37,154 nucleotides of DNA from Caldifarciminota bacterium (GTDB taxonomy: Bacteria > Hydrothermota > Hydrothermia > LBFQ01 > DSFT01): positions 1 through 37,154 of the forward strand of contig JANXBH010000016.1 of NCBI GenBank assembly GCA_025060695.1, written 5' to 3'. Positions within the stretch are counted from its first letter, which is position 1. Each line of letters opens with the position of its first letter. The notes beneath the pieces were generated by a model. The model saw only the letters and a list, made by a program, of their open reading frames with translations, was not told the DNA's origin and did no database searches. This document shows positions 1 to 37,154 of the stretch, in pieces. The translations under genes and the position numbers were made by a program.

Positions 1-36
1 TTGTGTCAACGAAAATCTCTATTTTCTTTAGTTTCC

Positions 37-996
37 TTATTTCCATAGCAGATTTACTATATAATAGTAAAGAGGGATGCCAATGACAATATTAAATGGA
101 AAAGTTATAGCTAAGGACATAGTAAGGTATATGCTTGGATTTGCCTTGGGGACAGAAAGTCGCATTGCAGCGGGAACAGCTATATATGATGCACTTGCAC
201 AGAGTATAGAAAACATAAAAGCATCATTTCTCTCTAAAAAGAGCATTTTTGAGAGAATAATTCCAATTATTGCATTTATAAAGGGTATTACAATTGCAAA
301 AATTGTAAGAAATACCCCAACTCTCTTAAGCTCAGAAAGTTTTCTTGAAGCAATTATTCCCATATCTAAAAGAAATATAGAAAGTATTCCTCTAAATAAA
401 CTTTCAAAAAGTGGAGACACGCTCTTATATCCTTTTTCACCCACTAATATACCTATAATCAAAGTCCCAATTAGTATAAAAACTGATGGATTTACAAAAG
501 CTTCCCTTAAAACTAATGAAAATTTAATATCTTCGCTATTTCGCTGATATATCTGATATAAAACTAATGCTACAATAATTGCAGGTGATTCCATTAAAGC
601 CATTGCTGCAATTAAAGAACCGTGATAAGCTTCGTTGAAGTTTTGTAAAAATGACGCTGCTGTAATAAAAGTTACTGCACTAATTGAACCATAACTTGCA
701 CAAATTGCAATTGAATTGTGTATATCTAACTTTCTTTTTAAAATAAAAAAAGTATAAATTGGCACAAGAACTCCCATAAATATTGCTAAAAACAGCACTT
801 TAAGGACATATAAACTTAATGGACTTTTTGATAGTTCATATCCTCCATGCAAACCAATAGATATTAGTAAATATAGTGATATGAACTTTGCAATAGGTTG
901 TGGAATTTCAAGGTCAGATTTTAGTAATGTTGCTAAAATTCCAAGAAAAAACAAAAGTATCGGAACATTCAATAAATTTGAAATTACATGTTCCAT
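37..996 (-). CDS. SbtA-like sodium-dependent bicarbonate permease
   Basis: The 319-residue protein is almost entirely hydrophobic, with about ten membrane segments in two similar halves, as in the SbtA/DUF897 family. Typical family features visible here are the N-terminal NLLNVPILLFFLGILA-type segment, the SIGLHGGYEL stretch and the ALMESPAIIVALVLY stretch in the middle. In cyanobacteria SbtA imports bicarbonate with sodium; in other bacteria the substrate is mostly untested, so transport of bicarbonate is inferred from family only. The ATG overlaps the last 13 bases of trmFO, so the two are probably co-transcribed and translationally coupled. No PII-like SbtB partner is visible, but only 36 bases remain downstream before the window edge. 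Confidence 0.85.
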   Translation of the reverse strand: MEHVISNLLNVPILLFFLGILATLLKSDLEIPQPIAKFISLYLLISIGLHGGYELSKSPLSLYVLKVLFLAIFMGVLVPIYTFFILKRKLDIHNSIAICASYGSISAVTFITAASFLQNFNEAYHGSLIAAMALMESPAIIVALVLYQIYQRNSEDIKFSLVLREAFVNPSVFILIGTLIIGILVGEKGYKSVSPLFESLFRGILSIFLLDMGIIASRKLSELKRVGVFLTIFAIVIPFINAIIGIILSKMLFLERNDAFMFSILCASASYIAVPAAMRLSVPKANPSIYLTMSLAITFPFNIVIGIPLYYYIVNLLWK

Positions 997-2297
997 ACTT
1001 CTTCAAGAAATTTACTAAATTCTCTTCTTGCTCTTTGTACTATATATTCCTTTTTTGCCTTTGACTTTAGATGTTTTGGAATATCCTCAAAAAGACCAAA
1101 GTTTGCATTCATGGGCTGAAAATATTTAATATCTTGATGAGTAATATAGTAAAGAAGTGCACCTGTCATAGTATACTTACTTGGAAATATAGGCTTTAGT
1201 CCTTTTATAAGTCTATATGCATTTATACCTGCAATAAGTCCCATAGCTGTAGAAGGAAGATATCCCTCAACACCTACAATTTGACCTGCAAAGAATATAT
1301 TTTCATAATTCTTCATCTGCAAAGTTTCTCTTAAAATCTTTGGAGACTTTATAAATGTATTTCTATGAATTACTCCATATCTTAAAAATTCTGCATTTTC
1401 AAGCCCCGGAATTAGTCTAAATACTCTCTTTTGCTCTGACCATTTCATCTGGGTTTGAAATCCTACCATTGAAAATGCAGTTTTATCTCTATTTTCAGGT
1501 CTAAGTTGAACTACCGCATATGGTCTTTTACCGGTTTTTGGGTTTATTAAACCTTTCCCATTCATTGGTCCATATCTAAGGGTATCTATTCCTCTTCTTG
1601 CCATTTCTTCAATGGGTAAACATCCCTCGAAGAATTTTATATCTTTCTCAAATTCATGAAGCTCTACTTTTTCCGCCTTTAATAGTTCATTTACGAATAA
1701 TTCATATTCCTCTTTTGTAAGTGGTGCATTTAAATAATTTCCCTCATCTGAAAACCTGTCCGCCCAAAACAATTTTTCATAGTTTAAACTCTCTCCATCT
1801 ACTATAGGTGCTACCGCATCAAAAAATGATAGATATTCTTCTTTTACTAACTTTTTTATATCTTCTGATAAACTCTCGGAAGTTAGTGGTCCAGTTGCAA
1901 CTATTACAATTTCATCCCTTGGTATTTCTTTTATTTCCTCTCTAATTATCTTTACATTTTCAAACTTGCTAATAGTATTCGTAACATAGTCAGAAAATAG
2001 CTCTCTATCTACTATAAGCGAAATAGAATTATCAATCCTTGAAAACTCTCCAGCTTTTAATATTAAGCTATCTAACTTTTTAAGTTCTTCTTTTAATAGT
2101 CCATTAGCATTATATATATCCGTTGACTTTAAAGAATTAGAACATACAAGTTCTGCAAGTTTATTAGTTTTATGAACTGGTGTGCTTTTAATTCCGCGCA
2201 TTTCATATAAAATAACATCTATTCCTCGTTTTGCAATTTGATATACCGCCTCACTTCCCGCAAGTCCTCCCCCTATTACAATTATTCTATCTCTCAA
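984..2297 (-). CDS. trmFO: TrmFO, folate-dependent tRNA(U54) methyltransferase
   Basis: This flavoprotein makes 5-methyluridine at tRNA position 54 using methylenetetrahydrofolate and FADH2. An N-terminal FAD-binding motif (VIGGGLAGSEA) is followed by LVCSNSLKS, which contains a conserved family cysteine, then GCLPIEEMARRGIDTLRYGPM and, near the C-terminus, FAGQIVGVEGYLPSTAMGL. I place the start at the TTG at 2297 (RDRIIVIGGG follows). The longer ATG reading frame would begin at 2360, inside the divergent acyl-CoA dehydrogenase gene, and would add a non-conserved leader. The TTG lies 8 bases after a TAAAAT element, suggesting a leaderless message. About 437 residues is normal for the family. 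Confidence 0.93.
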   Translation of the reverse strand: MRDRIIVIGGGLAGSEAVYQIAKRGIDVILYEMRGIKSTPVHKTNKLAELVCSNSLKSTDIYNANGLLKEELKKLDSLILKAGEFSRIDNSISLIVDRELFSDYVTNTISKFENVKIIREEIKEIPRDEIVIVATGPLTSESLSEDIKKLVKEEYLSFFDAVAPIVDGESLNYEKLFWADRFSDEGNYLNAPLTKEEYELFVNELLKAEKVELHEFEKDIKFFEGCLPIEEMARRGIDTLRYGPMNGKGLINPKTGKRPYAVVQLRPENRDKTAFSMVGFQTQMKWSEQKRVFRLIPGLENAEFLRYGVIHRNTFIKSPKILRETLQMKNYENIFFAGQIVGVEGYLPSTAMGLIAGINAYRLIKGLKPIFPSKYTMTGALLYYITHQDIKYFQPMNANFGLFEDIPKHLKSKAKKEYIVQRARREFSKFLEEVWNM

Positions 2298-2303
2298 AGC
2301 AAA

Positions 2304-2314
2304 AAATTTTAAAG
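2304..2314 (-). promoter_or_regulatory. CTTTAAAATTT promoter element of trmFO
   Basis: On the minus strand CTTTAAAATTT occurs with its TAAAAT core ending 8 bases before the TTG start. It is one member of a motif family repeated before several first genes in this window. No good -35 hexamer is evident. Confidence 0.5.
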
Positions 2315-2328
2315 TTGTGTAATTTCCT

Positions 2329-2335
2329 TTAAACT
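2329..2335 (+). promoter_or_regulatory. Putative -10 element of acyl-CoA dehydrogenase gene
   Basis: A CTTTAAACTT variant of the motif places TAAACT (2330-2335) 7 bases before the ATG at 2343. There is no Shine-Dalgarno sequence in the 7 bases between them, so a leaderless message is likely. Confidence 0.4.
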
Positions 2336-2342
2336 TATAAAT

Positions 2343-3467
2343 ATGAACTTTTTTGAACACAAGGAAGAATATGAATTATTAAGAAAAACCATAAGAGAAT
2401 TTGCAGAAAGAGAAATAAGACCAATTGTTCCAAAAATGGAAAGTGAAAACTATTTTCCATATGAAATTATAAAAAAACTTGCAAACTTAGGAATGCTTGG
2501 AGGATATGCCAACTCAATAGATACTACTTCATCTTCAATAATAATTGAAGAAATATCAAGAGTTTCTCCAGCTATTGGTGTGATAGTTTCAGTCCACAAT
2601 ACTCTTGTGTGTAATGGTATATACGAGTTTGGAACTGAAGAACAAAAAAGAAAATATTTACCTGAGCTTATTAGCGGGGAAAGTATAGGTGCATATGCAC
2701 TAACTGAAAGTCATGCAGGAAGTAATCCATTAGAAATGAAAACTTATTACAAAAAACAAGGCAATAAGTATATAATAAATGGAAGGAAAATCTGGATTAC
2801 AAATGGTCCTCAAGCAAGGTATATTCTACTTTATGCTATTGGAGATACAGAAAATCCAAAAAATTCAATGAATTGTTTTATAATTGATACAAAGAGGGAA
2901 GGATTTAGTATTGGTATTATTCACAACAAGTTAGGTCTTAAAGGGGCACATAGCTGTGAAATTATATTAGATAACTATATTGCAAGTGAGGATGAAATAC
3001 TTGGAAAAGAAAAAGAAGGATATAAAATAGCGATGAAACTATTGACAGCTGGAAGAATTGGTATTGCTTCACAAAGCCTTGGACTTTCAATTGGGGCGTA
3101 TGAACTTGCTTTAAATTATGCAAAACAAAGAGAACAATTTGGTAAAAAAATTTCTGAGTTTCAGATGATTCAATACTATTTAAGTGAAATGATAACAAAA
3201 ATTACAGCAAGCAAACTTTTAACTTACTATGCTTCATATTTAAAGGACAATAATAGAAATGCAAGACTTGAGGCAAGTATGGCAAAACTGTATGCATCTG
3301 AAACTGCGAATTATGTTGTAGATAGAGCATTGCAGATATTTGGAAGTTTAGGCTATGCTATGGATTTTGATATACAAAGATATTTTAGAGACGCAAGAGT
3401 ATTAACTATATATGAAGGAACAAGCGAAATTCAAAGGGTTATCATTGCAAGGGAAATATTAAGATAA
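2343..3467 (+). CDS. Acyl-CoA dehydrogenase
   Basis: A 374-residue FAD enzyme that would oxidise acyl-CoA thioesters to trans-2-enoyl-CoA. It has the family's ordered motifs: the N-terminal helical domain, YALTESHAGSNP in the FAD/substrate-contacting middle domain, WITNG, the REQFGKKISEFQ stretch near residue 270 and the C-terminal YEGTSEIQRVIIAREIL. The Glu in YEGTSEIQ is the usual catalytic base of short/medium-chain family members. Full length. Chain-length specificity cannot be read from the sequence. The stop overlaps the next ATG by one base (TAATG), so it is the first gene of an operon with the exonuclease. No electron-transfer flavoprotein genes are adjacent. Confidence 0.92.
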   Translation: MNFFEHKEEYELLRKTIREFAEREIRPIVPKMESENYFPYEIIKKLANLGMLGGYANSIDTTSSSIIIEEISRVSPAIGVIVSVHNTLVCNGIYEFGTEEQKRKYLPELISGESIGAYALTESHAGSNPLEMKTYYKKQGNKYIINGRKIWITNGPQARYILLYAIGDTENPKNSMNCFIIDTKREGFSIGIIHNKLGLKGAHSCEIILDNYIASEDEILGKEKEGYKIAMKLLTAGRIGIASQSLGLSIGAYELALNYAKQREQFGKKISEFQMIQYYLSEMITKITASKLLTYYASYLKDNNRNARLEASMAKLYASETANYVVDRALQIFGSLGYAMDFDIQRYFRDARVLTIYEGTSEIQRVIIAREILR

Positions 3468-4192
3468 TGAAAAGTATAGTTTTAGATATTGAAACAACAG
3501 GAATAAATCCAAAAAAAGATAGAATTATAGAAATTGCAATTATTGAACTTAACGATTTTAAAATAGTTAATGAGTTTTCAACACTTATTAGAACTGACAA
3601 AGCTATTAGTCAAAAAGCCTATACTATTCATGGAATATCAGAAAAGATGTTAGTAGATGCTCCAACGTTTATTGAAATATCGGATTTAGTAAGAGAGAAG
3701 TTAAAAGATAGTATTCTTATTGGCTATAGATGTTTAAGTTTTGATTTGAGATTTATAAACTACGAGCTTTTTAGGTCAGGGAAAATGCCAGTATTTCCAA
3801 GCACATTTGATTTATCAAAATTAAATGGATATTTTAATTCAAGATCACTATATCAAATAGCAAAGAAACTAAATATTGCTTCAAATGTTGTTCATAGGGC
3901 AATGCCTGATGCAAGAATTACTCTAAAGATTGTTAGATGGTTAGTTGAAAGATTTTCAAAAGAATTTATTTTAAATAATTTACATGAATATAATTCAAAA
4001 GTTTCAAAAATTGTAGATGCGGTAAATGGTAATCAATTTTTAAGGATAATCTATAGGGGAAAGTATAGAATTTCTGAGCACATTGGCTTTCCAATTGAGA
4101 TAAACGAAAACTATCTAATACTTTATAATAAACTTTTTGATAAGTTTTACAAACTTTATGCTGAGAAAATTATAGATGTTGAGGCTATTTAA
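3467..4192 (+). CDS. DnaQ-like 3'-5' exonuclease
   Basis: A DEDDh exonuclease: D7 and E9 in VLDIETTG, the second Asp in the LSFDLRF region, and the HRAMPDA signature supplying the catalytic His and last Asp. The exonuclease domain occupies about residues 1-165, close in type to the DNA polymerase III epsilon/PolC proofreading domain. About 75 residues follow that I do not recognise; they contain NQFLRIIYRGKYR and may be a small beta-rich accessory domain. It could proofread for the replicative polymerase or act alone in repair; context does not decide. It overlaps the upstream dehydrogenase by one base and the downstream lipoprotein by 17 bases. Confidence 0.88.
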   Translation: MKSIVLDIETTGINPKKDRIIEIAIIELNDFKIVNEFSTLIRTDKAISQKAYTIHGISEKMLVDAPTFIEISDLVREKLKDSILIGYRCLSFDLRFINYELFRSGKMPVFPSTFDLSKLNGYFNSRSLYQIAKKLNIASNVVHRAMPDARITLKIVRWLVERFSKEFILNNLHEYNSKVSKIVDAVNGNQFLRIIYRGKYRISEHIGFPIEINENYLILYNKLFDKFYKLYAEKIIDVEAI

Positions 4193-4778
4193 AATTTTGG
4201 TTTTTATCTATTCCTGCGCAAGAGTTGGCTATCCTCCTGGAAAACCTGAGCTTATTTCTCCAAAATTAGAAATAACTTATCCTGAGAAATTTAAAAATTT
4301 TCCTATTGAACTAAAAATAAAAGTTTCTGATAATACCAAGGTAGACAGCTTGAAGATTATTGTAAACAATTTAAAAATATACGAACAGAAGTTTCCAGAT
4401 AGTATAATAACTATAACTATTGATACTTTAAATAACTTTTCAGATACCATATCAGTTTATAACTTTCAACTCGTGGCAAGTGATGTTTATGAAAACAAAG
4501 CTTTAAAGGAATTTAAAATACTATATAAAAGGGAAGAAAACCAGCCAGTTATTGAGTTATTAGAAAAGCAAGGATATACCTTTAAAATTAGGGCTTTTGA
4601 CGACACAAAATTAAAAAATCTCTACATATATAAAAACGACTCCTTATATAAAGTAATGAACTTAAACTCAAAAGATACTATAGTCCAAATTTCCGTAGAT
4701 AGTTTAAATTTAAAAAAGATAAAGATAAACGCTATAGATATTTACAATAATGAAAGTAGCACTAATTGGTCATACTAA
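4176..4778 (+). CDS. Predicted lipoprotein, Ig-like beta domains
   Basis: This 200-residue protein starts with a very short signal (LFKILVFIYSC) ending in a plausible lipobox cysteine at residue 14, so it is probably lipidated and anchored at a membrane. The remainder is charged and strand-rich, with two similar-looking beta segments (SDNTKVDSLKIIVNN and FDDTKLKNLYIYKN) that suggest tandem immunoglobulin-like repeats. No enzyme motif is visible. The start lies inside the 3' end of the exonuclease gene and the end overlaps the next gene by 29 bases, an arrangement implying coupling. Function is unknown. Confidence 0.6.
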   Translation: MLRLFKILVFIYSCARVGYPPGKPELISPKLEITYPEKFKNFPIELKIKVSDNTKVDSLKIIVNNLKIYEQKFPDSIITITIDTLNNFSDTISVYNFQLVASDVYENKALKEFKILYKREENQPVIELLEKQGYTFKIRAFDDTKLKNLYIYKNDSLYKVMNLNSKDTIVQISVDSLNLKKIKINAIDIYNNESSTNWSY

Positions 4779-5133
4779 TAGTGAGGATTTTTATAAGTTC
4801 TTGTTAAATGCTAAATTTGAGAGAACTTTTGCATTTTCTATTGACAGAAAATTAAAGTTTAACGAACTTAGTAGGAGACTTGGCTTTAATGTAATAGTTG
4901 TAAATCCGAATTATTTAGATTGGAAAGAAGAATTTAAAAGTGCAATATTGGATTTCTCTCCTGATATTATACTAAACATTGAATTTCTATATAGTCTTGA
5001 AGATTTTGATGTTTATAATTTTTATAACTTTGAAAAATTCTTTGTAGTTGAATATAAAGAAAATATAATATTTTTAGGTGATAGCTTTAGTGAGTTTTTG
5101 AATATCTTAAAAGAAAAGAAAAAATCCCTATAG
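4750..5133 (+). CDS. Hypothetical protein, possible Rossmann-like fold
   Basis: The 127-residue product begins KVALIGHTNSEDFYKFLLNA and alternates short hydrophobic strands (VIVVNPNY, IILNIEF, FFVVEY) with helices, resembling a small alpha/beta sandwich. The glycine pattern is not a clear nucleotide-binding loop. I do not recognise the family. It begins inside the lipoprotein gene and its 3' end overlaps the convergent MreD-like gene by 47 bases. Confidence 0.55.
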   Translation: MKVALIGHTNSEDFYKFLLNAKFERTFAFSIDRKLKFNELSRRLGFNVIVVNPNYLDWKEEFKSAILDFSPDIILNIEFLYSLEDFDVYNFYNFEKFFVVEYKENIIFLGDSFSEFLNILKEKKKSL

Positions 5134-5485
5134 TTAGGAAAATTCTTAAAAGAACAATGTTTAATGAGGTTTTAAAATCAAGATAATATCTAAAAAACTC
5201 AAATACTAAAAGCCAAAAAGTAAAAACTATAATAATTAGAATAAATTCTTCTTTTAAAAAGTTCAAAATATAGCAAAGAGAAACATAGAATACAGGAGAT
5301 ATCCAAATTTTACTTGGATAAATTGCATCAGTTATTATGCCCAAAATTAAGGAAAAAAATAGTGCTGTTTTAACACCATAGTTTCTAATAAAACTTAAGA
5401 TAAAAATAGGAATAAGGTTAATAGGCATGGTATAGTAAAAAACACTATAAAAGTAAGAAAAAATAAGTGCAAGTACTATATCCAT
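5087..5485 (-). CDS. MreD-like membrane protein
   Basis: This 132-residue protein has four or five hydrophobic segments. The FFSLILGIITDAIYPSKIW stretch resembles the conserved GFLLGLLQD region of MreD, the membrane partner of MreC in cell elongation. It lacks adjacent mreB or mreC, so the assignment rests on topology and that motif alone. Its ATG lies inside the 3' end of the MFS gene (ATGGATATAG), giving a 10-base overlap and probable coupling. Another small integral membrane protein family is possible. Confidence 0.45.
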   Translation of the reverse strand: MDIVLALIFSYFYSVFYYTMPINLIPIFILSFIRNYGVKTALFFSLILGIITDAIYPSKIWISPVFYVSLCYILNFLKEEFILIIIVFTFWLLVFEFFRYYLDFKTSLNIVLLRIFLTIGIFSFLLRYSKTH

Positions 5486-6612
5486 CTAAGAGTCAAAGTT
5501 GCAACCATTATAAGAATTATACCACTTAATACATAGGGTAGAGATGGGTTTATTCCATATAAATAAGCAAAAACTATAGGTCCAAGAAATCTTCCAAGTG
5601 AGCCAAAAGCTTGAAAAATACCCATAAATTCACCTTGATATTCGTTAGGTATTTTTTTACTTGCCCTCGCAGTTAAGTTTGGCTGAGAAAGACCAAAGGA
5701 AAAACCATAAATTGGCATTAAAATATAAAACAAATTTGGATTGTTTATAAAACCCATAAGAATACTAATTATCCCAAGTAAAAATATACTAAAAACTATA
5801 ACAAATTTTTCGGAAAAGAACTTAATTATATAACCTATAGTCAGTTGCGATATTGCTCCAAATAGCCCCCCAATTCCAATAATAAGACCAATACTAAGAA
5901 TATCCATATGGAACTTGTAATTTAAAAGGATTCCTAAAATTACTTGCATAGCAGTAGCTGAGAGTATTATAAGAAAATATACTATTGAACTAAAAATCGC
6001 ATATCCATTTAGTATTTTTGCCTTTTTTACTTTCACTATTTTTAATTTTTCCTCCTTTAGCAAAATTAAAACTAATATGGAATTTCCTAAAAATATAAAA
6101 AATGACAGCATGAATGCTAATCTAATGTCTATGTGTCCAATTATACCTCCTAAAAATGGACCAAGAACAATTCCTAGTCCAAAGCCTCCACCTACAATTC
6201 CAAGAGCAATATTTCTTCTTTCATTATTGGATATATCAGATGCATATGCCAAAATTGAAGGTATAGCAGCTGAGGATATTATACCACCTAATACTCTTGC
6301 AAAGAATAGAAATTCAATACTGTTTGCAATTGCTGTTAAATAAAACGAAATTGCATATCCAAACATACCAATAAAAATAAAGGATTTTCTTCCATATTTA
6401 TCAGAAAGTTTTCCCCAGATTGGTGAAAATATTAGTTGCATTAGTGGTTGTATTGATACAAGTATTCCTATATCAATAGGTTTTCCCCTTAGTTCTTCTA
6501 CAAACTCCGGAAATATTGGAAATATTATACTAAATCCTAAAAATAAATTAAATGCTGTTAAAAATAGTATAAATAGCAAGTTGAAAATTTTAATGCTATG
6601 CGAGTATTCCAA
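5476..6612 (-). CDS. Major facilitator superfamily transporter
   Basis: A 378-residue polytopic protein with about twelve membrane helices. Motif A of the superfamily is clear between helices 2 and 3 (GKLSDKYGRKS), and GFGLGIVLGPFLGG resembles motif C of drug/proton antiporters of the TetA/Bmr type. Substrate cannot be assigned, but multidrug or small-molecule export is the most likely class. The start is a TTG overlapping the end of the McrC-like gene by 17 bases (LGILA stop), so it is translated from the same message. Confidence 0.85.
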   Translation of the reverse strand: MEYSHSIKIFNLLFILFLTAFNLFLGFSIIFPIFPEFVEELRGKPIDIGILVSIQPLMQLIFSPIWGKLSDKYGRKSFIFIGMFGYAISFYLTAIANSIEFLFFARVLGGIISSAAIPSILAYASDISNNERRNIALGIVGGGFGLGIVLGPFLGGIIGHIDIRLAFMLSFFIFLGNSILVLILLKEEKLKIVKVKKAKILNGYAIFSSIVYFLIILSATAMQVILGILLNYKFHMDILSIGLIIGIGGLFGAISQLTIGYIIKFFSEKFVIVFSIFLLGIISILMGFINNPNLFYILMPIYGFSFGLSQPNLTARASKKIPNEYQGEFMGIFQAFGSLGRFLGPIVFAYLYGINPSLPYVLSGIILIMVATLTLRWI

Positions 6613-7597
6613 GTAAATCGTTTTTATCTATGTTTTGAAATATGCTTATTGCTTTGATTTTAATATTATTAATATTTATCTCATATTCAAGATATGGATA
6701 TATTAGAATGCATAAGTTTTTTCCAAAAACTGATGCATAAGTAAATGCTTGATAAATGTCAGGATTTTCAATAGAAAACTTATATTTTGCGTCTACAGGT
6801 ATGCCATTTATCATAAAATCGGGTCTAATATTAATTTTATCTAACTTTACTTCTTGCTGGTAAATAGTAAAGTAATTTTTATATAGAATCTTGTATATAA
6901 ATTGTTCAAAAAGTTTGAAATTATCAATAAATAAACCATTTGGCAATACCATGAACCTTGTATCTAATATAAAGTTCGCTAGTCTAAACAAACTTGCATA
7001 TTCGTCAGGTGGCGTTAGCTGATATTGAGGTTTAAAGATAGGTTTTGCTTCGGAAAATATAATTTTCAATTTGGATAAGATATAAAATAGTTCTTCTGTT
7101 TTAAACACTCTATATGCATGTATCATTGCACCTATAAGAACCCCTGATATCTTACCAAAACCCATTATCCATCTAGTTTGTTTTAATTTTGGTAGGTTTA
7201 TACTCTCACCTATGTTTATTTTCCCTTTTACTATTGCTTCTTCTATCTTTTCACTTGTATATTCAAGTGGAGGACCTATTCTTTTTGAAACTTCAAGTAA
7301 TGTCTCTCCATAGTGCTTTACTATATTATATAGAACATCCGTCATTTCTAATTTTTCTTCTGAAAACTCATAAATACCGAGTATATTTAGCATATAAAAG
7401 TAGTCTTCATTTTTTATCTTTGGCAATATAATAACTTCATAGTCATTGAACTTCATATAACCTGTTATACCAATAGGAATTAATTTTTTCCCTTCAATTT
7501 TCACTCTATTTATTCTTGAGAGTTTATTTAAAAGTTCAACTGGTATCTCGGATATGTTTATTCCCTCGTATTCGTAAATTTTTATAACTCTTTGCAT
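6596..7597 (-). CDS. McrC-like restriction endonuclease subunit, without McrB
   Basis: The 333-residue protein resembles McrC, the nuclease subunit of McrBC modification-dependent restriction. The N-terminal half (EYEGINISEIP, then YEVIILPKI) matches the McrC N-terminal type. The C-terminal half carries a PD-(D/E)xK nuclease signature, IRPDFMINGIPVDAKYK, with Asp, Asp and Lys in the right order. McrC normally needs the McrB GTPase; none is present beside it. It begins directly after the PPIase stop codon and overlaps the MFS gene, so it sits inside an otherwise housekeeping/envelope cluster. It may work with an unlinked GTPase or have another role. Confidence 0.75.
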   Translation of the reverse strand: MQRVIKIYEYEGINISEIPVELLNKLSRINRVKIEGKKLIPIGITGYMKFNDYEVIILPKIKNEDYFYMLNILGIYEFSEEKLEMTDVLYNIVKHYGETLLEVSKRIGPPLEYTSEKIEEAIVKGKINIGESINLPKLKQTRWIMGFGKISGVLIGAMIHAYRVFKTEELFYILSKLKIIFSEAKPIFKPQYQLTPPDEYASLFRLANFILDTRFMVLPNGLFIDNFKLFEQFIYKILYKNYFTIYQQEVKLDKINIRPDFMINGIPVDAKYKFSIENPDIYQAFTYASVFGKNLCILIYPYLEYEININNIKIKAISIFQNIDKNDLLGILA

Positions 7598-8401
7598 CTA
7601 TTTTATATATTTTGGTTTTAGGACATTATATAGTGAATCCATGAATCTTTTTTGGCTTTGTAATATTAAAAATTGGAAAACTGCTTGTTTTAATTCATTT
7701 TTATATGGATCATCTTCTGCTATATTTACAATTTTTATATACCCATACGAATTTCTAATCTTGTATGGTCCTAAAACTGAACCATTTTTTGAGTTTAATA
7801 TAGTATTTACTATTGTATCATTAAAATCAAAACTTAATATACCTAAGTTTGCACTTGGTATTGGTTGTAATAAAATCATCCCTTTTCTTGACATTTCATC
7901 AAGCCTCTTACCTGCAACAGGTGTTCTATTTAAATCTAATAGTAATTCTCTTATTTGATTGCTCAAAAGTGTATCTCTAAATTCTATAACTATTAGCTCT
8001 ACTTTTTTTGAGAATTTTGAGATATTTGACGATATAAAATTATTAATTTCACTTTCTGTAGGCATTCTATTCCCATACTTGTATTTTAAATATTCACTTG
8101 CAATAATACTTCTTTTTATCCATTCAATTTTGGTATTTAAAGTTTTACTTGTATCAAATTTTTCATCCTTTGCTGCTAAGTAAAAAACTGAAGTCCTAAT
8201 AAGTTCGTCTTTTAGGCTTTCTTCCTGCTCTTTTGTTAATTCTATTCCGGGTAAATTTTCCAGTCCAATTTTTAAGTCCTCTTCTGTTATTTTTATATTA
8301 CCAACTTTTGCTATTAAGTTTTCATTTTCGTCTTTCGGTTCTTTCTTTTCTGTTTTACAGGCTAAAACTAATAAAAAAGAAACGTAGAGAACTTTTATCA
8401 T
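7598..8401 (-). CDS. PpiC/SurA-like peptidyl-prolyl isomerase lipoprotein
   Basis: A 267-residue predicted lipoprotein (lipobox VLAC, Cys15). The IAKVGNIKITEEDL segment is the typical start of SurA/PrsA-type chaperones. A helical region follows, and then a parvulin-like domain containing LGILSFDFNDTI and SVLGPYKIRNSYGYIKIVNI. It would fold outer-membrane proteins, which fits its position behind a PorV-like barrel and a second barrel gene. The ribosome site AAGGAGG is formed by the last codons (QQGG) of the upstream gene. The parvulin domain is divergent, so isomerase activity is not certain. Confidence 0.78.
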   Translation of the reverse strand: MIKVLYVSFLLVLACKTEKKEPKDENENLIAKVGNIKITEEDLKIGLENLPGIELTKEQEESLKDELIRTSVFYLAAKDEKFDTSKTLNTKIEWIKRSIIASEYLKYKYGNRMPTESEINNFISSNISKFSKKVELIVIEFRDTLLSNQIRELLLDLNRTPVAGKRLDEMSRKGMILLQPIPSANLGILSFDFNDTIVNTILNSKNGSVLGPYKIRNSYGYIKIVNIAEDDPYKNELKQAVFQFLILQSQKRFMDSLYNVLKPKYIK

Positions 8402-8402
8402 C

Positions 8403-10298
8403 TTATCCTCCTTGTTGAACTTTAAATTTCACTAAAAATTTATCTTCTTTGAACTTTTTATATATGATTTGGGCATTTTCTAGTTTTGTATTTATTGGCT
8501 TTGGACCATAGTGTTCTACTATAAAACTTTCATAGGGAAACTTGCTAATAAACTCTTTTACACTTTGTATATTCTTAAACTCAAATACTTGAGCGTAGTC
8601 TGGAATGTCTATATTAAATATGGTATCTTTTATTTGTAAGATACTATAATTTAGCTCCATTTTGGGACAATTCTGGCAGGTTATGATGAAATTGTAATTA
8701 CCAATAGGAAGTTTTATTAAATTAACAGAATCTGTAAATGTATCTACTAACTGATTATCTTTATAAACTTCAACTTTTGCCATTTTGTTTATCTTAAGGT
8801 CAATGTAAGAAAACTTTGGTATAAGGCTTGCTTTTATATAGTAATTGCTATCCGCTTTTAATTCAAATATTCTATAATAATCTTCATAGTCATTTGCACT
8901 AATTTTTAGAGCATAAATTCCTTCAGGTATTTCAAAATTTAAATCCGTAGTTTCTTTTTCAATATTTCCTATAGATATTTTTGCAAATACAGGTTTGTTT
9001 CTTATACTATCGAAAATTTCAACTTTTATACGAGATTTCCCCTTTTCGGTTAAAATATATTTAAACTTTTGATGTTTCTTATTGAAAACTATTTTATCCT
9101 TACTTTCAAAATGCTCATTACTATAAACTTTTATACCATAAATCCCATAGGGAATACTAACTATTGCCTTACCATTAGAGCCTTCTGAAGATGATATCAA
9201 TGAACTCCAACTTGTGTCGTAAATCTCAATTCTAAAACTATTTATCTTTCTACCTTTAGTATCAAGAGCCTCAACAATAACTTTAGGTATGGTATCTGTT
9301 TTTTGCTTTCCTTCTCTTTGATAACTTAGTTGAAATCTTATATTAGGCTTAGCTTCACCCTCTTTATTAAATCTATAAATTAGTCTATCATCTGAAACAT
9401 CTATGATTAATCCCCTATATCTTGCACCTATTCCAAATGTTGGTCCAATTCTATCTCCATAAATATCAAGGAAGTACCCCCCTCTAATATATATAACGTT
9501 TGCTAAACCTATTTCTATACCAGCATGTTTAAAAGCTTCATTTAAAACCCATACTAAACCACTATCTGAATAATCTTGAAATATATTAACTAGTACTTTT
9601 ACAACATCACCTGAAGCTCTAAAGCTTAAGTTTCCAAATTTCTTATAATATCCAATACCAAGTCTTAAAGTTAGAGGTAATGGTTCAGGTGCTTCGTTTC
9701 CTGAGTATTTTAAACCAGGACCTATGTTTTGTAATGAAATACCTAAATTTAAATAGTCATATGGATGATATAGTATACCAAGGTCTAATGCGGGGACTTG
9801 TGCTGTTCCTTTCCCTTCAACTCCAAAGACTTTCCTTATTATTTCTTCGGGTATTAAAAAGCTATGAAAATATTTAAAAGCTGCTCCTAATTTTAGATAG
9901 TTAGTAATGCTTGTTCCAAAGCCTAAACTTATAGCAAAATCATAAGGTGTAAATTTATAAGTGTTTCCTGCTTGATCTTGTATTTCCACTTCTCCTATCG
10001 TAAGATATGTAAAACCAAGTCCTATGGTACCCCTTGATGTTGGGTAGTAATATGAACCAAATTCGTAATATGCATCTGGTATTAATCCTAATAACCAGTT
10101 TGAGTGTTGCCATCCTAATAATATGTTATTTTTAAAGTTTGATAAACCTGCAGGATTATAGTATATACTACTCATATCGTCAGCAAAAGCGGTAAATGCA
10201 CCTCCCATTCCTGTTGCAATTGCTCCTGGATATATCGTTAAAGTTGCTGCACTAGCGTCTCTTGCGGAGCTTATAATAATATTCAAAAGAAAATGCAT
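8403..10298 (-). CDS. PorV/PorQ-like outer-membrane barrel with long C-terminal extension
   Basis: Residues about 20-330 match the PorV/PorQ (UPF0164, FadL-like) type: YPGAIATGMGGAFTAFADD, SSIYYNPAGLSNF, then many amphipathic strands and a GIGARYRGLIIDVSDD end strand. After about residue 335 comes an extension of about 290 residues. It has one carboxypeptidase-regulatory-like sandwich (KVIVEALDTKGRKINSF), two PEGA-like repeats (IPEGIYALKISANDYEDYY; LPIGNYNFIITCQ), and a last segment with a weak OmpA-C-like look (KEFISKFPYESFIVEHYG). The N-terminal signal is weak and short, and a different start cannot be excluded. The asparaginase gene stops 5 bases upstream. Confidence 0.8.
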   Translation of the reverse strand: MHFLLNIIISSARDASAATLTIYPGAIATGMGGAFTAFADDMSSIYYNPAGLSNFKNNILLGWQHSNWLLGLIPDAYYEFGSYYYPTSRGTIGLGFTYLTIGEVEIQDQAGNTYKFTPYDFAISLGFGTSITNYLKLGAAFKYFHSFLIPEEIIRKVFGVEGKGTAQVPALDLGILYHPYDYLNLGISLQNIGPGLKYSGNEAPEPLPLTLRLGIGYYKKFGNLSFRASGDVVKVLVNIFQDYSDSGLVWVLNEAFKHAGIEIGLANVIYIRGGYFLDIYGDRIGPTFGIGARYRGLIIDVSDDRLIYRFNKEGEAKPNIRFQLSYQREGKQKTDTIPKVIVEALDTKGRKINSFRIEIYDTSWSSLISSSEGSNGKAIVSIPYGIYGIKVYSNEHFESKDKIVFNKKHQKFKYILTEKGKSRIKVEIFDSIRNKPVFAKISIGNIEKETTDLNFEIPEGIYALKISANDYEDYYRIFELKADSNYYIKASLIPKFSYIDLKINKMAKVEVYKDNQLVDTFTDSVNLIKLPIGNYNFIITCQNCPKMELNYSILQIKDTIFNIDIPDYAQVFEFKNIQSVKEFISKFPYESFIVEHYGPKPINTKLENAQIIYKKFKEDKFLVKFKVQQGG

Positions 10299-10303
10299 AT
10301 ACT

Positions 10304-11230
10304 TTAACTACTTGCTTTAATATCTTGAAATTTTAAAGCATAATGTATTTTTCCATTTTCATAGTATGCAACGGGCATATGCTTAGTATTATGATAAAAA
10401 CCAATATTACCATTTCTATCTAATGCAATTATACCTGCTGGAAGTTCAACTTTTTTAGTTAAATAGTCAATAGCACTTTTTACTGCATTTTGCACTGAAA
10501 TGCCAAATTTTGCTAAATTACACACAAAAGCACTTAAATTCGTTCTTATAATACCTTCACCTATACCTGTTGCACTTGCTCCACAATATTCATTAGCATA
10601 AATACCAGCACCGATAAGAGGAGTATCTCCAACTCTACCTTTTAGCTTTAGTATTATTCCTCCTGTTGAAGAACCACTTACAATAATTCCTTTGCTATTT
10701 ACCACAACTGCTCCTACAGTGCCTATAAAATACTGGGGATATTTTTGCATAAATTCAGATAGCTTTTTAAACCTATCAAATTTACCTATTTCTTCTTTTA
10801 GTTCTTTATATTTTTCTCTACTTTCCTCTGTAATTGGATCATAATTTTCAAAGTTAAAAGTTTTCGCAAGTTTTTCTGCACCTTCTGAAATTATGAAGAC
10901 ATGGTCAGTTTCTTCCATAATTTTTCTTGCAAGACTAATAGGATTTTTTATATTCCTTATACCCGCCACTGCTCCCGCTTTTAAATTATCTCCTCTCATA
11001 ATGCTTGCATCCATCTCAACTTCACCAAATATATTTAGAACACTTCCAGTGCCAGCATTAAAAACAGGTGCATCTTCAAGTACTTTTATTACTTCCTCAC
11101 ATGCACTAATTGCATCATCGTATTTATTTAGAATTTCTAAGCCTATTTCAACTGATTTAATTAAATGCTCCTTTGCAATTTCCAATTTCTCCTCTGTCCA
11201 ATCACCTGCACCACCGTGAACTATAATCAT
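10304..11230 (-). CDS. Isoaspartyl peptidase / type III L-asparaginase
   Basis: A 308-residue N-terminal nucleophile hydrolase that matures by self-cleavage. It begins MIIVHGGAGDW, has FNAGTGSVLNIFGEVEMDASIM (substrate-side conserved block), and the cleavage site lies at G170-T171 in FIGTVGAVVV, making Thr171 the nucleophile of the beta subunit. SGSSTGGI and GDTPLIGAGIYA complete the active site. It hydrolyses beta-aspartyl peptides and/or asparagine. A small terminator-like hairpin lies between it and the upstream barrel gene, so it may be reached by read-through or from a weak promoter. A TATACT sequence directly abuts the ATG. Confidence 0.92.
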   Translation of the reverse strand: MIIVHGGAGDWTEEKLEIAKEHLIKSVEIGLEILNKYDDAISACEEVIKVLEDAPVFNAGTGSVLNIFGEVEMDASIMRGDNLKAGAVAGIRNIKNPISLARKIMEETDHVFIISEGAEKLAKTFNFENYDPITEESREKYKELKEEIGKFDRFKKLSEFMQKYPQYFIGTVGAVVVNSKGIIVSGSSTGGIILKLKGRVGDTPLIGAGIYANEYCGASATGIGEGIIRTNLSAFVCNLAKFGISVQNAVKSAIDYLTKKVELPAGIIALDRNGNIGFYHNTKHMPVAYYENGKIHYALKFQDIKASS

Positions 11231-11233
11231 AGT

Positions 11234-11254
11234 ATAAAAGGGGCAGTAAGCCCC
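11234..11254 (-). terminator. Short rho-independent-like terminator
   Basis: On the minus strand GGGGC-TTACT-GCCCC followed by TTTTAT forms a 5-bp GC stem with a U-rich tail directly after the barrel gene stop. It sits only a few bases before the asparaginase ATG, so it may attenuate rather than end transcription. Confidence 0.55.
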
Positions 11255-12358
11255 CTAAAATTTCCCAAGTATTGAAAATGATTGAATAAAATTAGATGTA
11301 TTTCCAGTTAAGAAAAATGGTCCATTGTATAGTAAATCTGAAGATAGTGCTGCATCAAGTCTTATAAAGCCTATTTCATATCCGATACCAAGTGTTAAAT
11401 TGCCTAAACGACCTATTTCCGTTGACTTGCCTTGAGCATCCCGATTAAATAGAAAATCATATGTAAATGAGCTTCTTAGCTTTATGTTATCTCTTATAGC
11501 TTTTATTTCACCACCTAATAATAGACCTATAGAGAAATTTGAGGTTTTTGTTTCTACGTTATTTTCCCTATTTGTCTGACTGGTTGATACTGCGGATAAT
11601 CCCACAATGCCAAAGCCGATTTCTGATATTGGCAGGTTTAATCCTCCACCCGCTCCAAATACAGTTCTTGAGCTTTTTAAGTCAGGATTTTGATTAGTTG
11701 CTGGATTATCCCTGTTTTCACTTCCTGTTGCAAAAAGTGCATAGACTATAAAGGGCATGCTATAAAATCTTCCAAGAAATCCAAAATTATTAGAGCTATA
11801 TTCTACGTTAACATTATTTCCTGTCTTATTTTTGCCTGAGACAAATTGAAAAGGAATACCTATGTTAAGACCACTCCTTTCTGAGATATAAAAGCTTAGT
11901 GATGGATTGAATCCTATGGCTGATGCATTTACTGTTGTAGCTGGATTTTCTTTATCGTCTAACGAGAATGTGCCTAGTCTTATGTTTAGCCCTAAAGCTA
12001 TGTTTTGTAGATTGAAACTACCTAATAGATCAACTGGGACTATTTCAAAACCGGTTATCTCGTCTGATATTCTATCTCTTCCTGCATATGCACCAAAACC
12101 AAATTCTCCATATTTTCCAAATGCTGAAGCATAAGCATAATTACCGTATACGTTATTTCGAATAACTGGAGTTTCTATAGTAAAGTGAGCAGGAAATCTT
12201 AGTGCAGTAGATGGATAGAATTGAATTAAGAATTCATCGTCTAAGAGAAAGTTGGCATATCCGAACCTTACGGAATTTTGAGTAATTACGTTCACTCTTG
12301 TTTCGGTTGCATATGCGAGACCCATCAGAAGAATTGTAAAGAGTGTTATCTTCTTCAT
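11255..12358 (-). CDS. Predicted outer-membrane beta-barrel protein
   Basis: A 367-residue protein with a clear signal peptide (MKKITLFTILLMGLAYA, cleavage before TE). After it come repeated amphipathic strands rich in Gly/Tyr/Phe (FGEFGFGAYAG-like, IALGLNIRLGTFSL, NLTLGIGYEIGFIRLDAALSSDLLY). It ends in an aromatic strand, IQSFSILGKF, typical of the C-terminal barrel signal (terminal Phe). The barrel probably spans the whole mature protein. No specific porin family is recognised. A strong ribosome site (AAGGAGGT) precedes the ATG. It is the first gene of the long minus-strand cluster and diverges from rpsT. Confidence 0.75.
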   Translation of the reverse strand: MKKITLFTILLMGLAYATETRVNVITQNSVRFGYANFLLDDEFLIQFYPSTALRFPAHFTIETPVIRNNVYGNYAYASAFGKYGEFGFGAYAGRDRISDEITGFEIVPVDLLGSFNLQNIALGLNIRLGTFSLDDKENPATTVNASAIGFNPSLSFYISERSGLNIGIPFQFVSGKNKTGNNVNVEYSSNNFGFLGRFYSMPFIVYALFATGSENRDNPATNQNPDLKSSRTVFGAGGGLNLPISEIGFGIVGLSAVSTSQTNRENNVETKTSNFSIGLLLGGEIKAIRDNIKLRSSFTYDFLFNRDAQGKSTEIGRLGNLTLGIGYEIGFIRLDAALSSDLLYNGPFFLTGNTSNFIQSFSILGKF

Positions 12359-12383
12359 AGCTACCTCCTTCTTTTAAAGTCCG

Positions 12384-12393
12384 AAATTTTAAG
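12384..12393 (-). promoter_or_regulatory. Promoter element of the outer-membrane barrel gene
   Basis: CCTTAAAATTT on the minus strand (TAAAAT core 12391-12386) lies 27 bases before the ATG. Here the leader contains AAGGAGGT, in contrast to the leaderless-looking genes that use the same motif. Confidence 0.5.
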
Positions 12394-12448
12394 GTATGGA
12401 TTTTCCATAATTTTTAAAAATTTAGAAACTTAATAATTATAGTTGGCT

Positions 12449-12458
12449 TTAAAATTTT
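12449..12458 (+). promoter_or_regulatory. Promoter element of rpsT operon
   Basis: CTTTAAAATTTT with TAAAAT at 12450-12455 stands 6 bases before the rpsT ATG. No Shine-Dalgarno sequence fits between, so the message is probably leaderless. Confidence 0.5.
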
Positions 12459-12461
12459 GAA

Positions 12462-12731
12462 ATGCCAAAAGTAAAGTTATCAGTTAAAAAAAGAGAAAGG
12501 CAGAATAAAAAGAGAAGATTAAGAAACTTGTTATATAAAATGAAGATAAAGAGTGTAATTAGAAAGTTTTTGAAGGCTAAAAATTTAGAGGAAAAGAGGG
12601 AAATACTTAAGGAAGTGTATGAATATGTTGATAAAGCTGTTAAAAAAGGAGTTATACATAGGAACAAGGCTAGTAGAATAAAGAGTAAATATGCAAAGTT
12701 ATGCTTAGAAAAACAAAGCAAAGAAGTATAA
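12462..12731 (+). CDS. rpsT: Ribosomal protein S20
   Basis: An 89-residue, strongly basic protein (PKVKLSVKKRERQNKKRRLRN at the start). VKKGVIHRNKASRIKSKYAKL near the end matches the S20 hallmark IHKNKAARRKSRL. It binds 16S rRNA in the small subunit. It is the first gene of a seven-gene plus-strand cluster. The downstream fur-like gene starts 31 bases before its stop, in another frame. Confidence 0.93.
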   Translation: MPKVKLSVKKRERQNKKRRLRNLLYKMKIKSVIRKFLKAKNLEEKREILKEVYEYVDKAVKKGVIHRNKASRIKSKYAKLCLEKQSKEV

Positions 12732-13084
12732 TTATGGATATTTTAAGAGAAACCAGAAACCATCCAACAGCAGAGGAAATATACTTAAAGGCCAGATTAT
12801 ATATGCCCAAAATAAGCCTTTCAACAGTATATAGAACTTTAAGAAGTTTAGTAGAAGAAGGGAAAATATTAGAAATTAAGGTTTTTGGAGAAAATCATGC
12901 AAGATACGATTATCCGTTAGAACAACATCAACATTTCTATTGTAGAAAATGTAAAGAACTTATTGATTTATATGGAGATTTTTATTATCCAAACAACATT
13001 CCACATAAAGTGGAGGAGATTAGGACAATTTTTATAGGAGTATGTAAGGATTGTTTAAAGGAGGAAAATGATGAAAAGGTATGA
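12701..13084 (+). CDS. Fur/PerR-family transcriptional regulator
   Basis: A 127-residue metal-responsive repressor. The winged-helix part has TKQRSIIMDILRE, HPTAEEIYLKAR and ISLSTVYRTLRSLVEEG (recognition helix). EQHQHFYCRKC and the C-terminal CKDC give the structural zinc Cys4 site plus histidines of the sensory site. I keep the start inside rpsT because the first helix (RKTKQR) is conserved in the family; the later ATG at 12734 would delete it. Fur versus PerR versus Zur cannot be decided by eye. Confidence 0.88.
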   Translation: MLRKTKQRSIIMDILRETRNHPTAEEIYLKARLYMPKISLSTVYRTLRSLVEEGKILEIKVFGENHARYDYPLEQHQHFYCRKCKELIDLYGDFYYPNNIPHKVEEIRTIFIGVCKDCLKEENDEKV

Positions 13085-13358
13085 AAGTATGTTTATTGTA
13101 GATAGTAAAATTGATGAAAATGAAAGATATAGAATTATAAATAAGGTAAAAGACTTTATTGAAAGGACAGGCGGTAAAATTATAAGTTTTGAAGAATGGG
13201 GTAATAGGAAACTTGCTTATCCTATTAAAAAAAGAAAAGAAGGTTATTATGTTCTTTTAAAATTTGAAGGCGATAGTAAACTTTCCCTATCTTTAAGAGA
13301 GTTTTATAGGCTTGAAGAAAATATTTTAAGAAGTATAATAATAAAGGAGGATGACTAA
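13068..13358 (+). CDS. rpsF: Ribosomal protein S6
   Basis: A 96-residue S6 protein: RYESMFIVDSKIDENE opening strand, GGKIISFEEWGNRKLAYPIKK in the centre and a C-terminal RLEENILRSIIIK. It binds 16S rRNA together with S18, encoded two genes downstream. A strong AAGGAGG lies 4 bases before ATGATG; either ATG may be used. It overlaps the Fur gene by 17 bases. Confidence 0.95.
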   Translation: MMKRYESMFIVDSKIDENERYRIINKVKDFIERTGGKIISFEEWGNRKLAYPIKKRKEGYYVLLKFEGDSKLSLSLREFYRLEENILRSIIIKEDD

Positions 13359-13804
13359 TGGCACAGCTTAAACTTCCGAGTGTAAATCATATCATTCTTT
13401 CAGGAAGGCTTGTAAGTGACTCAGTGATTAGGTCCTTACGAAGTGGAAGTAAAGTATTGGAATTCAGGATAGCATCTAATAGAAGATATACGTATAACGA
13501 CCAACTGAGAGAAGAAACTTTATATATAAATTGCGTATATATTGGCAATAGAGTAGACGAGTACTCAAATATCTTGAAAAGCGGATATCCTATTATATTA
13601 GAAGGAAGACTAAGGTATAGAGAGTGGACCGACAAAAATGAGAACAAAAAGAAAGCTTATGATATTGTTGTTGGAAGAATTCATCTTTTAGAAAAAACGG
13701 AATCAGAAGAACCGGTAATAGAACCTCCTCCCGATGATACTGAAGATAATGATAAAGTAAATTTTGATGAAGAGTCTGTAGATGAAGATGATATACCATT
13801 TTAG
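13358..13804 (+). CDS. ssb: Single-stranded DNA-binding protein
   Basis: A 148-residue SSB. The OB fold covers about residues 8-112 (NHIILSGRLVSDSVIRSL, FRIASNRRY, LYINCVYIG, GYPIILEGRLRYREW). An acidic linker follows, and the tail ends DEDDIPF, the usual partner-binding peptide. It coats single-stranded DNA in replication and repair. TAATG overlap with rpsF and an upstream GGAGG show translational coupling. The rpsF-ssb-rpsR-rplI order is the common bacterial one. Confidence 0.96.
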   Translation: MAQLKLPSVNHIILSGRLVSDSVIRSLRSGSKVLEFRIASNRRYTYNDQLREETLYINCVYIGNRVDEYSNILKSGYPIILEGRLRYREWTDKNENKKKAYDIVVGRIHLLEKTESEEPVIEPPPDDTEDNDKVNFDEESVDEDDIPF

Positions 13805-13816
13805 GAGGTAAAAACT

Positions 13817-14008
13817 ATGAAGAAAGAAAGGATAAAAATTGACTGGAAGGACGTAGAGTTATTAAAACAATATATTACTCCAAGGGGTAAGATTATGCCA
13901 AGAAGACAAACGGGACTTTCCGCATATGAGCAAAGGAAACTTGCAAAAGCTATAAAGAGAGCAAGGATTATGGCACTACTTCCATTTGTGGAGGACTACT
14001 ATCTATGA
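13817..14008 (+). CDS. rpsR: Ribosomal protein S18
   Basis: A compact 63-residue S18: [50 protein letters not shown] contains the conserved centre of the family. A good site (TAGGAGGT) precedes the ATG. It forms the S6-S18 platform heterodimer of the 30S subunit. The stop overlaps the rplI start (ATGA). Confidence 0.96.
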
Positions 14009-14433
14009 AGAAGGTTAAAGTTATTACTAAAGATGGTAAAGTTATTGAAGTTAAATATGGATATGCTTTCAATTATTTAATAAGAAAAGGTCTTGCGGAG
14101 CTATATACAGAATCAAAGATGAAAGAAATTGAGCATTTAAAGAAAGTAAAGCTTGAAAAACTTGAAAGAGAAAAGAAAAAGGCACTAAAGTTAAAGGAGG
14201 AACTTGATAAAGAAAAAATAACATTCTTAGTTAAAGTTGGAGAAAATGACAGAATGTATGGTTCTATTACAAGCAAGGATATTTTTGAAAAATTAATTGA
14301 AAAAGGTTATGAGATAGACAGAAAAATGATATTGCTTGATGAACCAATAAAAGCTCTTGGGAACTACAAAGTTCAAGTAAAATTACATCCTGAAGTAATT
14401 GCTGAAATAAAAATAAAGGTAGAAAAGGAATGA
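14005..14433 (+). CDS. rplI: Ribosomal protein L9
   Basis: A 142-residue L9. The short N-terminal domain keeps [18 protein letters not shown] in place of the usual GYARNYLIPKGLA, a long charged connecting helix runs through about residues 40-75, and the C-terminal domain contains [14 protein letters not shown] and [13 protein letters not shown]. It is coupled to rpsR by ATGA and to the following gene by a 4-base overlap. Confidence 0.93.
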
Positions 14434-14879
14434 AAAATTTAATTGAAGTTGAAGTTAAAAATGTAATAGTTGTAAAAGATGAACATAATGAAAGTTCATT
14501 CTTGGTAATTCTTGCGGAAAAGGAAGGAAATAAAGTTTTGCCAATTAGCGTAGGACTATTTGAAGCACAGGCTATAGCAAGAGCAAAGGAAGGTATAAAA
14601 ACAGAAAGACCTCTAACGCACGACCTTATAGTTAATATATTTAAGGAATTAGAATTGAAGGTAGAGAAAATCGTAATAAATGATCTAATAAACGATGTAT
14701 TTTATGCAAGAATTATAGTAAGAAAGGACGATAAGATTTTAAGTATTGATGCAAGACCCTCTGATTCCATAGCAATTGCTATACTTGCAAATGTGCCTAT
14801 ATTTGTAAGTTCATCAGTAATGGAGAGAGCAGGGGAAGAATCTCCTCCTCCAGAAAGTGATGAAGATTTAGAAGCATAA
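14430..14879 (+). CDS. Bifunctional nuclease family (BFN/DUF151) protein
   Basis: A 149-residue DUF151 protein: LPISVGLFEAQAIARAKEG, then RPLTHDLIVNIFKEL, and DARPSDSIAIAILANVPIFV, the three diagnostic blocks. Plant and bacterial members have reported DNase/RNase activity, but the cellular role is poorly defined. The C-terminal tail is acidic (EESPPPESDEDLEA). It ends the ribosomal operon and faces the convergent DUF2520-like gene across 2 bases. Confidence 0.88.
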   Translation: MKNLIEVEVKNVIVVKDEHNESSFLVILAEKEGNKVLPISVGLFEAQAIARAKEGIKTERPLTHDLIVNIFKELELKVEKIVINDLINDVFYARIIVRKDDKILSIDARPSDSIAIAILANVPIFVSSSVMERAGEESPPPESDEDLEA

Positions 14880-14881
14880 AT

Positions 14882-15655
14882 CTAATCTATTTTTAACTGA
14901 CTAATTATTATTTGAGAAAGAGACTTATAAACATTGTAAGTATCTAAGTTGTAATTTTTTAGAAAATTTAGATGCTCCTCTATGAGTTTATAGTCGCCTC
15001 TTCTTGCAGGACCTGTTAGTGCATCTTTTGTCCCATAAATTAGAGCATTATTTAGTGTAGTTTTTACAAGTGGATGTAATATTTTAAAATCTTTATTAGT
15101 GCTTTCTTTTATCATTTTTTCCGAAATTATCCATAATAAATTAGAAAAATTACTTGCAAATATACATGCAATATGATATAATACTTTTTTCTCTTTTTTT
15201 ATCCTTATAACTTTGCTATTAAAAAAAGTTGCTAACTTCTTTGCAATAGAAAACTTTTGTCCTTCAAATGAAAAATATATGTTTCTTAATAGTTTGTAAT
15301 TTATTTTAGGAAATGTTTGAATAGGATGAAGACTGCCAATATAAGCCTTAGTTATTGGTTTTAGAATATCACTTGTAAGTGAACCACTTGTATGATAGAC
15401 AATTTTGTTTGTTAAGTTATAATTTTTTAGTATTTCTACAATATTTTCAATCTTATCGTCCCTAATGCAAATTAGAATTACATTCGTATTCTCCAAAAAA
15501 CTCTCAATTTCGTTATATTTATAAAATTTTACAAATTCTCTTGATTTTAAATTTTTTGAAGTTAAAACCAAGACCTTTCTTTTTTTCTTTTCAAAAAACT
15601 CAGCTATTGAACCACCTACATTACCGTATCCAATAATACCAATTTTAAATCTCAT
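14882..15655 (-). CDS. NAD(P)-binding protein, Rossmann-like plus DUF2520
   Basis: A 257-residue protein with an N-terminal dinucleotide-binding motif (IGIIGYGNVGGSIAEFF) and a ProC/6PGDH-like fold. VYHTSGSLTSDILKPI and IGSLHPIQTFPK are typical of the Rossmann/DUF2520 family. The helical C-terminal domain has HIACIFASNFSNLLW and ALTGPARRGD, also diagnostic. The substrate is unknown for the family; pantothenate-related and proline-type reductions have been suggested from fold only. It overlaps the barrel-like gene upstream by 11 bases. Confidence 0.85.
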   Translation of the reverse strand: MRFKIGIIGYGNVGGSIAEFFEKKKRKVLVLTSKNLKSREFVKFYKYNEIESFLENTNVILICIRDDKIENIVEILKNYNLTNKIVYHTSGSLTSDILKPITKAYIGSLHPIQTFPKINYKLLRNIYFSFEGQKFSIAKKLATFFNSKVIRIKKEKKVLYHIACIFASNFSNLLWIISEKMIKESTNKDFKILHPLVKTTLNNALIYGTKDALTGPARRGDYKLIEEHLNFLKNYNLDTYNVYKSLSQIIISQLKID

Positions 15656-16250
15656 AATACAACCTTACTCCAAAACTATCTCCGAGATAACTATGATAAA
15701 AATAATTAAAAATCAAAAACTTATATCTATATCCAATAGAAAATCCGTTCGTATTAGTTCCATAACCTATACTAATGCTTGATGTTTGATTTAATTTATA
15801 GCTAAAAAATATCTTATATTCCATCTCATATCCCTTCTCTAAGAATATATCGAAACCAAAAAATGCACTTTTATATTCACTAAAGGTACAAAAATATGAA
15901 AATCTATTTATTAAAGTATATGCACATATTGAGAAGTTCAAAAATTCTCTGTGAAATCCTAACCCAAAATTTATCCTATTTGGATATTCGTATATAGCAT
16001 TTGAACCTATTGAAAGCAAGCTTATACCTATAGAAAATAGATTTACAAATTCCTCCTCAACATTTATACTATACCAAAAGAAACCGAAATTTCTATAGCT
16101 AATTCCAAATCCGTATCTATTTAATAAATTAAAATCTCTCCTAATAAATGTCTCAATTTTTAATTTTTCATCTAAAAATTGTGGTGCGTATAGTGTTGCT
16201 ATCGGTAGTTTATAATGACTTAGTGCAGAAAATTCATAAAAGAAAGTCAT
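15645..16250 (-). CDS. Hypothetical barrel-like membrane protein
   Basis: A 201-residue protein, unusually rich in Tyr, Phe and Ser, with alternating strands (GFGISYRNFGFFWYSINVEEEF, GLGFHREFLNFSICAYTLI, SISIGYGTNTNGFSIGYRYKF) and a C-terminal aromatic strand FGVRLYYEI. This looks like a small outer-membrane barrel of the PorV-like type. There is no recognisable signal peptide from the ATG at 16250, so either export is atypical or the start is wrong. A CTTTAAAATTT element 5 bases upstream argues that the ATG is the true start of a leaderless message. Function unknown. Confidence 0.5.
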   Translation of the reverse strand: MTFFYEFSALSHYKLPIATLYAPQFLDEKLKIETFIRRDFNLLNRYGFGISYRNFGFFWYSINVEEEFVNLFSIGISLLSIGSNAIYEYPNRINFGLGFHREFLNFSICAYTLINRFSYFCTFSEYKSAFFGFDIFLEKGYEMEYKIFFSYKLNQTSSISIGYGTNTNGFSIGYRYKFLIFNYFYHSYLGDSFGVRLYYEI

Positions 16251-16253
16251 TCT

Positions 16254-16264
16254 AAATTTTAAAG
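16254..16264 (-). promoter_or_regulatory. Promoter element of the barrel-like gene at 16250
   Basis: CTTTAAAATTT on the minus strand, TAAAAT core ending 5 bases before the ATG. It is back-to-back with the matching element of the divergent gene at 16285. Confidence 0.5.
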
Positions 16265-16269
16265 TTATA

Positions 16270-16280
16270 CTTTAAAATTT
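16270..16280 (+). promoter_or_regulatory. Promoter element of the gene at 16285
   Basis: TATACTTTAAAATTT reads toward the ATG at 16285; TAAAAT is at 16273-16278, 6 bases before the start. The divergent minus-strand element is only a few bases away, so the two genes share one promoter region of 34 bases. Confidence 0.5.
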
Positions 16281-16284
16281 CATT

Positions 16285-16866
16285 ATGACGAGTTTAGAGA
16301 TGATGAAAGATATAGTAGAAAATAAGAGGAGCGGTCTTTTGAAGGTAGGAGAATATATATTTTTGTTCAAAGATGGCAAGCTACTTGAAGTTGCAGGGAA
16401 AACTACAAATAAAGAAAAAGCCTTAGAGGACGTTATTCAAAATAATTACGAAAATTCGGAATTTCAGGAAATAGAGGCAACTGTTCTTATTTCTTTTCAA
16501 GAGCCACTTGATATAAGTGATAAGCTTCCAAAGAAAGTAGGAAGAAAAATTTTATTGGATGAAACATTAGTAAAGAAACTACAAGACCTAAGGCTTATAG
16601 TTCCAAGTTTAAATAGTGCAATTGTAGGAAAGTTAGGTGCTGAAGTGGTTGCATACTTTAATATAAGTGAAGATGAATTGGATGGTATCATAGAGAAAGT
16701 AGAGAAAGTATACGAAAAATTTCCCGAAATAAACGATATGATACTAAACACGCAGGATTCATCTATCTATATAAGGATAAAAAATCAAAGCTATATATTT
16801 TGCAAGCTTAGAAGTATAGAAAATATTGGAATTTTAAGGATATACATAAGTAAGGTGTTAGCATGA
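16285..16866 (+). CDS. DUF4388-like plus roadblock-like protein (tentative)
   Basis: A 193-residue protein. The first 60 residues ([24 protein letters not shown]) resemble the PATAN/DUF4388 domain, which is common in signalling and gliding-related proteins. The last 90 residues ([23 protein letters not shown], then a helix, then [30 protein letters not shown]) have the alternation of a roadblock/LC7 domain, which partners small GTPases. Neither match is strong. It is followed with a 4-base overlap by infA. Confidence 0.45.
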
Positions 16867-17084
16867 GTGATAAGAAGGATGTTATAAAGGTTGAAGGAAC
16901 TATAAAAGAAGTTTTGCCAAATGCACTGTTTAGAGTAAAATTAGATAATGGTATGGAAATTTTAGCATATCTCTCAGGTAAAATGCGTATTCATTATGTG
17001 AGAATAGTTCCAGGAGATAGAGTAGTTGTAGAACTTCCAGTTTACGATTTAAGTAAGGGAAGGATAGTTTATAGGTATAAGTAA
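16863..17084 (+). CDS. infA: Translation initiation factor IF-1
   Basis: A 73-residue OB-fold protein: [34 protein letters not shown] then [30 protein letters not shown], full family length. It binds the ribosomal A site with IF-2 and IF-3. Unusually it is not in a ribosomal protein operon here; it follows the DUF4388-like gene with ATGA overlap. A weak AAGGTG precedes the ATG. The stop faces the CARF ORF stop across one base. Confidence 0.95.
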
Positions 17085-17085
17085 T

Positions 17086-17490
17086 TTACTCGCTTTGATA
17101 ATTAGTAACATCAAAAACCTTTATTTCCTTTGTATTAGTGGATATATAACAAAAATATCTATCATACGCAAGGGAAGAGAAACTTCCTGCCGCTGATTGA
17201 ATTTTTTGCCCTCCAGTTATGTCTATTAGTATATCATTTGGTTCGATTTTTTTGTCTAATATTAGTTTTTCATATATTTCTTCAATAACTTCTATATTTT
17301 TTCTTAAGTCTTCAAAGTCTATACCTTCTTCAAATGATATAATTTCTATCTTTTCTCCGTAAAGACTAAATTCTTTTATCTTTCTAAAAAGCGTTTTAAA
17401 GTATTCTATTTGTTCATAGCTTTCTTTAGATGGTATTATATAAACGTACTTTAGACTATCTTTGAATTTGTCAATTATTCTTATCTGCAT
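17086..17490 (-). CDS. CARF-domain protein, C-terminal part of a probable membrane CARF effector
   Basis: The 134-residue ORF has a CARF (Rossmann) look: a first strand YVYIIPSKES, helices, IEIISFEEGIDFEDL, then the signature D90-I-T-G-G-Q-K96 (ILIDITGGQKIQSAAGSF) and YFCYISTNTKEIKVFDV. CARF domains bind cyclic oligoadenylates made by type III CRISPR Cas10. The open frame continues upstream of the ATG through FQGRKIAWEM, which recalls the PW(Q/R)M element joining the membrane part to the CARF domain in membrane-anchored members. It then hits TAA codons. So the ATG is probably internal and the ORF the surviving 3' part of a broken gene. Confidence 0.65.
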   Translation of the reverse strand: MQIRIIDKFKDSLKYVYIIPSKESYEQIEYFKTLFRKIKEFSLYGEKIEIISFEEGIDFEDLRKNIEVIEEIYEKLILDKKIEPNDILIDITGGQKIQSAAGSFSSLAYDRYFCYISTNTKEIKVFDVTNYQSE

Positions 17491-17905
17491 TTCCCAAGCT
17501 ATTTTCCGTCCCTGAAAAATTTCATTTATAGATTTTTGGCATTAATATTACTTAAAAATATTATCAAAGCTTTTGGTTTATATTGATGTCTTTTATTAAT
17601 CTCCATCCCATATAGAAATTTGTAAGTCCAAAAAATATCTTAAGAGCACCATATACGTAATCTTCTTTCATGAGACTAAGACTTTCTTCAATAGATTTTA
17701 AATTTAGTTTTATGTATATTTTTAGAGGTATAAGGCTCTCTGGTAAGTGATTTGTCAGGTTTTCTAAGAATTTTGTTAGATTTATTATCTGATTTGTTAG
17801 TTAGGATAGCAAGGATAAAAAAACAAAGAGGAGTAAAATATTTTCAAGCTTGGATTCTCTTTTTTGTGAGGAGAGATGGATTCTCGTAGTTGTTAGAAAA
17901 ATAAG
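17491..17905 (-). pseudogene. Degraded N-terminal and membrane part of the CARF effector
   Basis: Minus-strand pieces join on to the CARF ORF. From about 17905 an open frame without ATG (VELIFLTTTRIHLSS, then a membrane-like helix KLENILLLFVFLSLLS) stops at TAA 17803-17801. The same frame resumes at 17800 and runs 78 codons to TGA 17566-17564 (LTNQIINLTKFLENL, EDYVYGALKIFFGLTNFYMGW). A frame change and two TAA codons then separate it from FQGRKIAWEM and the CARF domain. The most economical reading is one membrane-CARF gene of roughly 270 codons with two or more stops and one frameshift. Confidence 0.55.
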
Positions 17906-17910
17906 CTCTA

Positions 17911-18129
17911 CTAATATATAATGTAAATTACCGTGGAAGTTATTGGTATTAGAGAAGGAAATATGTAAACTATAAAAATCTTTGAAAATGCAACTGATTC
18001 AATTATTTCTGCAAAACCGTCTGCAAGCCAAGATATAGAAATGAGAATTAAAATAGTGATTAAGAAAGCCAACGGTGTCTTAATTTTACCTATTACCTTA
18101 ATTATACTTAGTAAAGCTTCATTTCCCAT
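17911..18129 (-). CDS. Small two-helix membrane protein
   Basis: This 72-residue ORF begins MGNEALLSIIKVIGKIKTPL and contains two long hydrophobic segments, about residues 20-37 (FLITILILISISWL) and 48-72 (FSKIFIVYIFPSLIPI). Its stop overlaps the likely beginning of the broken CARF-gene frame. A CTTTAAAATTT element lies 20 bases upstream of the ATG. It may be an intact small membrane component of the decayed defence island, or another remnant. I do not recognise a family. Confidence 0.35.
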   Translation of the reverse strand: MGNEALLSIIKVIGKIKTPLAFLITILILISISWLADGFAEIIESVAFSKIFIVYIFPSLIPITSTVIYIIY

Positions 18130-18152
18130 GCTTAAACCTGTATTAAAAAATT

Positions 18153-18359
18153 TTAAAGTTTTTCTAAAATATTCATTGCTGGAGACATAAAGACTGTTGA
18201 GTATAGTTTTTTAAGCGAAATTATTCCGCTTATAGGTTTTAAAGCTACGAACATAGCTATTGTTAAATTCAATATATAGTATTGCAGTATTTTGGTTAAC
18301 TGATTTGATTAAATAATAAGTTTAGGAACTATCTTTTCAATACCATCCACTGAGCTTAC
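18153..18359 (-). pseudogene. Unrecognised membrane-like gene fragment
   Basis: A minus-strand frame from 18359 (SSVDGIEKIVPKLII) is broken by TAA at 18311-18309. It then continues for 51 codons to TAA 18155-18153, with the hydrophobic stretch YYILNLTIAMFVAL and then SGIISLKKLYSTVFMSPAM. No start codon or Shine-Dalgarno site supports an intact gene. It lies between the HEPN fragment and the small membrane protein and looks like part of the same decayed island. Confidence 0.3.
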
Positions 18360-18365
18360 TACTTA

Positions 18366-19084
18366 TTATTTCCTCTTGGTCTTTCTTGGTATTTCATATT
18401 TACAATTGTGTTCAAAACCCGCATGTGCAAAGAAGTTTCTTTTTTGTAAACTTCCATCATATTTTTCTTTAGTTAATTTGCTATATTTTTTAGGCTTTTC
18501 ATCTATTTCGTTTTTAATCTTCCTAATAACTTCTTACCCTTTAAAAATTTAAATCATCTTTTCTAGTAAAGTTCATACTTCCTAAATATGCTTTTACTAA
18601 GTTTTCAAACTCTACAGTAAGTTTTGCGGTTCTTTTTACTTGAATTTTGTTTGATTTTGTATCAATCTTTATATAATTGTCCTTACATCTTTTTACGATT
18701 TCCTTTATTCTATCCTTCATTTTATCATGACTTAACAAATATTATTCCTTTCTGGAATATCTTCGTTGTCTGGTTCAATTAGCTTTTTTTACTCTGACAA
18801 GCAGTAATGCTTGGAAATGTACTTGAGTGTTCTACTACATGAATGTTTGAAGTTTGAATAGTTTGACTGTATGGTTCTGAGTTTAAAACTTTCAAAGTTA
18901 TATCACCAATCCAATAATTTCTTCAAATTCGAATTCTAACTGATATAAAACAGAGTAATAGAAATCGCTCATCCCCCCTTATCATAACTTTCAAATTCAA
19001 TATTTGTAAATCTGTTTCTGAATTTTTTATTACAGTTTCTTCTATATATGCTCTACTTCTTTTCACTGCTTTGGATTTCCTCAT
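18366..19084 (-). pseudogene. Csx1-like CARF-HEPN ribonuclease, frameshifted remnant
   Basis: Minus-strand fragments line up in the order of a Csx1-family gene. 18923-19084 reads MRKSKAVKRSRAYIEE to LNLKVMIRG. A frame change at a G6 run (18973-18978) leads to SDFYYSVLYQLEFEFEEIIG, and another frame change to ITLKVLNSEPYSQTIQTSNI then VVEHSS, recalling the VYNSEPY block after the CARF core. 18541-18738 (KDRIKEIVKRCKDNY, VKRTAKLTVEFENLVKAY) opens the HEPN domain, and 18366-18533 carries QKRNFFAHAGFEHN. R-N-F-F-A-H is the RxxxxH ribonuclease motif. The 5' end of the CARF domain is missing where the M32 carboxypeptidase promoter now lies. At least three frame breaks make it non-functional. Confidence 0.6.
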
Positions 19085-19090
19085 ACACCT

Positions 19091-19104
19091 ATACTTTAAA
19101 ATTT
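19091..19104 (+). promoter_or_regulatory. Promoter element of the M32 carboxypeptidase gene
   Basis: TATACTTTAAAATT, with TAAAAT at 19097-19102, ends 6 bases before the ATG at 19109. There is no Shine-Dalgarno site between. Confidence 0.5.
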
Positions 19105-19108
19105 CAGA

Positions 19109-20608
19109 ATGAATAACTTAACTCCAAAACAAGCGTATGAAAAATTATATAAAATTTCAAAAAGATTAGCATATTTTTCTTCAGTACTATCAATATTAGG
19201 TTGGGATGAGAGAACTTATATTCCTAAAAGTGGTTATAAGTATAGGTCTGAATTAAATGCAGTTTTAGGTGAATATATTCACGACGAATGGACAAAGGAC
19301 TACATTGGAGAACTTATAGAAATTGCGAAAAATGGTGAACTAAACGAGATAGAAAGGTCAAATCTTTATTGGTGGGAAAGGAGCTACATAAGAAGTAAAA
19401 AAATACCAAAGGAATTACTAATTAATCATATTAAAGTTTCTACAGTAGCATATCAGGTATGGAAGGAGGCAAGAGAAAAAAGTGATTTTGAACTATTTAA
19501 ACCATATTTAAATGAAATAGTAAAAATCTTAAGAGAAAAAGTCCAAATTCTTGGATATAAAAATGAACCATATGATGCACTATTGGATGGATATGAAGCA
19601 GAAATTACAGCTGAAGAAATCTCAAAAGTTTTTGAAGAACTAAAGGGAGAAACTATAAGGCTTTTGGAAAAAGTAAAGGAAAAGGATTTTAAAAGACGTC
19701 TAATTAATGGTCATTTTGAAAAAGAAAAGCAGAAAAGTTTTTGTATTTACTTATTGGAAAAGATAGGTTTTGATTTTTCAATGGGAAGAATAGATGAAAC
19801 TACTCATCCATTTGCAACAAGAATACATCCTGGTGATATAAGAATTACTACAAGGTTTTATGAAGACAATATACTTTCAAGTATTTTTGGGACACTTCAT
19901 GAAATGGGTCATGCATTTTATGAAATGGGATTAAAAGAGGAGTATTTTGGAACTCCTGTTGGAGAGGCAGTTTCTTTGGGTATTCACGAGTCTCAATCAA
20001 GATTTTGGGAAAATATTATAGGAAGAAGTTTGGAATTTTGGGAGTTATTTTATAAGGATTTAAGAAGATATTTTATGCACTTTGAAAATATAAAATTGGA
20101 ACATTTTTATCTTGCTATAAATGAAATAAAACCTTCTTATATAAGAGTAGAGGCAGATGAACTAACCTATAATTTACACATTATACTCAGATTTGAGCTT
20201 GAGAGAGATTTAATAAATGGAAAGCTTAGTATAGATGATGTTAAAGATGCATGGAATGAGAAGTTTGAGAGTCTTTTTGGTTTTAGACCGAGAAACGACA
20301 GTGAGGGAATATTACAAGATGTACATTGGTCATCTGACATGGGATATTTTCCAACTTATACACTTGGAAATTTAAATGCTGCACAATTTTTATATAAAAT
20401 AAATAAAGACTTAGGAAATATATACGAACTTGTAAAAGAAGGTAATTTTAAAACTATATACAATTGGTTGAAGGAAAACATATACGAGAAAGGTTCATTA
20501 TACAAACCTCAGGAACTTTTAGAAAAAGTTACGGGTGAAAGAACAAATCCTAAGTATTTTCTAAAATACATAGAAGATAAAATAGAAAAACTGCTAAGTA
20601 TTGACTAA
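19109..20608 (+). CDS. Carboxypeptidase Taq, M32 metallopeptidase
   Basis: A 499-residue, mostly helical zinc carboxypeptidase. The zinc site HEMGH is at residues 264-268 (GTLHEMGHAFYEMGL), and the third ligand/helper lies in GIHESQSRFWEN (His293-Glu294). HPFATRIHPGDIRITTRF and IRVEADELTYNLHIILRFELE are the other family signatures, and DVHWSSDMGYFPTYTLGN ends the active-site cleft. It removes C-terminal residues of cytosolic peptides; family length is about 500. It is transcribed alone; its stop interleaves with that of the convergent permease gene. Confidence 0.96.
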   Translation: MNNLTPKQAYEKLYKISKRLAYFSSVLSILGWDERTYIPKSGYKYRSELNAVLGEYIHDEWTKDYIGELIEIAKNGELNEIERSNLYWWERSYIRSKKIPKELLINHIKVSTVAYQVWKEAREKSDFELFKPYLNEIVKILREKVQILGYKNEPYDALLDGYEAEITAEEISKVFEELKGETIRLLEKVKEKDFKRRLINGHFEKEKQKSFCIYLLEKIGFDFSMGRIDETTHPFATRIHPGDIRITTRFYEDNILSSIFGTLHEMGHAFYEMGLKEEYFGTPVGEAVSLGIHESQSRFWENIIGRSLEFWELFYKDLRRYFMHFENIKLEHFYLAINEIKPSYIRVEADELTYNLHIILRFELERDLINGKLSIDDVKDAWNEKFESLFGFRPRNDSEGILQDVHWSSDMGYFPTYTLGNLNAAQFLYKINKDLGNIYELVKEGNFKTIYNWLKENIYEKGSLYKPQELLEKVTGERTNPKYFLKYIEDKIEKLLSID

Positions 20609-21363
20609 ACTAATCTTTTCCTAATTTGATATGAAATAAAGTCTACAAGTGCAACTGTAATGATAACGATAATTATAATTATTCCAACTTGTTCCCAGTT
20701 TCTATTTTGAACCTTTAATATTAATTGTGTTCCTATGCCTCCTGCACCTACCATGCCTACTATAGTTGCACTTCTTACAGCAAGTTCAAATCTATAAATA
20801 GAATAGTTTACAAAATAAACAAAAACCTGAGGAATAATACCGAAGAAGAATTTTTGCCAAAAGTTGGCTCCAACACTATCTACTGCCTCTATTATGCCCT
20901 TATCTATATTTTCAATAGCTTCAGTATATAGTTTCCCAAGCATTCCAATAGAGTGAATACCAATGGCTAATGCACCTGCAAATGGACCAGGTCCTACTAC
21001 ACTTACAAAAATTATTGCAAGTAGTATTTCTGGAAATGTTCTAATGAAGTTTAATATTATTTTAAAAAATCTTGAAAATTTTGAAAAATTTACTGCGGAA
21101 AGAAATCCAAAAGGTACAGAAAGTAAAGATGCTATAAATGTTCCAAAATATGCAATTAATAATGTTCTAAGCATTTCAAAAAGCATTTCAAAAAAGAAAT
21201 CACTAAATAATAAATTCGTTGAATTTATAAACATTCTATTTAAAATCGTAATACCTTTTGGAAGTCCTTCAACTATCCTTTTTAAATTTATATCTACTGA
21301 ACTAATTGCCCAAGCATATACTATAAATACTACAATTAAAAATAAAAACCATCTCCATTTCAT
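20605..21363 (-). CDS. PhnE-type ABC transporter permease (second)
   Basis: A 252-residue permease with about six membrane helices. The conserved blocks are IRTFPEILLAIIFVSVVGPGPFAGALAIGIHSIGMLGKLYTEAIENID and, after it, GIIPQVFVYFVNYSIYRFE and VGMVGAGGIG, typical of PhnE/PtxC. It would import phosphonate, phosphite or phosphate-ester type substrates with a PhnC ATPase and PhnD binding protein. Neither is adjacent. Its ATG overlaps the end of the first permease gene by 4 bases. Confidence 0.85.
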   Translation of the reverse strand: MKWRWFLFLIVVFIVYAWAISSVDINLKRIVEGLPKGITILNRMFINSTNLLFSDFFFEMLFEMLRTLLIAYFGTFIASLLSVPFGFLSAVNFSKFSRFFKIILNFIRTFPEILLAIIFVSVVGPGPFAGALAIGIHSIGMLGKLYTEAIENIDKGIIEAVDSVGANFWQKFFFGIIPQVFVYFVNYSIYRFELAVRSATIVGMVGAGGIGTQLILKVQNRNWEQVGIIIIIVIITVALVDFISYQIRKRLV

Positions 21364-22133
21364 ACTATCTTACTCCTTAGCTTTTCACTAACATAGTCAA
21401 TAATCAAAACTGCAATGAATGTAATAAAAACTATCATACTTACATTGGCATAGTTTCCAAGTCTGATATTCTCAATTAATATTTGTCCTATACCTCCTGC
21501 ACCTACGAAACCTAAAACTACAGAGACCCTAATATTTACCTCAAAAGTATATAAGCTATATGAAATAAAGTTTGGTAATATTTGTGGAACTATTGAAAAG
21601 TAAATAGTTTGAATTAAATTGGAACCTGTGGCTAAAACACCCTCTACCTGATTTTTATCTATTGCGTCTATATCTTCAGATAATAATTTGGTAATAATTC
21701 CAAATGAAAATAAGCTGATTGCGATAATACCGGGTAGTGCTCCAATACCGAATATTGCAACAAAAATTGATGCTAAAACTATATCTGGCACTGTTCTAAT
21801 AAAGTTCATGAAAATTCTTGCAAAGTTGTAAACTATTCTATTTTTCATTGTTATACTTGAAGCCAAGAAACTAAATGGAAAAGAAATGATTACCGCTATA
21901 GTGGTTCCAAGTAGTGATATTTGAATTGTCTCAATTAGTTTTTGAAATATTGTTGGAAAGTAGTTAAAGTTTGGTTTTATAAGTGCAAAAATGAAGTCTC
22001 CAATCCTCGGAAGTCCCAAAATAAGATCAACTATATTAAATTCTATTGAAATGGCAGAAATTACTAAAAGAGTAAAAAAAATTACCGTAAATAGGAATAT
22101 TTTTATTTTTGTTTTAAGTGTTAAAACACTCAT
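21360..22133 (-). CDS. PhnE-type ABC transporter permease (first)
   Basis: A 257-residue homologue of the next gene, with the same order of motifs: FIRTVPDIVLASIFVAIFGIGALPGIIAISLFSFGIITKLLSEDIDAID, SIVPQILPNFISYSLYTFEVNIR and VLGFVGAGGIGQIL. The two permeases probably form a heterodimer, as in other two-PhnE systems. The start overlaps the ispH stop by 4 bases, so the permeases are in one transcript with ispH. Substrate inferred from family only. Confidence 0.85.
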   Translation of the reverse strand: MSVLTLKTKIKIFLFTVIFFTLLVISAISIEFNIVDLILGLPRIGDFIFALIKPNFNYFPTIFQKLIETIQISLLGTTIAVIISFPFSFLASSITMKNRIVYNFARIFMNFIRTVPDIVLASIFVAIFGIGALPGIIAISLFSFGIITKLLSEDIDAIDKNQVEGVLATGSNLIQTIYFSIVPQILPNFISYSLYTFEVNIRVSVVLGFVGAGGIGQILIENIRLGNYANVSMIVFITFIAVLIIDYVSEKLRSKIV

Positions 22134-23050
22134 ATTTGTGGTAGTTGAAATCTAATTCTCTCTATTGCATCTCCCAATTCTATTACTTCTTCACCCCCTT
22201 TTTGTAGTAAATAGTCTATAGTTTTTTGGACTAATATTTCTGGTGTTGAAGCACCTGAAGTAATTCCAATATTCTTTATATCTTTTAACCACTCATCATT
22301 TATATACTCATAGCTCTCTATTAAATACGACTTTGCTCCATGTTTCTCTGCAACTTCTCTTAGTCTATTTGAATTGGAACTCTCATTTGAACCTATCACA
22401 AGCACTAAATCGCATATTTTTGAAATTTTCTTTATAGCATCCTGTCTATTTTGTGTTGCATAGCATATATCTTCCTTTTTTGGAATAACAATTTGAGGAA
22501 ATCTTCTTTTAAGTATTTCTATTATTTCTCTTGTATCGTCCACACTTAAAGTAGTTTGAGTTAGCAGTGCAAGCTTATTAGATTTTGGAATATAGTTCAT
22601 CGCTTCTTCTTTTGTTTCTATAATGTCAATTTTATCTTCGCATTCTCCCTTTATTCCGATTGCTTCTACGTGATTTTTATGACCTATGTATATAATAAAA
22701 TAACCATTTTCTACAAACTCCTTTGCTTCCCTATGAACCTTATGAACTAAGGGACAAGTTGCATCAATAACTTTTAAACCTTTCTTTTTTGCAATTTCAT
22801 AGTGTATAGGTGGTGAACCGTGAGCAGAGAAAACTACTATGGAATTATCTGGAATTTCATTTATATCCTCTACAAAAACTGCTCCCTCTTTTTCAAGTTC
22901 CCTCACTACAAATTTATTGTGCACAATTGCATGCTTTACATAAATAGGTCTTCCATACTTTTTTAAAGTTAATCTTACTACTTCTATAGCTCTATCAACT
23001 CCTGCGCAAAATCCCCTTGGTCTTGCTAAGTAAATTTTAAATGAATTCAA
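22130..23050 (-). CDS. ispH: 4-hydroxy-3-methylbut-2-enyl diphosphate reductase
   Basis: A 306-residue [4Fe-4S] enzyme, the last step of the MEP isoprenoid pathway, giving IPP and DMAPP. The three cluster cysteines are in RGFCAGVDRAIE (Cys15), VIDATCPLVHKVH and EDICYATQNRQDA. HAIVHNKFVVREL and VVFSAHGSPP supply substrate-site histidines, and GITSGASTPEILVQ and IGSNESSNSNRLREVA complete the pattern. The start is TTG at 23050, 7 bases after TAAAAT on the minus strand. It is the first gene of a unit with two PhnE permeases. Confidence 0.95.
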   Translation of the reverse strand: MNSFKIYLARPRGFCAGVDRAIEVVRLTLKKYGRPIYVKHAIVHNKFVVRELEKEGAVFVEDINEIPDNSIVVFSAHGSPPIHYEIAKKKGLKVIDATCPLVHKVHREAKEFVENGYFIIYIGHKNHVEAIGIKGECEDKIDIIETKEEAMNYIPKSNKLALLTQTTLSVDDTREIIEILKRRFPQIVIPKKEDICYATQNRQDAIKKISKICDLVLVIGSNESSNSNRLREVAEKHGAKSYLIESYEYINDEWLKDIKNIGITSGASTPEILVQKTIDYLLQKGGEEVIELGDAIERIRFQLPQI

Positions 23051-23055
23051 TGCGA

Positions 23056-23065
23056 AAATTTTAAA
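23056..23065 (-). promoter_or_regulatory. Promoter element of ispH
   Basis: TTTTAAAATTTT on the minus strand with the TAAAAT core at 23063-23058, 7 bases before the TTG start. No Shine-Dalgarno site is present in the gap. Confidence 0.45.
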
Positions 23066-23116
23066 AGATATTTTTAAAAAAGAGAGGTTTTTATTTTTAT
23101 TGAAATTTTTGACTAC

Positions 23117-23126
23117 CTTAAAATTT
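23117..23126 (+). promoter_or_regulatory. Promoter element of the MurT gene
   Basis: CCTTAAAATTTTTG gives TAAAAT at 23119-23124, 12 bases before the TTG start at 23137. The spacing is longer than in the other examples. Confidence 0.4.
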
Positions 23127-23136
23127 TTGTTTTGCC

Positions 23137-24441
23137 TTGTTTGAAATAGAAATTGGTAAATTAGTTAGAAATACTATAAGAAATTTGAAGCTTGGAGATG
23201 GTTCAACATTTGCAGGTAGAATAGTTTATAAACTTGACAAGGATATTCTGAGGAAAATTCTAAATAAACTTGACTTTTATATTCTTATTACAGGTACAAA
23301 TGGTAAGACTACTACTAATAATCTAACTTCTTTCGTTTTGTCTAAGAAATACAATATTACTACTAATAAAGAAGGTGCAAATTTAATTTATGGGATAATT
23401 ACGAGTTTTTTTGAGAATTTTGGAAATGTTGGGGTTTTTGAAGTTGACGAGTTTCACATAAACAAAGTGATAAAGTATAGAGAACCTGAAATTATTGGCA
23501 TTACTAATTTGTTTAGAGACCAATTAGATAGGTATACTGAGGTGAATAAAATTAGAACACTTTGGAGGGAAAACTTTTCAAATTTAAAAATTACGAAGTT
23601 TGTAGTAAATTCAGATGATCCATCACTTTCTTATTTGTTTAAGGACTTTAATACCTACTTTTATGGCTTAGAATTAAGCTATTCAAGAATAAGTGAAATT
23701 GAAAATTTAAGCGATAGCCACTATTGTCCTAATTGTAAAATTCCACTAAAATATAATAGAATTTACTATTCGCATCTTGGAAATTATGAATGTATAACTT
23801 GTGGTATGAAAAACCCAAATAACTATTTAAGTATTAGTGATATAAGGACTTTTGGATTTAATGGTATTGAGGTAAAGATTAAGAACAAATACTATTTTTT
23901 TGATGTTAGCGGTTTTTACAATGCTTATAACATTTTACTTTCTATTACTATATGCAGTCTACTTGGTCTTAGTATAGATGAATTTTTTGAATACTCAAGA
24001 GGTTTTAAAGTCCCATTTTCAAGAGGCGAAAAGTTAAAATATGGTAATAAGGACATTATTCTCATGTTAGTAAAGAACCCTACAGGTTTTAATGAAACTT
24101 TAAGGATTGCAAAAGAGGAGAATTTTGAGCTATTAGTTATTTCAATTAATGATTGGTCCGCTGATGGACATGACGTTTCTTGGCTTTGGGATGTAGATTT
24201 TGAAGAAAATATTAATGCGAAGGAAATTTTCTTAACAGGAAATAGAGTATATGATATAGCAATTAGGCTAAAGTATGCAAACTATAGAAATTTTAGAATT
24301 TTTGAGAATTACAGGGAATGTATTGATTATTCATTAAATTCAAATTACAAAAAAATAGGTATTATGGCAACTTATACTTCATCTCTTTTAATCAGAAAAC
24401 ATCTTTCAAAATATCACATAACAAAAAGTAAATTACAGTAG
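23137..24441 (+). CDS. murT: MurT-like Mur ligase, lipid II isoglutaminyl synthase subunit
   Basis: A 434-residue Mur ligase-family protein with ATP loop ITGTNGKTTTNNL, GVFEVDEFH, ITNLFRDQLDRYTEV, a Cys4 zinc ribbon (HYCPNCKIP, ECITCGMKN) inserted in the middle domain, and the DUF1727 end block VKNPTGFNETLR and INDWSADGHDVSWLWDVDFE. That pattern is MurT, which with the glutaminase GatD amidates the D-Glu of lipid II. GatD is normally the next gene; here a TPR-like membrane gene follows. The start is TTG. About 434 residues is the usual length. Confidence 0.88.
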   Translation: MFEIEIGKLVRNTIRNLKLGDGSTFAGRIVYKLDKDILRKILNKLDFYILITGTNGKTTTNNLTSFVLSKKYNITTNKEGANLIYGIITSFFENFGNVGVFEVDEFHINKVIKYREPEIIGITNLFRDQLDRYTEVNKIRTLWRENFSNLKITKFVVNSDDPSLSYLFKDFNTYFYGLELSYSRISEIENLSDSHYCPNCKIPLKYNRIYYSHLGNYECITCGMKNPNNYLSISDIRTFGFNGIEVKIKNKYYFFDVSGFYNAYNILLSITICSLLGLSIDEFFEYSRGFKVPFSRGEKLKYGNKDIILMLVKNPTGFNETLRIAKEENFELLVISINDWSADGHDVSWLWDVDFEENINAKEIFLTGNRVYDIAIRLKYANYRNFRIFENYRECIDYSLNSNYKKIGIMATYTSSLLIRKHLSKYHITKSKLQ

Positions 24442-24452
24442 CTTTAAACTTT
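24442..24452 (+). promoter_or_regulatory. Putative promoter element upstream of the TPR-like gene
   Basis: CTTTAAACTTT starts one base after the murT stop; TAAACT (24445-24450) lies 9 bases before the ATG at 24460. It may add a start point for the TPR-clpC-trmD run. Confidence 0.35.
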
Positions 24453-24459
24453 TATTGTT

Positions 24460-25059
24460 ATGGATATAAAAAAATTAAGTGAGCTTTTAAAGCTGAAAAA
24501 AGAGCAATTAATTTTTTTAGGAGGAATAGTAATAGTTTTGATTATAGTGTTGCTATATAACTTCTATTCACAGAAAAAAGTAAATCCTGACAGTGAAGTA
24601 AATTTTGTTCAGTCATTTTATGCTTTGCAATTTGGAGATACCTTGGGTGCTCCTAAAATGTTAAATGATTTATATATTAGAAATAAAAATAATACATTAG
24701 GTTTTTGGTCAGGTTTAGCACTTGCTGACTATTACTATAAACTTCAAAAAGACGATAATGCATTTAGTATTGTTAGGAACATAAAATCTTCAGATGAAAT
24801 AGGAAATGTTGCACTAAAAGTTTTAAGAGCTGATTTAAAAATTAGCAAAGGTGATATAAAGGGGGCAATAAGTGAGCTAAATGTGAAAACTAATTTCAAT
24901 TCTCTAAATGATTACGTTAAATATAGAAAAGCAAAAATCTTGCTATCAATAGAAAAAGAGAAAGAGGCTATAGAGCTGCTTAAAGAGCTCTCTAATAGAA
25001 AAGGTATATTTTCTGAGCTTGCAAAAGAAGAACTTAGAAAATTAGGTCAGAAATTATGA
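24460..25059 (+). CDS. Membrane-anchored TPR-like protein
   Basis: A 199-residue protein. Residues about 17-37 (LIFLGGIVIVLIIVLLYNFY) form one membrane helix. The rest is helical with a TPR rhythm: LGFWSGLALADYYYKLQKDDNAFSI, VLRADLKISKGDIKGAISEL, YVKYRKAKILLSIEKEKEAIELL. The layout (N-terminal helix plus outer TPRs) resembles YfgM-type proteins, which attend membrane-protein quality control, but I would not name it on this basis. The stop overlaps the next ATG (ATGA). Confidence 0.6.
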   Translation: MDIKKLSELLKLKKEQLIFLGGIVIVLIIVLLYNFYSQKKVNPDSEVNFVQSFYALQFGDTLGAPKMLNDLYIRNKNNTLGFWSGLALADYYYKLQKDDNAFSIVRNIKSSDEIGNVALKVLRADLKISKGDIKGAISELNVKTNFNSLNDYVKYRKAKILLSIEKEKEAIELLKELSNRKGIFSELAKEELRKLGQKL

Positions 25060-25406
25060 TATTCAGTGCTTTAAGAATAAAAATGATATCCATGCTTTCA
25101 TATATTTTTCCTTTTGGTTTAGTAAATGCAATGATTTTTCAAGATTTTGATAATGACTATCTTAGATTTAATGTAGTTCAAGGCTTTATAGTAAATGTTC
25201 TTTATGTTTGCCTTATAATTTTTTACTTTATGTTAAAACTTCTTTTAGGTCCTATACCCTTTATAAACTACATAGCTAATCTCGTTGGTTTTATCTTTCT
25301 TGGTTTGTCTCTATTTATAACTATAAGGGTATTTTTCTCTATCTTAGATGGAGAACTATACAGAGTTCCCTTTTTAGGTTTTTTAGTTGATAGCTTTGAA
25401 AAGTGA
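25056..25406 (+). CDS. DUF4870/Tic20-like membrane protein
   Basis: A 116-residue integral membrane protein with three to four helices. The segment DYLRFNVVQGFIVNVLYV, with a charged residue just before the Q-G of the second helix, is the mark of DUF4870/Tic20-like small membrane proteins. Role unknown; co-transcription with a TPR membrane protein and clpC hints at envelope or protein quality control, by context only. Confidence 0.6.
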   Translation: MIFSALRIKMISMLSYIFPFGLVNAMIFQDFDNDYLRFNVVQGFIVNVLYVCLIIFYFMLKLLLGPIPFINYIANLVGFIFLGLSLFITIRVFFSILDGELYRVPFLGFLVDSFEK

Positions 25407-25415
25407 GGTAGTTTT

Positions 25416-27905
25416 ATGTTTTTAAATAATGAAAAGTTTACTGAAGGAGCTAAGAAAGCTCTGCTTTTTGCAAGGGAAGAAGCAATAAGATTTGGAAATG
25501 AATATATAGGGACTGAGCATATTCTTTTGGGTATTCTTAATGTGCAAGAGGGTATAGCAATATCTGCACTTACTAATCTTGGAGTTGATATAGAAGAGCT
25601 TAAGAGTATGGTGGTACATAGTATAAGTAGAGGTGATAGTTTAAAAAGAGATCATGGTGCGGAGCTTCCAATTAATACCTCTTCAAAAAGGGCTATAAAT
25701 AATGCTATAGAAGAAGCAAGAAAAATTGGTCAGACACTTGTTGGGACAGAGCACTTACTTCTTGGTTTATTAAGGGATAGAAGGTCACTTGCAGCTCAGA
25801 TTTTAGAAAATTTAGGCATAGACTACGATAGTGTGAAAGTTGAAGTAATTAAATTAATCGGACAAAGTAGAGCGGAAGAGCAAGGTGGATATAGTTATTT
25901 TTCTTCATATGAACCTCAAAGAAAACCAACTTCTCAAGCCTCAAGGTCTTCAAATACAAAAACCTTAGATAGTTTTTCTATCGACTTAACTCAATTAGCA
26001 AAGGAAAATAAACTTGATCCTATAATAGGAAGAGAGGAAGAGATAGAAAGAGTTATTCAAGTATTAAGTAGGAGGAAGAAAAATAATCCAGTTCTTATAG
26101 GGGAGCCTGGGGTTGGTAAGACTGCTATTGTGGAAGGTCTTGCACAGAGAATAGCTTCTGATGATGTCCCACCTGTTTTAAGAAATAAAAGAATTGTAGC
26201 TTTAGATTTAGCTTCTATAGTGGCAGGCACAAAATATAGAGGTCAATTTGAAGAGAGGATAAAGGCAATTATAAATGAGGTAATAAATGCTCCAGATGTA
26301 ATACTATTTATAGATGAATTACATACTATAGTAGGTGCTGGTGCAGCTGAAGGTGCACTTGATGCAGCAAATATACTAAAGCCAGCACTTGCAAGAGGAC
26401 AAGTAAGATTAATAGGTGCTACTACATTAGAAGAATATAAAAAATACATAGAGAAGGATGGTGCATTGGAAAGAAGGTTTCAACCTATATTAGTTGATCC
26501 ACCAAGTGTTGAGGAAACTATTAGAATACTTGAGGGATTAAAAAGAGAGTACGAGGAATTTCACAATGTAATTTACACTAATGAAGCAATAATAGCAGCG
26601 GCAAAACTTTCCGATAGATACATTCAAGATAGGTATTTACCAGACAAGGCAATAGATGTAATTGATGAAGCTGGTGCTATGGTAAAATTAACAAGACAAG
26701 TAGATGACCCTGAACTTAGTAGACTATATAGAGAATTAGAACAAATTAGAAAAAGAAAGGTTTTTGCTGTAAGGAAAGAAGAATATAGTTTAGCTGAGAA
26801 GTTGAAACAAAAGGAAGATGAGATTTTAAGTAAAATTAAGAAAAGAAAACTTGAAATAAAGAAAGAAATAGTTGAGGTGACTTATGAAGATGTAGCGAAG
26901 GTTATATCAAGGTGGACAGGTATTCCTTTAACTCAAATTAGTTCAGATGAGGAAAGGAAATTAATAAATCTTGAAGAAGAACTTAGAAAATATGTAATAG
27001 GTCAAGACCAAGCTATTACTTTACTTGCAAAATCAATTAGAAGAAGTAGGGCAGGTATTAAAGATCCTAAAAGACCTATTGGTTCGTTTATATTCCTTGG
27101 TCCAACAGGGGTTGGTAAAACTGAGCTTGCAAGAAGTCTTGCAAGATTTCTATTTGGTAGTGAAGAAAATCTAATTAGAATTGATATGAGTGAATATATG
27201 GAGAAGCATAATGTTTCAAGGCTTATAGGATCTCCACCCGGATACGTAGGTTATGAGGAAGGAGGACAACTTACAGAAAAAGTAAGAAGAAAACCATACA
27301 GTGTAGTTTTATTTGATGAGATAGAAAAAGCTCATCCAGATGTGTTTAATATATTACTACAAATACTTGAGGATGGAATTTTAACTGATGGTCTTGGAAG
27401 GACGGTAAGTTTTAGAAATACTATTATTATTATGACATCTAATATAGGGACTAGGCAACTTGCAGAAGGCAAGAAAGTTGGATTTAATATAGCTGAAAAA
27501 GAATTAAATTATCAAGATCTTGAAAAGCTACTAAAGGATGAATTAAAGAAATTTGTAGCCCCTGAGTTTTTAAATAGAATAGATGAGGTTATAGTATTTA
27601 GACCATTAAATAAAGAAGATCTTAAGCAGATAGTTGAAGTAATGTTAAGAGATTTAAGAGAGAGGTTATCTGAAAAATATATAACTATCAATATTTCCGA
27701 TAAACTAAAGAACTTTCTTGTTGAACAGGGATATAATGTAGAATATGGTGCAAGACCACTAAGGAGGGTAATAAGAAAGTATATTGAAGAAACTATTGGT
27801 GATGCTATCATAAAAGGTGAGATAAAGGAAAATTCAAGTGTGTTCTTAGATATAAATGATAATAAGGAAATTATCATAAAAACCGATATTTTAAGTAATG
27901 TTTGA
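25416..27905 (+). CDS. clpC: ClpC-type AAA+ unfoldase
   Basis: An 829-residue class I Clp ATPase. It has the double N-domain ([33 protein letters not shown]), Walker A at about 229-237 (GEPGVGKTA) in AAA1, a middle region with a UVR motif ([16 protein letters not shown]) typical of ClpC, Walker A at about 561-569 (GPTGVGKTE) and [19 protein letters not shown] in AAA2. It also has a VGF tripeptide of the type used to dock ClpP (KKVGFNIAE). It unfolds substrates for the ClpP protease. A GAGGT ribosome site precedes the ATG. clpP is not in the window. Confidence 0.94.
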
Positions 27906-28597
27906 TGACAATTGATATAATTACATCTGTCCCAAAGATATTTGAAAGTTTTCTTTCATTTGGACCAGTAAGAAAAGCTATGGAGAATAGTTCATTAGTT
28001 ATAAGATTTTTAAATGTAGTTGATTTTGCAAAACATCCTAAAGAAATTGACGATTATCCTTATGCTGGTGTTTCTGGTATGGTTATGAAAATTGAACCTA
28101 TTTATAAAGCAATAATGTCTGCAAAAGAAAATTTTGATGAAAGTTATGTCATTCTTCTATCTCCGCAGGGGAAAGTGTTAAATCAAGAGAAAGTTAAAGA
28201 ATTGGTAAGTAAAAAGCATTTAATTTTAATCTGTGGAAGGTATAAGGGAATAGATGCAAGAGTAGAAAACTTTATAGATGAAGAAATATCAATTGGAGAT
28301 TATATTTTATCAGGGGGGGAAATTGCTGCTATAGTTCTTGTTGATGCTATTTCAAGATTACTTCCTAATGCTGTAAATGACCCTCTTTCTGTATTAACTG
28401 ATTCTTTTGAAGATGGTTTACTTGATGCACCTTACTATACAAGACCTTATGAATTTATGGGATATGTTGTCCCTGAAGTTCTTCTTAGCGGAGATCATAA
28501 AAAAATAGAAGATTGGATAAATACTGAAAAACTAAGAATAACAGTACAAAAAAGACCTGACCTTATTAAAAAGCTTGTTTTTAAATTGACAACTTGA
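27905..28597 (+). CDS. trmD: tRNA (guanine37-N1)-methyltransferase
   Basis: A SPOUT-class methyltransferase that makes m1G37 using S-adenosylmethionine. The product has [16 protein letters not shown] at the start, the knot motifs LICGRYKGIDARVENFID and SIGDYILSGGEIAAIVLVDAISRLLP, the DAPYYTRP block and the C-terminal SGDHKKIEDW helix. I place the start at the ATG at 27905, overlapping the clpC stop (TGATG), rather than the TTG at 27902. Its last codons form the first TTGACA box of the rRNA promoter region. TrmD usually sits with rimM and rplS; here neither is adjacent. Confidence 0.95.
   Translation: MTIDIITSVPKIFESFLSFGPVRKAMENSSLVIRFLNVVDFAKHPKEIDDYPYAGVSGMVMKIEPIYKAIMSAKENFDESYVILLSPQGKVLNQEKVKELVSKKHLILICGRYKGIDARVENFIDEEISIGDYILSGGEIAAIVLVDAISRLLPNAVNDPLSVLTDSFEDGLLDAPYYTRPYEFMGYVVPEVLLSGDHKKIEDWINTEKLRITVQKRPDLIKKLVFKLTT
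28586..28596 (+). repeat. TTGACAACTTG direct repeat copy 1 (probable -35 of rRNA promoter)
   Basis: TTGACAACTTG occurs at 28586-28596, overlapping the trmD stop codon, and again 45 bases downstream. From TTGACA an 18-base spacer leads to TATACT at 28610-28615, a good promoter, immediately followed by the local motif TTTAAAATT. Confidence 0.55.
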
Positions 28598-28609
28598 TAT
28601 TAGAAGTTT

Positions 28610-28622
28610 TATACTTTAAAAT
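28610..28622 (+). promoter_or_regulatory. rRNA promoter -10 region
   Basis: TATACTTTAAAAT: TATACT is 18 bases from the first TTGACA, and TAAAAT at 28617-28622 is the motif used before other genes. Which hexamer is the true -10 cannot be decided here. Confidence 0.5.
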
Positions 28623-28630
28623 TATCAAGC

Positions 28631-28641
28631 TTGACAACTTG
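28631..28641 (+). repeat. TTGACAACTTG direct repeat copy 2
   Basis: The second TTGACAACTTG, followed by CTATATGG. It could be the -35 of a second tandem rRNA promoter (TGTTAA at 28655 would be 18 bases away, a poor -10), or a binding/antitermination element. Confidence 0.4.
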
Positions 28642-28675
28642 CTATATGGAGTTTTGTTAAGAGTATTATTTAAGG

Positions 28676-31586
<2,911 letters not shown>

Positions 31587-31606
31587 TTAATAGTATTATT
31601 ACTAAA

Positions 31607-31724
31607 CCCAGGCTATCATACCGGTGGGGAAACACTCGGTCCCATTCCGAACCCGATCGTTAAGCCCACCAGGGCCGATGGTACTTCCCTCGCAAGGGGG
31701 TGGGAGAGTAGGTCGTAGCCTGGG
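31607..31724 (+). rRNA. rrf: 5S ribosomal RNA
   Basis: About 118 bases. CCCAGGCTA at the start pairs with TAGCCTGGG at the end, and CCATTCCGAACCCGATCGTTAAG is the typical loop A-C block. It follows 23S after about 20 bases, so both come from one precursor. Downstream, a 7-bp hairpin GAGAAAT/ATTTCTC (31739-31759) has no U-tract and is a poor terminator. Confidence 0.96.
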
Positions 31725-31810
31725 ATTTTAAAATATTAGAGAAATAAAATCAATTTCTCCGTTAAATAGACTCTATCCTATGCTTCTTAGAAATACTATT
31801 TAAAAAAACT

Positions 31811-34420
31811 ATGAACGAGGCAGAAACTAAAGCAAAACTTGTAGAGAAAAAACTTGAAGCGTCTGGTTGGAATGAGGAAAAAATTTCAAGAGAATTCTAT
31901 TATAATAAAGATTATACTTATACTGAAGGTAGGATAATCTTAATTGGCTCAAAAGTAAAAAGGGGAAGGAGAAAGAGAATAGACTATCTTTTAAGGTATA
32001 CTGATGGCTTTCCTATAGCGGTAGTAGAAGTAAAGTCTGTAGCAGAGAATCCAGAATCGGCACTTGAGCAGGCAAAAGATTATGCAAAAGACCTTGGACT
32101 TGCCTTTGCTTATTCTACCAACGGATATAAAATTATAGAATATGACTTTTTTACAAATACAAGTACTTTATTAGAAAATTTTCCTACACCGCAAGAATTA
32201 TGGAACAGATGGAAAATAAATACTGGTCTAAGTGAACCAATAGAAAGCAATTTAGTCCAAGTAGGACGCGTTTATGGCTATAATCAAAGTTCCATAAATC
32301 CTCTAACATATCCATACTATATACAAGAAGGAAAAGAACCTCGATATTATCAAGAAAGAGCAATAAGGGAAATTATAGTAGGTATACTAAAAGGGAAAAA
32401 AAGAATACTTCTTACTATGGCAACTGGCACAGGAAAAACATTTGTAGCTTTTCAAGTAGTTTGGAAACTTTTAAAATCTGAGCACTTTTTAAAAATAGGA
32501 AGACCTGGAAGAGTTCTATTTCTTGCAGATAGAATATTCCTGAGAAATCAAGCTTATAATACATTTTCACCTTTTAGCGATAAAAATAGCGATCCAAGAT
32601 ATCTAATAGAAGGACATCCTATAAAATTAAATAGACAGATATATTTTGGTATATATCAGACATTATGGACAGAAGATGATAAAAAAGAAAGATTATATCA
32701 AAAATTTCCAAGGGACTTTTTTGACCTTGTAATAATTGACGAGTGTCATCGTTCAGGTTGGGGAACATGGAGGGAAATACTTGACCATTTTGAAAGTGCT
32801 ATACATTTAGGCATGACTGCTACACCTAAGAGGAAAGATAATGTAGATACCTATGCTTATTTTGGAGAGCCTGTTTATGAATATAGTCTATCTCAAGGCA
32901 TAGAAGATGGTTTTTTAGCTACTTACAGAGTTCATAGAGTATTAACTACTATAGACAAGGAAGGCTTAAACTTGGAAGATGCAATAGAACAAGGAGCTGA
33001 AGTTTTTATTCCTGAAGATGTAGAGCCGAGAAGTAAATATACTACTTCTCAATTTGAAAGAGAAATAACATTACCAGATAGAACCAAAAAGATGGTAAAA
33101 CATTTAGCAAACCTTCTAAGAAAATATGGACCTATGGAAAAGACTATAGTCTTTTGCGTGAATATGGAGCATGCGCGTCAGGTAGCTATGCTTTTGCAAA
33201 ATGAACTTGGTCCAGAACTGAATATAGATAAATATGCAGTTCCTATTATTTCAGAGGAGAAAGAAATGGCTCTTGAGTGGTTAGAAGACTTTGCAAGTTC
33301 AGATAGTCCAACACCAGTTATAGCGGTTACTGCGGAACTTCTTTCAACAGGTATTGATGTTCCACCTTGTAAAAACATAGTCTTTATGAAAACAGTATCT
33401 TCTCCAGTGCTTTTTAAACAAATAATAGGAAGAGGTAGTAGAATAGATAAAATAACTGGGAAATATTTCTTTAGAATAATAGACTATACTAATGCTACTC
33501 GGCTTTTTGATAGATGGGATATTCCACAAGAGGAAGAGAAAGTAATACCAAAAGCAACAGGACCTTTAACTGCAGGTATAAAAGGAAAAGTTTTCCATGC
33601 TTTTAAGTATAAAGTAATTCAAGGTGCAAAGGTTTCAGTAAGGACAGGACCAAATACTCAGCAAGGACCTATATTGACTGACAAGGATGGTTTTTTTGAA
33701 TTTAAACACTTACCAGAAGGAGAGCTAATACTTATAGTATCAGCACCTGGTTTTTATAAAAGAAAGCTTTCAGTAGATACTGTAGCAAATAATACAGTTG
33801 AAGTAGAGATTTTTATAAAACCGCAAGTCAAAAGGAAGGAAAAAATAAAGGTAGAGGGTATTGAAGTAGAAATAGCGGAGGAAAAAATATTCATTATAGA
33901 GTCCACAGGTCAAAGCCTTACATTGGAACAATACAAAGCTTATATAGGAGGTAAGGTAAGGGAAAAAGCTGGAACTAAGAGAGAACTTAGAGATATATGG
34001 ATAGATAACTTAAAGAGGAATGAATTTTTACAATTCTTGCGTTCTGCGGGTGCAGACCCTACTGCATTAATAGAAGTAGAGGAGCTTAATTCTGTGGATA
34101 CTTTTGACCTTTTAGCACATCTTTCATATGGAACTTCTCTTAAGACAAGGGAAGATAGATATAAAGCATTTATGAATAGAGAAAGTAAGTTTATGTCTTC
34201 TCTTGAGGAAAAACAGAGGGAGGTAATTGAGGAAATGCTTGATAGATATAGATCATATGGTATAGAAGAAATGACAAGTGAAAAACTCTTTGACCTTTCT
34301 CCTTTTAAAGAATGGGGAAGTATATTGGGTATAAGTAAAAGATTTAGAGGGATTGAAAGGTTTACAAATATAGTTAAAAGCATAATAGAAAAAATTTATC
34401 CTTTGGAGGAAGTGCTATGA
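31811..34420 (+). CDS. hsdR: Type I restriction enzyme R subunit, with an inserted beta domain
   Basis: An 869-residue R subunit. The N-terminal PD-(D/E)xK nuclease has D58, E73 and K75 (IDYLLRY, AVVEVKS) and the QxxxY pair Q87/Y91. The helicase motor has Walker A TGTGKT at 205-210, DECH at 310-313, GMTATPKRKD and QIIGRGSRIDK. Residues about 589-671 form a carboxypeptidase-regulatory-like sandwich (IKGKVFHAFKYKVIQGAKVSV, TDKDGFFEFKHLPEGELILIV, APGFYKRKL) that ordinary HsdR lacks. The C-terminal part (SLEEKQREVIEEMLDRYRSYG) looks like the EcoEI-type R C-terminus. It cleaves DNA after translocation when bound to HsdM/HsdS. The next gene overlaps by 4 bases. Confidence 0.92.
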   Translation: MNEAETKAKLVEKKLEASGWNEEKISREFYYNKDYTYTEGRIILIGSKVKRGRRKRIDYLLRYTDGFPIAVVEVKSVAENPESALEQAKDYAKDLGLAFAYSTNGYKIIEYDFFTNTSTLLENFPTPQELWNRWKINTGLSEPIESNLVQVGRVYGYNQSSINPLTYPYYIQEGKEPRYYQERAIREIIVGILKGKKRILLTMATGTGKTFVAFQVVWKLLKSEHFLKIGRPGRVLFLADRIFLRNQAYNTFSPFSDKNSDPRYLIEGHPIKLNRQIYFGIYQTLWTEDDKKERLYQKFPRDFFDLVIIDECHRSGWGTWREILDHFESAIHLGMTATPKRKDNVDTYAYFGEPVYEYSLSQGIEDGFLATYRVHRVLTTIDKEGLNLEDAIEQGAEVFIPEDVEPRSKYTTSQFEREITLPDRTKKMVKHLANLLRKYGPMEKTIVFCVNMEHARQVAMLLQNELGPELNIDKYAVPIISEEKEMALEWLEDFASSDSPTPVIAVTAELLSTGIDVPPCKNIVFMKTVSSPVLFKQIIGRGSRIDKITGKYFFRIIDYTNATRLFDRWDIPQEEEKVIPKATGPLTAGIKGKVFHAFKYKVIQGAKVSVRTGPNTQQGPILTDKDGFFEFKHLPEGELILIVSAPGFYKRKLSVDTVANNTVEVEIFIKPQVKRKEKIKVEGIEVEIAEEKIFIIESTGQSLTLEQYKAYIGGKVREKAGTKRELRDIWIDNLKRNEFLQFLRSAGADPTALIEVEELNSVDTFDLLAHLSYGTSLKTREDRYKAFMNRESKFMSSLEEKQREVIEEMLDRYRSYGIEEMTSEKLFDLSPFKEWGSILGISKRFRGIERFTNIVKSIIEKIYPLEEVL
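33575..33823 (+). other. Carboxypeptidase-regulatory-like domain within hsdR
   Basis: Codons 589-671 of hsdR give GIKGKVF, QGAKVSV, ILTDKDGFFEFKHLPEGELILIVSAPGF and NNTVEVEIFIKP, the G-V-V and D-G-x-F/Y-x-(F/I) plus L-P-x-G-x-Y/I rhythm of the CarboxypepD_reg/PEGA-like sandwich, usually found in secreted or envelope proteins. Reading frame and codon use are continuous with hsdR. Confidence 0.7.
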
Positions 34421-35934
34421 GTAGAAATATTGCAAATGAGATATGGCATGCTTGTGATATTTTAAGAAGGGATAATAACTGCACAGGTATAATGGAATAT
34501 ATTCAGCATCTTTCTTGGCTTTTATTTTTGAGGTTTTTAGACGCTCAGGAGGAAGAATGGGAAGTTAGGGCAAAATATGCAGGTAAATCTTATAAACCAA
34601 TTATAGAAAAGCCATATCGTTGGAGAGATTGGGCAAGGAAAGAATGGAATGCAGAAGAACTCCTTTCATTTATTCATGGTAATCTTATACCTTATCTAAA
34701 AAGCTTAAGTGGAAACTCTATAAGAAATACAATAAGGAATGTGTTTTCTGACCTTAATGTTATTGTTTGTGCCAGTGGTTATAATTTAATGGATGTCCTT
34801 GAAATTATTGACTCTATAGACTTTCATGATCATGAGGAAACTTTTGCGGTTTCTCAGGTTTACGAAGAACTTTTAAGAAGACTTGGACAGGAAAATAGAG
34901 TAGCGGGTGAATTTTACACTCCAAGACCTGTGATAAAGTTTGTAGTAGAAGTAATAAATCCGCAAATAGGAGAAAAGGTTTATGACCCTGCTTGTGGAAC
35001 TTGTGGTTTTTTAGTAGAAGCATTTTTATGGATGGAAAAGAAAGCGAAAGATACACAAGATAGGGACAAACTTCAAGAAGATACATTTTACGGACAAGAG
35101 AAAAAGCCTATTCCTGCACTCTTAGGTCTTATGAATATGGTTCTTCATGGTATATATTCACCTAAGGTTGTAAGAAAAAATACACTTGAAGAAGATATTA
35201 GAAATCCACCTGAGAGATTTGATGTAATATTAACAAATCCACCATTTGGCGGAAAAGAGGGAAAACATATTCAACAAAACTTTCCAATTAAATCTCAAGC
35301 TACTGAACTTTTATTTTTACAACATGTAATGAAAAAGCTAAAACTTAAAGAAGGTGCAAGATGTGGAATGGTAGTGCCAGAGGGAACTCTATTTCGTGGA
35401 GGTGCTTTTAAAAGTGTTAAAAAGAAACTCTTAGAAGATTTTAATCTTCATACTATAGTAAGCTTGCCACCGGGAACTTTTGCACCTTATTCAGATGTAA
35501 AAACCGCACTTATTTTCTTTGAAAGACCGGGACCTACAAGAGAAATATGGTATTATGAACTAAAGCCACCTAATTGGATAGACAAAGAAGGGAAAGAAAG
35601 AGAAGGCACTCGCTTTACTAAGCAATATCCAATAAAAAATGAACACTTTGAAGAAGTCCGTAGACTTTATAAAGTTTGGAATGATTATAGAAAAGGTATA
35701 GCTAAAAGAGAAGATTGTATTTCTGAAAGGTCTTGGATTGTTAGTGTAGATGAAATAAAACAAAGAGATTATGACCTTTCTCCTCGTAATCCTCATTCAA
35801 AAAATTCAGAACACATGCCAGAGCCTGCGGACATACTTGCCAGCTTGATAGAGAGAAAAAGAGAAATAGAAAGCCTGTTGGAAGAGCTTAGAGACATTCT
35901 TGACAATGGCCACAGGGAGAGTAGAAGTGAATAA
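34417..35934 (+). CDS. hsdM: Type I DNA methyltransferase M subunit
   Basis: A 505-residue N6-adenine methyltransferase. The N-terminal helical domain contains ILRRDNNCTGIMEYIQHLSWLLFLRFLDAQE. GEFYTPRPVIKFVVEV leads into motif I, DPACGTCGF (Asp190 on), for S-adenosylmethionine; the catalytic NPPF is at 274-277 (ILTNPPFGG). VVPEGTLFRGGAFKSVKKKLLEDFNLHTIVSLPPGTFAPYSDVKTALIFFE follows. A strong GGAGGAAG site lies before the ATG within the end of hsdR. It methylates the host site and forms M2S with the product of hsdS. Confidence 0.95.
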   Translation: MSRNIANEIWHACDILRRDNNCTGIMEYIQHLSWLLFLRFLDAQEEEWEVRAKYAGKSYKPIIEKPYRWRDWARKEWNAEELLSFIHGNLIPYLKSLSGNSIRNTIRNVFSDLNVIVCASGYNLMDVLEIIDSIDFHDHEETFAVSQVYEELLRRLGQENRVAGEFYTPRPVIKFVVEVINPQIGEKVYDPACGTCGFLVEAFLWMEKKAKDTQDRDKLQEDTFYGQEKKPIPALLGLMNMVLHGIYSPKVVRKNTLEEDIRNPPERFDVILTNPPFGGKEGKHIQQNFPIKSQATELLFLQHVMKKLKLKEGARCGMVVPEGTLFRGGAFKSVKKKLLEDFNLHTIVSLPPGTFAPYSDVKTALIFFERPGPTREIWYYELKPPNWIDKEGKEREGTRFTKQYPIKNEHFEEVRRLYKVWNDYRKGIAKREDCISERSWIVSVDEIKQRDYDLSPRNPHSKNSEHMPEPADILASLIERKREIESLLEELRDILDNGHRESRSE

Positions 35935-37154
35935 TCTCTGGCAACTGCCAGAGGGCTGGAAGTGGGTTAAGCTGGGGGAGGTGTGTAAAATACACATTTC
36001 ATCTGTGTATCCCTATAGAAACCCAGAAGGAAAATTTTACTTATATAGCATTCTTGCATATGATAGCGGAAGTGAACCAGAGGTAAGGTATGGGAAGGAC
36101 ATAGGTAGTAATAAAATAAAGATAAAACCAGAAGTTTGTTTGTTTTCAAAATTAAATCCAGATAAACCGAGAGTTTGGATTGTAAAAGAAACATATCACG
36201 ACGGTGAATCAATAGCGTCAACTGAGTTTTTACCATTATACCCAATGCAGGAATCAATTTCTATTGACTATTTAGGAGTATACTTAAAGAGTGAGCTTTT
36301 TTTGTCGCAGATATTAAAATACGCTACTGGAGCTACAAGTAGCAGACAAAGAGTAAGCAAGAATTATATTATTAGTGCACTTATCCCCCTACCCCCTCTC
36401 CAAGAACAAAAACGCATAGTCCAGAAAATACAGGAAATATTCTCTCGCACCAAGGAGCTAAAGAGAGAAGTAGAAGGAGCAAGAAAAGAAGCGGAGGCTC
36501 TGTGGAAGTCGGTCCTTTTCCACACCTTCCCACGCCCCGGCTCAGAGCTCCCAGAGGGCTGGAAGTGGGTTAAGTTGGGGGAGGTGGGTAATATAAGAGC
36601 TGGAGGGACTCCGAGTAGGCGTATAGAACAGTATTGGGGAGGAAGCATTCCATGGGTCAAAATAAGTGATATACCTGAGGATGGGCATGTTTACAAGACA
36701 GAAGAGGCAATAACAGAGGAAGGGCTTAGAAACTCATCAGCAAAGGTTTTTCCTGCAGGAACTATATTGTTTAGTATTTTTGCCACTATTGGAAAGGTTG
36801 GCATGCTTCACATAGATGCCGCAACTAATCAAGCAATAGCTGGGCTTGAGATAAAGGATGAGAGCCTTGTTGATAGAGAATATCTCTTTCACTGCTTGAA
36901 ATATATGGGAAGCTATTTACAGAGTGATAGTAGAGGCATGGCTCAAAACAATATAAATCAAACAATACTCAAGGCTTTTTCCATCCCCCTACCCCCTCTC
37001 CAAGAACAAAAACGCATAGTCCAGAAAATACAGCAAATATTCTCTTGCACCAAAGAGCTAAAAAGAGAAGTAGAAGAAGCAAGAAAAGAAGCGGAAGCCC
37101 TGTGGAAGTCCGTCCTCTTCCGCACCTTCCCACGCCCCGGCTCAGAGCTCCCAG
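35927..37154 (+). CDS. hsdS: Type I specificity subunit S, cut by the window end
   Basis: Open to the last base of the window, at least 409 codons, with no stop. The start is probably GTG 35927 (NNLWQLPEGWKWVKLGEV), preceded by GGGAGAG and overlapping the hsdM stop; an in-frame ATG at 35906 is an alternative. Two target-recognition domains are visible: one from CKIHISSV to YATGATSSRQRVSKN, the other from GNIRAGGTPSRRIEQYWGG to SRGMAQNNINQT. Each ends in the conserved LPPLQEQKRIVQKIQ and a coiled spacer (KELKREVE, KEAEALWKSVL). The two spacers are 94% identical DNA. The window stops exactly where a third half-unit could begin. Confidence 0.9.
   Translation, partial: MNNLWQLPEGWKWVKLGEVCKIHISSVYPYRNPEGKFYLYSILAYDSGSEPEVRYGKDIGSNKIKIKPEVCLFSKLNPDKPRVWIVKETYHDGESIASTEFLPLYPMQESISIDYLGVYLKSELFLSQILKYATGATSSRQRVSKNYIISALIPLPPLQEQKRIVQKIQEIFSRTKELKREVEGARKEAEALWKSVLFHTFPRPGSELPEGWKWVKLGEVGNIRAGGTPSRRIEQYWGGSIPWVKISDIPEDGHVYKTEEAITEEGLRNSSAKVFPAGTILFSIFATIGKVGMLHIDAATNQAIAGLEIKDESLVDREYLFHCLKYMGSYLQSDSRGMAQNNINQTILKAFSIPLPPLQEQKRIVQKIQQIFSCTKELKREVEEARKEAEALWKSVLFRTFPRPGSELP
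35948..35983 (+). repeat. hsdS half-unit head repeat, copy 1
   Basis: A 36-base segment coding PEGWKWVKLGEV, repeated at 36551-36586 with one difference. It marks the start of each recognition half-unit and is more GC-rich than the rest of the genome. Confidence 0.85.
36383..36554 (+). repeat. hsdS spacer direct repeat, copy 1
   Basis: 172 bases coding IPLPPLQEQKRIVQKIQ through FPRPGSELP, repeated exactly 600 bases downstream with about 10 mismatches. Confidence 0.9.
36551..36586 (+). repeat. hsdS half-unit head repeat, copy 2
   Basis: Second copy of the PEGWKWVKLGEV-coding segment, directly after the first spacer repeat. Confidence 0.85.
36983..37154 (+). repeat. hsdS spacer direct repeat, copy 2
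   Basis: Second 172-base spacer copy. It ends at the window edge at the same base (CTCCCAG) where copy 1 joins a new half-unit head. Confidence 0.9.

Follow-up and report, generated by a model that had tools for sequence, protein, structure and literature searches.

The locus raises a simple question: what are the minus-strand fragments that occupy about 2 kb between infA and a carboxypeptidase gene, and which genes did they come from? Below, the window is the whole stretch of DNA that was analysed (37,154 nt), part of a 1.5 Mb genome of a WOR-3 bacterium, assembled into 77 contigs and 94.9% complete. Both flanks of the island are intact plus-strand genes confirmed by Pfam: infA at 16863-17084 on the 5' side (PF01176, E 5.9e-26) and a gene for a Taq-type M32 carboxypeptidase at 19109-20608 on the 3' side (PF02074, E 6.7e-173). 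Translation of the ORFs between them produced solely broken minus-strand frames, as the sequence-only reading had described. Stop-free frames of at least 100 codons cover 23% of the island, whereas most of the window, taken in 2-kb bins, reaches 98-100%; low coverage was otherwise seen in the bins of the 23S and 5S rRNA genes and at 12001-14000. The GC content of the island is 27.5%. Repeats of at least 8 bases common to both island ends were not found, and an Rfam scan of positions 16000-20000 gave no match. Some profile matches in the island were taken as chance, namely a weak and spurious one to CAP_C (E 8e-4, in a wrong frame) and weak ones to P-type ATPases in scattered frames.

We consider it very probable (about 0.93) that the island represents the remains of two neighbouring type III CRISPR-Cas ancillary effector genes, both of which are pseudogenes now. 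The upstream gene would be csx1, coding for a CARF-HEPN ribonuclease. The product of the downstream gene would be a CARF8_TM or Cam1-like membrane effector, which has its helices at the N-terminus and also carries a CARF domain. We prefer this reading because the fragments match CARF and HEPN profiles, because one of the genes aligns end to end with an intact protein, and because the intact pair is adjacent in type III operons.

The CARF ORF with a DITGGQK signature, noted earlier at one end of the island, was readily confirmed. It runs from 17541 to 17089 on the minus strand, with 151 open codons and DITGGQK intact. Its residues 11-147 matched the PADLOC profile PDLC01053 (TM+CARF) with E 2.3e-32, and the match to PDLC01947 (CARF8_TM) had E 1e-18; the match to Pfam Cas_APE2256 was marginal (18.7 bits, with a cut-off of 24.8). 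Counted from the ATG at 17490 the ORF has 134 aa, and this ATG, located inside the CARF domain, is not the original start. PDLC01053 also weakly matched the frame upstream of the ORF (E 0.0039), which raised the possibility that this ORF and the membrane fragments come from one gene.

An intact relative of 337 residues, from a Calescibacterium-like genome (locus L094; isolate SKW172, JAOABG010000053), was used for a frameshift-aware alignment. Positions 18123-17092 of the island aligned to residues 18-337 of this protein with 129/309 identical (42%), and an alternative scoring gave the same extent. We observed about five frame changes with respect to the intact protein; how many of them fall in the weakly conserved central part of the gene varies with the alignment scoring. 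The stretch preceding the CARF domain had an alignment score of 139, compared to a maximum of 76 among 40 dinucleotide-preserving shuffles. Moreover, a family profile that we built from 22 intact membrane-CARF relatives matched, in this genome, the CARF half at 17092-17682 (E 3.0e-46) and the membrane half at 17824-18108 (E 2.2e-8); it had no further convincing match there, the third one being at E 0.055. By the L094 alignment and the family profile, the CARF ORF and the membrane fragments belong to a single broken gene, a membrane-anchored CARF pseudogene (TM + CARF, Cam1-like) at 17089-18129 on the minus strand, with the membrane fragments as its N-terminal half. The same two results rule out a separate membrane gene between the relics. 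The membrane-protein fragments reported earlier are thus present, though not as genes of their own, and on the translated sequence the picture is corrected to two genes instead of three sets of fragments.

This gene has no continuous ORF; its pieces are distributed across three frames with stops, as in a pseudogene of the TM-CARF family, for which the family profile and hydropathy place N-terminal membrane helices and a CARF domain in one gene. The membrane half (17911-18129) is a 72-aa ORF from the ATG at 18129, closed by two tandem stop codons. Its hydropathy peaks mark hydrophobic stretches, and it contains the motif SWLADG, whose W and D are at least 90% conserved among the 22 relatives. 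It is colinear with the CARF part, with stops and frame changes intervening. The middle pieces (17529-17800), located by comparing translations with the L094 protein by eye and by DP, are in two other frames. The piece at 17800-17567 reads ...FFGLTNFYMGWRLIKDININQKL, and its L094 counterpart is FFQFYTSSNFFFMVWVFIKDLDLNLKF. The piece at 17639-17529 carries the first CARF strand, KALIIFLS; the corresponding KFRGIIIFLS of L094 spans the strand at residues 154-158 of the predicted model. The rest of the CARF domain is in one open frame (17086-17541) with 49% identity to L094.

The AlphaFold model of the L094 protein had a confident CARF domain (pLDDT 75-96 over ten-residue blocks of residues 141-320) and poorly resolved membrane parts. 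Its best matches among solved structures were the CARF domains of Cam1 (8t66 with Z 15.5 and rmsd 2.4 over 145, then 8t65 with Z 14.8), followed by other CARF effectors and ring nucleases; Foldseek gave a similar order with E-values no better than 1.6e-3. In this predicted fold the relative of the island gene is thus closest to Cam1, while in sequence the similarity was not significant (family profile against the PDB, Cam1 8t64 at E 0.62). The island gene resembles the TM-CARF proteins (PDLC01053, CARF8_TM) in its CARF profile match and N-terminal membrane helices. With Cam1 and CARF8_TM it shares a C-terminal CARF domain with DITGG(Q/K)K and, through its relatives, the linkage to type III loci. 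The family has a conserved Asp in a membrane segment, as Cam1 does in its pore (PMC10808066). On the other hand, the family has two or more membrane helices compared to one in NhCam1, and the window copy is broken, unlike Cam1 and CARF8_TM. Cam1 and similar membrane-CARF proteins act by depolarising the membrane (PMC10808066), and a further example of a membrane effector is Cap1 (PMC12642688).

Pieces of a Csx1-like CARF-HEPN nuclease had been proposed for the other end of the island. They too were recovered, and the comparison of the fragments with CARF and HEPN families gave matches over both ends. The csx1 pseudogene (CARF9/Csx1 group; 18302-19057, minus strand) is made of colinear pieces at 19057-18806, 18699-18544 and 18533-18369. 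The last of these frames carries RNFFAHAGFEHN, in which the catalytic motif RxxxxH is retained as RNFFAH, and matched Csx1_HEPN (PF09455) above the cut-off with E 1.8e-7 (E 1.6e-8 in the whole-genome scan). The HEPN piece itself (18402-18533) also matched PADLOC PDLC01164 (E 6.7e-8), and the CARF9 CARF_HEPN and Csx1 models concurred; it is the sole Csx1 HEPN above the cut-off in this genome. The first piece has one in-frame stop and reads LKVLNSEPY, with LRIRVLNSDPF in a relative. The remnant begins near residue 128 of 455, with no counterpart of residues 1-127, and an internal stretch is missing as well. Its 5' part scored 73, while 40 shuffles averaged 47 and reached at most 68. Since this score is modestly above the shuffles, we regard it as modest evidence, and the extension of csx1 upstream of the HEPN piece as probable.

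The HEPN piece is like that of Csx1 and Csm6 proteins of the CARF9-HEPN group (6o6s, 4eog), and the intact csx1 relatives match Csm6 6o6s nearly from end to end (E 7.4e-47) and 4eog (E 2.2e-42). Unlike these proteins, the window copy is incomplete, with pieces that come from roughly two thirds of the protein on the C-terminal side. The CARF ligand motif D-x-(S/T)-H-G of the relatives is lost, the island reading VMIR-GDE-RFL there, and the N-terminal CARF domain with this motif, a mark of Csx1, is not seen in the island copy.

How are the intact relatives arranged? We aligned the window CARF with two relatives and scanned species genomes with this alignment, which produced 42 loci. The closest intact membrane-CARF relatives are 262-338 aa long, and the nearest, with 48-49% identical CARF domains, are those of L094 and L095 (Candidatus Calescibacterium sp. 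SKYB25, JANXBF010000035). In both, the gene order is cas10, csm2, csm3, csm4, csm5, a 205-aa ORF, membrane-CARF and csx1. As in these type III-A operons, the two effectors of the island are side by side; unlike the operon genes, which are intact and next to cas10-csm2-csm3-csm4-csm5, they are broken and in the opposite order. The 205-aa ORF is at 4869-5486 in L094 and at 4869-5486 in L095; its L094 copy had no PADLOC match. The order in another locus, L096, is cmr4, cmr5-like ORFs, csx1, cmr6, membrane-CARF and cas10. With the queries used, at least one type III gene was detected in the fetched stretch at 17 of the 42 loci, and many of the rest were short or would need more sensitive queries. 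The earlier proposal of a type III accessory locus on its way to being lost is well supported by these data: both genes are broken, and intact pairs are adjacent in type III operons.

Some observations on other loci were of a different kind. In two WOR-3 genomes (L061, 2214-5984, and L062, 188-4098) an intact membrane-CARF gene has as its neighbours an ORF of about 98 aa and a gene for a HerA/DUF87-like ATPase (819-824 aa); no cas gene was seen on these short contigs. L061 has a second membrane-CARF gene, which is convergent. Two CARF-query matches on one contig of a same-genus genome (G001:C77, L008 and L017) were false, the ORFs being of FolD and PurA type on reading, with no PADLOC CARF match. 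The patterns used to look for relatives of the CARF protein had no match in viral contigs.

Intact, more distant membrane-CARF genes with 35-36% identity occur in G002 and G003, genomes from the same family. That the nearest membrane-CARF relatives belong to another lineage hints at a horizontal arrival of the island effectors. In G001, infA (with the preceding gene) and the M32 gene are on separate contigs, so there is no empty ancestral site to compare.

We also looked at the cas genes. The sequence-only reading had stated that a CRISPR array and other cas genes were absent. This holds for the window, where no CRISPR-like repeat array was seen (the search covered the window and two cas contig stretches) and no cas10, csm or cmr genes were found next to the effectors. 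The genome itself does carry cas genes. Contig C1 ends inside cmr4, next to cmr5 and to a RAMP gene that takes the cmr6 place, and a 5-kb contig has a type I-B set of cas7, a cas8b-like TM1802 gene, cas4 and cas1, with a small ORF where cas2 would stand. The proposed genome search for intact homologues found no other csx1 or membrane-CARF gene in this assembly. The cas10 profiles PF22335 and TIGR02577 had no match in this genome; since the cmr cluster is cut by the contig end, cas10 may sit in an assembly gap, and its loss cannot be claimed.

Two other features of the window were observed. In a type I restriction HsdR homologue (31811-34420), residues 590-667 match a carboxypeptidase-regulatory-like (Ig-like) domain (PF13620) that separates the helicase domain from EcoEI_R_C; downstream are hsdM and then an hsdS-like gene, which has a repeat of 172 nt (94%) at the contig end. 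The 23S and 5S rRNA genes (28679-31724) are directly downstream of trmD with no adjoining 16S gene, and the rRNA genes appear to be split.

Several other explanations have to be weighed against the two-gene remnant. The CARF ORF could have been inactivated recently or could still be translated, since it is open over 151 codons and keeps its signature residues. One may go further and suppose that the 134-aa product continues to be expressed and acts on its own as a cyclic-oligoadenylate sponge or ring nuclease, with the rest of the island dead. The conservation of DITGGQK and neighbouring residues speaks for this, as do two weak similarities, that of the family profile to the ring nuclease Sso2081 (E 3e-4) and one to the curated Crn1 ring nuclease model NF040581 (E 0.0034), the latter at 17.1 bits and far below the cut-off of 125. 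However, the first CARF strand and the following loop (model residues 154-160, of which L159 and S160 are at least 90% conserved among relatives) are in another frame than the ORF, ATG 17490 falls inside the domain, and an open frame of such length is not unusual soon after inactivation. The 134-aa ORF lacks both the membrane half and some of the CARF core, which makes a working stand-alone signalling protein unlikely, and we give this explanation a very small chance. The stand-alone signalling island of the sequence-only reading is likewise unlikely, with both genes disrupted and the CARF ORF missing its first strand. We would give still less credence to a decoy born by gene decay, in which the truncated CARF would be expressed and would damp the cyclic-oligoadenylate signalling of the genome's own type III-B system.

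If the frame changes were sequencing or assembly errors, both genes would be intact in the organism. The fragmentation of the assembly into 77 contigs leaves some room for this, while the long flanking genes are unbroken and all interruptions fall within the island. Besides, base-call errors do not explain why csx1 lacks some 127 residues at its N-terminus as well as an internal piece, and we regard such errors as a very improbable cause. Chance matches in AT-rich intergenic DNA, to which the GC content of 27.5% and the CAP_C match in a wrong frame might point, are refuted by the profile results, with E 2.3e-32 and 1.8e-7 for families that are adjacent elsewhere and a pre-CARF score beyond all shuffles, and have a practically negligible probability.

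The two-gene remnant is ordinary gene decay, cleanly documented: neither gene can make a full product in this genome, and presumably neither is used now. Their past function can be suggested by analogy with their families. Cas10 would produce cyclic oligoadenylate upon recognising foreign RNA, and the CARF domains of the intact proteins would bind it and activate them; the HEPN domain of an intact Csx1 would then cut RNA, and an intact membrane-CARF protein would probably open or disturb the membrane. These are known families, and the island adds no new mechanism. A literature search on pseudogenised type III effectors found no paper with all terms. What we see here is a clear example of two type III effectors lost to decay side by side while cmr genes and a type I-B set persist in the genome, and this joint decay fits the view that type III effectors are gained and lost rapidly.

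Follow-up and report, generated by a model that had tools for sequence, protein, structure and literature searches.

The DNA analysed here, a stretch of 37,154 nucleotides from a Caldifarciminota bacterium (contig JANXBH010000016.1, referred to below as the window), contains a decayed and half-deleted Csx1 gene on the minus strand at 18352..19087, and we regard its assignment as a csx1 pseudogene as very probable. Csx1 is an RNA-cutting enzyme which is switched on by CRISPR type III systems during infection. The csx1 remnant is followed immediately downstream, on the same strand, by another broken gene, a TM-CARF (Cam1-like) pseudogene at 17089..18129, and we have high confidence that a dead csx1 remnant adjoining a dead TM-CARF remnant is the best explanation of the locus as a whole. 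Together the two remnants look like the decayed effector cassette of a type III CRISPR system.

Four pieces of csx1 are visible on the minus strand, both in the stop-to-stop frames and by direct translation. The first is a CARF fragment at 18919..18978 (GGMSDFYYSVLYQLEFEFEE), which aligns with GQSTDFYFHTFHSLSKFFIE in the intact Csx1 of bacterium SKW172 (JAOABG010000053.1, L071:6458-7825) and with GKMSDYYYWALYNL in that of a related genome (L003). It is followed at 18780..18907 by the end of the CARF domain (starting GDITLKVLNSEPYSQTIQTSNIHVVEH), which is matched by the CARF9 models and contains the NSEPY block, located past the CARF core as the preliminary description had it; the surrounding frame (18779-18922) matches positions 162-198 of the Csx1 model TIGR01897 (E 5e-4). 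The linker and start of the HEPN half (18541..18738, including KIDTKSNKIQVKRTAKLTVEFENLVKAYLG and VKRTAKLTVEFENLVKAYLG) were recovered by frameshift-aware alignment, and this piece alone matches TIGR01897 positions 249-303 with E 0.004. The HEPN fragment at 18366..18533 (including KRNFFAHAGFEHN) retains the RxxxxH motif intact (RNFFAH, in the predicted context RNFFAHAGFE) and matches Pfam Csx1_HEPN with E 5e-9 and 36.9 bits, above the curated cut-off of 23. The PADLOC CARF9/Csx1 models match all three pieces of the remnant which are found by TIGR01897, and these are collinear (model positions 162-198, 249-303 and 353-403), in agreement with the frameshift-aware alignment and with the earlier reading of fragments in three frames which follow the Csx1 plan in the correct linear order. 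There is no single open frame for csx1, and the 110-bit cut-off of TIGR01897 was not reached, the best single piece scoring 28 bits. The N-terminal truncation proposed near 19084 also held up, with Csx1 similarity stopping at 19087 and the DNA shared with a relative of the same genus around the carboxypeptidase gene beginning at 19095. The analysis thus refines the preliminary description in setting the limits at 19087-18352, in adding an internal deletion in the CARF domain, and in recognising the gene as one of two adjoining broken effector genes.

In a whole-genome search the PADLOC TM+CARF model (PDLC01053) matches the neighbouring TM-CARF pseudogene over 17101-18084, with 19 stops inside. 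Its alignments to the TM-CARF proteins of SKW172 and of Candidatus Calescibacterium sp. SKYB25 (L072, JANXBF010000035.1) score 452-470, whereas shuffles reach 90 at most. It has three frame changes relative to its closest relatives, plus in-frame stops and insertions, and both the N-terminal membrane part and the C-terminal CARF are present as remnants. At its start there is a hydrophobic, membrane-helix-like stretch (including LITILILISISWLADGFAEII), and when 16 relatives are aligned, the SWLADG motif shows an invariant Trp and a nearly invariant Asp. The N-terminal TM part with SWLADG and the C-terminal CARF are shared with Cam1 (PDLC01053). In Cam1 a conserved Asp of the membrane helix is required for growth arrest (PMC10808066), and this residue may correspond to the Asp of SWLADG. 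NhCam1 is a protein of 206 residues with a single TM helix, whereas the helical N-terminal part is longer in the SKW172 relative and the copy in the window is broken. The PDB entry that best matches an AlphaFold model of the intact SKW172 TM-CARF protein (mean pLDDT 78) is cA4-bound Cam1 (8t65; E 6e-4).

The C-terminal CARF part of this pseudogene is still open over 151 codons (17089..17541) and contains a DITGGQK motif; the nearest relative is 49% identical over the CARF part. It is the sole part of the locus with a possible residual role, its first strand not being in frame. That it has been kept as a stand-alone CARF, binding or destroying cyclic oligoadenylate, is improbable, even though it has a possible ATG at 17490 and the sequence 17086-17490 matches the PADLOC TM+CARF model with E 2.8e-31: the first CARF strand (ALIIFLS) is encoded in a different frame, the ring nuclease model Crn1 (NF040581), whose cut-off is 125 bits, gives only 17.5, and decay that began more recently in this part would be enough to leave a remainder of this size open. 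We give slightly less credence still to a version in which the open CARF half would be kept and expressed as a soluble cyclic-oligoadenylate binder damping type III signalling, with the toxic membrane and nuclease parts discarded.

Compared with the 455-aa Csx1 of SKW172, the csx1 remnant covers residues 62-455, from 19087 to 18352, and lacks residues 1-61 and several smaller blocks; there are about six frame changes, and the CARF core motif (IDISHGIN in SKW172) is removed by an internal deletion whose size depends on the reference, being about 30-44 residues (~44 versus SKW172). This list is approximate, as the reference is distant and lesions cannot be told fully apart from natural indels. 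The lesions were called on one assembly and with references which are not close, and about 200 of the 455 residues are missing outright versus SKW172. Searches of the window for the Csx1 N-terminus or CARF core gave weak scores in unrelated genes as their best places, and the contigs of the genome contained no Csx1_CARF match, no second csx1 copy and no Csx1_HEPN match other than the HEPN piece described here. With Csx1 (TIGR01897; Pfam Csx1_CARF PF22230 and Csx1_HEPN PF09455) the remnant has in common the HEPN domain with RxxxxH, the NSEPY-type block and the order of the parts, but it differs from a functional gene in having no N-terminus, no CARF core and a broken frame. Since the N-terminus, the ligand-binding core of the CARF domain and the reading frame are gone, the lesions imply loss of function: as judged from its sequence, the remnant should be incapable of yielding a functional enzyme and most likely has no present function.

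The same lesions bear on whether the gene could be intact in the organism and look broken through assembly or sequencing errors. The genome is a 77-contig assembly of 1.5 Mb which is about 95% complete, and so errors could be suspected, but the neighbouring genes are uninterrupted over their length, and many lesions are found in two adjoining genes. We consider errors a quite unlikely cause, because point errors do not delete blocks such as the 61 N-terminal residues and about 44 of the CARF core, which are among the roughly 200 residues lost. It is even harder to credit that a small HEPN RNase is still produced from the HEPN piece: while the RxxxxH motif and its surroundings are conserved, the frame 18533-18366 has 55 codons without ATG, GTG or TTG, and of the 71 positions in the HEPN model it accounts for 14-56 only.

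The csx1 pseudogene was aligned using a custom protein-to-DNA local alignment in which frame changes and long gaps are allowed. Such a frameshift-aware alignment had been suggested as a check in the preliminary description, and it is collinear over residues 62-455 of intact Csx1, outscoring all shuffles and all other places in the window. Against four Csx1 references from related genomes (L003, L004, L009 and L011) the remnant scored 124-141, compared to maxima of 70-85 for dinucleotide-preserving shuffles (n=150) and 43-60 for the reversed proteins. The Csx1 proteins of SKW172 and SKYB25 gave higher scores, being 212 for SKW172 (60 shuffles, mean 62.7, maximum 103.5) and 203 for SKYB25 (shuffle maximum 96.1, n=60). 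When the HEPN piece was omitted, the scores still exceeded the maximum of 150 shuffles for L009 (112.1 vs 70.4), L004 (86.7 vs 71.5) and, barely, L003 (81.6 vs 80.2); only for L011 was the score (69.5) below the shuffle maximum (75.1). When the whole window was tiled on both strands, the best place was 18346-19154 on the minus strand (score 212), and the next unrelated place scored 113.8. A chance resemblance in A+T-rich sequence can practically be dismissed: the sequence is indeed only about 28% G+C and the middle fragments are weak on their own, but none of the 150 shuffles reached the full-length score with any of the four references, the reversed proteins and the whole-window tiling likewise argue against it, and the HEPN piece passes a curated cut-off.

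The remnants are flanked by infA and a carboxypeptidase gene. In another genome of the same genus (G001), the infA block (conserved up to window position 17084) and the carboxypeptidase block (conserved from 19095) are located on different contigs and have other neighbours, and neither csx1 nor TM-CARF was found beside these blocks; the remnants therefore fill the space between two conserved blocks. The infA gene itself (translation initiation factor IF-1, 73 aa, 16863-17084, plus strand), which was too short to appear in the initial ORF list, ends two bases short of the end of the TM-CARF remnant. DNA similarity at 16902-17084 was considered as a possible conserved RNA beside the locus, and corresponds to the infA gene. 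A 23-base stretch (TATACTTTAAAATTTCANNATGA) is present at 16266-16288 and 19090-19112 on the plus strand with 91% identity, spanning the start codons of the two plus-strand genes which flank the remnants; this is perhaps a shared promoter and short leader, and its matches in the window with up to three mismatches are not above chance. A plasmid origin was rejected, with no similar plasmid DNA found. Repeats that might mark the limits of a mobile element were rejected too, as a scan for them gave only short, weak A+T-rich ones.

There are no cas genes in the window beyond the two remnants, which lie neither in nor beside a type III locus. Elsewhere the genome contains type I-B genes with cas4, cas1 and cas2, of which cas4 and cas2 were assigned by sequence and position alone. 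Another contig (C1; L042 10323-12446) has cmr6, cmr5 and a cut cmr4 of a Cmr (III-B) locus at its end. Cas10 was not found in the contigs of this genome, but this says little because the Cmr locus (cmr4-cmr6) runs off its contig, and with that locus cut by the contig end we do not attribute the decay to lost type III immunity.

When genomes carrying both genes are compared, csx1 and TM-CARF are seen to recur together in type III loci. In the hot-spring genomes SKW172 and SKYB25, the type III-A csm locus ends with TM-CARF followed by csx1, both intact and adjacent. Type III-B loci show csx1, cmr6, TM-CARF and cas10 in a row (L073), or csx1 and TM-CARF together (L018), and a genome of the same order as that of the window (G009) has cmr6, csx1 and TM-CARF. 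The two genes do not always come in the same order, csx1 lying upstream in the window and in G009 but downstream of TM-CARF in SKW172 and SKYB25. Most of the 39 TM-CARF loci examined are without a csx1 of this kind in the stretch covered. Csx1 is often located in the same loci as other cA4-activated effectors, including Cam1 (PMC11229360). Two genomes of the same family (G002 and G003) have an intact stand-alone Csx1-like gene (L016 7991-9346 and L017 4503-5837), flanked in both by rlmH-like and ROK-kinase-like genes (named by eye from sequence), and no cas gene was found beside it in the stretch read. A further locus in G002 (contig C135; L044 5178-7073) has two different TM-CARF genes tail to tail, beside a Cmr1-type-RAMP-like gene.

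The ancestral signalling role of the two genes is one that we infer from their families. In living relatives, a Cas10 complex senses foreign RNA and makes cyclic oligoadenylate, the CARF domain of Csx1 binds this molecule and the HEPN dimer then cuts RNA, and the TM-CARF protein binds the same kind of signal and acts on the membrane. The intact Csx1 of SKW172, through which alone the comparison with known structures was made, has the thermococcal Csm6/Csx1 structures 6o6s-6o71 and 4eog as sequence relatives (E 2e-26 to 8e-22). Judged by titles, no precedent for a Csx1 pseudogene was evident among the papers found. The remnant would escape ORF-based annotation, and it can be found by frameshift-aware reading of the raw sequence. 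The csx1 remnant is a commonplace pseudogene from a known family and one half of a decayed effector pair, and it leaves general views unchanged. The csx1 and TM-CARF effectors are thought to use the same second messenger, and the pair forms a small record of CRISPR effector turnover, with the two genes side by side and apart from the Cmr locus of the genome.
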